Assembly: GCA_029256085.1 (NCBI GenBank)
Contig: JAQSYP010000005.1
Location: forward strand, 1-64,000
Length of the DNA stretch: 64,000 nt
Direction: 5' to 3'
From: Caryophanales bacterium
Lineage (GTDB): Bacteria > Bacillota > Bacilli > CAJFEE01
The notes under the pieces are model-generated. The model was not told the origin of the DNA. It saw only the letters and a program-made list of their open reading frames with translations, and did not search any database. Numbering within the stretch: position 1 is the stretch's first letter; each line of letters opens with the position of its first letter. A program made the position numbers and the translations under genes. Positions 1 through 64,000 of the stretch are shown one piece after another.

Positions 1-231
1 AAAAGAGACGTAAAAAAAAGGATAGGAATTATTAACTATTTTATAGGTATATATACAAACTTTCATAGTTTACTTATTAAGGATTACAGTATATTTATCG
101 ATGAACTTAATCGAATGTGGTCATGTTACGTCAACAAAAGATGAAAGTAATTTTTATACTTTGTAGGTGAAACATTAAGTGGATCAATTATCCAATTAAT
201 TTGCATCAGATTTTGGTCCACTTTTTTTAAC

Positions 232-308
232 CCCACCAACATCTCATGTGTTGCCACATACACTCTACGCACTGCGAGGTCGTCGCGAAACTAGTTCTTA
301 AAGAAGGT
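232..308 (+). repeat. Direct repeat copy 1 flanking RHS tip module
   Basis: cccaccaacatctcatgtgttgccacatacactctacgca (232-271) matches 2065-2104 with one mismatch; weaker similarity continues to ~308. Confidence 0.85.
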
Positions 309-324
309 AAGTAAAAAGATGGTA

Positions 325-354
325 GTCGACAATATTATATTGTCGGCTTTTTTT
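325..354 (+). terminator. Intrinsic terminator-like hairpin
   Basis: gtcgacaat-attat-attgtcggc followed by T-tract. Confidence 0.55.
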
Positions 355-440
355 GCGCTTAACGAAAAGTAGTAAAAAGGAATTTGTTTTATTTTGTAGA
401 AATTAAAACATTAGAATCTAACTTGTTGAGTCTATAGTCT

Positions 441-1616
441 ATAGTAAACGGAGTTTCAACAACTGAGGCAACATTCACTTACAACTTAGCAAACCAAGTC
501 TTAACTAAGGACGGATTTGCCTACACATACGATGATGATGGAAATCTATTAAAAGATGAAAATTATGATTATGTGTACAATGTTGCTGGGCGTTTAGCTG
601 AAGTGAAGAAGCATGACGGTACACTTGTCGCAAGCTATGATTACGATGAGAATGGCTTACGTACTAGGAAAACTTTAGGCAATATCGAAACCGAATACTA
701 CTACAGCAATAACATTCTAACGCTAGAATCTATTAAAGACACCACATTAGATAGAATAGTAGAGCTACATGAATTCAACTACGACAAGAACGGCAACGTC
801 GCATCAATGATTCAAACACTCATTGCAGAGGACAGCTCTAAAACTACAAATCTATACTATTACATCACAAATCACCGCGGTGACGTTGTGAAAATGTTGG
901 ATAGTAACAAGAGTGTGGTAGCAGAGTATTCATACGATGCATTTGGTAATATTCTATCGCAAACAGGAACTCTAACAGATACAAACCCAATTCGTTATGC
1001 AGGTTACTATTATGATAGTGAGACAAAGCATTATTATCTAAAGGCACGTTACTATGACCCAGTAAACGGTAACTTCCAAGCATTAGATCCACACCCTGGA
1101 GATAGTGATGACTTATTATCACAAAATGGCTACACGTATGCGGCAAATAATCCGGTGATGTTTGTTGACCCCGATGGACAATTATCCAAAAATGCCATAG
1201 ATAATATTATTACGGGATTATTAATTATTGCAGGTGCAGTAGCTTGGGTATTTGGTGCAGAGGCAATTGCCGCAGCAATTGTAACTGCTGCATCTTGGTA
1301 TACTTTCTATAAAATAAGCACTGCTTTGATTGAATGGTATAAAAACCCAAAATCAAAAGAAAAACGAAAAAACGTTATTAAAGAACTCACGTTTGCAGCA
1401 ATAGGAGCAGGAATAGGTAGGATTGGGAAACAATTAGCAAAAAAATACTCAAAAAGTGAATTGGATGACTATGTTATTAAGAAAACAACAGAGTTTTATG
1501 AACAAACATGGGGCGGAGCTTCATCTTTCTGGGATATGTTTAATAAAACTAAAAACAAACCAAAAAAGCCCAAGGTTATTAACGAATGGGACTGGGGTTA
1601 TTTAAAATGGTGTTAG
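441..1616 (+). pseudogene. Truncated RHS-repeat protein: core end plus variable C-terminal (toxin) tip
   Basis: ORF track 573..1616 extends upstream in frame (S-I-V-N-G-V-S-T-T-E-A-T-F-T-Y-N-L-A-N-Q-V...) to a TAG just before ~441; RHS core motifs NHRGDVVKMLD, YSYDAFGN, YYDSETKHYYLKARYYDPVNGNFQALDP, YTYAANNPVMFVDPDG; no full-length N-terminus. Confidence 0.8.
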
Positions 1617-1620
1617 AGAG

Positions 1621-1923
1621 GTGCTAGGATTGGATAATGATTTATTTTTTTTAATATTTTCTATAATGACAATATTGGCAGTCATTTTTACATTTGTAAT
1701 TTCTATAAAGAGACAGAAATCATTTTATGATTATTTTCCTTTAATTATAAGTGTAAGTCTCACAATTGCTTTCATAATCTACTGTTTAGTTATTAAGCTG
1801 CCAATTTGGCTAATATTAGTAGGGAGTTTTTTTGGTTTTATTATCGTATACTCTCAACATGGTGCAAACAGAGCTTTATTCAAGGCAAGGGACAAAATAT
1901 TAAATAATAAGATTAAGGAGTAA
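1621..1923 (+). CDS. Small membrane protein, candidate cognate immunity protein of the RHS tip
   Basis: GTG start 4 bp after the RHS stop; ~3 hydrophobic TM segments in 100 aa. Confidence 0.55.
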   Translation: MLGLDNDLFFLIFSIMTILAVIFTFVISIKRQKSFYDYFPLIISVSLTIAFIIYCLVIKLPIWLILVGSFFGFIIVYSQHGANRALFKARDKILNNKIKE

Positions 1924-2064
1924 TTAAGAAGTATTTTTGTAGATATCATAATAATAGAATTTAAAAGTGTAAGATAAAAACTATGTTTAGTGGTCCATTT
2001 CGATTTTAATTATAGTCGATTTAGGACCACTATTTTTTATTTTCATTACTACGGTCTACCTAAA

Positions 2065-2140
2065 CCCACCAACATCTCATGTGTTGCCACATACACTCCA
2101 CGCATGTGGAGGTAGTTGTGCAGCTAATCTTAAAATAAGA
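2065..2140 (+). repeat. Direct repeat copy 2 flanking RHS tip module
   Basis: See copy 1 at 232-308. Confidence 0.85.
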
Positions 2141-2178
2141 AGCAGGTTCCCGTTTTTAACGGTAACCTGCTTCTATTT
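2139..2178 (+). terminator. Intrinsic terminator-like hairpin
   Basis: gaagcaggtt...aacctgcttc inverted repeat followed by tatttaatt. Confidence 0.55.
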
Positions 2179-2240
2179 AATTGTTAAGTTCGAATATTTC
2201 TATTAATCAGTCGATATAGGTTCTCAGAAATAAATGCTGA

Positions 2241-2402
2241 TTTTGTTGGTATAAACCTAATGAAAAGAGTAATGAAGAATACAAAAAAATAGGTGACTTA
2301 GAGGCAGATGTTATCTTAAAAAAGCAGTATGAGTTGTTGACCTCTGGGAAAGTTAATGCTAGAATCAATTGTGAAAATGATAATCGTTATCACCGAAAAT
2401 GA
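2241..2402 (+). pseudogene. Relic open frame without start codon (FCWYKPNEKSNEEYKKIGDLEADVILKKQYELLTSGKVNARINCENDNRYHRK*)
   Basis: Protein-like composition, open after TGA at 2238, no good start; beside the RHS module. Confidence 0.35.
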
Positions 2403-2657
2403 TAACGATGTATTAATTATTAGTAGACTGATGAAATAACAGAACTATAGATTATAGTAACCATATATTGGTTACACATTTTCTCCTTTATTTGCTAGAT
2501 TGCTATTTTCAGTATCTAAGTAATCGGGCTATAATGTAACTATTAGCGACAAAAAAATATAATTTTCGACAGTGACTTTGTCTGGTTTACAGTAAATTTA
2601 AATAAATTTTCGGCCCAACATGGTATTCAAACAGACGTAATTATTGAAAGGGTGTAA

Positions 2658-2909
2658 ATGATGAGAAATATTGAAAAATATAGAAATGCTTTAATTAATG
2701 TACTGGACTTGGATGAAGATGTGGTTTGTGAAGAATTAGCACTTGGTGTAACAGGGGAATGGGATTCAATTGGACATATGACACTCATTTCTGAAATTGA
2801 GGACGTGTTTGGTGTATCGATAGATTCAGAATGGATTACAGAGTTTAATTCTTACCAGTCAGGAATCGAGCTATTGAAACGACTGGGAGTGGACTTTATT
2901 AATGAATAG
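2658..2909 (+). CDS. Acyl carrier protein (phosphopantetheine attachment)
   Basis: 83 aa acidic protein with GEWDSIGHMTLISEIEDVFGV motif. Confidence 0.8.
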   Translation: MMRNIEKYRNALINVLDLDEDVVCEELALGVTGEWDSIGHMTLISEIEDVFGVSIDSEWITEFNSYQSGIELLKRLGVDFINE

Positions 2910-4296
2910 CTTCAAAAATATTGAGGAGTTTGGGAACCGCACCGCTGTATATGCTGAACGAAAATATTCTTACTCTGAAATGTTAGAAATTGCTGACGGT
3001 ATCTGTAGTAAAGTTGGTGAAAGAACGCTCGTATTTTGTTTATGTTCAAATAATATTGAGTCTTTATTTGCCTATATAGGCTTTATTAGAGGTGGAGTTG
3101 TACCTGTACTTTTGGATGCATCCATTCACATTGATCGGTTGCACAGATTGATTAACCTTTATAAGCCTTCATACATCTGGGCAAGTAGTGATAATCAAGA
3201 TCTAGTAAAAGAAATGGATAGTTCATTTGAATTCGGAGATTACACATTATTTAAATGTCCGAAGATTTTTCAACATATCCTTCACGAAGAACTTGCTCTT
3301 CTTTTAACAACATCAGGAAGTACTGGGAGCCCTAAATTTGTTCGTTTAAGTTATGAAAATATTTTCAGTAATGCTGAATCAATAGCTAAATACCTTGATA
3401 TCAATGCCGACGATAAACCGATAACAACACTACCAATGAATTACTCCTATGGTCTTTCTATCATCAATAGCCATTTCATAAGTGGGGCAACGATAGTTGT
3501 AACCAATGAATCTATTATAAAAAAAGAGTTTTGGGACTTATGTAAAGAGCAACAAGTAACAACTTTTGGAGGAGTTCCTTTCGTATATGAAATGCTTGAT
3601 AGGCTGAAGTTTGAGGAGATTAATCTTCCAAGTTTAAAAAAACTAACTCAAGCTGGTGGAAAATTAAGCACTAACTTATCGTCTAAATTTACAAATGTAT
3701 GTAACCAGAAAGGTATTCAATTTTTTACTATGTACGGTCAAACTGAAGCAACGGCACGGATGACATACTTACCATATGAAAAAAATCTTGAAAAAGCCGG
3801 GAGTATAGGTATTGCCATTCCAGGCGGAGAACTAAATCTGCAAGATGAAAATGGTAACGAAATTACAGCGCCTAATGTTGCGGGTGAATTGATATACAAA
3901 GGTGCAAATGTTTCTTTGGGATATGCAGAGTCGTTATTCGATCTTTCGAAAGAAGATGAGAACAACGGTATTTTGCATACGGGTGATATGGCTTACTTTG
4001 ATCAAGATGGGTATTTCTATATATCTGGTCGAATAAAAAGAATGATTAAAGTTTACGGGAACCGTATCAGTCTAGATGAAGTTGAACAGTTTTTAAATGA
4101 GCATGGTCATGATTGTATTTGTGCAGGGACAGATGACCAAATGTATATTTACACATTAAAAGAAGATTCTGTTCAAATTAAAAAAATAATTAAAGAAAAA
4201 TTAAACTTAAAAGGCTTTAAGATTATAAAAATTGAGCAAATACCACGTAATCATTTTGGGAAAATTCTCTATTCTGAGTTACCTAAAAATGCATAA
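2902..4296 (+). CDS. AMP-binding (acyl/aminoacyl adenylating) enzyme
   Basis: LLLTTSGSTGSPKFVRLS, MYGQTEATARMTYLP, LHTGDMAYFDQDGYFYISGRIKRMIKVYGNRISLDEVE. Confidence 0.88.
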   Translation: MNSFKNIEEFGNRTAVYAERKYSYSEMLEIADGICSKVGERTLVFCLCSNNIESLFAYIGFIRGGVVPVLLDASIHIDRLHRLINLYKPSYIWASSDNQDLVKEMDSSFEFGDYTLFKCPKIFQHILHEELALLLTTSGSTGSPKFVRLSYENIFSNAESIAKYLDINADDKPITTLPMNYSYGLSIINSHFISGATIVVTNESIIKKEFWDLCKEQQVTTFGGVPFVYEMLDRLKFEEINLPSLKKLTQAGGKLSTNLSSKFTNVCNQKGIQFFTMYGQTEATARMTYLPYEKNLEKAGSIGIAIPGGELNLQDENGNEITAPNVAGELIYKGANVSLGYAESLFDLSKEDENNGILHTGDMAYFDQDGYFYISGRIKRMIKVYGNRISLDEVEQFLNEHGHDCICAGTDDQMYIYTLKEDSVQIKKIIKEKLNLKGFKIIKIEQIPRNHFGKILYSELPKNA

Positions 4297-4413
4297 TGTA
4301 TTTAATTGAAAGTTCTTAAGCGTTGTCAACACACTTCATGGTTTCATACAACTTTGACAACATTAGGACTATTTTTTTGCATAGGCTTATGAAAAATCTT
4401 AACAGGTGATTGT

Positions 4414-5865
4414 ATGACTTTTATATCAATTGAGTTTCTCTTATTTTTTGCAATAGTCGTTTTTACTTATTATTTAATCCCACATCGATTGAGATGGATG
4501 CTTTTATTAGTATCAAGTTACGTTTTTTACGGTTTCTTAAGTTTTCAGTTTATACCATTGCTACTTGCGAGCACAGCTTTAACTTATTTTACTGGAATTA
4601 TAATTGAAAAACAGGAGACAAAAAAGCAAAAGAAAAAAGTCATGCTAGCCGGTATTTCCGCATTATTGTTTTTTCTCGGTTGGTTTAAATATTTTAATTT
4701 TGTAAATGAATCATTTCGTGCGATTGCAAAATATTTTGATTGGAATTATAACGTACCATACCAAGAAATTGTGCTGCCATTAGCCATTTCTTTTTATACA
4801 TTTCAGGCAGTAAGTTATCTTGTGGATATTTACCATGGAAAGCAAAAGGCAGAAAGACACTATGGCTATTTTTCGATATATTTTGCATTTCTTCCACAAT
4901 TGGTTGCTGGACCTATTGAACGAGCTAAGAAATTGCTTCCACAATTTAAAGTTGAACATAGGTTAGATTTTGAAAATATAAACTATGGGATGAAGCGAAT
5001 TGCGTGGGGTTTTTTTAAGAAAACATTAATTGCGGATCGACTAGCTCCTATTGTTTCTAGTGTTTACGATAATCCTAATCCGACTGGATCACAAATCGTG
5101 TTAGCTACTATTCTATTTTCGATACAATTGTTCGCAGACTTTTCAGCTTGCAGTGACATAGCTATCGGATGTGCTAGAATGCTAGGAATAAATCTGACAG
5201 AAAACTTTAAGCAACCACACTTCGCAGTTTCGATTTCGGATTTTTGGAGTAGATGGCATATCACGCTTTCTACATGGCTAAGAGACTATATCTTTGTCCC
5301 ATTATGTAAGGGTAAAAAGAAGAGAAGTGAAATTTATATAGCAATAGTGATTACTTTTTTAGTAAGTGGCATTTGGCATGGAGCCGCTTGGACCTTTGTT
5401 TTATGGGGTCTAATTCACGGGTTTTATCGTGTGTTTGGAGACTACACTAAAAATTACCGCGAAAAAATAGCTTCATTCATTCTATTAAATAGGGTTCCCG
5501 AGCTGCATAAATGGTATAAAATTGCAATAACTTTCCTTCTAGTTTGCTTTTCTAGAGTCTTTTTTAGATCGGATTCTGTAACACAAGCATTTGAAAATGC
5601 AAAACTTTTCTTATCAATTAGCTCATGGAATCCATCAGGAATTATTGATGCATTTGAAATATTTACACTACTAAATTTAATGATTTTCATTTTTTTCTTT
5701 ATTATCTCTCAACTCTTTCAATATATCGAAAGAAAAAATGTTTCAACATGGAAGGTTCTATCGCAACGCTCGGTATTTGCTAGATTAGCATTCTATGTTT
5801 TTATCATTTTTTCAGTCCTGGTATTCGGTATTTCTGGTAACGGGTTTGTTTACGGTGGATTTTAA
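4414..5865 (+). CDS. MBOAT family O-acyltransferase (DltB/AlgI-like)
   Basis: Multi-TM; SDFWSRWHITLSTWLRDYIFVPL and SGIWHGAAWTFVLWGLIHG. Confidence 0.9.
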   Translation: MTFISIEFLLFFAIVVFTYYLIPHRLRWMLLLVSSYVFYGFLSFQFIPLLLASTALTYFTGIIIEKQETKKQKKKVMLAGISALLFFLGWFKYFNFVNESFRAIAKYFDWNYNVPYQEIVLPLAISFYTFQAVSYLVDIYHGKQKAERHYGYFSIYFAFLPQLVAGPIERAKKLLPQFKVEHRLDFENINYGMKRIAWGFFKKTLIADRLAPIVSSVYDNPNPTGSQIVLATILFSIQLFADFSACSDIAIGCARMLGINLTENFKQPHFAVSISDFWSRWHITLSTWLRDYIFVPLCKGKKKRSEIYIAIVITFLVSGIWHGAAWTFVLWGLIHGFYRVFGDYTKNYREKIASFILLNRVPELHKWYKIAITFLLVCFSRVFFRSDSVTQAFENAKLFLSISSWNPSGIIDAFEIFTLLNLMIFIFFFIISQLFQYIERKNVSTWKVLSQRSVFARLAFYVFIIFSVLVFGISGNGFVYGGF

Positions 5866-5893
5866 AAAAACCAATGTTTTGAAAGGATTTGCT

Positions 5894-6799
5894 ATGGGAC
5901 GTTTTTTTATCAAGTTAACAATTATCATAACTGTTGTTTTCCTACTTTTTATGCCAGTAAATGAATTTGTAAAGAATTCTCATGATTACAACATAAACCA
6001 TCAAATACTGGCTTTTAAGAAACATCCATATCAAGTTGATATCATCAATCTCGGTGCATCACATTCAATGCACGCTTATTATTTTAAGCATACTGGTTTA
6101 TCCCATGTGGACTTAGCACTTCCTGCGCAAACGATTCAGTACGACTTTAAATTGTTGAAAGAGTATGGCAAGTATCTTAAACCTGGTGGTGTAGTTATCG
6201 TATCCATCACTCAAGGTACTTTCGCAAGTTCTGAGACCAAGCGCATAGGAAACTATTATGAACTTTTGGATCTTAACGAAATTGAACCATTTAGTTTAGT
6301 TGATTATTACAGTTATATGTACTTGCCTGGGTCACATAGTGGGAGTTTTAATTCAGCACTCTCGCATGAATTGAAAAAATTTAAATGGAATTCTCATCAG
6401 CCTTGGGCCAATAACGGTTTAAACTATTCGGGAAGAAAATTCAAGAAAATAGAAGCGAGTTACAAAGAAGCTGTTGAAAACAAAAGCATAGAGCGGAATA
6501 TGAAGCAGTTAAGAGAAATTGTTGATTATTGTAACGAGAAAGGCTACCGGGTAGTATTAACTATGGAGCCAGTACATCAGTCATATCACGAATATTTTAA
6601 TGAAGAAGTAATGAATAGACTTGTTTTTCAGTACTTACAAGATCTTAAATTAGAAGTCCCGTTTTTAAATTATATGGGTGATACTAGATTCGTTGATAAC
6701 AAAGAGTATTTTCTCGATCCCGATCATCTTAACAGAGAGGGAAGAAAAATGTTTTCTTGGATAGTATTCTATGATCTTAAAAAAATGGGATATTTATAA
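5894..6799 (+). CDS. DltD/SGNH-like extracytoplasmic protein
   Basis: ATG at 5894 after gaaagga SD; N-terminal TM; NLGASHSMHAYYF; terminal FLDPDHLNREGR (D-x-x-H block). Confidence 0.7.
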   Translation: MGRFFIKLTIIITVVFLLFMPVNEFVKNSHDYNINHQILAFKKHPYQVDIINLGASHSMHAYYFKHTGLSHVDLALPAQTIQYDFKLLKEYGKYLKPGGVVIVSITQGTFASSETKRIGNYYELLDLNEIEPFSLVDYYSYMYLPGSHSGSFNSALSHELKKFKWNSHQPWANNGLNYSGRKFKKIEASYKEAVENKSIERNMKQLREIVDYCNEKGYRVVLTMEPVHQSYHEYFNEEVMNRLVFQYLQDLKLEVPFLNYMGDTRFVDNKEYFLDPDHLNREGRKMFSWIVFYDLKKMGYL

Positions 6800-6931
6800 T
6801 CGATTATACTGTTTATATCTTAAGGTCGACAATTGTCGGCCTTTTGAATTTTTTGGTAAAAGAAGGTTTTGGTTCTGTTTTGTAGAAGAGTTTATAGAGA
6901 TACGAAATAGACTATTATAGGTGGCTAGTAT

Positions 6932-7264
6932 ATGAAGGTTAGATGGAAATGGTTGATTGCATTTTGTTTGTTAATTTTTATATATAAATATTCGTATACA
7001 TATTTACATTCAAATCCAATTTTAGCACTTAGAACCCACATCTTTTTTAAAGGATACCCTATAAAAGCTATTACTTGTGAAATTAAGGAAGACAAATATT
7101 TTAACGATTTTGATGGGGGAATGTTAGAAAAAGAAAAATTTAGGGGATATATAATAACTAAAAAACCACCTAAGCAAAGACCTACCGGAAATTTTTTGTA
7201 TAGATGGAAAGTAAAGGAAAAAGATTCTTTGTATTATGGAGAATACCGTCCAGGTGGAATCTAA
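6932..7264 (+). CDS. Small hypothetical protein with N-terminal TM/signal anchor
   Basis: ORF 110 aa with hydrophobic N-terminus. Confidence 0.55.
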   Translation: MKVRWKWLIAFCLLIFIYKYSYTYLHSNPILALRTHIFFKGYPIKAITCEIKEDKYFNDFDGGMLEKEKFRGYIITKKPPKQRPTGNFLYRWKVKEKDSLYYGEYRPGGI

Positions 7265-7422
7265 AGTGAGAGTATAGTACTTTTAACTTTAATATGGGAT
7301 TAAGAGCTTGAATGCTCCCTTCGACATGTAATTTAAAATGGCATGAAACACACATATCCTTATAAAGTATTGTATAATTTTTTTAGTATTAAGTGTAAAA
7401 ATTACCTTTTAGGTGGTAAATC

Positions 7423-8148
7423 ATGTTTACAATAGAAAATAATATTATGTCGGCAAATGGAAATGATTTTGAATACGCTGTTAAAGGTACTAAAAGTCCT
7501 GCTATCATTTTGATTAATGGTGCTGGAGGTCCAATTGAAGGTTGGGCAAAAGTATGGGGAGGAATAGGTAACGATAATATTGTGTTTGCTTATAACCGTT
7601 TAGGTATCGGAAAAAGTAGTAAGCCTAGTGAACCGCAGACTGGAAACGTAATGGTTAGAGATTTAAAACAAATATTACTCGATTTGAATATACAACCTCC
7701 CTATCTTATTGTAGGACATTCACTTGGTGGATTTATTGCACATTTATTTACTTTAACCTATCCTGAAGATGTACGAGGACTTGTTTTCCTCGAGTCTTCA
7801 ACAATTAAGGATGTATTGAATGATCCAAAAAATAAAAAAGAAGCGAATCCGAATAAATTTTCAGAAGTTGATCATGTAAAAACTACAGTAGAGCAAATCC
7901 AAGAGTCTGGGAAATTTCCTAATATACCTATCTATATTATTGCAGGCAATAAACCAGCGTTTGGTTGGATTATGCCAAAAGCAAAAAAGGAAGCAAGATT
8001 GAACAATCAAAAAGAATTAATTAGTCTTTCAGGACAAGGCAGAGTAACGATTGCTGAAAAAAGTGGCCACTTCCCTCAGATTTCTGAGCCTGATTTAGTA
8101 ATTAATGAAATTAATAGTTTATTGAAAGAAATTACCGATGATAAATAA
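7423..8148 (+). CDS. Alpha/beta hydrolase
   Basis: LINGAGGPIEGW, PYLIVGHSLGGFIAHLF nucleophile elbow, ... EKSGHFPQISEP. Confidence 0.88.
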   Translation: MFTIENNIMSANGNDFEYAVKGTKSPAIILINGAGGPIEGWAKVWGGIGNDNIVFAYNRLGIGKSSKPSEPQTGNVMVRDLKQILLDLNIQPPYLIVGHSLGGFIAHLFTLTYPEDVRGLVFLESSTIKDVLNDPKNKKEANPNKFSEVDHVKTTVEQIQESGKFPNIPIYIIAGNKPAFGWIMPKAKKEARLNNQKELISLSGQGRVTIAEKSGHFPQISEPDLVINEINSLLKEITDDK

Positions 8149-8238
8149 TTTTAATTACGATAATTATAAGTGTGGGGGTGTCTCAAAAGTTTAACAGACT
8201 TATGAGCCCCTCTTTTTTAAAAAACTGGAGGGACAATT

Positions 8239-8853
8239 GTGGGAAATACTGATAAGTTTGATATGATAGCAAATAGTTATGATACGCCTGAAAGAGTGCA
8301 TATTGCGCAAGAATCAGCAGCAGCCATACGGGAATATTTGGTTGATTCTCGAAGTAAGAGTGCTATTGATTTTGGTTGTGGAACTGGACTTGTAGGATTG
8401 GATTTATTAAACGATTTTAACTCAATATTATTTATGGATTCTTCACAAAACATGATCAATCAAATGAAACAAAAAATTTCAGATTCTAACATACATAATG
8501 CAGATACATTGTGCTTTGATTTGGAAAAAGAGGACATTCAGCTAGATATTAATGCTGATTATATTTTTATGGCTCAAGTCTTGCTTCATATTAGAGATTA
8601 TAAAACATTACTATCACAGCTATATAAAATGTTAAAGCCAGGAGGACATTTAATTATCATTGATTTTAATAAAAATGAAGAAATAGATTCAGATCTAGTG
8701 CATAATGGCTTTTATCTAGAAAAACTAAGAGATACTATGTTGGATACAGGTTACACTCATATACAATCAAAAACTTTTTTTAGTGGGAAAAATATTTTCA
8801 TGGGTCGTGACGCTTCACTGTTTATCCTAGATTCACAAAAGCAAAATTCGTAG
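8239..8853 (+). CDS. Class I SAM-dependent methyltransferase
   Basis: AIDFGCGTGLVGLDLL, LYKMLKPGGHLIIIDFNKNE; GTG start with ggagggac SD. Confidence 0.88.
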   Translation: MGNTDKFDMIANSYDTPERVHIAQESAAAIREYLVDSRSKSAIDFGCGTGLVGLDLLNDFNSILFMDSSQNMINQMKQKISDSNIHNADTLCFDLEKEDIQLDINADYIFMAQVLLHIRDYKTLLSQLYKMLKPGGHLIIIDFNKNEEIDSDLVHNGFYLEKLRDTMLDTGYTHIQSKTFFSGKNIFMGRDASLFILDSQKQNS

Positions 8854-8867
8854 GAGATATAGGATTC

Positions 8868-9575
8868 ATGATACATACATATGAAGGGGAAACAATTAGT
8901 TTTGAAATTAAGTATAAAAACAGGTCGTCGGTCGGGATTTCAATTGATATATATGGAAATATTGAAGTGATAGCACCTAAAAAAACACCTGATCATCGTG
9001 TAATTCAAGTGTTAGAGTTTAATTGGAACCTGATTCAAAGCAAGATAAAAGAGACTAAAGAACGGTTGGATGGTCCACAAGTAAAAGAGTTTCAAGACGA
9101 CGAGAAGTTTCTATATTTAGGAAATTCCTATCCAATTAAAATTGTGATAGATAATACTATAGAGAAGGATCGTGTAGAGTTTGATAATAAAATACTTCAC
9201 ATAAGCGTGAAGCAGCAGGATGATGAAAATATAAAGCAGTCACTAAAGAGATTCTATTACCAACAATGCAAGTCACTAGTAGAAGAAAGAATCTCATTAT
9301 TTCAGTCTAATTTTAAAACGAAACCACGTTCAATTCGTATCATTGATAGCAATAATAAATGGGGTACATGTGACTCCAATTTCCACTTAACATTCAATTG
9401 GAAGCTTGCGATGGCACCACTTGATGTTATTGACTATGTTGTCGTTCATGAAATGTGTCATATGGCTCATCTAAATCATGATCGGTCTTTTTGGCGGTTA
9501 GTTGGGAAGATTATTCCTGATTATAAGGCGAAGGAGAAGTGGCTAACAACTTCGGTTTGGAAAATGACTTTATAA
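8868..9575 (+). CDS. YgjP-like M48-type metallopeptidase domain protein
   Basis: IDSNNKWGTCDSNFHLTFNWKLAMAPLDVIDYVVVHEMCHMAHLNHDRSFW. Confidence 0.85.
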   Translation: MIHTYEGETISFEIKYKNRSSVGISIDIYGNIEVIAPKKTPDHRVIQVLEFNWNLIQSKIKETKERLDGPQVKEFQDDEKFLYLGNSYPIKIVIDNTIEKDRVEFDNKILHISVKQQDDENIKQSLKRFYYQQCKSLVEERISLFQSNFKTKPRSIRIIDSNNKWGTCDSNFHLTFNWKLAMAPLDVIDYVVVHEMCHMAHLNHDRSFWRLVGKIIPDYKAKEKWLTTSVWKMTL

Positions 9576-9664
9576 GTTAATAAATATGAAAATATTGAAT
9601 TAGATAATTTAAAAAGTGAATATTAAAAACTAAAGTATAAAAAAATAGTGGGGTAAAAAGAGCT

Positions 9665-10465
9665 ATGATTAATAAAGTTGGACAAATTATGCTGTATGTA
9701 AATAACCAAGATGAAGCAGTGGATTTTTGGACACAAAAAGTAGGATTTAATGTCATTACTGAGGAGAATAATGGGCAAGGGATGAAATGGGTTGAAATTG
9801 CTCCAAGTGGAGACACAGAAACAAGTATTATTTTACATAATAAAGAAGTTGTTGCTAAAATGTCCCCAGGAGTAAATCTTGATCCACCGTCGTTAATGTT
9901 TTTTTCTGAGGATTTAGACCAACTATATAGCAACTTGTCTAATAAAGATGTTGTAGTTGGGGGAATTGTAGATCTGCCTTTTGAAAAAGGAAGAGTATTT
10001 AATTTTTCTGATAATGAAGGTAATTACTTTGCTGTAATGGAAAAAAGTATTAATGACAAAAAAGAAGTTTTAGATAAAGGTCCTTTTTTTCATGGTACAA
10101 AAGCGGAACTAAAAATTGGTGATTTATTAGAACCGCAACATTTATCAAATTACCAAGACAGGAAATCTAACTATATATATTTTACTGCAACATTGGAGGC
10201 TGCGAAATGGGGTGCTGAATTAGCGACAGCTACTTCAAAAGAAAGAATATACATTGTAGAACCGTTAGGTGAATTTGAGAATGATCCGAACTTAACAGAC
10301 AAAAGATTTCCAGGGAACCCAACCCGTTCATATAGATCTAAAACGCCTCTGAAAATAATTGCTGAATTAGGTTCGTGGGAGAGACATACTGAAGAAGAAA
10401 TAAATAATATGACCTCTGCTTTAAAAAAATTACGTGAGCAAGGTAAAGCTGTAATAGAGGATTAA
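9665..10465 (+). CDS. arr: Fusion protein: N-terminal VOC/glyoxalase domain + C-terminal NAD(+)--rifampin ADP-ribosyltransferase (Arr)
   Basis: N-term VGQIMLYVNNQDEAVDFWTQKVGF (VOC); C-term FFHGTKAELKIGDLLEPQHLSNYQDRKSNYIYFTATLEAAKWGAELA...DPNLTDKRFPGNPTRSYRSKTPL (Arr). Confidence 0.88.
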   Translation: MINKVGQIMLYVNNQDEAVDFWTQKVGFNVITEENNGQGMKWVEIAPSGDTETSIILHNKEVVAKMSPGVNLDPPSLMFFSEDLDQLYSNLSNKDVVVGGIVDLPFEKGRVFNFSDNEGNYFAVMEKSINDKKEVLDKGPFFHGTKAELKIGDLLEPQHLSNYQDRKSNYIYFTATLEAAKWGAELATATSKERIYIVEPLGEFENDPNLTDKRFPGNPTRSYRSKTPLKIIAELGSWERHTEEEINNMTSALKKLREQGKAVIED

Positions 10466-10565
10466 TTATTAATTATCATAATCTATTATAGTTGTGCAAA
10501 TGGCAGGTTGGATAACCTTTGCCATCTATGTTTTTTGTATATCGAAATTATATGTATTAGTAAGT

Positions 10566-10596
10566 GAGTCTTTCGGGAATCGGAAGGCTCTTTTTT
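10566..10596 (+). terminator. Intrinsic terminator
   Basis: gagtctttcgggaatcggaaggctctttttt. Confidence 0.55.
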
Positions 10597-10699
10597 GCCT
10601 TTAAGATAATCTTTGTGCAAACATTCTCTATCATGGCACATATACTCTAGAATGATAATAGTATTTTGCAAGACTATTCATCGTTGGGAGGTTGGTTTA

Positions 10700-11599
10700 A
10701 TGGAAGGACATATCTTACCAAAGGAATGTTTAACAAATGACGCAAATGCTAAAAAATTAACAAGTACTGCACTAAAAAGCATTAAAAGGGGAACTATCAA
10801 GAAAAAATCGCTAATTTATTTAGAACTAAATGGTTGTTCGGGAAATATCATATCCTTGTTAAATGGGGAGAATCCTGATTTTGAATACATGTTAAGTTCA
10901 ATGGTTGATATTAAGTTTTGCAATAGCTTAATGGCTGCTGAGGGAGAGAATGCCATCGACTTACTAATAAAAGCCATGGGGAAAGAATATATCTTAGCAG
11001 TTGAGGGAGCTGTGGCACTAAAAAATAATGGCTTATACAATATTGTTGGCAGCTGGAAAGGAAGGCCAATTACTGGTCTTCAAGCAGCACAGATGTTAGG
11101 GGAAAAAGCTACAAATATTATTGCGGTTGGTGCATGTGCTACACATGGGGGAGTATCAGCAGCTAAGCCTAATCCATCCCAATCTGTGGGCATTGAACAA
11201 GTTCTGCCAAATAAAAAGATTATTAATCTCCCAGGGTGTCCTGTTCATCCAGACTGGTTTTTAGGGACATTAGCACATCTTTTGTTGTATGGAGAGCCTA
11301 AAACAGATAACCTAGATCGACCGTTAATGTTCTATAGCGCACTTATCCATGATCGTTGTCCAAGAAGGAATTTTTTTGATCGGGGAATTTTTGCTGAAAA
11401 ATTAGGGGATAAAACATGTTTGTTTAAGCTTGGATGCCGAGGTCCTGTAACTAAAGTTGATTGTCCAACAAGGCAATGGAATGGTCATGTAAATTGGCCT
11501 ATTGGAGATGATACACCATGCATTGGGTGTGCTCAGTTTGGTTTTCCAGATGCCATGGCGCCTTTCATTAACTATGACCACGACAAGGATGGTAAATAA
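10700..11599 (+). CDS. [NiFe]-hydrogenase small subunit
   Basis: LELNGCSGNIISLL, GACATHGGVSAAKPNPSQ, INLPGCPVHPDWFLG, multiple FeS Cys motifs. Confidence 0.92.
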   Translation: MEGHILPKECLTNDANAKKLTSTALKSIKRGTIKKKSLIYLELNGCSGNIISLLNGENPDFEYMLSSMVDIKFCNSLMAAEGENAIDLLIKAMGKEYILAVEGAVALKNNGLYNIVGSWKGRPITGLQAAQMLGEKATNIIAVGACATHGGVSAAKPNPSQSVGIEQVLPNKKIINLPGCPVHPDWFLGTLAHLLLYGEPKTDNLDRPLMFYSALIHDRCPRRNFFDRGIFAEKLGDKTCLFKLGCRGPVTKVDCPTRQWNGHVNWPIGDDTPCIGCAQFGFPDAMAPFINYDHDKDGK

Positions 11600-13005
11600 T
11601 GAGTAAAAAAATCGTAATTAACCCTTTAACACGGATTAGCGGTTTTATGGAAATAGATGTAGTTGTTGATCAAAATAGAGTCGTTGATGTCAAAACAAAA
11701 GGAAATTTATTTCGTGGCTTTGAACAAATTCTAGTAGGCAGAAGTCCATTTGATTCTGTTTATTTCACTCAACGGATATGCGGTATTTGCTCTGCAGCTC
11801 ATTCAATGGCCGCATCGCTTGCATTAGAGGATGCATTAAACATTGAACCGATGGAACAAGGAAAATATTTACGTGATATTATACATTGTTGTGAATTTTT
11901 ACAAAATCATATTAGACATTTTTATCAATATACTGTTCCTGACTATGTGAGAATTGAACAAAATACTCTTTTCGAGACTGACCATGATGATTTTCGATTA
12001 AGTAAAGGCATTAATGAACGGATTTCAAAGAATTACTTTGATTCCTTCAAGGTTAGCCGTCTAGCCCACGAGATGCTATCAGTTTTAGGTGGTAAAGCCC
12101 CTCACAACCATGGGGTTTTTATTGGAGGGATAACAACACAGGCAACTGCGGAGAAAATTGTTCATATCGATTCAATATTGAGGGTAATATCAAGCTTTAT
12201 AGATGAGAAAATGATACCCGATGTATATGAAATTGCGCGTTTTTATCCTGAGTATTTTCGCTATGGTGGTGGGCATGGAAACCTATTAACATACGGTTCC
12301 TTTAATAATTATAAAAATTTAGGTACGCTTTATGTAAAACCGCTTGTATCAACAATGAAATCAGTTGAAATATTTGATGAAACTAAAATACAAGAGAAAA
12401 TAGACTATTCTTATTTCAAGTTACGAACTAACAGAAAACAACCAGATGTAGAAGTGGCAGAGCCTGATATGAATAAAGAAAATGCCTATTCTTGGGTTAA
12501 GGCACCAAGGTATAATGGACTTCCGTTCGAAGTTGGACCGCTAGCAAGATTAATATTAAATGGTGAGTATAACAACGGGATCTCTGCAATGGACCGAACG
12601 ATTGCAAGAGCATTAGAAGCAAAGAAAATTTCAGATATTATGAAAATACTACTCCAAGAAATCATTCCAGAAGTAGATGTGCAAAAAAAGTACCAACTTC
12701 CAGAAGAAGCATCTGGAAGGGGACTAGTAGATACAACAAGAGGCGCTCTAGGCCACTGGTTAAAGATCGGAGATAAGAAAATTTCCTTCTATCAAATTAT
12801 TACACCTTCTACATGGGATTTTTCAACCAGAGATGATAATGGATTTAGAGGTACGGCTGAAGAAGCTCTTATCGATACACCAATACAGAATCCAGATAGA
12901 CCTGTAGAGATTGGCAGAATTCTTCGTTCTTTTGATCCGTGTATGTCATGTGCAACTCATGTATATAGTCCAGGAACTCAAGTAAGAACGATAAAGGTGT
13001 TTTAA
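11599..13005 (+). CDS. [NiFe]-hydrogenase large subunit
   Basis: RICGICSAAHS (L1) and C-terminal DPCMSCATHVYSPGTQVRTIKVF (L2 with cleavable extension). Confidence 0.95.
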   Translation: MSKKIVINPLTRISGFMEIDVVVDQNRVVDVKTKGNLFRGFEQILVGRSPFDSVYFTQRICGICSAAHSMAASLALEDALNIEPMEQGKYLRDIIHCCEFLQNHIRHFYQYTVPDYVRIEQNTLFETDHDDFRLSKGINERISKNYFDSFKVSRLAHEMLSVLGGKAPHNHGVFIGGITTQATAEKIVHIDSILRVISSFIDEKMIPDVYEIARFYPEYFRYGGGHGNLLTYGSFNNYKNLGTLYVKPLVSTMKSVEIFDETKIQEKIDYSYFKLRTNRKQPDVEVAEPDMNKENAYSWVKAPRYNGLPFEVGPLARLILNGEYNNGISAMDRTIARALEAKKISDIMKILLQEIIPEVDVQKKYQLPEEASGRGLVDTTRGALGHWLKIGDKKISFYQIITPSTWDFSTRDDNGFRGTAEEALIDTPIQNPDRPVEIGRILRSFDPCMSCATHVYSPGTQVRTIKVF

Positions 13006-13466
13006 TGGAAAAAATAATTGTTTTAGGTATTGGCAATAGATTAATGATGGATGATGGAATAGGAATTTATCTAGTTGAACAGTTAAGCAAGCTGAATAAT
13101 TCGCCACATATGTCCTTTTTGATTGGTGAATCAGATATTGATTACTGCATTAGTCAAATTATGAATGCTACATATGTAATAGTAGTGGATGCAGTATTAT
13201 CTAATACAAATCCAGGGGACCTCACAGTTTATCCTCTTGCTAATTTACATGAACATCAATTTCTAGATATATCAGTACATAACTTTCATTTGCTTCAATC
13301 ATTATATCAACAAAAGGAATCGATTAAGGGTTATCTCATTGGAATAGAGCCGTATGAGATAACGTTTCATAATGGATTAAGCAAAACTTTAAGTGAAAGA
13401 TGGAATTCAATTTTACAAGATGTATCACAAACCATCGATAGCATAATAGAGCATAGTTTCCAATAG
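13005..13466 (+). CDS. Hydrogenase maturation protease (HyaD/HupD type)
   Basis: VLGIGNRLMMDDGIGIYLVEQL, overlaps the large-subunit stop. Confidence 0.9.
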   Translation: MEKIIVLGIGNRLMMDDGIGIYLVEQLSKLNNSPHMSFLIGESDIDYCISQIMNATYVIVVDAVLSNTNPGDLTVYPLANLHEHQFLDISVHNFHLLQSLYQQKESIKGYLIGIEPYEITFHNGLSKTLSERWNSILQDVSQTIDSIIEHSFQ

Positions 13467-13530
13467 AAGAACATTCTCTAACACAGAATCATATTATATT
13501 TTTGTATATCTGTTGAAGGGAATGAAAAAA

Positions 13531-14337
13531 ATGTACAATGTCCCTAGTATGTATCCATATCAAAATCAATTTTATAATTATGTAAATGTACCGTTCAATA
13601 ACTACGAACGACAGCAAAATGTTATAAAAGATTTCGGAGCAGAACCATTTGTAGTTAATATTAATAATGCAACAAAACAAAACAAAACTTTTCGTAGCGC
13701 ATTATGGACAGGAAATCAATTGCAAGTTACTTTAATGAGTCTCAATGTTGGCGAAGACATAGGTTTGGAAATGCATTCCAACGTTGATCAATTCCTACGT
13801 GTTGAACAAGGTCAAGGGATTGTTCAAATGGGAAAGAGTAAAGATAATTTAGACTTTAAAACAAATGTTTATGATGATTTTGCAATAATAATACCTGCTG
13901 GAACATGGCATAATTTAACTAACTCAGGTAATATTCCGCTAAAACTTTACTCGATTTATGCACCACCAAACCATCCATTTGGTACTGTACATGTTACTAA
14001 AGCAGATGCTATAGCGGCAGAAGAAGCAAACGGTCATCACAATAGACCAGTAAATAGTTTCACCACCTCAAAAAATAACTTTACTAAAGAAGAAGCAGCA
14101 GCAATAGCATTACTTCTAGGTATTGATTTTACCAAGAGCAAATTTAATTTAAATGAGTTCTGGATGGGAGTTAATACAGAACTTGAACATGGCAGAATAT
14201 TTAATTTAACTAATGTTACTAGTGATGAACCTCTCACTACTGGGAAGATAGCATTGGCGCATCTTAACGAATTTCCTGATTATTATAGAAGATTGAAGGT
14301 TCTTGAGGAAGAAGCGAAGGCGTATTGGAACAAATAA
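13531..14337 (+). CDS. Cupin domain protein
   Basis: GEDIGLEMHSNVDQFLRVEQGQGIVQMG...IIPAGTWHNLTNSGNIPLKLYSIYAPPNHPFGTVH. Confidence 0.85.
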   Translation: MYNVPSMYPYQNQFYNYVNVPFNNYERQQNVIKDFGAEPFVVNINNATKQNKTFRSALWTGNQLQVTLMSLNVGEDIGLEMHSNVDQFLRVEQGQGIVQMGKSKDNLDFKTNVYDDFAIIIPAGTWHNLTNSGNIPLKLYSIYAPPNHPFGTVHVTKADAIAAEEANGHHNRPVNSFTTSKNNFTKEEAAAIALLLGIDFTKSKFNLNEFWMGVNTELEHGRIFNLTNVTSDEPLTTGKIALAHLNEFPDYYRRLKVLEEEAKAYWNK

Positions 14338-14507
14338 TAAAAGTGAAAGACCAATAGGTAAAATTAGCACGCAGAGATGCGTGTTTATTTCGTTTAATTC
14401 AAGTTAATAAAGGGACAAAGGTAATTGGACCATAATTACTCGTAGTTGTTATAATACTCTTGTAAACTTTGTAGGATTAAACAAAAGTATGTGGGGGTCT
14501 TAGAACT

Positions 14508-14900
14508 ATGGAAAAATACGAAAAATTACTAAAATTCATAGATTATTTTGAAGATGACACACAACAAATTTGCACTTGGGAAAAAGAAGATCGAGTTATT
14601 GTAATGGGCTATCCTAACTATGATAACCTACTCATTGAGTTTATAGATGCTGTCCATGAAGTAGGTATACTTAGAACAGACTATTTGGATTATCTTGAAA
14701 AAAATATTGATAACTCCAAGCAACAAAATGAGAATATAGCAACCGCAGACATAGATTTACTAAGGGCTATACTAACGTATTATGTGAGGCAAGAACGGTT
14801 TGTTGATGGTTCGTGGAATAACGCAGCAAAAGATAAAACCTTTCTAAGTATTTTATATAGATTGGAGCAACTTTTAAAACTGGATCAGGCGGATGTTTAA
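14508..14900 (+). CDS. DUF6508-like protein
   Basis: IATADIDLLRAILTYYVRQERFVDGSWNNAAKDKTFLSILYRL. Confidence 0.65.
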   Translation: MEKYEKLLKFIDYFEDDTQQICTWEKEDRVIVMGYPNYDNLLIEFIDAVHEVGILRTDYLDYLEKNIDNSKQQNENIATADIDLLRAILTYYVRQERFVDGSWNNAAKDKTFLSILYRLEQLLKLDQADV

Positions 14901-14982
14901 CTCTGTTCATTTTACAGTCAGGTTATAATCAACTGCATTTATGGTAAACTTTAAATTACGTACAGACTGTAAGGAGAGACTA

Positions 14983-15717
14983 ATGAAAAATTATAAATTA
15001 ACCATTCAATATGATGGAGCTAAATACAAAGGCTGGCAACGTCTTGGAAACGATGAAAATACTATTCAAGGCAGAATAGAAAAAATTCTGTCAAATATAG
15101 AAGGCAAAGAGGTTGAAATTATTGGGTGTAGCCGAACAGATGCAGGAGTTCATGCACTAGCTCAAGTTGCCAATGTGAATCTTAGTGTAAATCTACCGGC
15201 GGCAGAGCTTATGAGTAAAATGAATAAAGCTTTACCTCAAGACATTTGCATTATTAATGTTGAGGAAGTTTCTGAACGATTTCATGCTAGGTATAATGCT
15301 AAAGATAAAACGTATCTATACAAGATTTGGAATGAAGAATATACTAATCCTTTCATGAGAAAGTTTTGTATGCATGTGGATAAAAAGCTAGATGTTCCTC
15401 GCATGAAACAAGCAAGCCAATACTTTATTGGCGCACATGACTTTACAGCATATTCAAATGCAAAGGGAAAGAAAAAGTCAATGATTAGAGAGATAACTTC
15501 TATAACAGTAGAAGAAAATGCTGGCTTCATTGAAATAAGAGTTAAAGGAAATGGGTTTCTACATAACATGGTGAGAAAAATAGTCGGAACGTTAATAGAA
15601 GTAGGGTTAGGAAAAAAACAGCCCGAAGATATTCCAGTAATTATTGAGTCTAAAGAGCGACAAGTGGCTCTGATGGGGGAAGCTCGTGGTCTTTATCTAG
15701 AAAATATTGAGTACTAA
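14983..15717 (+). CDS. truA: tRNA pseudouridine synthase A
   Basis: YDGAKYKGWQRLGNDENTIQGRIE, GCSRTDAGVHALAQVANV, GNGFLHNMVRKIVGTLIEVG; ATG with aaggagag SD. Confidence 0.93.
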   Translation: MKNYKLTIQYDGAKYKGWQRLGNDENTIQGRIEKILSNIEGKEVEIIGCSRTDAGVHALAQVANVNLSVNLPAAELMSKMNKALPQDICIINVEEVSERFHARYNAKDKTYLYKIWNEEYTNPFMRKFCMHVDKKLDVPRMKQASQYFIGAHDFTAYSNAKGKKKSMIREITSITVEENAGFIEIRVKGNGFLHNMVRKIVGTLIEVGLGKKQPEDIPVIIESKERQVALMGEARGLYLENIEY

Positions 15718-15770
15718 AAGGAAAGTTCCTGTTGCTTACAGGAGCTTTTTTAAAAAAAGGAGAAGTTAAG

Positions 15771-16268
15771 ATGGAAAATAACGATGTTTTAGTTCGATTG
15801 AGATATGCACTTGAAATAAAAAATAGTGAAGTGTCAGAAATTTTTAAGCTTGGTGGAAAAGAGATACCAGTACCTGATGTAGTAAAAATTTTTAAAAAGA
15901 TAGAAAGTGACGATGAAGAGGTTAACTATGAATTAAAATGCACGAACAGCATGTTAGATTCATTTTTAAACGGCTTTATAATTTTTAAAAGAGGAAAACA
16001 AGAACCAAAGCCAGATCAACCAGTAACACCAGAATCGTCCATAAAGAATAAAACGAATGTCAACAATATCGTCTTAAAGAAAGTTAAGATTGCATTGGCA
16101 TTAACAACCGAAGATATGATAGAAGTATTTAAACTAGCGGGGCTTAATGTTTCAAAAGGGGAACTCGGTGCGATATTGAGAAAAGAAGGGCATAAAAACT
16201 ACAAACCATGCCTAGACAGCTTTGCCAGAGCCTTCTTAAAAGGATTAGCGGTTAAGTATAGGGGATAA
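15771..16268 (+). CDS. DUF1456 (YehS-like) protein
   Basis: Two internal repeats LRYALEIKNSEVSEIFKLGG.. / VKIALALTTEDMIEVFKLAG.. Confidence 0.75.
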   Translation: MENNDVLVRLRYALEIKNSEVSEIFKLGGKEIPVPDVVKIFKKIESDDEEVNYELKCTNSMLDSFLNGFIIFKRGKQEPKPDQPVTPESSIKNKTNVNNIVLKKVKIALALTTEDMIEVFKLAGLNVSKGELGAILRKEGHKNYKPCLDSFARAFLKGLAVKYRG

Positions 16269-16270
16269 TT

Positions 16271-16648
16271 ATGTTAGAAAATAGGAATTACGAATATACA
16301 CAAGAGGAATTAGTAGAAGCGTTAGAGGTTGTATCTTCAACAATTATCAAATGCGAAAAAATGCAACCAAAATTCGCTGACGGTACGTCTCAACACACAC
16401 TTCTTAAAAACAGAATAAAAGCATTGTATGTTTCAAAGTTATTAATATCATCTGAAAATATTTCGGAAACATATACAAAAGACGAACTAATTGAATCAAT
16501 AGCCCCAATATCTTCAATTATAAGCAAGTGTGAAAAGGGGCAACTGAAATTCGATGGCGGAACTACTCATTACAAACGCTTTGAGAAAATTATAAAAGCA
16601 ATGAATATATCAAAATCATTATTGACAATTGAGTTAAATAATAGATAG
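16271..16648 (+). CDS. Hypothetical protein with two tandem ~57 aa repeats
   Basis: YTQEELVEALEVVSSTIIKCEKMQPKF.. vs YTKDELIESIAPISSIISKCEKGQLKF.. Confidence 0.7.
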   Translation: MLENRNYEYTQEELVEALEVVSSTIIKCEKMQPKFADGTSQHTLLKNRIKALYVSKLLISSENISETYTKDELIESIAPISSIISKCEKGQLKFDGGTTHYKRFEKIIKAMNISKSLLTIELNNR

Positions 16649-16680
16649 GAAATACTTTTGCCTAAAGTGGAGGGTAAAAA

Positions 16681-16962
16681 ATGGCCAATGAGAAATGTGA
16701 TTTGGTGCATCCTAACGGTGTTAAGGAAAAGATAATGGAAGTAATTGATGGGTACACAATAAAATATCATGCGAATGGGACAACCTATTGGTCAAAAGGT
16801 AAGATGAAAGATGATCAACCTGAAGGTTATTGGGAATGGTATCGACCAGATGGCACAATTAAAAGGTCTGGGCATTTTGATAACGGAGAGCCCGTTGGTG
16901 AATGGATTACATATGATAATAAAGGGAACAAGCATAAAACAACCCAACGTAAGAAAAAATGA
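16681..16962 (+). CDS. YwqK/MORN-repeat-like protein
   Basis: GYWEWYRPDGTIKRSGHFDNGEPVGEWITYDNKG. Confidence 0.75.
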   Translation: MANEKCDLVHPNGVKEKIMEVIDGYTIKYHANGTTYWSKGKMKDDQPEGYWEWYRPDGTIKRSGHFDNGEPVGEWITYDNKGNKHKTTQRKKK

Positions 16963-17011
16963 TGGCGCCAGTAAAGTGTACTTTGCACTTTCGGGGCACC
17001 ACCGTAAGTTC

Positions 17012-18109
17012 TTAAGTATTTCCACAACATTTTTTAAATTTTTTACCACTTCCACAAGTGCATGAGTCATTACGCCCTACTTCTTTTTTAGTAGAAATGC
17101 TTATTACTGGTGCAGGCTTACTATTCCTATTCATATTAAAAGGTTTACTCATTTCAGGCGTAGTAACTGAATTAGGTGTATGTCCCTTTAGGACCCAGCG
17201 CGGAACACTGTTCATTACTTTAAACAAATGATCTAATATATTTTTTAGAACTTCTTCTGATGGTATCTCTAAATTTTCAACAGCAAACTGAGCAATATCA
17301 TTTGGGCTAAAATCATTATTTATTAGACTATGAATTTCGCATAAATAATCATTTAATTCATCTTTAGTAAAATCGAAATTGTTCATTAACATTTTAGAGA
17401 AGTCGATTATTTCTTTATTTTGAAATATAAAGTCTTCTTGAGATGCTAGAATAAACTGTTCTTTTGTAAATTTAAAATACTCGAGATTATGTCTAATACG
17501 ATGTTCTTTTAAGATATGAGGAATATCTACTACCTCAACGTTGCAAATATATATACTATAAGAAACAATTTCATAATAATAGTTTGATAGGTCTGTAATG
17601 TATTCATATGGAATTCGCTGCTTTGTTAATTGTTCACAGATTTTCCAGGCATCTATTTTACTAAGACAACCGTAAAAGTTAACCATACCTTTAATAATAT
17701 TAGTAATCTATTGGTTTTTCTTTAACTGGCGCTTTGTGTTGAGATTTATTAACGGTTTAATAATATCGAATATTTCACTTGGCATTATCATAACAGCTTC
17801 ATGATCATTTAACTTACAAATGCCGTTATTTTTTATTAGTTTTGATATTAATTCAAATCTTTCAATGTCAAATTTATTTATAATTTGTTCAACTTCATAT
17901 AAGATCGCATCACTTAAAAAATCGATTAATTCAGCTTTCTTCAATGTACTAGCGCCGCTAACATTTAAGGTTCTTCTTATATTATCAAGTTGGGCTTTTG
18001 TTTGAATGCTAAGTAGTTTTTTTAGAGTATAAGGTCCTTGTACATACTTAAATCTTTTTTCCTCTTGTTCTAAGAAAATTTCTTTTAGTTCCTCTAATTC
18101 TTTATCCAT
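17012..18109 (-). pseudogene. SEC-C motif protein interrupted by a single in-frame TAG (ORFs 17708..18109 and 17012..17686)
   Basis: Both ORFs share a frame; reading through TAG (17708-17710) gives ...KRQLKKNQ*ITNIIKGMVNFYGCLSK...; C-term GRNDSCTCGSGKKFKKCCGNT. Confidence 0.7.
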
Positions 18110-18190
18110 TCGATATTAACACCAATATTATGTTAAATATAGTATACAATATTAATAATAATTTTCTTAGTAAGTTGAAGGAGTTTTTTT

Positions 18191-18757
18191 ATGAAAAATG
18201 ATAAAAGAATATTATCGGAAGTACAAAGTGCAGAATTACTAAATATATTAAAAGTGCGTTTTGAAAAAAATATGAATCGTCATAATGGTATCGAATGGGA
18301 TAATGTTCAATCGAAACTTGAAGCAAATGCTGAAAAATTATGGTCTCTTAACGAAATGGAAATTACTGGTGGCGAACCTGATGTAGTTGGATATGACGAT
18401 AAAACAGGTGAATACATATTTTATGATTGTTCAGTGGAAAGTCCAAAGGGCCGTAGGAGTGTTTGTTACGACCGTGAAGCGCTAGAGTCCAGGAAACAAC
18501 ATAAACCAGAAAATAGTGTAATTGATATGGTAAATTCTATGGGCATTGAGCTTTTATCGGTAGAAGAATATCAAGAGTTACAGAAACTTGGGAATTTTGA
18601 TATGAAAACATCAAGTTGGGTGAAAACACCTGATAAAATCAGAAAACTCGGAGGGGCACTATTTTGTGACCGTCGTTACGACACTGTCTTTGTGTACCAC
18701 AATGGAGCAGAATCATACTATGCTGCTAGGGGATTTCGGGGGTCACTGAGGTTATAA
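18191..18757 (+). CDS. DUF4256 domain protein
   Basis: RFEKNMNRHNGIEWDNVQSKLEANAEKLWSLNEMEITGGEPDVVGYD...GGALFCDRRYDTVFVYHNGAESYYAARGFRGSLRL. Confidence 0.88.
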   Translation: MKNDKRILSEVQSAELLNILKVRFEKNMNRHNGIEWDNVQSKLEANAEKLWSLNEMEITGGEPDVVGYDDKTGEYIFYDCSVESPKGRRSVCYDREALESRKQHKPENSVIDMVNSMGIELLSVEEYQELQKLGNFDMKTSSWVKTPDKIRKLGGALFCDRRYDTVFVYHNGAESYYAARGFRGSLRL

Positions 18758-18806
18758 GTATAAAAAAAGATTGAGTGGTATTAACCATTCAATCTTTTTT
18801 ATTGGT

Positions 18807-19774
18807 TTACTGTGTAAGATCATTTATTTTTCGCGTTAGTTCAATAAATTTATTGTCTAACTCGGCATACGATTTATCATTTCGGTTCATAAAACTAAGC
18901 TTTCCTAAAACTTCTTGCCTAGCAGCCTCTAGTTTCATAAGTTGTTCTTCTCTATCATCCCTTTTATGCAATTCTTCATTCCATTGCTTTTGTATTTGTT
19001 TATTTGAGATCACTAATCGACCCCCCACTATTTTTTCGAGAAAGTAACGATCATGTGAAACAACCAATAACGTACCATTATACTCTGATAATGTATTTTC
19101 TAAGAAGTAAGCTCACTAATTTGTTCTTCTACAAGTTCAACCTTCTTTTTTTGTTTTTCATACTCTCGTTGTTGGGTATGCCGTCTATGTTCTCTATTCT
19201 TAAAATAGCTTGAATAATTTCCCTTATGTTCTATAAGTTGATCCCCTTCGATAGACCATATTTTTGTTGCTATTGTATCTAAAAAATAACGATCATGTGA
19301 TACAAGTATTATTGTTCCTTTATAGTGCTTGATTTGCTCAATCAATAATTCTGTACTACGTTCATCAAGATGGTTTGTTGGTTCATCTAGCATTAGTATA
19401 TCTGCATTCTTTGCAAAAACATTAGCAAGACGTGCTTTCAATTTTTCCCCACCACTTAATAGTCCAAAGTCATGGGAGGGAACATGCCATTTCTCTAGTA
19501 ACTCAACTTCGAAAGCATTAACATCATTAGATATATGTGACTCTGTCTCTTGTTCGAGCCTAACTACGTTTAAATCATTCTGTAAGAATTGTATATGCCC
19601 TTGTGTTGGGACCAAATCATTACTAATTAGCGTCAACAACGTAGATTTTCCAGCCCCATTCTTACCTATGATGCCAATTATATCTCCTTGCTGAATACTA
19701 GCATTAATACCTTCAAAAACCTTATAATTCTGTATTTCATATGAAACATTGTGTAATTTTATTAGTTCTTTCAT
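18807..19774 (-). pseudogene. ABC-F ribosome-protection protein (VmlR/Msr-like) with internal deletion/frameshift removing most of the second ABC domain
   Basis: N-term NBD1 intact (GKNGAGKSTLL, LSGGEKLKARLA, DEPTNHLD); after EEQISELTS* reading shifts to ..LENTLSEYNGTLLVVSHDRYFLEKIVGGRL..; NBD2 Walker A, signature and Walker B absent. Confidence 0.88.
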
Positions 19775-19782
19775 ACTATCAA

Positions 19783-19800
19783 TCCCTTTCTTTCAAGGGA
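19783..19800 (-). promoter_or_regulatory. SD-sequestering hairpin of ABC-F gene
   Basis: minus strand tccctt-gaaaga-aaggga; aaggga is the SD 8 nt before ATG. Confidence 0.55.
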
Positions 19801-19830
19801 GGATCTATATAGTTATTAAATTTGTTAAAT

Positions 19831-19994
19831 AAAAAAATCCTCCCATTTAAAATGGAAGGATTAGTCGCACCTAATTGTAAAATAACTCAAATAAGCTATT
19901 ACATTTGATTGCTTAGCTAGAATTGAAAATGGGCAGACTAATCCTATTTTTGTGTAATTTGAAATATCAAATTTCCGCATAAAAATAAGATTAG
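19831..19994 (-). promoter_or_regulatory. Transcription attenuator (terminator plus mutually exclusive antiterminator stems) in ABC-F leader
   Basis: minus: terminator atccttccatt-tta-aatgggaggat+T7; antiterminator aggattagtc (19936-19945) pairs 10/10 with gactaatcct (19857-19866); upstream stem ctaatcttatttttatg/cacaaaaataggattag. Confidence 0.75.
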
Positions 19995-20198
19995 TTAATC
20001 ATTATCCACCCATCACTCCTTAATATTGTTAAAATTAGTATAACACTAACTTGTAAGTAATCAAAGTACCCCAACTATCATATGCTTCATAATTACAGAT
20101 GTTAATATTCTGTATTTAATTGGTTAATGAGATAAAACATTAAAAAACAGTTATAATGAATGATATTGATAATAAAAGCTGCAAGGATGGAATCTAAC

Positions 20199-21791
20199 AT
20201 GTTAAGAATTAGTAATATAAAACTTCGTGCTGATTTTGAACCAAGTAAAGAAAACGAACTACTTTCTCAAAAAATCCAGAAGATTTTAAAGGTTAAACAA
20301 GACAAGATTTCCTCATTTAAAATATCTAAGAAATCTATAGATGCTAGGGAAAAAAATAACGTTCAATTAGTATACTCGGTCGACATTGAAATCGAAAACG
20401 AGACAAAGTATTTAGGAATGAAGGATGTTTCTTCCGTTAAACCATTAGAATATTCGATTAAGAATGTCCGAAAAAAAACACATCGCCCAGTAGTAGTAGG
20501 AAGTGGACCTGCTGGACTTTTCTGTGCACTGATTTTAGCTGAACAGGGCTTTAATCCAATTGTTGTCGAGCAAGGGATGGACGCTGACCGAAGAAAACTG
20601 GCTGTCGATAAGTTTTGGAAATATGGAATACTCGATACGAACAGTAATGTTCAATTTGGTGAAGGTGGAGCAGGAACTTTTTCAGATGGTAAATTAACTA
20701 CTGGAATAAAAAATGCTAGAATTCCTAAAGTTTTTAAGGAGTTAGTAGAAGCGGGTGCTCAAAAGGAAACTGCGTATCTAGCAAAGCCTCATATTGGTAC
20801 TGATATTTTAATAACGGTTGTGAAAAATATCCGTAAAAAAATTGAACGACTCGGTGGAGAAGTTCGTTTCGAAACGAAGATGAAGGAAGTTATTATTGAG
20901 AATGGTGAAGTTAGAGGCGTGGTGCTAGAAAATTATGGGGCATCAAATGTCATCGAAACTGATTCAGTTGTACTAGCAATTGGACATAGTGCTAGAGAAA
21001 CTTTTTACATGTTAAAAGACATTGGTGTTGAAATGATACCGAAACCTTTTGCAGTTGGAGTTCGTATTGAGCATCACCAGAAAGACATTGATAAGCAGCA
21101 ATTTGGTTGCTTTGCAGACAGCCCATTACTTGGTGCCTCTGATTACAAGTTGAACGCACATCTTCAGAATGGACGAGGTGTATACACGTTCTGTATGTGT
21201 CCAGGAGGTCACGTCGTTGCAGCAGCATCTGAAGAAAATTCTTTAGTTACAAATGGCATGAGCTACAGTACTAGAAGTGGTGAGAATGCTAACAGTGCCT
21301 TACTAGTTTCTATTACACCAAATGACTTTAAAGGTGATGTATTGGCGGCTGTAGAGTTCCAAAGAAAACTTGAGCGTAAAGCATTTGAACTTGGTGGAAG
21401 AAATTATTTTGCCCCAGTGCAGTTAGTGGGCGATTTTCTAGTCGATAAAGCGAGTAAACAGCTTGGAGATATAAAACCAACCTATACACCAGGTGTTACA
21501 CCAACTGACTTAAGAGAGTGTCTTGATGACTTTATCGTTGAGAGTTTAAAAGATGGGTTGCACGCAATGGATAGAAGACTCCCTGGCTTTATAAAGCATG
21601 ACGCGGTTTTATCTGCTGTTGAAACTAGAAGTTCTTCACCAGTTACAATCAAACGGAATCCAACTACATTTGAATCAAACATTAAAGGGCTATATCCTTG
21701 CGGTGAAGGTGCAGGTTATGCTGGAGGTATCACATCAAGTGCAGTAGACGGCATCAAATGCGCTGAGGCGTTGATTATGATTGAAGTTTAA
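20199..21791 (+). CDS. NAD(P)/FAD-dependent oxidoreductase (uncharacterised FAD-dependent dehydrogenase)
   Basis: PVVVGSGPAGLFCALILAEQGFNPIVVEQG; VQFGEGGAGTFSDGKL; YPCGEGAGYAGGITSSAVDGIKCAEAL. Confidence 0.9.
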   Translation: MLRISNIKLRADFEPSKENELLSQKIQKILKVKQDKISSFKISKKSIDAREKNNVQLVYSVDIEIENETKYLGMKDVSSVKPLEYSIKNVRKKTHRPVVVGSGPAGLFCALILAEQGFNPIVVEQGMDADRRKLAVDKFWKYGILDTNSNVQFGEGGAGTFSDGKLTTGIKNARIPKVFKELVEAGAQKETAYLAKPHIGTDILITVVKNIRKKIERLGGEVRFETKMKEVIIENGEVRGVVLENYGASNVIETDSVVLAIGHSARETFYMLKDIGVEMIPKPFAVGVRIEHHQKDIDKQQFGCFADSPLLGASDYKLNAHLQNGRGVYTFCMCPGGHVVAAASEENSLVTNGMSYSTRSGENANSALLVSITPNDFKGDVLAAVEFQRKLERKAFELGGRNYFAPVQLVGDFLVDKASKQLGDIKPTYTPGVTPTDLRECLDDFIVESLKDGLHAMDRRLPGFIKHDAVLSAVETRSSSPVTIKRNPTTFESNIKGLYPCGEGAGYAGGITSSAVDGIKCAEALIMIEV

Positions 21792-22047
21792 TTTAATTAT
21801 TGTTCCCTTAGGCTGGATGGCTAGGGGATTTTTTATATACTAATAAGTTACCTTTATACCGGTATCGGAATAATATCAAATTTAGTAATCGATTTAGAAA
21901 TTCATTTAAATTTTCAATAAAAATTTATTGAAAAACAATAAATAGGGTGTTAAGATTGGAATATACTAATGAGTGTTTATTTTTTAAGCACTTAATAACT
22001 AGCGGGTTTCTCAAAATTAAAAACTTAAATTATAAGAGGACTGTATA

Positions 22048-22566
22048 ATGGAACTATGGGATATATACGATATTAACCGAATTAATACAGGCAAAACATT
22101 AGAACGTGGGAGTAAATTTGAACCAGGTTCATACCACTTAGTTGTACATATATGTATTTTTAACTCAAAAGGTGAAATGTTGATTCAGCAAAGGCAGCCG
22201 TTTAAGGAAGATTGGCCAAACAAGTGGGATATAACTGTTGGCGGAAGTGCTGTTTCAGGTGAAACTAGTCAAATGGCCGCAGAAAGAGAACTGTTTGAGG
22301 AAATTGGATACAAAGCAGATTTGAAAAACGTAAGACCACATTTTTCAATAAATTTTAAGGTTGGTTTCGATGACTTTTATCTAATAGTAGACGATCTAGA
22401 TATCTCAAACCTACATTTGCAATACGATGAGGTACAACAAGTAAAATGGGCATCAAAGGATGATATTTTAAGATTGTTGAGTACTGATGAATTCATTCCG
22501 TATTACAAAAGTCTAATTGAAATGTGTTTTGAAATGATACAAGGTTATGGAGCACATAAGTTTTAA
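22048..22566 (+). CDS. NUDIX hydrolase
   Basis: GGSAVSGETSQMAAERELFEEIGYKA Nudix box. Confidence 0.92.
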   Translation: MELWDIYDINRINTGKTLERGSKFEPGSYHLVVHICIFNSKGEMLIQQRQPFKEDWPNKWDITVGGSAVSGETSQMAAERELFEEIGYKADLKNVRPHFSINFKVGFDDFYLIVDDLDISNLHLQYDEVQQVKWASKDDILRLLSTDEFIPYYKSLIEMCFEMIQGYGAHKF

Positions 22567-22602
22567 AAGCAACTCTCATTCTGTTGAGAGTTGCTTTCTA
22601 TT
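22566..22602 (+). terminator. Intrinsic terminator
   Basis: aaagcaactctcattctgttgagagttgctttcta. Confidence 0.65.
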
Positions 22603-22868
22603 TGTCGAATTGTTGATTATTGACAAGTTTTTTAGATTATGAAAATATTAAATAGTATACCTCAAATTTTATTCATATCTTAAATTAAATGCATGTAATA
22701 CCTCCGCATTTATTAAATTCTTAACTATTAATTTTATAACCTATCTAACTACCATCTATTTCTCAAACCCTTACAAAATGCAACGTAATACCCTTTAAAA
22801 GGAGTGATAAAGCCTAGCAATTTTTATTTTTATCTTCTAAATTTTTATTTTTCAGGAGGAAAAAATTA

Positions 22869-23198
22869 ATGGGTCACGATATTTATGGTATTAACAAAGC
22901 GGGAGAAGAAATTGCCTACGCACGATTTAATATGTGGAATAGCAATGCTTCAATACTTTATAATTTGCTAGATTCGATAAAATTCCATGCCGGAGTTAGT
23001 GGATCGGGTGAAGAATCAACCTACACTACTCAGCAAATTGAAAAAGCTTTAATTGACTACTTTGAAATATATGGAAGAGGATCAGCTAATTCAAAAAACA
23101 GCTTCGATGATTACGATTTAACGCAAATTCATGATTTCATTAAAAACTGTTTATTAACTTCACAGAAAGAAGGCAGTGTGAGAGTGTATTTTGGTTAA
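22869..23198 (+). CDS. Hypothetical protein
   Basis: 109 aa ORF with aggagg SD. Confidence 0.65.
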   Translation: MGHDIYGINKAGEEIAYARFNMWNSNASILYNLLDSIKFHAGVSGSGEESTYTTQQIEKALIDYFEIYGRGSANSKNSFDDYDLTQIHDFIKNCLLTSQKEGSVRVYFG

Positions 23199-23225
23199 TA
23201 ATTTATAAGTTTACACATTTATTCT

Positions 23226-23270
23226 AAAAGTTTGAGAAACTAGTAATGTTTCTCGAACTTTTATTTTTTT
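23226..23270 (+). terminator. Intrinsic terminator
   Basis: aaaagtttgagaaac-tagtaat-gtttctcgaacttttattttttt. Confidence 0.65.
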
Positions 23271-23274
23271 TATT

Positions 23275-23476
23275 GCACCGCTTTTGTTAAAATTTGCACC
23301 GTTAATCAGATTTATTGCACCGCCTTGTCGAAAACCGACTATGCAAGTTAGAAAATATTTTTCGACAAGAGCGTACGAAAAATATAGTTTTCGGTACGAT
23401 AACTTATAAAATGCGTACGAAAAATTGAAATTTCAGTACGGATTTCAATATGATTCGTACGAAAAAGTCGTTACGG
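23275..23476. repeat. Intergenic phased word array, 21 bp period (gcaccg x3, then gtacg x5)
   Basis: gcaccg at 23275, 23296, 23317; gtacg at 23373, 23394, 23415, 23436, 23457; every step within each set is 21 bp. Confidence 0.85.
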
Positions 23477-23681
23477 AGATAAAATTGACCACCTTAAGAA
23501 AATCTTAAGATTTATATAGAGGGTTTAATAAGATTTAATTGCTATTATCTACTTAGGACTTGCCCCGTTAGTTAAAAGAGTTAACAATAAAAAATATATA
23601 AAACTAGATAAAATTTTATTGTTAATCAATAAATAACGTGCTAAAATCAAATTGAAAATATATGTGAGAGGTGCTTTTAAT

Positions 23682-24164
23682 ATGAAACAAGGCTCTACAC
23701 TCTTTTTGAAATTAGCTCTAATTCTTATGGGGTTTCCTGCACTTGCTTTATCCGTATTTATCTTGCCTGAGTTTGCTAATTTTGCAGTGGAATTGTATCC
23801 AGATCATTTTTATCTGAAATACCTAATTTATATCAATTTGTATGCAACGTTGATACCTTATTATTTTGCTCTGTACCAAGCTTTTAAACTTTTAGGTTTT
23901 ATTGACAGGAACGAAGCTTTCTCTGAGCTATCAGTTAGGGCTTTAAAGAAAATTAAGTATTGTGCAATTGCGTACAGTAGCTTGTATGTAATGAGTTTAC
24001 CGTTTTTCTATCTCATTGCTGAAAAGGATGATGCACCAGGGCTCATACTTATCGGAATGGCCTTCATTTTTGCTTCAATGGTTGTTTCAGTTTTCGCTGC
24101 TGTTCTTCAAAAGCTTCTAAAAGACGCGATTGATATAAAATCTGAAAACGATTTAACGGTCTGA
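23682..24164 (+). CDS. DUF2975 membrane protein
   Basis: 4 TM segments; directly upstream of a YozG-like XRE regulator. Confidence 0.75.
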   Translation: MKQGSTLFLKLALILMGFPALALSVFILPEFANFAVELYPDHFYLKYLIYINLYATLIPYYFALYQAFKLLGFIDRNEAFSELSVRALKKIKYCAIAYSSLYVMSLPFFYLIAEKDDAPGLILIGMAFIFASMVVSVFAAVLQKLLKDAIDIKSENDLTV

Positions 24165-24174
24165 GGTGAAGAAT

Positions 24175-24378
24175 ATGGCGATTATAATTAATATTGACGT
24201 GATGCTAGCGAAGAGAAAAATGAGCGTTACTGAACTTTCAGAGCGTGTTGGAATAACAATGGCCAATCTTTCTATATTAAAAAATGGAAAGGCAAAGGCT
24301 ATTAGGTTATCAACTTTAGATTCGATATGTGAGGCTTTAGAATGTCAGCCAGGAGATATTTTAGAATATAAAAAGTAA
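24175..24378 (+). CDS. XRE/YozG-type HTH regulator
   Basis: MAIIINIDVMLAKRKMSVTELSERVGITMANLSILKNGKAKAIRLSTLDSICEALECQPGDILEY. Confidence 0.9.
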   Translation: MAIIINIDVMLAKRKMSVTELSERVGITMANLSILKNGKAKAIRLSTLDSICEALECQPGDILEYKK

Positions 24379-24415
24379 TAACGAACATCTAAATCTATTA
24401 TAAAAGGAGATATAT

Positions 24416-25348
24416 ATGAGTAGCGAACCTATAATTAGTTTGGTTAATGTGACTAAAAAGATTGGCAAAGCCACTATCATCGACGACCTAACGTTTGACG
24501 TACCACAAGGGGAGATTTTCGGTTTCCTTGGTCCAAATGGAGCTGGGAAAACTACAACAATTCGCATGATCGTAGGACTTATGTCTATTACAAAAGGCAA
24601 GATCCTTATTAAGGGAAAAAATATTAAGTCTGAGTTTGAACAGGCAATTCGTCACGTTGGTGCCATCGTTGAAAGTCCAGAAATGTATAAGTATTTAACC
24701 GGTTACCAAAACCTTGTTCATTACGCGCGAATGGTAGAAGGGGTATCTAAGGAACGGATTGACGAAGTTGTATCACTAGTCAAGCTAGAAAATCGTATTC
24801 ACGACAAAGTTAGTAAGTATTCACTAGGAATGCGCCAACGTCTAGGGGTGGCACAGGCACTGTTGCACCGTCCATCACTGTTGATTCTCGATGAGCCTAC
24901 AAATGGTCTTGATCCCGCAGGAATTCGAGAGTTGCGTGACTATTTACGACATTTGACTCGTACTGAGGGAATCACCGTTATTGTGTCCAGTCATCTATTA
25001 TCAGAGATGGAACTAATGTGTGATAGAGTCGCAATTTTACAACGTGGTAAGCTAATAAATGTAATGCCAATTCAGCAGTTTATTCAAGGTAATGATCAAT
25101 CTCAATCATATTTAATACAAGCTACACCACCAGAACAGGCACTATCGGTAGTAAGACAAATTGATGGGATTCAAGGTGTAAATCTTACTCAGGATGGGTT
25201 ACTTGAAGTTAATGCGGATAAAGAATTAATTCCGGATATACTCGAAGAATTGATGAAGAACCATATTCGAATCTATAGTGTTCAACTGGTTTCTCAATCT
25301 TTAGAGGATCGATTCTTGGAAATTACGGGGGTTGAACAAATTGGTTAA
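24416..25348 (+). CDS. ABC transporter ATP-binding protein (BcrA-like)
   Basis: GFLGPNGAGKTTTIRM, YSLGMRQRLGVAQALLHRPSLLILDEPTNGLDP. Confidence 0.93.
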   Translation: MSSEPIISLVNVTKKIGKATIIDDLTFDVPQGEIFGFLGPNGAGKTTTIRMIVGLMSITKGKILIKGKNIKSEFEQAIRHVGAIVESPEMYKYLTGYQNLVHYARMVEGVSKERIDEVVSLVKLENRIHDKVSKYSLGMRQRLGVAQALLHRPSLLILDEPTNGLDPAGIRELRDYLRHLTRTEGITVIVSSHLLSEMELMCDRVAILQRGKLINVMPIQQFIQGNDQSQSYLIQATPPEQALSVVRQIDGIQGVNLTQDGLLEVNADKELIPDILEELMKNHIRIYSVQLVSQSLEDRFLEITGVEQIG

Positions 25349-26288
25349 TTTACTACAAAATGAAAACATGAAAATATACAGGCGCTTGCGAACTTGGATT
25401 CTTGTCGGACTCATGGTAGCCTTTGTAATCCTTGTAAATACTATGGAATGGCACTTTGATGGAAAAAAGGCTATGGATGATGGATGGAAAGTAACAGTTA
25501 AGCAAGAAATCCAGCAGTGGAATCGTGCTTTAAAGCAACCGAATCTACCAGATGAGAATAAAAAGTACTATGAGCAGCAAATAGCAGTAAACAATTATCA
25601 TTTGGAGAAAGATATTCGTTCAACAGACGGCACAATGTGGGATGGAATTAACGGTTCTGCAGGTCTTATGATTGTTATAACGATTTTCACGATTATTATA
25701 GTTGGGGACGTTGTAGCAGGAGAATTTTCATCAGGCACTATTAAGCTGTTGCTTATAAGGCCAGCTAGCCGAGCAAAGATCCTTCTTTCTAAATACATCT
25801 CTGTTCTAATGTTCGGAATACTGTTGTTACTTGTTTTGTTTGTCGTGTCAATTGCTATAAACGGAATATTGTATGGGTTTAAATATATTGATTTACCATT
25901 AATTAAAATGAATACTGAAGGAGAAATTGTTGAAAAAAGCATGATTCTAAATCTATGGAAAACGTATATGTATAATGGTGTATCTACCGTTATTTACGTA
26001 ACAATGGCATTTATGATCTCATCAGCCTTCAGAAGTAGTTCAATGGCAATCGGATTTTCAATTGGTGCATTGTTTGCGGGTAATATTGTAATGGAGTTAC
26101 TACAACGATTTGACTGGAGTAAGTACGTATTGTTTGCTAACATCGATCTTACACAATACCTTGTTGGAAGTAGACCATTCCAAGAAGGGATGACATTTTC
26201 CTTTTCCGTCGGAGTTCTAGTTGTATATTTCCTCATTTTCAATGTGATATCTTGGCTTATTTTTACACGTAGAGACGTTGCAGCATGA
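25332..26288 (+). CDS. ABC-2 type permease
   Basis: 6 TM; VVAGEFSSGTIKLLLIRPASRAKILLSKY. Confidence 0.9.
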   Translation: MNKLVNLLQNENMKIYRRLRTWILVGLMVAFVILVNTMEWHFDGKKAMDDGWKVTVKQEIQQWNRALKQPNLPDENKKYYEQQIAVNNYHLEKDIRSTDGTMWDGINGSAGLMIVITIFTIIIVGDVVAGEFSSGTIKLLLIRPASRAKILLSKYISVLMFGILLLLVLFVVSIAINGILYGFKYIDLPLIKMNTEGEIVEKSMILNLWKTYMYNGVSTVIYVTMAFMISSAFRSSSMAIGFSIGALFAGNIVMELLQRFDWSKYVLFANIDLTQYLVGSRPFQEGMTFSFSVGVLVVYFLIFNVISWLIFTRRDVAA

Positions 26289-26292
26289 ATAA

Positions 26293-26320
26293 AAAACCCT
26301 CAATTCGTTTGAGGGTTTTT
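26293..26320. terminator. Bidirectional intrinsic terminator
   Basis: aaaaaccctcaattcgtttgagggttttt. Confidence 0.7.
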
Positions 26321-26325
26321 GACTT

Positions 26326-27012
26326 TTAATTATTTACAGATGCTTCTTCTACTACACTAATTTCTTCTTTTTTATACCTTAGGGTTTTGAGAGTTTGATC
26401 TAAAGTTTCGTGCCTAACTCTAGCGGCATTAAATTTAAGTAGTTTGAAGGTTATCTGAACACTAAATCCAATTCCGATTGCGGAGATAATTGTCCCAACA
26501 CCAACTAAACCACCGAGTCTCCATCCTACAAACACTGCAGATAACTCTATAATTCCACGACAAACACCGATTGAAAGTCCAGTTTTACGATTAAGTGCAA
26601 CCATCAAACTATCTCTTGGTCCTGCACCAAAACCTGATCCAATATAAAAATATGAACCTATTGCAATGATAAATAATCCAGCAATCATCATTAAAAGCCC
26701 AAGAAGGAAATGATTCAAAACGGGTATAATATTAGAGTAAATAATAACGTCAATAAAAATACCAATTAATATCATATTTAAAATAGTACCAAGGCCAACT
26801 TTTTCTCCAAGAAATACTGCTACAACTAAAATTACTAGACCTGTCAATATTGATGCCGTCCCTAGACTCATATCTATTGTTTTAGTTAGGCCAACATGAA
26901 ATACTTCCCACGGAGCGTACCCAATATGGGCATTTAAAGTTGATACTATTCCGACCGCACATAGGAAGAGTCCCAGATTTAACTTTAGTAATCTTTTAAA
27001 AAAATACTTCAT
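26326..27012 (-). CDS. YczE/YyaS/YitT family membrane protein
   Basis: APWEVFHVGLTKTIDMSLGTASILTGLVI; GSGFGAGPRDSLMVALNRKTGLSIGVCRGIIEL. Confidence 0.85.
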   Translation of the reverse strand: MKYFFKRLLKLNLGLFLCAVGIVSTLNAHIGYAPWEVFHVGLTKTIDMSLGTASILTGLVILVVAVFLGEKVGLGTILNMILIGIFIDVIIYSNIIPVLNHFLLGLLMMIAGLFIIAIGSYFYIGSGFGAGPRDSLMVALNRKTGLSIGVCRGIIELSAVFVGWRLGGLVGVGTIISAIGIGFSVQITFKLLKFNAARVRHETLDQTLKTLRYKKEEISVVEEASVNN

Positions 27013-27112
27013 TTTGGGATTCTCCTTTTTTTGTATACTACTATATTACACTAAATTTTTTTGATAAATATGATTATAATTAAAAATATATTTTTAATCA
27101 TGGGGTGTATGG

Positions 27113-27667
27113 ATGAAAACTTATATAGCATTACTGCGTGGTATTAATGTTGGTGGGAAAAATAAAATAAAGATGGAAGATTTGAAAGAAATGCTTGAAT
27201 CAATTGGTCCTCGTAAAGTCCAAACATATATTCAAAGTGGTAATGTCTTGTTTGAGTCAGACGAAGCAGAAGACATTATTAGGCAAACAATTGAAAAAGA
27301 AATTGAAAAAAAGTTTGGGTTTTTTATTAATGTAGTGTTAAGAAGTTCAGTAGAAATTAAGGAGACAATTCATAATTGCCCATTCTCAGATGAAGAAATC
27401 AGAAATGCAGAATCAACAAATACTGAAGGTGAAAGCCGATATGTTGCATTTTTAGACCGAACTCCAGATGACTTCGAGATTTTGCTAAAATATAAACAAG
27501 AAAATGAAGATTACAAAGTAGTAGGTAGAGATATCTATTTCTTATTTAATAACAGCATTAGAAATTCAAAATTAATTAATAACCTACATAGATTGGGAGT
27601 TCAAGCAACAGTCCGCAACTGGAAAACCGTAAATAAGATTTACGAACTATTAAAAAATTATATTTAA
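27113..27667 (+). CDS. DUF1697 domain protein
   Basis: YIALLRGINVGGKNKIKMEDLKEMLESIGPRKVQTYIQSGNVLFES. Confidence 0.92.
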   Translation: MKTYIALLRGINVGGKNKIKMEDLKEMLESIGPRKVQTYIQSGNVLFESDEAEDIIRQTIEKEIEKKFGFFINVVLRSSVEIKETIHNCPFSDEEIRNAESTNTEGESRYVAFLDRTPDDFEILLKYKQENEDYKVVGRDIYFLFNNSIRNSKLINNLHRLGVQATVRNWKTVNKIYELLKNYI

Positions 27668-27753
27668 AAATACCTCTGATGGCTGTTGAGTCAGGGGTAT
27701 TTGTTTTTTAGAAAAGGAAAAACTAAATGAAAAAGTGTAACGAAGGAGATAAA

Positions 27754-29190
27754 ATGAAATCAAGATGGAATTTTGACAATAGTTATACTGGACTGCCAGA
27801 TATTTTTTACTCAAAAACAAATCCAACCAGAGTAAGTTCACCCAAAATTATTATTTATAACGAACAATTGGCAACTGGTCTAGGACTTAGTAATATTGAT
27901 GCTGATATTTTGGCAGGAAACAAATTACCAGAAGGGGCGCAACCGATTGCCCAAGCCTATGCTGGCCATCAATTTGGACATTTTAATATGTTAGGAGATG
28001 GTCGTGCAATACTATTAGGAGAGCAAATAACCTCTCAAGGTGAGAGATTTGATATACAACTAAAAGGATCAGGAAGAACGCCATACTCTCGTGGTGGTGA
28101 CGGCCGTGCCTCTCTCGGCCCAATGCTCCGTGAATACATAATATGTGAAGCGATGCATGCGCTAGGGATTCCTACTACCCGTAGCCTAGCAGTAGTTGCA
28201 ACTGGTGAATCAGTATATCGGGAAACAGAACTTCCAGGTGCAATTCTTACACGTGTAGCTAGAAGTCATATACGAGTAGGTACATTTCAATTTGCTGCAA
28301 AGTGGGGAACTAAAAAAGATTTACAAATGTTAGCTGACTATACAATAGAGCGCCATTTTCAAGACATTCAAAATAGCGATAACCCGTATCTCTCACTTTT
28401 GGATGAAGTAGTAAAGCGTCAAGCAACCCTGATTGCAAAGTGGCAGCTCGTTGGCTTTATTCATGGGGTAATGAATACAGATAATGTAACAATAAGTGGA
28501 GAAACAATAGATTATGGACCGTGTGCGTTTATGGATACATATGATCCAGAAACTGTATTTAGTTCTATTGATATTCATGGGCGCTACGCCTATAAGAATC
28601 AACCTCAAATCGGTATGTGGAACCTGGCAAGGTTTGCTGAAACCTTATTACCACTAATTCATGATAATCAGGATGAGGCGGTGATAATTGCACAAAATGC
28701 GATAACAAAATTTGATGATCTATACAAACAAAATTGGCTAGCAGGAATGAGAGCGAAGTTAGGATTATTTGACGAAAATATTAAAGATGAAATCCTAATG
28801 AATGACCTATTAACTTTGATGCAAAAAAGTCGCTCTGACTACACGAATACATTTATTGCACTTACATTTGATAAAATCGCAGAGACAAATTTGATATATG
28901 AATCAGGTTTTAAAGAATGGTATGAACAGTGGCAATCACGGGTTAATAATCAGAAAGTATCAAAGGAAGACATACAAGAATTGATGAAGAAAAATAATCC
29001 TGCTATTATTCCAAGGAACCACCGAGTAGAGGATGCATTAAATGCCGCAGTTCAAAACGGAGACCTTAGTGTTATGGAAAGGCTTCTAAATGCACTATCA
29101 AGTCCTTATTCACATAATAGTAGTTATGCTGAATTTGCAGCGCTCCCACCACAACAAAACTGCAGTTACAGAACGTTTTGTGGAACATAA
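27754..29190 (+). CDS. selO: Protein adenylyltransferase SelO / YdiU family
   Basis: [72 protein letters not shown]-term YRTFCGT. Confidence 0.93.
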
Positions 29191-29256
29191 ATATTGATAT
29201 TGTCTCCGATTTTAATCGGGGACTTTTTTTTGCAAAAAAACTTAAAAATTTATTTG

Positions 29257-29310
29257 TTGACGAAAAAGTGTTACTTGAGTATCATAATATTAAATGTGTT
29301 ACTTAAGTAA
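29257..29310. promoter_or_regulatory. Promoter with two TTACTTRAGTA(A) operator-like sites
   Basis: TTGACG (29257) ... TATCAT (29280); ttacttgagta (29271-29281) and perfect palindrome TTACTTAAGTAA (29299-29310). Confidence 0.55.
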
Positions 29311-29348
29311 ATAATTTTACCGAAGTAATTATTTAAGGGGGTAGGAGC

Positions 29349-29975
29349 ATGTCGTCAAATACGATAGTAAAAGAAAACAAGAGAGTAAAAATATTTGAAC
29401 TAACTTGGAAAAACGCAATTATATGGTTTATTTCTTCACAGTTCGTTTATTTTACAATGCTATTAATAACGATACCTGTAGTAGAAAGTTATTCGAAAGA
29501 AATGAAAATTTTTGATCTAATGCCTACAGGTTATAGTTATGATTATGCTGTGCAACTATTAAAAGGATTGGGAGCGGACGGTAGGAACGCTTATTTGTAT
29601 TACCAAATTCCACTAGATATAATTTATCCGTTCTTAATGGGTATTACTGGGGTATTTTTTATTAAATTAATAATTAAACAACTTAATTTCCGGAGACTAT
29701 CATTTCTAATATATTTACCAATTATAGCTGCTTGCTTTGACTATTTAGAGAACTTTATGGTTATAGGAATGATCAACTTATTTCGTAACTTATCGCCCAC
29801 ACTGGTAGGTATCGCCTCCATTTTTACTACAATAAAAAGTTTATTTACCGTAATTTACTTAACGGCACTATCAGTACTTGCTATAATATCTCTATATAAT
29901 TTATTAAAAAAAAGGTTGGAAAATAATGAAGAACATGCCTCTAAGGGAAAGAAAAAAATATCAAACAATGGCTAA
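29349..29975 (+). CDS. Multi-TM membrane protein
   Basis: 208 aa, ~5 TM; overlaps downstream TetR gene. Confidence 0.7.
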   Translation: MSSNTIVKENKRVKIFELTWKNAIIWFISSQFVYFTMLLITIPVVESYSKEMKIFDLMPTGYSYDYAVQLLKGLGADGRNAYLYYQIPLDIIYPFLMGITGVFFIKLIIKQLNFRRLSFLIYLPIIAACFDYLENFMVIGMINLFRNLSPTLVGIASIFTTIKSLFTVIYLTALSVLAIISLYNLLKKRLENNEEHASKGKKKISNNG

Positions 29976-30543
29976 TATTTTAGATGCCTTTATCTTGTCC
30001 CTTAAAAAAAACAACTTTAACGACATATTAATAGAAGATATTTGTAATCAAATAAGCATTTCAAAAGTAACGTTTTTTAGATATTTCTCGACTAAAGAGG
30101 AAGTATTAGATTATTTTGTTTTACGATGGTGCTATCAGAGGAGTTTAGAAATTTTTAATAAAAAGTATATTGGGGTTGCGGGTCTTTATCATGTTTTTCA
30201 ATCAACTGCAGAAATTCCTAATTCTGAGCGCATTTTTGTCGCCCTAATAAATTACTATTCAAAGTTAAAAGACAAACCAACTTTTAAAGAGCTAAGTAAA
30301 TATGAGCGATATATAATTTCCAATAGTACAGACGATGCTGTGGATATTAAACTATACTCATTAAAAGAAATATTAAATTATTATCTACAAGAAATTGAGA
30401 ATATTGATAAATCAAAGTTAAATGTTTATTTAGATCATCTCGTTACTTTATTTTATGGTGTTCCTTTTCATGTTCACATTGATATGTCCGGGGAATCTCT
30501 AGTTAATGCCTATAAAAGACACTTAGACATAATTTTTAAATAG
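29926..30543 (+). CDS. TetR/AcrR family regulator
   Basis: ILDAFILSLKKNNFNDILIEDICNQISISKVTFFRYFSTKEEVLDYFV. Confidence 0.9.
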   Translation: MKNMPLRERKKYQTMANILDAFILSLKKNNFNDILIEDICNQISISKVTFFRYFSTKEEVLDYFVLRWCYQRSLEIFNKKYIGVAGLYHVFQSTAEIPNSERIFVALINYYSKLKDKPTFKELSKYERYIISNSTDDAVDIKLYSLKEILNYYLQEIENIDKSKLNVYLDHLVTLFYGVPFHVHIDMSGESLVNAYKRHLDIIFK

Positions 30544-30549
30544 TATATA

Positions 30550-30583
30550 AAAAGGTCTCTGACAAAATGTCGGAGACCTTTTT
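30550..30583 (+). terminator. Intrinsic terminator
   Basis: aaaggtctctgacaaaatgtcggagaccttttt. Confidence 0.7.
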
Positions 30584-30792
30584 GATTAATACGTGTTTCT
30601 ACAACTGGATGATAAAAACCCAAAAGTAGTTGATAAATTGAGCCAACTGAAAGATAAAGTTTATTTTTGTTGCTGATGCACGGTTTAGGAGCTTGAAATG
30701 GACCAACTGAACCCCATTACTTCCTAATTACAGTATCATTTTCTATTTTTAGTAAATAATAAATCTGAAAATATTTGTATGGGAGAAACATT

Positions 30793-32226
30793 ATGGAAAA
30801 AACACATAAAGGATTATCTGCATGGCAGCTAACTATGATGGCATTAGGAAGTGTAGTTGGTGGATCATTCTTTCTAGGATCTTCAGTTATCATCAACGCA
30901 GCTGGCCCATCAATCTTAATTTCGTTTATATTAGGAGGAATCTTAATATATTTCATACTTTTTGCTCTCTCAGAAATGACTGTGGCTAATCCTGCTGGAG
31001 GATCATTTAGCACTTTTGCGGCAAAGTATCTAGGTACCGGAACAGGCTTTGTTGTTGGATGGTTATACTGGAGTGGAACAGCTATTTCAATGTCAAGTGA
31101 GGCGACAGCTCTAACAATACTGTTTCGGGAGTGGTTTCCCAACTTATCAATAGCCATGTTTGGTAGTGCGATAATTATTGGGGTTACGCTGATAAATTTG
31201 CTTGGTGTTTCAAAGCTTGGAAAACTCCAAAGTGGATTAGCTGGAATTAAAGTTTTTGCTGTAATCTTTTTCATATTAATTGCTATCGCATTAATTTTTG
31301 GTATTATGCCGAATAAACCAGCAGTAGGTGTTGGGGAGTTAGCAACTGAACCGTTGATGCCAGGTGGATTTAAAAGTATTGCTGGGAGTATGCTACTAGT
31401 TATTTATACATACGCAGGTTTCGAGATTATTGGACTAGCTGCATCTGAAGCAAGGGACCCTAAGAAAACAATTCCTAAAGCAATTCGAAATACAGTATTA
31501 GCACTCGTTGGGCTTTATTTAGTTTATATTATCGTCCTCCTACCTTTAATCCCAACATCTCAACTAAATGAAAACATAAGCCCAATTGTTGCATCCCTTA
31601 GTAGATGGGGATTTGGTTGGGCTGGTATGGCATTAAACTTTGTTCTAATATCAGCGATATTATCTGCAATGATGGCTGCAATTTTTGGACTTGGAAGAAT
31701 GATTAGGGCTCTTACAGATGAGGGACATGCACCAAAATTTTTAAAAGATAATACAGATGTTCCTTATAAAGGGATTCTATTCTCTGGGTTTGCAATGCTT
31801 ATGGGCTTAGCGTTCGGTTTGTTATTCCCTAGAGTATACTTAGTTTTAATTACTACTGGTGGTTTTGCATTACTTTTTACATATGCTGTAATTATTGCAA
31901 GTCAAATCCGCGCTCGCAAGGTGAATGGCTGTCCACCTGAAGGGAAATGTCAACTACCGGGTTTTCCGTACACATCGTGGATAGCATTAATAAGTATGAT
32001 TGGGATTTTCATAAGTATGCCGTTTATTCCTGGTCAAGTAACTGGCTTAGTTACAGGGATTTCAATGGTCGCATTTTATTCATTAGTTTATCTTGGAATA
32101 AAGTTTCGTAATGAAATTAAAAATAGAATTTATCCAAAAAGAAGAATCTCATCACAACCTAATTACTCAGTCGAATTTGCTGAAGAACCTATTGATAAAA
32201 ATTATAAAAATAAAGATAAGAAGTAG
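30793..32226 (+). CDS. Amino acid permease (APC family)
   Basis: LSAWQLTMMALGSVVGGSFFLGSSVIINAAGPSILISFILGG; 12 TM; YAGFEIIGLAASEARDPKKTIPKAI. Confidence 0.92.
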   Translation: MEKTHKGLSAWQLTMMALGSVVGGSFFLGSSVIINAAGPSILISFILGGILIYFILFALSEMTVANPAGGSFSTFAAKYLGTGTGFVVGWLYWSGTAISMSSEATALTILFREWFPNLSIAMFGSAIIIGVTLINLLGVSKLGKLQSGLAGIKVFAVIFFILIAIALIFGIMPNKPAVGVGELATEPLMPGGFKSIAGSMLLVIYTYAGFEIIGLAASEARDPKKTIPKAIRNTVLALVGLYLVYIIVLLPLIPTSQLNENISPIVASLSRWGFGWAGMALNFVLISAILSAMMAAIFGLGRMIRALTDEGHAPKFLKDNTDVPYKGILFSGFAMLMGLAFGLLFPRVYLVLITTGGFALLFTYAVIIASQIRARKVNGCPPEGKCQLPGFPYTSWIALISMIGIFISMPFIPGQVTGLVTGISMVAFYSLVYLGIKFRNEIKNRIYPKRRISSQPNYSVEFAEEPIDKNYKNKDKK

Positions 32227-32324
32227 ATTACTAAGGCTGTTGCTATATTACGCAATAGCCCAATTTTTTCTATAACAGAATTTTTTTTGCAAAACTCTTT
32301 TATTACTAACTATAATTAAATTAT

Positions 32325-33047
32325 ATGATGTATAAGGAGTTTGCAAAAATGTTAAATATTAAAGTCTTAAATATTGAATATCAATTTAATGGCATAAAAG
32401 AAACTATTCACCCAGTGATAATTTTTTCTGGTGAAGAAATTATCTTAATAGATTGTGGATATCCTGACTTTCTCTCAATCATAGAACGGGAAATTCAAAA
32501 AAATGGTGTTGATTGTAATGCGATTAGTAAAATAGTAATAACTCATCAAGACCACGATCATATGGGATCTCTTGCTGATTTTATAGGAAAATATCCAAAA
32601 ATTAGAGTTATAGCAGGTAACTATGAAACACCTTACATAACAGGCGATAAAAAGTCATTAAGGCTTAAGCAAGCTGAAGAATTCCAAAAAACATTACCAG
32701 TAGACCAAAAGGAATTTGGAGAGCAGTTTTGTGAAATTCTGCGAAATGTAAGACCATGTAACGTTGATATTAAAGTTAATGATGGGGACTTTATTGATAT
32801 TAATGAAGAGTGCGAGGTCATAGAAACACCTGGACATACACCGGGGCATATTTCCTTATATTTGAGAAAGATTAAAACTATAATAACAGGCGATTCTGCA
32901 GTTCTAGAAAATAATAAACTAGTAATTGCAAATCCACAGTTTACATTAGATTTAAAACAAGCTGAAGATTCACTTGAAAAAATATTATCATATGATGTTA
33001 ATACATTTATTTGTTATCATGGTGGAGTTTACAAATCACAAAGTTAA
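32325..33047 (+). CDS. MBL-fold metallo-hydrolase
   Basis: THQDHDHMGSL; ETPGHTPGHISLYL; ITGDS. Confidence 0.92.
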   Translation: MMYKEFAKMLNIKVLNIEYQFNGIKETIHPVIIFSGEEIILIDCGYPDFLSIIEREIQKNGVDCNAISKIVITHQDHDHMGSLADFIGKYPKIRVIAGNYETPYITGDKKSLRLKQAEEFQKTLPVDQKEFGEQFCEILRNVRPCNVDIKVNDGDFIDINEECEVIETPGHTPGHISLYLRKIKTIITGDSAVLENNKLVIANPQFTLDLKQAEDSLEKILSYDVNTFICYHGGVYKSQS

Positions 33048-33100
33048 TGACTTAGGCACGTCCTATTTTTACGAGGAATAATGTATTGGGGGAATAAGCC

Positions 33101-33793
33101 TTGAAAACTATTGGTTTAATAGGTGGTATGAGTTGGGAATCATCTTTAGAATACTATAGATTAATTAATGAGGAAGTAAAAAGTAGACTTGGCGGATTAC
33201 ACTCTGCTAAATGTATAATGTATAGTGTTGATTTTCAAGAAATCGAACATTATCAATCAATGGGCGACTGGGAAAGTGCTGGTAAAGCCTTATGTAGAGT
33301 AGCTCGTATATTAGAAAAAGCAGATGCTGATTTTATTGTTATTTGCACGAACACGATGCACAAGGTCGTTAACTACATTCAGGAAAATATTAATATACCA
33401 ATACTTCATATTGCAGATGCAACGGCTAGCAGAATACTTGAGTCAAAGATTAATAAAATAGGTTTACTAGGCACTAGATATACAATGGAACAGGACTTTT
33501 ACAAATCTAGAATTGAGGCTAATGGTATTCGGGTAATTGTTCCAAGTAAAGAAGATATTAAGCGAGTAAATAGCGTGATCTATGAAGAACTTTGCTTAGG
33601 GAAAATAGAAGAGTCATCAAAAGAATATTATAAAGAAGTAATTAGAAGTTTAGTTGCAGAAGGCGCTGAGGGAATAATATTAGGGTGTACCGAAATTGGA
33701 TTGCTAGTATCTGAGGACGATTCAGAAGTTCCAATATTCGATACTGCAAAAATTCATGCATTTGAAGCGGTGAATTGGTCCCTAAGAAAATAG
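33101..33793 (+). CDS. Aspartate/glutamate racemase family protein
   Basis: IGLIGGMSWESSLEYYRLINEEV; ICTNTMHKV; GIILGCTEIGLLV; TTG start. Confidence 0.92.
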   Translation: MKTIGLIGGMSWESSLEYYRLINEEVKSRLGGLHSAKCIMYSVDFQEIEHYQSMGDWESAGKALCRVARILEKADADFIVICTNTMHKVVNYIQENINIPILHIADATASRILESKINKIGLLGTRYTMEQDFYKSRIEANGIRVIVPSKEDIKRVNSVIYEELCLGKIEESSKEYYKEVIRSLVAEGAEGIILGCTEIGLLVSEDDSEVPIFDTAKIHAFEAVNWSLRK

Positions 33794-33946
33794 ACATTAT
33801 ATGAAAAAATGCAAAAAAAAATCTGTGGTTTTCGATAGTCCACAGAAAAAGGGTTAGGGTTTTAAGGTTTGAAAGGTTTTCATGTACTTAATATAAAATA
33901 TAATTGTGCAGAAATTATGGAATAATTAAAAATTACCTTAAAAAAA

Positions 33947-34444
33947 TTATGGATGGATTAAAACTTGAGTTCCTATAGGAATAATACGAGCCAGTTCTTC
34001 TACATCCTTGTTATACATTCGTATACAACCTTTTGAAACGGCTTTGCCAATTGAACTTGGATTATTTGTACCGTGAATACCGTAGCTTTCTTTTGATAAA
34101 CTCATCCACATTGTACCGAATGGACCACCGGGGTTAGGTGCTTTGTTAATAATAATAAAATTTCCTACTGGAGTATTGTTTAAAATTTTCCCAACTGCTA
34201 TTGGGTATTGCTTTTGTAGAACGCCATTTTTTAACAGTCTTAACTGACGTTTTTTTATCGACACGTCAATCTGAAATGGAATTGTATTGGGCGTTGGCAA
34301 ACCAGGTATAACTATTGAAAGACCGGGATAAATCACGTTAGGGTTAATTAAAGGGTTAGCTTTAATGATTTCAGATAATGGTGTTCGATAGTCCTTTGAT
34401 ATCTGATTTAGCGTTTCACCTGCTTTGACTATATGAACCAGTAT
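33947..34444 (-). CDS. ykuD: LysM + L,D-transpeptidase (YkuD)
   Basis: Lys[54 protein letters not shown]; probable non-canonical ATA start (see finding). Confidence 0.92.
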
Positions 34445-34560
34445 AAACGCCTCCTCCAGTAATTTTTTTCTCAAAATATTTTATGTAGGAGTAGACCTTC
34501 AAGGAGCTATAATATTAGAAATTTCTGTGCCACTAAATCCTCACTAAATTAAGTTACATG

Positions 34561-34667
34561 TTGATTTTAGCGAAGGACGCTTGACTCCAGCGGCAAAAAG
34601 ATCTAGGCGAGACTACAGGCTCGACAGATCTGCCGCGGAAAGCAAGCGTCCGAAAGCGAAAATCAAT
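34561..34667. repeat. Imperfect palindromic GC-rich repeat element, copy A
   Basis: ttgattttagc...ggacgcttg...aagatct...agatct...caagcgtcc...gcgaaaatcaa nested arms; shares gactcc-gcgg / ccgcggaaagc words with copies B and C. Confidence 0.65.
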
Positions 34668-34694
34668 ATCTTTTTACTTTTATCAGTGGCCGAC

Positions 34695-35747
34695 TTAGAT
34701 AGTGAGGGTTTGTATTTCATGTGTAGTTAGGCTTTGCAAATCTTCAATGAAAGCTGTTACAGCATCTTGTCTCGTTGCCCATGACGTTACTAAACGAATC
34801 GCTGAGTGATCTTCGTCAATCTTTGCCCAAACCATAAATGAATACTTTTGGCTCAACTCATTAATAATTTTATTTGGAAAAATAGGGAAAAGTTGATTTG
34901 TAGGCGAATCGATTAAGAAACTATAATCTAGAGAGCGGATACCTTCATCAAGTCGATACGCCATATCATTAGCGTGATTTGCTAAATAAAAGAATAAATC
35001 TTTTTTAAAAAGCTCTAAAAATTGAATGCCTAACAGTCGTCCTTTTGCAAGTAAGGCTCCTTTTTGCTTTATATGAAATCTAAAGTCATCTTTCAATAAG
35101 TCGTTGCAAATAACTAGAGCTTCCCCAAATAATGCACCGTTTTTTGTTCCACCTATATAAAAGGCATCAGTTAATCTTCCTAAATCTGATAAATCTAAAT
35201 CATTTTCAATAGAAGTTAATGCCGATCCGAGTCTAGCTCCGTCTACAAACAATAGGAGGTTCTTTTCTTTACAAAAAACACTTAAAGCTTCTAGCTCTTC
35301 CTTTTTATATATAGTACCAATTTCTGTCGGGTTAGAAATATATACAAGTTTTGGTTTTACCATATGCTCATCTGTATGAGAATCTAAAACAGATTGAACG
35401 TGATTTGTTGTTAATTTCCCATCGTGAACGTCAACAGAAATCACTTTATGTCCAGTTGCTTCGATTGCACCGGTTTCATGTGTATTTATGTGTCCGGTGT
35501 TTGCGGATATTGCAGCTTCATAAGGACGAAGGAAGGCTGAAATAGATGTAAGATTTGTTTGTGTTCCCCCAACTAAAAAATGAATATCAATATTATCACA
35601 TTTTATTTTTTGTTTTAATATCTCAGCAGCTTTACTAGAGTATGTGTCTTTTCCATATCCATCACATTGTTCGAAATTTGTTGTCACAATTGCATTCAAA
35701 ATCTCTGGATGTGCTCCCTCACTATAATCATTTTTAAAACTGTACAT
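34695..35747 (-). CDS. Threonine aldolase / beta-eliminating lyase family (PLP)
   Basis: FKNDYSEGAHPEILNAI, GGTQTNLTSISAFLRPYEAAISANTGHINTHETGAIEATGHK, LFVDGARLGSAL, FYIGGTKNGALFGEALV. Confidence 0.9.
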   Translation of the reverse strand: MYSFKNDYSEGAHPEILNAIVTTNFEQCDGYGKDTYSSKAAEILKQKIKCDNIDIHFLVGGTQTNLTSISAFLRPYEAAISANTGHINTHETGAIEATGHKVISVDVHDGKLTTNHVQSVLDSHTDEHMVKPKLVYISNPTEIGTIYKKEELEALSVFCKEKNLLLFVDGARLGSALTSIENDLDLSDLGRLTDAFYIGGTKNGALFGEALVICNDLLKDDFRFHIKQKGALLAKGRLLGIQFLELFKKDLFFYLANHANDMAYRLDEGIRSLDYSFLIDSPTNQLFPIFPNKIINELSQKYSFMVWAKIDEDHSAIRLVTSWATRQDAVTAFIEDLQSLTTHEIQTLTI

Positions 35748-35850
35748 TCATTTTCCATCCTTCCTAAAGATGTATTTCTATTGATTAAATAACAAATCAT
35801 TGCTAAATACAATACGTTTTAAATATTAATTTTAAGTATCCGCTTTCAAT

Positions 35851-35908
35851 TTGAACATATTGACATATCAGTTATATAATGTAAAAATATAGTTAGTTGA
35901 ACTAACTA
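35851..35908 (+). promoter_or_regulatory. Promoter and MarR operator candidate
   Basis: TTGAAC-18-TATAAT then 17 bp palindrome agttagtt-g-aactaact (35891-35907). Confidence 0.65.
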
Positions 35909-35923
35909 ATTAAGAGGTAAAAT

Positions 35924-36352
35924 ATGAAAAATGAAATAATGATCGGCGCGGATGCTATTGCAATGTTTTGTCGTTTACAAATGAATTTTAAAAAAGACAT
36001 GCCCATAAGGTCAAGTGAAATGGGTGTATTAATTTTTATACAAAAACAAAATAGCGATGTTACGCCTTTAATGATTAGTAATTTCTTTAATATTGCAAAA
36101 CCTTCAGTAACATCTACATTAAATGCACTGATCAAAAAAGAATATATTGAGAAAATCCCTTCAGCGAAGGATCGCAGGAGCTATACAGTTAATTTGACAA
36201 ATAAAGGTAAGCAACTTGTTGAGTCAACTCATAAAGAGCACTTTAAATTAATGGATATTCTTGTAGAAAAGATGGGCTATGATGATTTTAATAAGTTCAT
36301 TAATCTCATCCAAAAAGCAAATTCGATCTTAAGTGAGGGGAATAGAAGATGA
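35924..36352 (+). CDS. MarR family regulator
   Basis: DVTPLMISNFFNIAKPSVTSTLNALIKKEYIEKIPSAKDRRSYTVNLTNKGKQ. Confidence 0.92.
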   Translation: MKNEIMIGADAIAMFCRLQMNFKKDMPIRSSEMGVLIFIQKQNSDVTPLMISNFFNIAKPSVTSTLNALIKKEYIEKIPSAKDRRSYTVNLTNKGKQLVESTHKEHFKLMDILVEKMGYDDFNKFINLIQKANSILSEGNRR

Positions 36353-37203
36353 AGGTATTAGTAACAGGGGCAACGGGAAATGTTGGTATCTATGTTATAA
36401 AAGAGTTATTAGACTTAGGTGAAGAAGTAGTTGCTGCAGGAAGTAGTACGGAGAAATTAAGAAAAATGTTTCCTGAAAACGTTGATGTAGTTAAGTTTGA
36501 TTTTACTGATGAGAAAACATTTGATGTTGCGCTAGAAAACGTTGATCGAGTTTATTTAATGAGACCGCCTCACCTCGGTAAACCAGCGGATTTGTATCCT
36601 TTTATAGACGCGATGAAAAGACAAAATATCAAATTAGTATCTTTTTTATCATTGATGGGCATTGAAAAGAATACTATCCCTCCTCATTACAAAATTGAAA
36701 AGTACATAGAACAATCTGGAATTCCGTATGCTCATGTTCGCCCAGGATTCTTTATGCAAAATTTATCGGGTATACATTCAGTTGATATAAGAGAGAAAAA
36801 TGAAGTTTTTGTTCCTGCTGGAAAGAGTAAAACTAGTTTTATAGATGCTGCTGATATAGGTCTTGCAACCGCAACTTTACTACATGATCCTGAGAAATAT
36901 AAAAATACTGCACACACTATTACTGGTGGAGAATCATTGGATTACTACCAAGTAGCAGAAATTTTAAGTAAAGTTACAGGTCGTTCTATTAAATATGCAA
37001 AACCAGGTTATTTAAAATATAGAAGCTATTATATTAAAAAACGTGGAATGGATAAAGCATTTGTAAATGTAACGGTTGCTCTATACTTTATGACACGAAT
37101 GGGAACAGCTGAAAAGGTTACTAACGACTTTTATGAATTAACAGGAAGAGAGCCACGAACATTTGAAGAGTTTGCAAGACATAATATTAATAGTTTTATT
37201 TAA
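36349..37203 (+). CDS. NmrA-like NAD(P)-binding protein
   Basis: MKVLVTGATGNVGIYVIKELLDLGEEVVAAGSS; overlaps MarR stop. Confidence 0.9.
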   Translation: MKVLVTGATGNVGIYVIKELLDLGEEVVAAGSSTEKLRKMFPENVDVVKFDFTDEKTFDVALENVDRVYLMRPPHLGKPADLYPFIDAMKRQNIKLVSFLSLMGIEKNTIPPHYKIEKYIEQSGIPYAHVRPGFFMQNLSGIHSVDIREKNEVFVPAGKSKTSFIDAADIGLATATLLHDPEKYKNTAHTITGGESLDYYQVAEILSKVTGRSIKYAKPGYLKYRSYYIKKRGMDKAFVNVTVALYFMTRMGTAEKVTNDFYELTGREPRTFEEFARHNINSFI

Positions 37204-37212
37204 AAAAATTAA

Positions 37213-37250
37213 AGTGCCAGCCGCATATTAGCTGGCACTCTTCTATTTTT
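37213..37250 (+). terminator. Intrinsic terminator
   Basis: agtgccagccgcatattagctggcactcttctatttttt. Confidence 0.65.
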
Positions 37251-37392
37251 TATGTAACTAAAATTAACTAAATAATGGTAAATTTTAATCAGTAGTAATA
37301 TATTATTTAATAAAAAATGAGTTATACCGCTAAGAAACAAATTAATCCCTTACGTATATTATATTATGTCGAGCTATAATGGAGGTTTGGGA

Positions 37393-38388
37393 ATGAATAA
37401 TTACACTAAATTTACGAAAAAAGAACTTATAAATAGAATATTAGATTTAGAGGATATAATAAAATGTCTTAAAACAGAAAAAGATCAAGCTGAATTACTT
37501 AAGTTCCCATGGATAGGAAATCTAGGGCATTGGCATTTTAATATCCAAAAGAATATTGTAGTTTGTAATTCAAAAAAGATTACAACGCTTAATTATGACA
37601 TTAATGAGATTCCTGCAACAATTGGGCATGAATTCTTTACTGACAAGCTTCATCCAGAAGATTACGAAAGAGTTATGGAAAGTATGAGGCAACATGTATC
37701 TGGAAAAACAAATGCTTATGAAGTTGAGTACAGGATACAAACAAAGGATGGAAAATGGAAATGGTTTTATGATAGGGGCCAAACGATAAAATATGATGAC
37801 AGTGGAAAACCACTTATTATTGCAGGAATTGTGTTTGATGTGACAGAGCAAAAAGAGATTGAGATAACGCTTAGAGAGCAAAATGAAAAATTAAGATCAC
37901 TCGTTGATTTTGATTATTTAACTAACATATATAATAGTAAGGCTTTAGGAGAAAAGCTTGCAGACGAAATAAGCAATGCTACTTTAAAGAAATCACCACT
38001 AAGCATAATTATTTTAGATATAGATCGTTTCAAATTAGTAAATGATACACACGGGCATATTCTTGGTGATAAAGTTATTGCTATGATTGCACAAAAGATA
38101 AAGTCATCAATTAGAGAAGTTGATATTGTAGGGAGATATGGCGGAGAAGAGTTCTTAGTAATTCTCCCAAACTGTGATAAAGAAGAAGGTTTCACTATTG
38201 CAGAAACCATTAGAAAAAACATTCAATCAACTATATATCCAAAAGGAATAAATGTTACGATAAGTGGTGGTTTAAAGCAATTTGAAGGAGAGGCCATTGA
38301 CACATTTCTAGACAATGCAGACCAGTGTTTATATAAGGCGAAAAGATTAGGTAGAAATAAAATTGTACCTTATACAAGTAACGATTAA
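37393..38388 (+). CDS. PAS-GGDEF diguanylate cyclase
   Basis: PAS/PAC KDGKWKWFYDRGQTIKYDDSGKPLIIAGIVFDVTEQK; GRYGGEEFLVILPN. Confidence 0.93.
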   Translation: MNNYTKFTKKELINRILDLEDIIKCLKTEKDQAELLKFPWIGNLGHWHFNIQKNIVVCNSKKITTLNYDINEIPATIGHEFFTDKLHPEDYERVMESMRQHVSGKTNAYEVEYRIQTKDGKWKWFYDRGQTIKYDDSGKPLIIAGIVFDVTEQKEIEITLREQNEKLRSLVDFDYLTNIYNSKALGEKLADEISNATLKKSPLSIIILDIDRFKLVNDTHGHILGDKVIAMIAQKIKSSIREVDIVGRYGGEEFLVILPNCDKEEGFTIAETIRKNIQSTIYPKGINVTISGGLKQFEGEAIDTFLDNADQCLYKAKRLGRNKIVPYTSND

Positions 38389-38400
38389 ATACGTAAAATC

Positions 38401-38438
38401 AAAGACCTAGCATGTGGCTAATCATGCTAGGTCTTTTT
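38401..38438. terminator. Bidirectional terminator
   Basis: aaagacctagcatgtggctaatcatgctaggtcttttt. Confidence 0.7.
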
Positions 38439-38457
38439 AAAATGGGATGGCTATATA

Positions 38458-39444
38458 TTATTTAGAAAAATAATTTTCAATATCATCTAACAATAGATTA
38501 GAAGCAATAACACCGCCTGCTGTGTTCCAAATTGCATCATCAACTTGTTGGATTTTATTGTTTTTAGCAACGTTTAAGTTTTTAAACAACGGATCATTAA
38601 TCCATTCTTCAGCTAACTTTGGTCCTTCACCTTTTTTCTCAGCTGGATCATAAGTGAAGTAGAATAGAACATCTCCATCCATTGCTGGAATACGTTCTTT
38701 CGTTACACCCTTTTCAGCGAAATCCGGTGCATCTTGACCTTCAGCTCTTGCAAATCCTAATTGATCAAAAATAACTCCCGAAAAGCTATCTTTATGATAA
38801 ATTCTAACATCGCCTGGCATAAAACGAACGATTGAAACTTTTTGCTTAAGTTTATCGCCTAATTCAGTTTTCATATTTTCAACGCGCTTGTCAAAATCTG
38901 CAATAACTTTATTTCCTACATCTTCCTTATTAACAGCTTTTGAGTAAAGTTTGAAGTTCTCTTTCCAATCTCCACGTAATGTTTCAGCGAATACTGTCGG
39001 TGCAATAGCACTTAACTGGTCATAAATTTTTTCGTGACGCATTTTATTACCAATAATTAAATCTGGTTTTAAGGAAGCAATAGTTTCTACGCTAGGCTCT
39101 CCTTCATTTCCTACACTTGTTACTCCGTCCATCTTGTCATTAATGTGAGCGTACCAAGGATCACCAGTCCAAGATTGTACTGCACCTACAGGTTTCACAT
39201 CCATAGCTAGTAAAGCTTCTGTTCCCTCGTTTGTTAAAATAACAACACGTTTAGGTGTATCTTTAATTTCTGTTGTACCCATTGCGTGTTCAACAGTATA
39301 TGGTTTAGCTTCAACTTTTTTTGGCTCATTAGACGACTTCTTTTCCTCAGTATTTCCGCAAGCCCCTAACGTTAAGATTGAGATGATAAATAAAACTGAT
39401 AAAAAGATTGTTGAAAATTTCTGCCTAGAGTAGTATGTAAGCAT
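38458..39444 (-). CDS. Iron-siderophore ABC transporter substrate-binding lipoprotein
   Basis: Lipobox LTLGAC; TPKRVVILTNEGTEALLAMDVKPVGAV; periplasmic binding fold. Confidence 0.92.
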   Translation of the reverse strand: MLTYYSRQKFSTIFLSVLFIISILTLGACGNTEEKKSSNEPKKVEAKPYTVEHAMGTTEIKDTPKRVVILTNEGTEALLAMDVKPVGAVQSWTGDPWYAHINDKMDGVTSVGNEGEPSVETIASLKPDLIIGNKMRHEKIYDQLSAIAPTVFAETLRGDWKENFKLYSKAVNKEDVGNKVIADFDKRVENMKTELGDKLKQKVSIVRFMPGDVRIYHKDSFSGVIFDQLGFARAEGQDAPDFAEKGVTKERIPAMDGDVLFYFTYDPAEKKGEGPKLAEEWINDPLFKNLNVAKNNKIQQVDDAIWNTAGGVIASNLLLDDIENYFSK

Positions 39445-39462
39445 TAAAAAGTTCCTCCTAAA

Positions 39463-39480
39463 TGATAATGATTTTCATTC
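39463..39480. promoter_or_regulatory. Fur box candidate 1
   Basis: tgataatgattttcattc just upstream of substrate-binding protein gene. Confidence 0.7.
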
Positions 39481-39525
39481 ACAACAAAATATTAACCTAG
39501 AAAATTATCGTTGTCAACAATTAAT

Positions 39526-39540
39526 TGAAAATGATTATCA
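39526..39540. promoter_or_regulatory. Fur box candidate 2
   Basis: tgaaaatgattatca in front of divergent permease operon. Confidence 0.75.
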
Positions 39541-39611
39541 TAGTCATTGACACCGTATTTTAAATCTCCTAAACTATTATTAACAACTGAAATAAGAGGA
39601 GAAAATTTAAT

Positions 39612-40616
39612 ATGCTGTTTAGTCAAGCAAGAAGCAAAATATATGGGTTACTATTAATAACAATAACTCTATTAATTTGCATGGTGCTTAGTATTGTACT
39701 TGGATATACAGATACTAGTATAAATACGGCAATTAACGCCTTTCAAAATTTCAATAACTCAAATGAACATATTATTATAAAGGATGTTAGATTACCCCGT
39801 GCGCTAATTGCTGCTGTAGTAGGTTCAAGCCTCGGGATCTCAGGAGCACTAATGCAAGCACTCACAAAAAATCCATTAGCATCTCCAGATATACTCGGGG
39901 TGAATGCGGGGGCAAGTTTTTTTGTTGTAGTTGGGATGATGTTCTTCTCGGCGACAAGTTTACAAGCATTTACTTGGACTGCTTTTCTCGGTGCAGCAAT
40001 CGCAGCTTTTACGGTTTACTTTTTAAGTGGTATCGGAAGTGACGGATTAACACCGATGAAGCTAACGCTCGCTGGTGCAGCAATTGCAGCATTATTTTCA
40101 TCTTTAACACAAGGCCTTTTAGTAATAGATGAATCTACTTTAGATCAAGTTTTGTTCTGGTTAGCGGGTTCCGTTCAAGGTCGAAAATTAGAAATTCTTG
40201 ATACGGTATTGCCTTATATAGTAATTGCAACTATCACATCTTTAATTATATCTCAGAAAATTAACATCTTAACAATGGGAGAAGATGTTGCAAAAGGATT
40301 AGGACAACGAACAGGGAGTGTAAAAATAATTGCTGCAATAGTTATTATAGTACTTGCTGGGGGATCTGTTGCGATAGCTGGACCAATAGGTTTTATAGGT
40401 ATAATTGTTCCTCATATAGTCCGTTCCCTAGTCGGTAATGATTATAGATGGGTTTTGCCATACAGTGGTATCGTCGGTGCAATTCTTTTACTAGTCGCGG
40501 ATATAGGTGCTAGATATATAATAATGCCAGAAGAAGTGCCAGTTGGTATAATGACTGCTTTTATTGGTACACCACTTTTTATATATATCGCTCGTAAAGG
40601 GGGAAAGAAAATATGA
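39612..40616 (+). CDS. FecCD family iron-siderophore permease
   Basis: RLPRALIAAVVGSSLGISGALMQALTKNPLASPDILGVNAGASF. Confidence 0.95.
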   Translation: MLFSQARSKIYGLLLITITLLICMVLSIVLGYTDTSINTAINAFQNFNNSNEHIIIKDVRLPRALIAAVVGSSLGISGALMQALTKNPLASPDILGVNAGASFFVVVGMMFFSATSLQAFTWTAFLGAAIAAFTVYFLSGIGSDGLTPMKLTLAGAAIAALFSSLTQGLLVIDESTLDQVLFWLAGSVQGRKLEILDTVLPYIVIATITSLIISQKINILTMGEDVAKGLGQRTGSVKIIAAIVIIVLAGGSVAIAGPIGFIGIIVPHIVRSLVGNDYRWVLPYSGIVGAILLLVADIGARYIIMPEEVPVGIMTAFIGTPLFIYIARKGGKKI

Positions 40617-41668
40617 AAAAACATATCCCGTTACGGATGTATAAAGGTGCAATTTCATTCTTATTGGATAAAAAAGCTCTTTTAATAATTTTGAGTTTTA
40701 TAATTTTTTTCTTCTTTATCTTCCTAATAAGTGTTGGGATGGGTGAGACTTATATACAACCGCTAAAAGTACTTTCAATACTATTAGGAAATGGCGAAGA
40801 TTTTGAAAGTTTAATAGTGAATACATTCCGAATGCCAAGGATACTCGTAGCAATTTTAGCTGGAATGAGTTTAGCAGTTGCAGGTGCGATTTTGCAAGCA
40901 GTAGTTCGTAATCCACTTGCATCACCAGATATTATCGGAATTACTGGGGGAGCATCTGTCGCTGTTGTATTATTTTTAGCAATATTTAGCGATGAAAATA
41001 ATGCTTTAACTGTGAGTATTAATTGGCTACCACTTAGTGCATTTATTGGAAGCTTGATTGTAACTTTCATACTTTATGCATTAGCTTGGAAAAATGGATT
41101 ATCACCTATAAGATTAATATTAATCGGAGTAGGAATGTGGGCATTTACAAAAGCTCTAACAACTATGTTTATGATAATCGGACCTATATATCGTTCAAGT
41201 CAAGCGAATATATGGATTACGGGCTCAGTGTACGGATCAAATTGGAGTAATGTATCAGTATTAGCACCAACTACGATAATATTAATGTTAATAACGTTGA
41301 TTGTTATTCGAAATATTAATATTCAAGAACTTGGTGATGAAATCGCAATTGGTGTTGGGTCAAAAGTTCAGATTCAACGATTTCTGTTGTTGCTTATTTG
41401 TACAGGTCTGATAGGTAGTGCTGTCGCTTTTGCGGGTGGTATTAGTTTCGTTGGACTAATGGCTCCTCATATATCAAGAAGATTAGTCGGTTCTTCATTC
41501 GGAGCATTGCTGCCTTTATCAGCAATTATCGGTGGAATAATTGTGTTAATGGCGGATTCAATAGGTAGAACGGTATTTCTCCCAATTGAAATTCCTGCAG
41601 GAGTATTTACTGCAGCAATCGGCGCACCTTACTTTATTTATCTTTTATATACCCAAAGAAAAAGATAA
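40613..41668 (+). CDS. FecCD family iron-siderophore permease
   Basis: RMPRILVAILAGMSLAVAGAILQAVVRNPLASPDIIGITGGASV. Confidence 0.95.
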   Translation: MKKHIPLRMYKGAISFLLDKKALLIILSFIIFFFFIFLISVGMGETYIQPLKVLSILLGNGEDFESLIVNTFRMPRILVAILAGMSLAVAGAILQAVVRNPLASPDIIGITGGASVAVVLFLAIFSDENNALTVSINWLPLSAFIGSLIVTFILYALAWKNGLSPIRLILIGVGMWAFTKALTTMFMIIGPIYRSSQANIWITGSVYGSNWSNVSVLAPTTIILMLITLIVIRNINIQELGDEIAIGVGSKVQIQRFLLLLICTGLIGSAVAFAGGISFVGLMAPHISRRLVGSSFGALLPLSAIIGGIIVLMADSIGRTVFLPIEIPAGVFTAAIGAPYFIYLLYTQRKR

Positions 41669-41686
41669 TTCGGAGGTTACGAAACA

Positions 41687-42496
41687 ATGTTTACATTAGA
41701 AACAGAAAAGCTGTCTTTAGCTTATGGCGAGAATTTAATAATAGAAGAATTAGACATTACGATTCCAAAAGGGGAAATTACTGTTTTTATAGGAAGTAAT
41801 GGTTGTGGAAAATCGACCTTATTGCGATCATTAGCTCGTTTGCTTAAGCCGAAATCAGGATCGATTATTATAAATGGTGATATGATATCCAAATTACCTA
41901 CGAAAGAAATTGCTAAGAATTTAGCCATTTTGCCTCAAGGTCCAATTGCCCCTGAAGGTTTAACAGTTTTACAACTAGTAAAGCAAGGGAGATATCCATA
42001 TCAAAAATGGTATAGGCAGTGGTCGGAAGAAGATGAAAGTATAGTTAATGATGCTCTTAGATCGACAGGAATGTTAGATCTTTCTGATAGACTAGTTGAT
42101 TCATTGTCAGGAGGGCAAAGACAACGTGCTTGGATTGCATTAACTTTAGCTCAAGATACTGAAATAATTTTACTAGATGAGCCAACGACATACTTAGATA
42201 TGACTCACCAAATTGAAATTTTAGACTTGCTATTTAGTCTCAATGAGAACGAAGGTAGAACAATTGTGATGGTATTGCACGATTTAAATTTAGCATGTCG
42301 ATATGCACATAATATCGTAGCGATAAAAAATAAGAAAGTTTATGCATCAGGGCAGCCAGAAAATATAATAAACGCGAAATTAGTATCAGATGTGTTCAAC
42401 ATGGATTGCAACGTAACACAAGATCCTTTATTTGGCACACCAATGTGTATTCCGCACGGTAAAGGTAGGATTGTTTTCCCGAAGGTGGGTATCTAA
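41687..42496 (+). CDS. Iron-siderophore ABC transporter ATP-binding protein
   Basis: [52 protein letters not shown]. Confidence 0.95.
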
Positions 42497-42499
42497 TCA

Positions 42500-43219
42500 A
42501 TGGTAGAGTGCGTCTTCAAACATGATGATATTAGACTTTTAGAAGAAAACTATCGATTGACATTTGAAAATAATGATTGTGAGCTAACGACTGAAATAAT
42601 TAGTCTATTAGATAAAAACAATTTAATCTTATATTTTGAGAGACTTAAAGATCTTACTAATACTAATAGTGATAAAGTAGTTGCCTCACTTTTCGTTAAG
42701 AGATATAGTTTTTCAGTCCTTATTGCTCTTTATTCAATGAGTAAACTTAACAGTAGATTAAATTTTTCTATTAATAATATATCAATTGTAACTTCTCAAA
42801 ATTGTGATGCAAATTGGATACCTTCATTCAAATTCAAAAATATAGAATTTGCAAATTTAGAAGGATCTAAACGGGAATTTTTAAGAGAAGAAGTATTAAA
42901 TGATATATTTAAAGAGAATGTTGATGTCGTTTTCACACATATAAATAAAAGTGTTGGACTATCAAAATCCGTAATGTGGGAGAACCTTTACGTTTATATT
43001 CAGTGGATGTATAAAAATTTAATTAAAACGAATGATGTAAGTGATGAAGTTTTAGACGATTGGAATTACATTACGAAAGTAGCACCAGGTACCTTATTTG
43101 GTAAGTACCCTGAAAATCCTTTATCTAAGTTTTTATTATCTGAAAATAGAAAAACTTGTTGTCTAGCGTATTTATCAAATGGAAAAACAAAATACTGTAA
43201 AAAATGTCCGAAATCTTAA
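42500..43219 (+). CDS. FhuF-like ferric reductase ([2Fe-2S])
   Basis: C-terminal RKTCCLAYLSNGKTKYCKKCPKS (CC...CxxC) at end of siderophore operon. Confidence 0.8.
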   Translation: MVECVFKHDDIRLLEENYRLTFENNDCELTTEIISLLDKNNLILYFERLKDLTNTNSDKVVASLFVKRYSFSVLIALYSMSKLNSRLNFSINNISIVTSQNCDANWIPSFKFKNIEFANLEGSKREFLREEVLNDIFKENVDVVFTHINKSVGLSKSVMWENLYVYIQWMYKNLIKTNDVSDEVLDDWNYITKVAPGTLFGKYPENPLSKFLLSENRKTCCLAYLSNGKTKYCKKCPKS

Positions 43220-43235
43220 AAATGTTAAATAAAAT

Positions 43236-43269
43236 GGGTGCACAAAAGAATTTTCACTTTTGTGCACCC
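43236..43269. terminator. Bidirectional terminator
   Basis: gggtgcacaaaag-aattttca-cttttgtgcaccc. Confidence 0.75.
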
Positions 43270-43284
43270 TAATTAGTTTTTCGG

Positions 43285-43464
43285 TTACTTTTTTAGCTCC
43301 CAATAACATCTTTTAGGAGATGCAATTTTCTCTTCTTTTTTAAGTTGAGCCATAATCTTATCAACTTCTTTTCTATCAACACCTGTTTCTGTTGCAACTT
43401 GTCCTGCACTAACAGGCACATCTGTTTTTCCAAAAAATGCTAAAACTGCCTCATAATTTGCCAT
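43285..43464 (-). CDS. Small wHTH-like protein, 59 aa (below ORF-track cutoff)
   Basis: MANYEAVLAFFGKTDVPVSAGQVATETGVDRKEVDKIMAQLKKEEKIASPKRCYWELKK*; SD aaagga upstream of ATG. Confidence 0.8.
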   Translation of the reverse strand: MANYEAVLAFFGKTDVPVSAGQVATETGVDRKEVDKIMAQLKKEEKIASPKRCYWELKK

Positions 43465-43575
43465 TTTTATTAGTTCATCCTTTCAGAATGTATTTGATTT
43501 ATTTTACCAATAATTCTCTTGTGTTTCAAATTATGGTAAATTAGAATGAATGCCTTAATTTGCAGGAGTGAATAA

Positions 43576-44169
43576 ATGACTGAAGACTTTTACGATGAAA
43601 TTCTTAATGTAAGCACTTGTGGTGATCAAAATGGTTTTAACAAAATTTATCATTATCATCGGTATGAAGCAACACCTTATAGTGCGCTCGAAACACTTTT
43701 CGAAACATATAAGTTAAGAAGTAGTGATCATTGCGTTGACTTTGGATGTGGAAAAGGTCGCTTAAACTTTTATATTAATCATTTGTTTAATTCTACCGTA
43801 ATCGGTGTTGAAATGAACAAGCTCTTTTATCATGACGCTATCGAGAACTTAAATAGCTTTAATAAAAAGAGCAAGGATAAAATCCATTTTCACTGTTGTT
43901 TAGCAGAGGAATATGATATCACACCATTTGATAATCGTTTTTATTTTTTTAATCCATTTTCAGATCAAATTTTCATTACAGTAGTTAATAATATTTTACG
44001 GTCATACGAAGAAAAAAATCGAGAAATTGATTTGGTCTTATATTACCCATCAGAAGATTACATTTACTTCTTAGAAAACAATACCGTTTTTGAACTGATT
44101 TCCGAAATTAGACTTCCTGAACTATACAACACTAATAATCAAGAGCGATTTCTGATATATCGAATTTAA
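43576..44169 (+). CDS. Class I SAM methyltransferase
   Basis: DHCVDFGCGKGRLNFYINHLFNSTVIGVEMNKLFYHDA. Confidence 0.85.
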   Translation: MTEDFYDEILNVSTCGDQNGFNKIYHYHRYEATPYSALETLFETYKLRSSDHCVDFGCGKGRLNFYINHLFNSTVIGVEMNKLFYHDAIENLNSFNKKSKDKIHFHCCLAEEYDITPFDNRFYFFNPFSDQIFITVVNNILRSYEEKNREIDLVLYYPSEDYIYFLENNTVFELISEIRLPELYNTNNQERFLIYRI

Positions 44170-44234
44170 TAAATAAGTTTATTTCCCTGCTTTAGTGTAA
44201 AGATTATAAATAAAGCAGACAGGGGGATAAACAT

Positions 44235-44669
44235 ATGTTAAAAGGATATAAAGAGTTTGCCTTAAAATCGAACATTATTGATGTTGCTATAGGGGTAGTT
44301 ATTGGCGGAGCTTTTGGTAAAATTGTAACTTCACTAGTTAATGATATCTTAATGCCTATAGTAGGATTATTTTTAGGTAAGGTTGATTTATCAAATTTAT
44401 TTATTGCCTTAGGTGGAGGTAATTTTAATACAGTTCAGGAAGCGAAGAAGGCCGGGGTAGCAACTATTAACTTTGGACTATTCATAAACAATATTATAGA
44501 TTTTTTAATAATAACGTTGTCGATTTATATTGTTTTTAAACAAATGATTAAGTTTACAAAGAAAAATGAGAATAATAACGAGATTAAGACTAAGGAATGT
44601 CAATATTGTTTAAATGATATCAATGTCAAAGCTACTAGATGCCCAAGCTGTACATCAATTTTAGAATAA
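44235..44669 (+). CDS. mscL: Large-conductance mechanosensitive channel with C-terminal zinc ribbon
   Basis: [47 protein letters not shown]-term [24 protein letters not shown]. Confidence 0.93.
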
Positions 44670-44713
44670 TATTAATCAAACGTTTGATTATGTAGAAAAG
44701 TTAGAGGTGTTAA

Positions 44714-45664
44714 ATGAGTTCTGACAATAAAATTAAAAATAAGTATTTTTATTCCATAAACTACCCAACATTTGAAGAACAGCTATGCAAAATGGAAATG
44801 AGATATTTATTTAATACAGAATTAAATGGAAAGAATTTTATATCTGATAAATATGTAAACCCGTCGAGAAGTCCTTATATTAAACAGTGCATTCGTATAT
44901 TGCTATCAGCAAATGCGTTAGATGAGCTTACTGAGGAAATTAGATCTAAAAACATTATTTTCAACGATTTTAAGGTTATTTATATTAAAATTGATGGAGG
45001 AGATGTAAGATACGACGAGTGGCTCACAAGTGCTAGGTTAGTAGCTGATGCAATAGATGGTGAAGCAGAAATGCACGAACCAAAAGTTCTTCTTGGACTG
45101 ACAAAATTTAATGGTAGATGGATTTTTGGTCTTTATGAGAAAAATAACATGGAGTGGCATACGCATGATAATAAGCCTAAAACATATAGCCATTCTTTAA
45201 GTATTCGTGATGCAAGAGCCATCGTAAATATTGCAGTAGGTAATAATCTTGATGCTAAAATAATTGACCCTTGTTGTGGTGTTGGTACCGTTGTAATTGA
45301 GGGTCTATCAATGGGACTTAATATTAAAGGTTCAGACATAAATCGTTTTACAGTGCGAAATGCCAAAGAAAACTTATTATATTTTGAAATGCCAGATGTA
45401 ATCTGTATGCAGGATATGCACACAATCGCTGAACAATATGATGTTGCTATTGTAGATATTCCATACGGCATTTTCGTACCAGTAACATTGGAACAACAAA
45501 CTGAAATTATTAAATCATCACGCCGAATCGCTGACAAACAAGTAATCATAACTTTTGAAAATATGAATGATGTATTTGAAACAGCAGGATTAGAGATTAT
45601 CGATCAATGCCAAGTTACTAAAGGTAAGTTTGTAAGATATGTGAGTGTATGTAAAAAGAAATAA
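44714..45664 (+). CDS. TRM11-like RNA methyltransferase
   Basis: PYIKQCIRILLSANALDEL; HSLSIRDARAIVNIA; IIDPCCGVGTVVIEGLSMG; VDIPYGIF. Confidence 0.85.
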   Translation: MSSDNKIKNKYFYSINYPTFEEQLCKMEMRYLFNTELNGKNFISDKYVNPSRSPYIKQCIRILLSANALDELTEEIRSKNIIFNDFKVIYIKIDGGDVRYDEWLTSARLVADAIDGEAEMHEPKVLLGLTKFNGRWIFGLYEKNNMEWHTHDNKPKTYSHSLSIRDARAIVNIAVGNNLDAKIIDPCCGVGTVVIEGLSMGLNIKGSDINRFTVRNAKENLLYFEMPDVICMQDMHTIAEQYDVAIVDIPYGIFVPVTLEQQTEIIKSSRRIADKQVIITFENMNDVFETAGLEIIDQCQVTKGKFVRYVSVCKKK

Positions 45665-45744
45665 AGAAGTAAAGAAGTTGCCCTAAATTCTAGAGCAACT
45701 TCTTTTATATTTGTTCTCGGAGATTGAAAGATTAATTAGTTTAT

Positions 45745-45887
45745 TACACGAAGCTAGAAACTGTTCGAAATGCATGCATTTCGCCAGCGGGAATAGCACG
45801 AGCCGAAAATCAATTTTTACAAGTTTCCACTTGCAAAAATTAGTTGAGGCCGTGCCCGCGGAAAGCGAGCAGTTTCTGCGAGTGTAA
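45745..45887 (+). repeat. Dispersed imperfect-palindrome element, copy B
   Basis: gctagaaactg...gcgggaatagcacgagccgaaaatca...acttgcaaaaattagttgaggccgtgcccgcggaaagcgagcagttt..gagtgtaa; reverse complement found at 49211-49341. Confidence 0.88.
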
Positions 45888-45931
45888 TTATAGAATTTTA
45901 TATTTTCTTTAACTTTAGGCGAAGGCAAAGT

Positions 45932-47347
45932 TTATTTCTGAATCGTATTCATGTAATTATATTGATACCAATGCTCAGCCGGGTTTTCTCTCTTAATAAA
46001 CTTTTCTTGAGACCATCTTTTATATTGAAAATCAGAAAGTTTATTGTCTTCATATGCCTGATTTACAGCTGGTGTGGCGTCTTCGGATAATTCCATTAAA
46101 TAATTAAAATCTAAATTGTCAGCAGTATACAAATTGTGTTTTGCAATAATTTGATCGATGTTTGCAAAGTTTAGGAAAATATAAAAACTTGCTGTTGCAC
46201 ATAGACCGTAAATAAACATGCTTTTCTCTGTCCAGATATAGATTATTAATAGTAGTAAAAGTACCCCTAGTAAAACAGTAAACACTGATACCATTATACG
46301 TAATGTTGTTTGACCAAATGTATCTATATATAAATTCATCTTATATAATGCTGAAACAACCATATTTAAAGTGTAAGCTGTTGTCAGCGAATAAAGGGAA
46401 TTTAGTAACATATTTACATTTCTTTTCGCACTTTTTACAAAAGATTTTAAGACAGTAATAAGCACTAGGTTGATAACAACAACAAATACAAGTTGGAAGA
46501 ATCCACTACGGGCATAATTTGCATAATTAAATCCGGGTGAATCTGAAGGTACTTGGAAATACAGATGAATTATTTGTGTGTAAGTGAAAACTGTATAAAG
46601 TACATTAAGTAAAATTAGTAAAGTGAAAATTACGACAACATCAATATTTAATTTAATATTGAAATTTGTATGTTTTGATAAATCAACAGTTTTAGTTGTT
46701 TGTGTATATAATAGCCCGAAAACAATACAAGTGAAAATGCATGATGCTAAAAATCTGAAAACAGTTTCTTCTTCAAAGACATTTAAATTTTCTAATATCA
46801 TCTGATAATTTGACTTAAATACAGCATCTGCTTCCATAAGCAATAAAGAAACTACTAACAAAATAGGTAAAGATATAATTAAACCTTTTAATATTGATTT
46901 ACTATATCCAGACGGCATTTTAGAGCTGAAAATTCCTTTTAAAATAATTGGATACTTAATTGAAGCAATCAACCCACTAATAAGTTCAACAAATAGTAAC
47001 CTTTTTAATATTGATATAAATTTTAATGATAAGTTTCCTTTTTGCAAAAACAGCAGCGAAAGTAGTATGCTTCCAGGAATTATAATTCCATTTAGAACCC
47101 TGAACATAGGATTCATAAAAATTCCGTACGATGCACTAAGTAATAAAGCTGTTAATAAAAAGAAATACCCGTAACCTGAACGTTTCCGTGAAGTCTTCGG
47201 AACAGCAATGAAGTATACAATATAAAATATAGAAGTAAAAATAATAGCTGATATTCCAAGAAATTTTAACATGAAAACATAAAAGCTAAGAAACATAACT
47301 AAAGGTAAAATTAGTAACCTATAGTTTACTTTGTTTTCATTGTTCAT
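45932..47347 (-). CDS. DUF4173 membrane protein
   Basis: 12+ TM; FNYANYARSGFFQLVFVVVINLVLI; C-term DFQYKRWSQEKFIKRENPAEHWYQYNYM. Confidence 0.85.
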   Translation of the reverse strand: MNNENKVNYRLLILPLVMFLSFYVFMLKFLGISAIIFTSIFYIVYFIAVPKTSRKRSGYGYFFLLTALLLSASYGIFMNPMFRVLNGIIIPGSILLSLLFLQKGNLSLKFISILKRLLFVELISGLIASIKYPIILKGIFSSKMPSGYSKSILKGLIISLPILLVVSLLLMEADAVFKSNYQMILENLNVFEEETVFRFLASCIFTCIVFGLLYTQTTKTVDLSKHTNFNIKLNIDVVVIFTLLILLNVLYTVFTYTQIIHLYFQVPSDSPGFNYANYARSGFFQLVFVVVINLVLITVLKSFVKSAKRNVNMLLNSLYSLTTAYTLNMVVSALYKMNLYIDTFGQTTLRIMVSVFTVLLGVLLLLLIIYIWTEKSMFIYGLCATASFYIFLNFANIDQIIAKHNLYTADNLDFNYLMELSEDATPAVNQAYEDNKLSDFQYKRWSQEKFIKRENPAEHWYQYNYMNTIQK

Positions 47348-47499
47348 AATCTCTACCTCCTAATCTAATTATTCATCTCAAGAGAATTATAAAATAATTT
47401 TTATTGAAAAACAATAATTAATTATTAATTTTTAATAATAAAGTTATGATAAACAACGTAAAGTCTTATTTGTTGCTTAAATTAACTTAATAGTTTAAA

Positions 47500-47514
47500 T
47501 TATAATTAATATCA
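47500..47514. promoter_or_regulatory. PerR-box-like site upstream of catalase
   Basis: ttataattaatatca versus consensus TTATAATNATTATAA (two mismatches). Confidence 0.45.
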
Positions 47515-47621
47515 TTTAATAATTACTTCACAAAACATACTAGAAGCATATTAACACACTTTGAGACATAAAAATATTGATTGTGTAGGGAATTAAAACT
47601 TATAAATATGGGAGGTAAACT

Positions 47622-49148
47622 ATGAATAAGAAAAAACCCCTGACAACAGCCAAAGGTATTCCGGTTTCTAATGATCAAGCGTCGGTTACTACTGGTTCGG
47701 CTTCAGGTTATACTCTAATGCAAGATGCACACTTAACAGAAAAGCTAGCCCATTTTAATCGTGAAAGAATTCCTGAAAGAGTTGTTCATGCAAAAGGTGC
47801 TGGAGCTGGTGGGTATTTCGAAGTTACCAATGACTTGTCTAAGTACACTCGCGCTAATTTTTTATCAGAAGTTGGTAAAAAAACTGAAATTTTTGTGAGA
47901 TTCTCAACAGTAGGTGGAGAAAAAGGATCTGCAGATGCTGAACGTGATCCTAGAGGTTTCGCAGTGAAGTTTTATACTGAGGAAGGTAATTACGATCTAG
48001 TTGGTAATAATACCCCAGTTTTCTTTATTCGCGATGCAATTAAATTTCCAGACTTTGTACATACGCAAAAAAGAAATCCACAAACTAATCTACCGGATCC
48101 AGATATGTTTTGGGATTTTCTATCATTAACACCAGAGTCAATCCATCAAGTTACAATCTTGTTTTCCGATAGAGGTACCCCGCAAGATTATCGTCACATG
48201 GATGGGTTCTCAAGTCATACATTTATGTGGTACAACAAGGATAATGAATATGTTTGGGTAAAATATCACTTTAAAACTGACCAAGGTAATAAAACATTGA
48301 CTGCAGAACAAGCAGAAGCAATGAAAGGTAAAGATGGTGATCATGCTACTCGCGATTTATTTGAAGCAATTGCAAAAGGTGATTTCCCTTCTTGGAGTGT
48401 CTATGTGCAAATAATGACGCCTGAGCAGGCTAAAGAGTATAAATTTGATCCGTTCGATGTAACTAAAGTTTGGTATCACACTGATTTCCCGTTAATCCCA
48501 GTTGGGAAAATGGTTTTAAATCGTAATCCTGAAAATTTCTTTGCTGAAGTTGAGCAAGCTGCATTTGCACCTAGCTCATTAGTACCAGGAGTTGCTGCTT
48601 CACCTGATAAACTACTTCAAGGAAGAATATTTGCATATGATGATGCCCAAAGATATAGATTAGGTGTTAATAATAATCAATTGCCAGTAAATGCATCTAA
48701 AAATGCAGTCAATACTAACCAACGTGATGGTGCAATGAGCTTTGTGAATGGTGGAAAGTTACCAAACTATTATCCTAATAGTCTTCAAGAAGTTGGTGAG
48801 CCTGATTTGGAGTTCGCACCACCGGCTGTAGAAATCCAAGCTGTCTTGGATAGGCACACGAAAGTGGTTGAAGATGTAGATTATGAACAGGCTGGAGAGT
48901 TGTATCGTAGAGTACTAGACTCAGAGGAAAAGCAAAATCTAGTTAAAAATATTGCAGGACATTTAGGTGCGGCGAAAGTTAACCTTCAATATCGTCAGGC
49001 AGCATTGTTTTATAAAGCAGACTCTGACTATGGTGGTAGAGTAGCTGCATTACTAAAGTTAAATATTGCTAAAGTAAAAGAACTTGCTGCTATGACAAAT
49101 GATGATCGAGTTAAAGCAACACTACTAGATGTTGAATACTCTTCATAA
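47622..49148 (+). CDS. katA: Catalase (monofunctional heme, KatA type)
   Basis: [89 protein letters not shown]. Confidence 0.97.
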
Positions 49149-49153
49149 CTAAT

Positions 49154-49190
49154 AAAACCCTATTTTCAGATTTCCGAAAATAGGGTTTTT
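49154..49190 (+). terminator. Catalase terminator
   Basis: aaaaccctattttcagatttccgaaaatagggttttt. Confidence 0.75.
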
Positions 49191-49210
49191 AAGTAAAGAG
49201 AGTAAAAACA

Positions 49211-49341
49211 TTACACTCGAAGTAACTGCTCGCTTTCCGCGGGCACGGCCTCAACTAATTTTTGCAAGTTTACACTTGAAAAAATGGATTTTCGGCTCGC
49301 GCTATTCCCGCAGGAGTCTCGCAGTTTCTGACTTTGTGTAA
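49211..49341 (-). repeat. Dispersed imperfect-palindrome element, copy C (inverted relative to B)
   Basis: Reverse complement aligns along full length with 45745-45887. Confidence 0.88.
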
Positions 49342-49381
49342 TAATATAATCTTTACTATCTAAGAGGACATGGCTTATTAA

Positions 49382-50977
49382 CTACTCAACTGAAATTTCT
49401 CTATTTACATCCAGTGCTTCCACTAATTCGATTTCCTCATTTCGCTCCTTGAAGCGGTCAAGAGCAAACTGATTAGGGAATAGGAATAGTGGACGACCAT
49501 ATCGGTCAAATACTAACATACTTCTTGAATCCTGGAATCGCTGCAACCCTTTAACATTATCAGTTTTAACCCAACGGGCAACAGTATAATTTACTGGTTC
49601 CATACGAACATCCGAATTGTACTCATGCTTCAAACGGTACTCAAAAACTTCAAATTGGAGTCGTCCAACAGCACCAAGGATAACGTCGTTAAACTCATTC
49701 TTATAGACTTGAATCGCGCCTTCTTGTGCTAGTTGATCTACACCTTTATGAAAATGCTTAGATTTCATTGAGTTAACTGGTGCAACTCGTAAAAATAATT
49801 CAGGTGGGAACGTAGGTAAAGGTTCGAAAAACAGCTTTTGTTTCCCATCAGTTAACGTATCCCCAATTTGGTAATTTCCAGAATCATAAATTCCAATTAC
49901 ATCACCAGCGTATGCTCTATCAACGGTTTCACGATCATTTGCCATTAACTGAGTCGATTGACTTAATTTAATTTGCTTTCCTGTTCTTGTAAGTGTAACG
50001 CTCATACCACGTTCAAAAGTCCCTGAACAAATTCTAAGGAAAGCAATACGGTCGCGGTGAGCAGGGTTCATGTTAGCTTGAATCTTAAAAATAAACCCAG
50101 AGAATGTTTCATCACTTGGATTAACTTCACCTGTAGTTGTTTTTCTAGGGCCAGGAGCTGGAGACATATCCAAGAAATGATTAAGAAAAGGTGTTATCCC
50201 AAAGTCAACTAAAGCAGTACCGAAAAATACTGGAGTTAATTCACCTTCTTGAACTAGTTCAAGATCAAAGTCGTTTCCTGCACCTTCAATTAAATCTATC
50301 TCAGATCTTAAATTATCTAAGTTAGCTTGTTCTAAGATTCCTTCAAGCTCAGGTCCCTGAACGCCATCTTCACCTAACTTAATTACCTCATCTTTACGGA
50401 ATAAGTGTACTTCATTTTCCAAACGATCGTATACACCTTCAAACTGCATTCCGCTTCCAATTGGCCATGTTACAGCAACTGACGGCATTCCTAATACATC
50501 TTCTAATTCCTGCATAAGTTCTAACGGATCTTTAGCCTGACGATCTAGTTTGTTCATAAATGTAAAAATCGGAATACCACGTAAGCGACAAACTTGGAAT
50601 AACTTCTTTGTTTGTGCCTCAATACCTTTTGCTGCGTCAATTACCATCACGGCACTATCGACCGATGTTAACACTCGGTAAGTATCTTCGCCAAAATCAT
50701 TATGACCAGGCGTATCCATGATGGAAACCATTTTTTCATCATATTCAAATTGCATTACTGAAGAAGTAACAGAAATTCCACGTTGCTTCTCGATTTCCAT
50801 CCAATCTGATTTTGCATACTTGGAGTTTTTCTGAGCTTTAACTGTTCCAGCTTCACGAATTGCTCCTCCGTGAAGTAATAATTTTTCTGTAAGTGTTGTC
50901 TTACCAGCATCCGGGTGGGAAATGATGCCGAATATACGACGCTTTGCTATTTCATTTAATAATTCTTGGTTTGCCAT
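49382..50977 (-). CDS. prfC: Peptide chain release factor 3
   Basis: FGIISHPDAGKTTLTEKLLLHGGAIREAGTVKAQKNSKYAKSDWMEIEKQRGISVTSSVMQFEY. Confidence 0.96.
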   Translation of the reverse strand: MANQELLNEIAKRRIFGIISHPDAGKTTLTEKLLLHGGAIREAGTVKAQKNSKYAKSDWMEIEKQRGISVTSSVMQFEYDEKMVSIMDTPGHNDFGEDTYRVLTSVDSAVMVIDAAKGIEAQTKKLFQVCRLRGIPIFTFMNKLDRQAKDPLELMQELEDVLGMPSVAVTWPIGSGMQFEGVYDRLENEVHLFRKDEVIKLGEDGVQGPELEGILEQANLDNLRSEIDLIEGAGNDFDLELVQEGELTPVFFGTALVDFGITPFLNHFLDMSPAPGPRKTTTGEVNPSDETFSGFIFKIQANMNPAHRDRIAFLRICSGTFERGMSVTLTRTGKQIKLSQSTQLMANDRETVDRAYAGDVIGIYDSGNYQIGDTLTDGKQKLFFEPLPTFPPELFLRVAPVNSMKSKHFHKGVDQLAQEGAIQVYKNEFNDVILGAVGRLQFEVFEYRLKHEYNSDVRMEPVNYTVARWVKTDNVKGLQRFQDSRSMLVFDRYGRPLFLFPNQFALDRFKERNEEIELVEALDVNREISVE

Positions 50978-51135
50978 CTATTTATAATTCCCTTCGATAT
51001 TATTGTTATAAGTACATCTTTCTTATTTTACTAGAAATAGTCACGAGATGAAACTATTAGTAAAAAGTTACATATGTTTTATGATAAAATAGTCAAAGAT
51101 AGTAACGTATAAGTTAATCTGAGGAGTGTAAATCA

Positions 51136-51552
51136 ATGAAGGTAGATAGTATCGACGTAGCAAAGGCATCTATTGAATTAGCTATATCAACTAGAGAAGG
51201 CGAAAAAGTACTTGAACAAAAATATAAAGAACAAAATATTTTAACAGTTGCTGTTGATGTTGGTGGTAATATAAATAACTCAATCTCAAAAATGTTGGAA
51301 AGAGCTTTAGTTGCTGCCAAAAGAAATGGCGTTATCAAAGAATGTCATTCACATGAAGGAGCAGTTATCGGGGCTGCTCGAGAGGCTTTAAATCAAATTT
51401 CTGCAAAAGCTAATGGTTTAAATGTAGGTGGTAAAATTGGTATAGCTCGAAGCGGTGAGCATTTGAGCATTGCAATTTTTATGAGCATAGGAGTTTTACA
51501 TCTGAACGACTTAGTTATTGGAATTGGTCATCGCTCAATTTCAGATATTTAA
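51136..51552 (+). CDS. HutP-family RNA-binding antiterminator
   Basis: VDVGGNINNSISKMLERALVAAKRNGVIKECHSHEGAVIGAAREALNQISAKANGLNVGGKIGIARSGEHLSIAIFMSIGVLHLNDLVIGIGHRSI. Confidence 0.8.
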   Translation: MKVDSIDVAKASIELAISTREGEKVLEQKYKEQNILTVAVDVGGNINNSISKMLERALVAAKRNGVIKECHSHEGAVIGAAREALNQISAKANGLNVGGKIGIARSGEHLSIAIFMSIGVLHLNDLVIGIGHRSISDI

Positions 51553-51603
51553 AAAAGAATATTGAAAATATTTGGAAACTAATATAAGATACTGAATATA
51601 ATA

Positions 51604-51698
51604 TAGAAATTTGTAGGTACTTAACTGTAGAACTGTAGATGGCATGAGCCAGTAGGATTTTCGTAGATATTTAACATAGTAGAATGGTAGATTTGTAG
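51604..51698 (+). promoter_or_regulatory. UAG-repeat leader: tandem ~50 nt units TAG-n4-TTAAC-n2/4-TAG-n5-TAG
   Basis: Unit 1 TAG 51614/51628/51636; unit 2 TAG 51664/51680/51688/51696; TTAAC at 51621 and 51671. Confidence 0.75.
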
Positions 51699-51757
51699 GA
51701 GATAAAGTATATAATTCATTAGGGATAAGTGTGCCCTATGGGTTTATTTTGCTATCT

Positions 51758-51790
51758 AAGCTCTCCTAGACGGAGGGCTTTTTTGTTTTA
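51758..51790 (+). terminator. Intrinsic terminator in ABC operon leader (attenuator)
   Basis: aagctctcc-tagac-ggagggctt then ttttgtttta; 51762-51768 tctccta can pair with 51696-51702 taggaga. Confidence 0.85.
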
Positions 51791-51841
51791 TCTCCTCATT
51801 ATTAATAAAAATAAAAATTATATTTTCTGGAGGATGGTAGT

Positions 51842-52858
51842 ATGGTAGGGAAAAAAACAGCAGCACTTTTAACAGCATTAGTTTTGACAACAACAATTTT
51901 TGGAGGGTGCTCTAAGACAGAAACAACTTCTGTTAACGGAACAAAAAGTGAAGATAAGGTTTTCAAAATCGGAATAACCCAGATTGTTGAACATCCAGCT
52001 CTCGATGCAGCTAGAAAAGGTTTTGTAGAAGCTTTAGAATCAAAAGGGTTTAAAGATGGAGAGAAGATTGAAATTGATTTTCAAAATGCACAAGGTGATA
52101 TGCAAACAGCGCAAACAATTGCACAAAACTTTGTTTCAGAGAAACAAGACATGATATTAGCAATCGCAACACCTACAGCACAAGCAGCATTTAATGCTAC
52201 AAAGGAAACACCTATACTTATAACTGCTGTAACTGATCCAGTAAAGGCTGGACTTGTTAAATCTATGGATAAATCAGAAACAAATGTAACTGGAACTTCA
52301 GATGATGTTTCTATAGATAAACAGTTTGAGCTACTGAGAAAATTGTTGCCGGACAGCAAAACAGTAGGAATTATCTATAACACAAGTGAAAGTAATTCTG
52401 AACTTCAGGTGCAAAACGCTAAGAAAGCAGCACCAGGGTTTGGATTAGAAATAAAAACAGCAGGTATTACAAACGTAAATGAAATTCCACAAGCGCTTAG
52501 TTCTCTTATAGGGAAAATTGATGTTCTTTATATACCTACAGATAACTTAGTGGCTTCAGCAATGCCGTTAATTAGTAATAATTGTTATAAAAATAATACA
52601 CCAATTATTGGCTCGGAAAAGGCTCAAGTTGAAGCTGGTGCACTTGCAACAACTGGAATTGACTACTTTGAACTTGGTTTCCAAACAGGACTTATGGCGG
52701 TGGAGGTATTAAACGGAAAATCTCCAAAAGATATTCCATTAACAACTTTAAAAGAAATGCAACTAGTGATTAATACAGATGCAGCAAAGAAACTAAAAAT
52801 TAACATCCCAGTAGAAATAGCTAGTAAAGCTGAAAAAGTAACAGGTGGGGTTAAGTAA
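51842..52858 (+). CDS. ABC transporter substrate-binding lipoprotein (TrpX-like, ABC_sub_bind family)
   Basis: Lipobox IFGGCS; FKIGITQIVEHPALDAARKGFVEALESKGFKDGEKIEIDFQNAQGD; ATPTAQAAFNAT. Confidence 0.9.
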   Translation: MVGKKTAALLTALVLTTTIFGGCSKTETTSVNGTKSEDKVFKIGITQIVEHPALDAARKGFVEALESKGFKDGEKIEIDFQNAQGDMQTAQTIAQNFVSEKQDMILAIATPTAQAAFNATKETPILITAVTDPVKAGLVKSMDKSETNVTGTSDDVSIDKQFELLRKLLPDSKTVGIIYNTSESNSELQVQNAKKAAPGFGLEIKTAGITNVNEIPQALSSLIGKIDVLYIPTDNLVASAMPLISNNCYKNNTPIIGSEKAQVEAGALATTGIDYFELGFQTGLMAVEVLNGKSPKDIPLTTLKEMQLVINTDAAKKLKINIPVEIASKAEKVTGGVK

Positions 52859-52884
52859 AAATGAAAAATTTGGAGGATGGTAGT

Positions 52885-53898
52885 ATGGTAGGAAGAAAGT
52901 CAGCATTACTAGTAGCAAGTGTTCTAGCTTTTTCAATTTTTAGTGGATGTTCTAATTCGGAAAAAGTGACAGTAACAAGCTCGACAAAAGAAGAAAAAAT
53001 TGTGAAAATCGGAATTTCACAATTAATGGAACACCCAGCTTTAGATGCTTCTAGGAAAGGCTTTATCGATGGCTTAAAAGAAGCAGGTTTTGAAGAAGGA
53101 AAAAATATTAAAATTGACTTCCAAAATGCTCAAGGGGATCAACCGACTACACAAACAATTGCACAAAAGTTTGTGAACGATAAGGTCGATATGATTTTAG
53201 CAATCGCAACACCACCAGCACAAGCGGCATTCAATGCAACTAAGGATATCCCGATTTTAATAACGGCAGTTGCTGATCCTGTAAAAGCAGGAGTAGCTAA
53301 GTCATTAGAAAGTTCTGAGACTAACGTTACAGGTACAACGAATAGTACCCCAATTACTAATAGACTGGATTTAATTAAAAAGCTAGTCCCTAATGCTAAG
53401 AGAGTTGGGGTTTTATATAGTACTAGTGAAATTAATGCTCAAGTACAGGTAGATGCTGCGACAAAAGCTGCTCCCGATTTCGGATTTGAAATCGTAACAG
53501 CGGGAGTAACAAATGCAAATGAAATTCCCCAAGCAATGAATTCATTAGTTGGAAAAATAGACGCACTGTTCGTACCAACAGACAATTTAGTTGTTTCGTC
53601 AATGCCGATCATTTCCGATATTTGTTTAAAGAAAAGAATACCAATAATCGGCTCAGATAAAGGTATTTCAGATAAAGGAGCATTAGCGATTACAGGTGTA
53701 GATTATTATAAGCTAGGAAAACAAACTGCAGAAATTGCAGTGGAAATTATCAACGGTAAAAAACCACAAGATATTGAAATTGGAATTTCTAAGGATCTTC
53801 AACTTGTCGTAAATACTGATGTAGCAAAAAAATTAAACATAACAATTCCTAAGGAAATTGATGAAAAGGCAGAAAAGGTAACTGGGGGAGTGAGGTAA
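52885..53898 (+). CDS. ABC transporter substrate-binding lipoprotein, tandem paralog
   Basis: VKIGISQLMEHPALDASRKGFIDGLKEAGFEEGKNIKIDFQNAQGD; same start context ggaggatggtagtATGGTAGG. Confidence 0.9.
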   Translation: MVGRKSALLVASVLAFSIFSGCSNSEKVTVTSSTKEEKIVKIGISQLMEHPALDASRKGFIDGLKEAGFEEGKNIKIDFQNAQGDQPTTQTIAQKFVNDKVDMILAIATPPAQAAFNATKDIPILITAVADPVKAGVAKSLESSETNVTGTTNSTPITNRLDLIKKLVPNAKRVGVLYSTSEINAQVQVDAATKAAPDFGFEIVTAGVTNANEIPQAMNSLVGKIDALFVPTDNLVVSSMPIISDICLKKRIPIIGSDKGISDKGALAITGVDYYKLGKQTAEIAVEIINGKKPQDIEIGISKDLQLVVNTDVAKKLNITIPKEIDEKAEKVTGGVR

Positions 53899-53900
53899 AA

Positions 53901-54797
53901 ATGAGTTTACTTCTTAGTGTTTTCGAACAAGGATTAATTTTTGCTATTGTAAGTATTGGTGTATATATAACTTATAAAATACTAGATTTTCCAGACTTAT
54001 CTGTTGATGGAACATTTCCATTAGGAGCAGCAGTAACGTCAGTTTTATTATTGAACGGAACAAACCCATTTCTTGCTAGTTTAGCAGCTTTTGTTACTGG
54101 CTGCATTGGCGGAGCGGTAACAGGTTTTCTCCATGTTAAATTAAAAATTACAAATCTACTTTGCGGGATTTTAGTAATGATTGCTTTATACTCAATTAAC
54201 TTAAGGATAATGACAAAATCAAATATTCCATTGTTTGGCGAGAGTACAGTGTTTTCAACTTCATTAATGCCATTAGTGATTATTGGAATATTTGTAGTTT
54301 TGGTCAAAATTGGTTTGGATTTGTTTTTAAAAACGAAGCTTGGATTTATATTGATTGCTACAGGGAATAATGAACAGCTAGTTACAATGCTGGGGGTTAA
54401 CAAGAACAGTATAAAAATGCTAGGATTAATGCTTTCAAACGGTATCGTAGCTTTAGGTGGTGCTCTAATGGCCCAGTATCAAGGGTTCTCGGACGTTGGT
54501 ATGGGTTCAGGAATTGTGGTTATGGGTCTAGCAGCAGTAATCATGGGTGAAGCTTTATTTAAAAGGATGAGTTTTATAAAGGCAACAACAATGGTAACTT
54601 TAGGATCAATATTGTATAAAGGGGCAATTGCTATTGCCCTACAATTAGGATTAGCGGCAACGGATTTAAAACTTATAACAGCAGTTATTGTTGTTATTGC
54701 ACTTTCATTCAAAGGCAATTTTAGCCTTAAACCTAAGAAAAACTATGGGGGTGAGGCAAATGCTAAAATTAGAAAACTTGTCCAAGACGTTCAATAA
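53901..54797 (+). CDS. ABC transporter permease (TrpY-like)
   Basis: VYITYKILDFPDLSVDGTFPLGAAVTSVLLLNGTNPFLA; YSINLRIMTKSNIPLF. Confidence 0.9.
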   Translation: MSLLLSVFEQGLIFAIVSIGVYITYKILDFPDLSVDGTFPLGAAVTSVLLLNGTNPFLASLAAFVTGCIGGAVTGFLHVKLKITNLLCGILVMIALYSINLRIMTKSNIPLFGESTVFSTSLMPLVIIGIFVVLVKIGLDLFLKTKLGFILIATGNNEQLVTMLGVNKNSIKMLGLMLSNGIVALGGALMAQYQGFSDVGMGSGIVVMGLAAVIMGEALFKRMSFIKATTMVTLGSILYKGAIAIALQLGLAATDLKLITAVIVVIALSFKGNFSLKPKKNYGGEANAKIRKLVQDVQ

Positions 54798-55554
54798 AGA
54801 TACAGTTAACGAGAATTGTATTTTTCAAAACTTAGATTTTCATGTTAAACAAGGAGATTTTGTCACGATTATAGGAAGTAATGGTGCGGGGAAATCCACA
54901 TTACTCAATATTATTGCGGGATCACTAGACTGTGATGAAGGCATTATACAATTAGGTGGCAATTTAATTAGTAAAGTACCAGAGTATAAGCGTGCAAGAA
55001 CTATTGGTAGAGTATTTCAAGATCCTACAAAAGGCACGGCTCCTGATATGACAATCCTTGAAAATTTATCAATGGCTTTTAATAAGGGTAAAACTTTCGG
55101 ATTAACTAGAGGTATTAATAAGAAAAATGTTAACCTCTTCAAATCCCTCTTATCTGAGCTGAATTTAGGACTAGAAGACAAATTAGAATCTAAAGTAGGA
55201 TTACTTTCTGGAGGACAAAGGCAGGCATTGTCGTTAATATCTGCAGTAATGTCAAAGCCACAGCTATTACTTTTAGATGAGCATACAGCCGCTCTAGATC
55301 CAAAAACTTCTGAGAGAATAATTGAAATTACTGCGAAGGTTGTAGATGAAAATCAAACTACTACTTTAATGGTGACTCACAACCTAAATCATGCAATTAA
55401 ACTAGGTAACAGACTAATAATGATGCATAGAGGAGAAATAGTAGTAGATATCGAAGGCGAAGAAAAGCAAAATTTAACTGCCGAAAAGCTATTAAAATAT
55501 TTTGATGACGTTCAAGGTAAAGAACTATTGAGCGACAGAATGTTATTTTCATAA
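54760..55554 (+). CDS. ABC transporter ATP-binding protein (TrpZ-like)
   Basis: IIGSNGAGKSTLLNIIAG; LLSGGQRQALSLISAVMSKPQLLLLDEHTAALDPKTSERI; start with gggggtgagg SD, overlaps permease. Confidence 0.92.
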   Translation: MLKLENLSKTFNKDTVNENCIFQNLDFHVKQGDFVTIIGSNGAGKSTLLNIIAGSLDCDEGIIQLGGNLISKVPEYKRARTIGRVFQDPTKGTAPDMTILENLSMAFNKGKTFGLTRGINKKNVNLFKSLLSELNLGLEDKLESKVGLLSGGQRQALSLISAVMSKPQLLLLDEHTAALDPKTSERIIEITAKVVDENQTTTLMVTHNLNHAIKLGNRLIMMHRGEIVVDIEGEEKQNLTAEKLLKYFDDVQGKELLSDRMLFS

Positions 55555-55565
55555 TAATTTTGAGT

Positions 55566-55593
55566 AAAAACCGGTTGAAACTAACCGGTTTTT
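55566..55593 (+). terminator. Intrinsic terminator
   Basis: aaaaaccggttgaaactaaccggttttt. Confidence 0.75.
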
Positions 55594-55670
55594 AATATAT
55601 TTTCAGCTAACTCGTTTTTCCTGAAGATTCCTAAAACATCAATCTTCTTTTTTATTAAAAATAATGTACC

Positions 55671-55784
55671 GGATTAAAAAAATGTATCTTGGATTAAATA
55701 ATTTATATTTTGGATTAAATAATTAATATTTTGGATTAAAAAATTGTTTTTTGGATTAAAAAATTCATAATTTGGATTAAAAAA
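55671..55784. repeat. Phased array of six GGATTAAA words at 20-21 bp period
   Basis: ggattaaa at 55671, 55691, 55712, 55733, 55753, 55774. Confidence 0.92.
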
Positions 55785-56062
55785 CCTTCTTTATTACCCA
55801 GATGGGTATAAATTAATGATATTCACGAAGTTGGAATCGTGCAGTATTGTACAAATTAAAGTTTATTTTCCAGATATTTTATATGCAGAGGTTCAATTTT
55901 TTACGTCTATCGATCAAAACTAGAGGCTCTATAAAATTCTATCAACGGTTTGTCGAAAAATGTGTTAGTCCGAACATCTTTTAATGAAATCTGAAATAAT
56001 TGAAAAAGAATGAAATATAATGGATAATAAAAGACATACTAGCACAGGCGAGAGGACAAATA

Positions 56063-56428
56063 ATGAAAAGATATACGTTTATTACTTTAGGTATAATATT
56101 TACAATTATCGGTGCAATTGGTATTGTTTTACCATTATTACCTACAACACCCTTCTTGCTTCTGGCGTCATTTTGTTTTTCTAGGAGCTCTGAGAGACTA
56201 AATAACTATTTAATAAAAAATCGCTTTTTTGGCAGCTATGTAGAAAATTATCGAAGTGGAACAGGTGTTACAAAAAAAAATAAAATAAGTGCACTTATTT
56301 TCCTTTGGGTTATATTAAGTATTTCTTTTTTCCTAAATGATAACTTAATATTAAGAAGCATTCTCGTATTAGTTGGGATCGGTGTTACAATTCATTTATA
56401 CATGATCAAAATAAAAATCGAAGACTAA
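56063..56428 (+). CDS. YbaN/DUF454 family membrane protein
   Basis: GAIGIVLPLLPTTPFLLLASFCFSRSSERLNNYLIKNRFFGSYVENYR. Confidence 0.92.
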   Translation: MKRYTFITLGIIFTIIGAIGIVLPLLPTTPFLLLASFCFSRSSERLNNYLIKNRFFGSYVENYRSGTGVTKKNKISALIFLWVILSISFFLNDNLILRSILVLVGIGVTIHLYMIKIKIED

Positions 56429-56486
56429 ACTGCAGATAGGTAAAACTGAACCTATCTGCTTTTTTAAAATAATGGGGTAGATAAAA

Positions 56487-56684
56487 TTGAATGGACAAAA
56501 TAGAGCAAATATCACAATTGGCACTAAAGTACTTGTAGTTCAAAAACAAGATCAACGGACCGGAAAACTTACTGAAGGTATTGTTAAAAGAATACTAACT
56601 AATTCACCAAGCCATCCTCATGGTATTAAAGTTATGCTTGAAGATGGTGTGGTTGGTAGAGTTAAGGAAGTTAGGGGTGGTTAA
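56487..56684 (+). CDS. ywbE: YwbE family protein
   Basis: MNGQNRANITIGTKVLVVQKQDQRTGKLTEGIVKRILTNSPSHPHGIKVMLEDGVVGRV; TTG start. Confidence 0.92.
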   Translation: MNGQNRANITIGTKVLVVQKQDQRTGKLTEGIVKRILTNSPSHPHGIKVMLEDGVVGRVKEVRGG

Positions 56685-56688
56685 ATTT

Positions 56689-58788
56689 ATGAATGATAAA
56701 ATTCTCGAATTAGAACAAAGGATAAAGAGTATAGAGAAAAGATTAAATAAGTTAGAAAATCATGACAGCATTAGTACGGCAGTTAAGAATGTCGAAAAGG
56801 AATCAATAAAACCTATTAGGAATGAATTCGAGGAAGAATTACAAAAAATCAGAGCCACTACTAAGAGGATTGTAACAACACCAAGTATTGAAAAGAAGAA
56901 GATTGAGTGGGATAAAGAGCTAGGTCAAGTGTGGTTACCACGGATTTTCATGGGATTATTAATAATTGGCGTACTCTGGGGATTTAAAGCAACGGCAGAT
57001 TATGGATTGATTACAGATCCTATGAAAATTATTTTGTCTTATATAGGTGTTCTAACATTATACATCTTAGGGAATAGGCAGTTTTCTAAAAACCGACCAA
57101 AATTCGGCATAGTAATGTTAGGAGGTGCGGTTGCTCTAGGAATAATTACAACTTTTGCTGCTCATTACATTTTTGACTATATTAATGAAACTTTCGCTTT
57201 TGTCATTAATGTCGGATTTGCCGCTAGTGGCATTTACTTATCAAATTGGCACAAGTCACAAATGCTCTCAATTTTTTCAACTGTAGGGCTATTCTTAACA
57301 CCTTTTTTAGTACAAAGTAAAGAACCGAACACAATAATATTTTCATTATATATAATAGCAGTATTTCTAAGTATGTTTTACTTATCGGTAAAATGGAAAC
57401 ACAAAATAGCACTTTATATTCAATTTATACTTTTTCATTTAACATACTTTGCATATACAACATTATCAGGGATAGATAACAGTGAAACAACAATCCTAGT
57501 TTATGGGGTAGTAGTACAACATTTGTTCGTTTTATATCTTATTTTAAAAGATAGGGTTGAAAATTTAGGAACAAAATGGAAAGTTGAAGGTTTTATTTAT
57601 ACTAATTTTATAGCTCTTTTCTTATGGATGAGAACTCAAGAAGGTTTGATAGTAAGTACAGTTTGGTTTTCTTTATTATTACTTTACATTTATTTATGTG
57701 TAACTTTACTGCCAAAAAGCAAAACATGGAATATCAGTATAGAGATTAGACAAAAACTGTTTGGTGTTATTAGTGTAGTTACTATATTCATCGGTGCTCT
57801 TTTCATTGAAACATTTAAATTAATGGATACACAGACAATTATTTATTTACTAGAAGGTACGGTAGCTCTATATGTTGGTATTATGTTAAAACAATACAGG
57901 ACAATAATTACAGGGTCACTAATTTACGTACTAACAATAATTAATATACAAATTCATATTCTGGAGAATTTTATTAGTTTATATGCTCTATATAGAGTTT
58001 TAGTAGTGATTAGTATATTTATAATAGGAAGACACGTTATAAAATACATTCTTAAGTCCTTAAAAAGTAGTGCAGATGAACTTAGCGCGGTGTTTATCGT
58101 TCCACAAATCTATTTTGGATTAGTTGGAGCAGAATTTATTAGAGTCCTAGATGAAAAATACATTCACACTTTTGAAAGTCTATATATTTACATGATTTAT
58201 TTTATAATTGTAGCAATATGGTCTTTCAAGCTAAGAATTTGGAAATATGGATATTGGGTTTCAAACTTAGGGTTAGGACTCATGATATTACTCTGTCTAA
58301 ATATAGTAAATATACCTTTATCATATGAAAGTAATAATGCTTTTTTTCTATACTTTCTAGTTCAGGTATTAATGTTACTTTCATTAGTATATTTCATCCG
58401 TGAAAGTACAAAGAAATCTAAAGTTATAAATATTCCCATAGATATAAAACATTTGATAGTTCAAATTGTAATATTAGTTTTTCTGAATAAGTACTTCTTT
58501 GCCTTTTTCAATCAGTTTGAGATTTATGGGGAGTGGAGATACGTATGGCACTCATTCCTACTCTTTGTATTTGCGCTTGTATCGATTTATATCTCCAAAA
58601 ATGATAAAGGGAAATATGTCTTAATTGTTGGCTGGATAATTCTAGCTAGTACACTTTTAAAACTCCTATTTATTGACTTAGCTGAGACCTCAATTAGTGT
58701 AAGAGCAATTTTATTTATAGTCATTGGACTTATCGGTGTTATCTACTCCAAAACGTTCTATACAAAGAAAAATGAAGATAAAAAATAG
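56689..58788 (+). CDS. DUF2339 multi-TM membrane protein
   Basis: N-terminal coiled coil then ~20 TM; WLPRIFMGLLIIGVLWGFKA. Confidence 0.8.
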   Translation: MNDKILELEQRIKSIEKRLNKLENHDSISTAVKNVEKESIKPIRNEFEEELQKIRATTKRIVTTPSIEKKKIEWDKELGQVWLPRIFMGLLIIGVLWGFKATADYGLITDPMKIILSYIGVLTLYILGNRQFSKNRPKFGIVMLGGAVALGIITTFAAHYIFDYINETFAFVINVGFAASGIYLSNWHKSQMLSIFSTVGLFLTPFLVQSKEPNTIIFSLYIIAVFLSMFYLSVKWKHKIALYIQFILFHLTYFAYTTLSGIDNSETTILVYGVVVQHLFVLYLILKDRVENLGTKWKVEGFIYTNFIALFLWMRTQEGLIVSTVWFSLLLLYIYLCVTLLPKSKTWNISIEIRQKLFGVISVVTIFIGALFIETFKLMDTQTIIYLLEGTVALYVGIMLKQYRTIITGSLIYVLTIINIQIHILENFISLYALYRVLVVISIFIIGRHVIKYILKSLKSSADELSAVFIVPQIYFGLVGAEFIRVLDEKYIHTFESLYIYMIYFIIVAIWSFKLRIWKYGYWVSNLGLGLMILLCLNIVNIPLSYESNNAFFLYFLVQVLMLLSLVYFIRESTKKSKVINIPIDIKHLIVQIVILVFLNKYFFAFFNQFEIYGEWRYVWHSFLLFVFALVSIYISKNDKGKYVLIVGWIILASTLLKLLFIDLAETSISVRAILFIVIGLIGVIYSKTFYTKKNEDKK

Positions 58789-58950
58789 TGTAAATAAAAA
58801 AAGAAACTTAGCCTTTGCTAGGTTTCTTTTTTTATGCGTTCAAATTTCACACATCATTTTCAGAGTTTTAATATGAATAATTTTTTGACATAAAGGGAAG
58901 ATTTTAACAGATTAATAAAAATTCAAATGCAACTTTTGGGGGAAGACAAT

Positions 58951-61900
58951 ATGATTTTAAGTAAAGAACAGCTTAGGGAAGAAGCGCATAAATCAGCATT
59001 GAACCATGACCCTTTCATAAGTCGAAAACCTTCAAATGACTTTTATCGAATTAATGAATCTGATATTCAAACTTTGCGCGCCTTTGTAAATGACCTACGT
59101 CAAAATGATTCTGCATGCTCACAACCAGCTGAAGAATGGTTGTTAGACAATGCAGAATTTTTAGAAGAACAATCACTTACTATAAAATTTGATTTAACAA
59201 AAAAACTAGTTAAGTCCTTGCCCCATTTAAATAAATCTGGTGAATACAGGATTTTTGATATTTGCACAGATTATCTTAAACATTGCGATGGGAACTTTAA
59301 TCTTGATACTTTCAAAAATTATATTAAGGCATATCAGGAAGTTGCAGTTCTAGGTATTGCTGAGGTTTGGGCTATTCCTGTTATTATGCGAATTGCTTTA
59401 TTCAGAAAGTTAACAAATGTTATGGAAAATATTAAAGACCGCCGTAATATTTGTTCACGAGTTGAAGAAATAATTTCTAAACTTGACTCACAGGAAATTA
59501 CACCTGAATTGTTAAAAGATGCATTAGAAAAGTCTGGGTATGAGATGCCATTATCTGGACCTATGATTGTTCACTTAGTTAAACATTTACGTGAGCGAGC
59601 AGATTATTCTGCAACAGTTGGTGAGTGGTTAATTTGTAAATTAGAAAATGGTCCAGAAAGCTTGGACCACATTTTATCTTATGAATATCAACTTCAAGCA
59701 GGGTATCAACATACAACAGGAAATATTATAAGTAGCTTGCGATCTCTTTCTAGACTAGATTGGTTAGATACATTTGAAGAAATTAGTATAGTCGAACAGA
59801 CATTATTAAGTGAAAGTACAGGTGTCTACTCACAACTTGATTCATCAAGTCGTGAAGTCTTGAGAAAAAGGGTTGAACATCTTTCTAAAAGGCTAAATCT
59901 TCCAGAAAATCTTGTAGCTCAGCATACTGTAGATCTTACAAATGACTTTTATAATAACAATTCAGCTGGGGATGTAAATTCAATATCTCGGCCAGCTTCA
60001 GTATCTTACTATTTATTAGAACCCAAAGGAATTGAACAGTTAAGACAGTCGTTAAAAACATGTGGTAAACCGAGAAGTCTCCCTGAAATTAGCCTTTTAC
60101 AACGATCTGAAAAGACATATGCTAGCGCACTATCACTTTGCTTTGTATTGTTTTTAGTTGGGTTCTCTTTATTTATTGGAGGAAACAGGGTTTTTGTAGC
60201 GGAACAATGGATATTGCTACTGCTTCTATTAGCAATACCTTCACTTGAATGGGCAATTTCTACAGCCCATTGGATGATTGAACGTGTAAAAAGTCCTATC
60301 CCACTTTTAAGATTTAATTTTTCTAAGGGTGTTCCTAAAGATGCAGCTACAATGGTAGTTATTCCTGTAATCTGGTCTTCTAGAGAAGAAGTTGAGGAAA
60401 TCACAGATAGGCTTGAATTACACTATCTTGCAAATAGGGATGAAAATATCCATTTCGCAATCTTAGGGGATTATGCAGATTCAGATAATGAAACAATTGA
60501 TACAGATGAAGTTGTGTTTAAGGCAGCAAGAGAGGAAATAGCACGTCTTAATGAATCATATCCAAATAGTAAATTCCATTTGTTTCAAAGAAAAAGGGTG
60601 TGGAATCCATCTGAAGGTAAGTGGATGGGTTGGGAAAGAAAACGTGGTAAGTTAGTCGAATTTGTAGAGCTAATAAAAGGGAAACAATCTACAAATTTCA
60701 TAATAAATGATGGAGATACGTCATTTCTTAAAAAAATAAAATACATAATTACTCTAGATGCTGATACCCAATTACCACTAGAGAGTGCACATCGAATGAT
60801 AGGGACTATGCATTTACCATTTAATCGTCCAATCTTGAATTCAAAGAAAACACGAGTAGTTGAAGGTTATGGTGTACTCCAACCAAGAGTTGGAATGAGT
60901 CATGATGCGGCAATGAAATCTAGATTGTCTTCATTATGGTCTCAAGATCCAGGCGTTGATCCGTATGCTTTTGCAGTATCTGATCCTTATCAAGATGGTC
61001 TAGGACAAGGTATTTTTACTGGAAAAGGAATTTTTGATGTAGACAGTTTTTATGAAATATTGTGTGAGAGAATTCCAGACAATCGCGTTTTAAGTCATGA
61101 CTTGTTAGAGGGTGGATTTTTAAGAGCTGGACTATTATCAGATATAGAACTAGTTGATGATCACCCAGAGAAATTTAGTACATACCAGAAAAGACAACAT
61201 CGTTGGATTCGAGGTGATTGGCAATTACTTTTATGGTTATTACCAAAAAATTATAACCGTAGAGGTGAATTAGTTCCTGTTGATTTATCTGTGTTAACTA
61301 AGTGGCAAATTATTGATAATATGCGTAGAAGTCTAATGGCACCTATACTTTTTGCATTGCTTCTAGCAGGAATTACGGTCTTGCCGGGATCGTCTCTTAG
61401 ATGGATATCTTTAATTCTTTTAACATTATTTTTACCAACGATAAAAGGTTTGTTTAGTATTAGTAACTTATATAAGGACCCGAAAGGAATCCTATTTACG
61501 ATAGGTCAAGGATTAGTAACACTTGTAACTCTTCCATACCAAATCGCAATGTCGATAGATGCAATTGGCAGATCACTTTACCGACTTGCAATTTCTAAGA
61601 AAAGATTACTTGAATGGGTTACAGCTGCTGATGCAGATAGAAAAATCAAACAAAATCGAGAGCCAATTATTCAAGGAATGGTTTTTGGATATATCTTAAT
61701 AATAGCCTTTTTTGCAGCAGTGCTATTCAGTGGTGATTTAGGAGTTTGGTTAATTGGGTTTACACTTAGTGCAATTTGGGCAGTAACACCGGCAATTGTA
61801 AACTGGCTAGATAGTGCGCCTGCATCATCAAATGAGCAATATGATTTTACAGAAGAAGAGACAAATGATTTAAAGAAATTAGCTAGAGAAATTTGGTCAT

Positions 61901-64000
61901 TTTACGAAGACTATGTAACTGCAAATGATAGTTGGTTACCACCAGATAATGTTCAAATGGATCCACCAAATGGAATAGCGCATAGAACGTCTCCAACAAA
62001 TATTGGCTTATACTTAACTTGTGTGCTCGCCGCAAGGGACTTTGAGTTTATCGATACACAAGAAATGATTGAAAGAATTGAAAAAACAGTTAGTACAATA
62101 GAACGAATGGAGAAGTGGGAAGGTCACCTATACAATTGGTACGACACTGAAACACTAAGACCCTTACACCCTACTTATGTATCAACGGTAGATTCAGGTA
62201 ATATGGTAGGCTGTTTCATGATAGTAAAGGAAGGCTTGGTAGAGTGGCTGAAAACTTCCATAAATAATGATGAACAGAATAATAATAAAGACTTAAAAAA
62301 CCTTAATGTAGCTTTTGCAGAAGAATTAGCACCACAATTACAAAGAGATGAAACAAGTAGAGCAATATTGGAACGTGGTAAAAAATTAATAAAACGATTA
62401 GATATCTTATCAGAGGAAACAAACTTCCGTCCCCTTTATGATCATAATGCCAAATTATTTTCTCTAGGGTATCATTCCGAGCGAAATAAACGCGATGAAG
62501 TTTTATATGATTTAATGGCATCAGAAGCGAGAATTGCTAGTTTTGTTGCAATAGCTAGCAATCAAGTGTCAGTTTCACATTGGCGTGCGCTAGGTAGAAC
62601 TATGACGAAAACAGGCAATCAACCAGTATTATTATCATGGTCTGGTACGATGTTTGAGTACTTAATGCCGTGGCTATTTATGAAAACTTATAAGAATTCG
62701 ATTTGGGATAGTACTTATAGAGCGGTTGTAAATAGGCAAATGGAGTATGCAAGTCAACGTGGTGTCCCGTTTGGAATTTCTGAATCTGGCTACTATGCAT
62801 ATGATTTCCAAATGAACTATCAGTACCGGGCATTTGGTGTACCGGGTCTTGGGTTCAAACGTGGATTAGAAGAAGATTTGGTTGTATCGCCATATGCGAC
62901 GGTTATGGCATTACCTTTTGCTAAAAGAAAAAGCTTAGAAGCATTAAAAAATATGGAAAAGTTAGATGCTCGTGGTAAATATGGGTTTTATGAAGCCATT
63001 GATTTTACCAAAGAGAGACTGCCTAAGAAGACAAAGCAAATGGTCATAAAGAGCTTCATGGCTCACCATCAAGGAATGAGTTTACTGGCAATTGGTAATG
63101 TTCTTTTATCAAAAAAGATGTACGACCGTTTCCATAAAAACAAACAAGTTAGAGCAGCAGAATTATTATTACAAGAAAGAATTCCTAAACGTCCAAAATT
63201 CATTAAACATCCTTCAATGGATCGTTTACACGAACCGTTATCAAATATTGTTCAAGATGTAACTACATTAAGGGAGTTTACTTCTACTACGACAAGAATA
63301 CCTGAAGTGTGCATTTTATCAAATGGTGAATTTACTACTGTTATGACAAATTCGGGTAGTGGTTTTAGTAAATATAAAGGTTTATCGGTATCAAGGTGGC
63401 GAGAGGACCCTGTAATGGACCCGTGGGGTAGCTTTGTTTATATCAAAGATATAACTAAGGACAAAGTTTGGTCTCCATCTTATCAACCTTGTAAAGTTGA
63501 GTCTACAGAGCAACGAGTTCAATTTGGCTTAGATAAAGCAACTTACATGAGAGTTGATAATGAAGTTAGCACAAGTATGGAGGTTTGCGTACCTTCAGAG
63601 TGGAATTGTGAGCTCCGCCGAATCACACTTACAAATTTGAGTAAAGAAAAAAGGGTTCTCGAAGTATCGACTTTTGTAGAGTTGGCACTTGCAAATCCAA
63701 TTGCTGATGATGCACATACTGCTTTTAGCAAGCTCTTCATTAGAACTGCTTTTGATGCTGAATCAGGTTGTTTAGTTGCAGGAAGAAGACCTCGTGAGGA
63801 AAAGGATTTCACATTGTGGTCAGCTCATTCACTTATTGTTGAAGGAAAGGCTATAGGAACAATTGAATATGAAACTGATAGATCTAGCTTTATTGGCAGA
63901 GGTTACCGTCTAACAGAACCTCACGGGTTACATTCACGCCTAAAAGGAAAAGTCGGTTCGGTAGCAGATCCAGCCTTTGTTATGAGAAGAAGAGTAAGTC
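58951..64000 (+). CDS. NdvB-like cyclic beta-1,2-glucan synthase/GT84-GH94 family protein, 3' end outside window
   Basis: ATG at 58951 (MILSKEQLREEAHKSALNHDPFISRKP...), SD gggggaag; open to window end; ITLDADTQLPLESAHRMIGTMHLPFNRP, QKRQHRWIRGDWQLLLW, MDPPNGIAHRTSPTNIGLYL, HHQGMSLLAIGNVL. Confidence 0.9.
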   Translation, partial: MILSKEQLREEAHKSALNHDPFISRKPSNDFYRINESDIQTLRAFVNDLRQNDSACSQPAEEWLLDNAEFLEEQSLTIKFDLTKKLVKSLPHLNKSGEYRIFDICTDYLKHCDGNFNLDTFKNYIKAYQEVAVLGIAEVWAIPVIMRIALFRKLTNVMENIKDRRNICSRVEEIISKLDSQEITPELLKDALEKSGYEMPLSGPMIVHLVKHLRERADYSATVGEWLICKLENGPESLDHILSYEYQLQAGYQHTTGNIISSLRSLSRLDWLDTFEEISIVEQTLLSESTGVYSQLDSSSREVLRKRVEHLSKRLNLPENLVAQHTVDLTNDFYNNNSAGDVNSISRPASVSYYLLEPKGIEQLRQSLKTCGKPRSLPEISLLQRSEKTYASALSLCFVLFLVGFSLFIGGNRVFVAEQWILLLLLLAIPSLEWAISTAHWMIERVKSPIPLLRFNFSKGVPKDAATMVVIPVIWSSREEVEEITDRLELHYLANRDENIHFAILGDYADSDNETIDTDEVVFKAAREEIARLNESYPNSKFHLFQRKRVWNPSEGKWMGWERKRGKLVEFVELIKGKQSTNFIINDGDTSFLKKIKYIITLDADTQLPLESAHRMIGTMHLPFNRPILNSKKTRVVEGYGVLQPRVGMSHDAAMKSRLSSLWSQDPGVDPYAFAVSDPYQDGLGQGIFTGKGIFDVDSFYEILCERIPDNRVLSHDLLEGGFLRAGLLSDIELVDDHPEKFSTYQKRQHRWIRGDWQLLLWLLPKNYNRRGELVPVDLSVLTKWQIIDNMRRSLMAPILFALLLAGITVLPGSSLRWISLILLTLFLPTIKGLFSISNLYKDPKGILFTIGQGLVTLVTLPYQIAMSIDAIGRSLYRLAISKKRLLEWVTAADADRKIKQNREPIIQGMVFGYILIIAFFAAVLFSGDLGVWLIGFTLSAIWAVTPAIVNWLDSAPASSNEQYDFTEEETNDLKKLAREIWSFYEDYVTANDSWLPPDNVQMDPPNGIAHRTSPTNIGLYLTCVLAARDFEFIDTQEMIERIEKTVSTIERMEKWEGHLYNWYDTETLRPLHPTYVSTVDSGNMVGCFMIVKEGLVEWLKTSINNDEQNNNKDLKNLNVAFAEELAPQLQRDETSRAILERGKKLIKRLDILSEETNFRPLYDHNAKLFSLGYHSERNKRDEVLYDLMASEARIASFVAIASNQVSVSHWRALGRTMTKTGNQPVLLSWSGTMFEYLMPWLFMKTYKNSIWDSTYRAVVNRQMEYASQRGVPFGISESGYYAYDFQMNYQYRAFGVPGLGFKRGLEEDLVVSPYATVMALPFAKRKSLEALKNMEKLDARGKYGFYEAIDFTKERLPKKTKQMVIKSFMAHHQGMSLLAIGNVLLSKKMYDRFHKNKQVRAAELLLQERIPKRPKFIKHPSMDRLHEPLSNIVQDVTTLREFTSTTTRIPEVCILSNGEFTTVMTNSGSGFSKYKGLSVSRWREDPVMDPWGSFVYIKDITKDKVWSPSYQPCKVESTEQRVQFGLDKATYMRVDNEVSTSMEVCVPSEWNCELRRITLTNLSKEKRVLEVSTFVELALANPIADDAHTAFSKLFIRTAFDAESGCLVAGRRPREEKDFTLWSAHSLIVEGKAIGTIEYETDRSSFIGRGYRLTEPHGLHSRLKGKVGSVADPAFVMRRRVS

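Follow-up and report, generated by a model that had tools for sequence, protein, structure and literature searches.

A HutP-fold protein encoded directly upstream of an ABC importer operon probably works in the manner of TRAP rather than as HutP in the strict sense. In the 64,000-nucleotide stretch of DNA that we analysed (the window), the gene for this protein is followed by an array of UAG triplets, an intrinsic terminator and the importer genes (Table 1). We put at about 0.7 the probability that the protein, when bound to its ligand, represses the importer both by terminating transcription and by blocking ribosomes, in each case through pairs of UAG triplets separated by 5 nt (UAG-n5-UAG). 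The same figure covers the model as a whole, including the view that regulator and target travel together at this locus as a mobile module, and that this module belongs to a second HutP-family branch. The evidence, read from sequences, comes from the fold, an altered ligand site, motif conservation, RNA pairing, synteny and co-occurrence.

Table 1. Features of the hutP-like gene, the leader and the importer operon (positions in the window; SBP, substrate-binding protein; SD, Shine-Dalgarno sequence)
Feature	Position	Strand	Basis or remark
HutP-family gene, clostridial (aroH-linked) branch	51136..51552	+	138 aa, Pfam PF09021 6e-46
Candidate promoter TGGAAA-18-TATAAT, 3' of hutP-like gene	51573..51602	+	10/12 consensus
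UAG array, 10 UAGs	51604..51698	+	sequence; n5 enrichment over 58 leaders
Putative antiterminator 5' strand UAGGAGA, holds last UAG	51696..51702	+	7-nt complement of 51762-51768
Inter-strand region, hairpin-capable	51703..51757	+	local fold -18.9 kcal/mol with antiterminator
Intrinsic terminator	51758..51787	+	9-pair stem 51758-51780, then U-rich run; counterparts in most leaders
Putative translational operator, SBP1	51829..51848	+	SD GGAGG, UAG-UAUGG-UAG spanning start codon 51842
ABC substrate-binding lipoprotein 1 (SBP1), CD0873-like	51842..52858	+	Pfam PF04392; PDB 6hni 347 bits
Putative second translational operator, SBP2, GGAGGAUGGUAGUAUGGUAG	52872..52891	+	at start ATG 52885
ABC substrate-binding lipoprotein 2 (SBP2)	52885..53898	+	D/Y pocket pair; listed start 52861
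ABC permease (BPD_transp_2)	53901..54797	+	Pfam
ABC ATPase	54760..55554	+	Pfam

The HutP-like protein and its genomic setting

The gene had been described in a sequence-only reading of the window as a HutP-like ORF that does not precede hut genes, and database comparison agrees on both points. The product is a full-length match to PF09021 (156 bits against a cut-off of 25), and 3' of the gene there are no hut catabolic genes; two ABC_sub_bind genes, a permease gene and an ATPase gene are found there instead. A phmmer search of the PDB with the protein gave no significant match, and the relationship to solved structures came from a fold search. The AlphaFold (AF2) model, with a pLDDT of 95.5, is matched best in Foldseek by the HutP structure 1vea (TM 0.81, with 19% sequence identity in the structural match), and the top 11 matches are all HutP.

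The predicted ligand site differs from that of HutP. With B. subtilis numbering set by an ungapped alignment of Bacilli HutP with 1vea, the residues H73, H77 and H138, which are the His/Mg ligands of the B. subtilis protein, are G, G and D in the window protein, so that by its metal- and histidine-coordinating residues it is not HutP sensu stricto. The same positions hold G, G and E or D in all 51 members of its branch, and the histidines are retained in 7/7 hut-type proteins. The divergent ligand region suspected in the one protein is thus a property of the branch, from which R88 is also gone; E81 is largely retained (46 E, 5 D), and H71, H109, H132 and R133 are branch-specific invariant residues. 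Judged from the model and these alignments, the aroH-linked branch has kept the family fold and lost the histidine site.

HutP-family proteins occur in 255 of the 398 genomes of the phylum that were sampled, and their neighbourhoods fall into distinct arrangements. For Bacilli members, hutH lies directly after hutP at 27 of 29 loci and close by at the others. Among the 30 best-scoring non-Bacilli members sampled, aroH (chorismate mutase) lies directly 3' of hutP in 29, the remaining locus being near a contig edge, and at some of these hutP-aroH loci a gene for DAHP synthase (DAHPS) or an aromatic aminotransferase comes next. The comparative search that the sequence-only reading had proposed, for HutP homologs beside ABC_sub_bind operons, showed, for the 80 nearest relatives of the window protein, the same SBP-permease-ATPase operon directly downstream in about 57, with n5 spacing conserved in the leaders.

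The window protein is the sole HutP homolog in the 2.6-Mb host genome; the one further genome sampled from the host's taxonomic family lacks a homolog. Its closest relatives are clostridial (80-82% identity). A tree built from 88 family members groups it with proteins of Lutispora and Clostridium (97% SH-aLRT) and puts the hut branch of Bacilli (99%) far away. Given this clostridial nesting and the distance from the hut branch, horizontal transfer is the simplest account, and on the sequence comparisons the protein was apparently acquired from clostridia.

UAG pairs in the leader and at start codons

The UAGs of the array start at 51604, 51614, 51628, 51636, 51653, 51664, 51677, 51680, 51688 and 51696. 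They include the two units of about 50 nt reported previously, which begin at 51614 and 51664, and n5 spacing is found between 51628 and 51636, between 51680 and 51688, and between 51688 and 51696. Taken by itself, the window shows a weak UAG excess (12 TAGs against 9.0 in dinucleotide shuffles, with 193 of 2000 shuffles as high, and 3 n4 plus n5 pairs against 0.6, 40 of 2000 shuffles), and comparative evidence was therefore needed. Across 58 leaders of hutP-importer loci we counted 136 TAG-n5-TAG pairs, compared with 16.6 +/- 4.4 in dinucleotide shuffles, which puts the n5 spacing first noticed in a single leader on a much broader footing. Pairs with n4 spacing are at chance in the same leaders (19 against 16.2), and spacings of 0 and 2 nt are elevated too. 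An n5 pair outside the ribosome-binding site is present in 48 of the 58, with UAUGG as the most frequent spacer.

HutP sites have a 4-nt spacing between NAG triplets. The hutP-importer leaders depart from this rule of HutP sensu stricto. Applied to Bacilli hut loci as a positive control, the count has its maximum at n4 (35 n4, 18 n5).

In 45 of 51 leaders the region separating hutP from the array holds a promoter-like match of at least 10/12, mostly TTGACA-17(-TATAAT); the score of the window element is by itself not above chance. Given such an element, a separate transcript probably starts here with the array as its 5' leader. Neither the window leader nor the related leaders tested gave an Rfam match, whether to a riboswitch, a T-box or any other family. 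The window's only Rfam match is ncr1575, a Bacillus sRNA, at 19831-20034 on the minus strand (134 bits).

UAG-n5-UAG motifs also lie over the start codons of both SBP genes, where the sequence-only reading had missed them. The layout over an SBP start is GGAGG-AUGG-UAG-U-AUG-GUAG; the SD and the position of this putative operator make 52885 the most likely start of SBP2, not the listed ATG at 52861. The two operators are the only exact matches to the motif in the whole host genome, and the wider regulon described below is thus not present in the host. The start-codon operator is kept in 47 of 58 SBP orthologs. At clostridial loci the motif occurs at 44 of 556 SD-bearing ORF starts, all 44 beginning MV as the SBPs do, and is absent from the other approximately 510. 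A search of 37 clostridial genomes gave 24 exact matches, 23 of them at SBP starts, and none for the reversed pattern. Several of these SBP-start motifs are in genomes with hutP elsewhere, implying action in trans. As would be expected of a TRAP-like system, the candidate sites overlap the ribosome-binding site of a transporter gene. TRAP itself reportedly acts in this way at trpP.

The first AUG of the operator also opens a mini-ORF, AUG-GUA-GUA-UGG-UAG, which in the window reads MVVW followed by a stop, with similar readings at many loci. Control might accordingly be based on translation, either of this mini-ORF or through UAG stops in a leader-peptide attenuator that senses Trp-tRNA, but this seems very improbable. 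We rejected the mini-ORF because the 8-nt spacing of the UAGs shifts the frame at each repeat, the UAG copies in the leader lack start codons, and four loci disrupt the mini-ORF yet retain the SBP start. In a C. puniceum/chromiireducens-like group of five importer loci the first UAG of the ribosome-binding-site operator and the canonical terminator have been lost, and control of these loci may have diverged. Loss of the operator in some leaders, for example the C. beijerinckii-like L121 and L129, counts against the proposed model.

Terminator, proposed antiterminator and polarity

The terminator and its complementarity to UAGGAGA, both pointed out earlier, recur well beyond the window. In the window the stem has 9 pairs, of which five are G-C and one is G-U, and TAGGAGA at 51696-51702 is complementary to TCTCCTA in the terminator 5' arm. 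For leaders with a terminator, each locus was folded over the segment bounded by the last UAG and the terminator 5' arm, and an antiterminator with the last UAG in its outer helix was obtained in 37 of 38, or in 30 of 38 when 60 nt more of upstream sequence was included. With these 60 nt, the window RNA is predicted to form a competing long hairpin (-34.2 kcal/mol) that displaces the antiterminator, and this is the main weakness of the antiterminator model. The antiterminator pairing is the best of all windows in 27 of 43 leaders and in 17 of 36 aro/hutP leaders. Compensated variants include UAGGGA:UCCCUA (locus L064), UAGAAC:GUUCUG (L081) and AGGAA:UUCCU (L079), and a Fusobacterium leader (L123) has an 11-bp version. 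Because the helix is mostly invariant, covariation support is limited to a few variants, and for the same reason the advantage of true over swapped partners in duplex energy is small (-7.6 compared with -6.9 kcal/mol).

In the 37 leaders, then, UAG sites overlap a predicted antiterminator that would fold before the 3' arm of the terminator is made, as in TRAP-type attenuation. Since the conserved pairing puts the last UAG in the antiterminator, protein binding should favour termination, and the antitermination originally proposed for this locus is not supported. The best reading of the polarity that we infer from these pairings is repression by TRAP logic, opposite in sign to HutP antitermination.

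In the mechanism we propose, the ligand of the HutP-fold protein is probably an aromatic amino acid, most likely tyrosine, otherwise phenylalanine, and the loaded protein would bind UAGs 5 nt apart with the recognition consensus UAG-NAUGG-UAG. The bound protein would mask the last UAG and prevent UAGGAGA:UCUCCUA pairing with the terminator 5' arm; with the antiterminator blocked, the terminator would form and transcription of the importer would stop. On transcripts that escape, protein on the start-codon motif of each SBP gene would block ribosomes. When ligand is absent, the antiterminator would form, ribosomes would load and the importer would be produced.

The classic sign of HutP regulation, in which the ligand-bound protein on the array would stop the terminator from forming and the importer would be on in the presence of its substrate, is unlikely. 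In its favour are the HutP fold and the UAG array, the ability of B. subtilis HutP to keep a terminator from forming (PMC7430163), and one UAG (51767) inside the terminator loop of the window. However, that UAG is not conserved across leaders, the conserved pairing assigns a UAG to the antiterminator, operators over the start codon are compatible with repression only, and linkage to aroH and DAHPS biosynthesis suits feedback repression rather than substrate induction.

Proposed aromatic regulon, ligand and related systems

In a scan of the 398 genomes the motif, usually with a terminator, was found before DAHP synthase-tyrA/aroA/aroC/pheA operons, and also before or over hutP-aroH. Upstream of DAHP synthase genes, UAG-n5-UAG is present in 24 of 59 regions from genomes with HutP and in 0 of 21 from genomes lacking it (Fisher p = 0.0002); many of the 35 HutP-positive regions without the motif may not be operon starts. 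Some of the DAHP synthase motifs are on the ribosome-binding site and some are ahead of terminators. What had been taken for a single-operon switch therefore looks like the importer end of a wide clostridial aromatic regulon, with a second, translational operator. In Clostridia, where operons of aroH, DAHP synthase and tyrA/pheA are preceded by the same family and motif, the branch would act as an aromatic amino acid repressor analogous to TRAP.

The arrays could be regulatory and yet be read by another factor, the hutP-like gene being a neighbour by chance. Recognition by the HutP-like protein is argued from sequence, some targets in HutP-positive genomes have no motif, and two HutP-negative MAGs, incomplete (80 and 87%) and outside the 59/21 comparison, have arrays before DAHP synthase. 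We consider such a reader quite unlikely in view of the synteny of hutP with two different target classes, the co-occurrence of motif and HutP at DAHP synthase genes, the known preference of HutP for spaced UAGs, and the fact that one and the same test yields n4 in the hut branch and n5 in the aroH-linked branch. From these observations we infer that the HutP-like protein itself binds the UAG pairs, and synteny and leader comparison support the control of the transporter by the HutP paralog that had been suggested.

Several leaders carry additional features. Just after the UAG array, eight DAHP synthase leaders of related genomes have a conserved element, GGAUGGUGGGAA...GCCAUUGGUG, perhaps another RNA structure with a regulatory role. 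UAG-n5-UAG arrays at two other loci precede genes for a TRAP-type (DctP) transporter and a phenylacetate-CoA ligase-like protein, which are possible further members of the regulon. One DAHP synthase leader from a HutP-positive genome has the T-box-like sequence GGGTGGTACCGCG, which suggests that T-box and HutP-type control have been interchanged. Four loci with UAG arrays and terminators upstream of the hutP-like gene itself suggest that hutP-aroH operons are autoregulated.

The closest solved relative of both SBPs is CD0873 of Clostridioides difficile. Tyrosine specificity in CD0873 is set by Glu263 and Tyr279, and the tryptophan binder SP1069 has Ala and Gln at these positions (PMC6816091). 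SBP1 has the CD0873-type pair (E259/Y275) and SBP2 has it in part (D266/Y282); among readable SBP copies of the locus set, 58 of 62 have the E/Y pair. The substrate of the importer is, from these residues, probably tyrosine. The CD0873-type pocket, together with aroH, tyrA and pheA as other targets, makes tyrosine (or phenylalanine) our best guess for the ligand of the HutP-like protein.

A different effector acting through the same module and mechanism, whether tryptophan, phenylalanine, histidine or a shikimate-pathway metabolite, is a serious possibility, at somewhat less than even odds. The targets include the common pathway (DAHPS, aroA, aroC), and the nearest NCBIfam name for both SBPs is TrpX. 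Their scores (324 and 316 bits) are, however, below the TrpX cut-off of 390 (NF041285), the Trp-determining position in readable loci is Y, with few F or N and never Q, and the His site is lost from the HutP-like protein. With both specificity residues those of CD0873, tryptophan transport by the importer, which had been described from sequence alone as TrpX-type, is not supported.

The proposed repressor can be set beside four known systems. With TRAP (MtrB) it would share a regulatory logic in which a protein carrying its amino acid binds UAG repeats, some of them overlapping an antiterminator and others, elsewhere, the site where ribosomes load on a transporter mRNA. TRAP repeats are reportedly G/UAG, about 2 nt apart, whereas the pairs here are n5; the folds are unrelated, the window protein having the predicted HutP fold, and TRAP senses Trp while the window protein probably senses Tyr or Phe. 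With B. subtilis HutP (PDB 1vea, 1wmq) it shares family, modelled fold, and spaced UAG/NAG triplets near an intrinsic terminator (PMC7430163). It differs in all three coordinating histidines, in triplet spacing, in linkage to aroH, DAHPS and importer rather than hut genes, and in that it is predicted to terminate transcription and block translation rather than antiterminate. The trpXYZ genes of Streptococcus suis, for a related aromatic amino acid ABC importer, are likewise attenuated, but by a tryptophan T-box, a tRNA-sensing riboswitch (PMC9382623) of a kind that has no match in our leaders. The CD0873 importer shares the Glu/Tyr pair with SBP1 (PMC6816091) and differs from the window importer in the Asp at the Glu position of SBP2, and tyrosine as substrate is a prediction here.

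Taken more broadly, it is on balance probable that this HutP-fold family supplies the aromatic amino acid attenuator so far missing from much of Clostridia, and from some Fusobacteria. It would sense Tyr or Phe, bind UAG-n5 arrays, and repress DAHPS, aroH and tyrosine importers through termination as well as ribosome blocking; it would be convergent with TRAP, and would have moved together with a transporter operon into a Bacilli genome. In the open-access literature, to which our search was confined, we found no link of HutP to aromatic genes or chorismate mutase and no clostridial HutP regulator, other mentions of HutP being general ones; as far as we found, a role of HutP relatives in aromatic genes across Clostridia has not been described before.

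HutP has so far stood as a one-operon curiosity of histidine use in Bacillus. If the model is correct, hut regulation would be a minor branch and most HutP-family proteins would be regulators of aromatic amino acid genes, so that a large family known solely through its hut members would gain a function. Clostridia would use a protein attenuator to control both the shikimate pathway and aromatic import, and two unrelated folds would have converged on UAG-repeat attenuation. The n4 histidine and n5 aromatic branches would then form a natural series in which to follow how ligand and RNA register change together.
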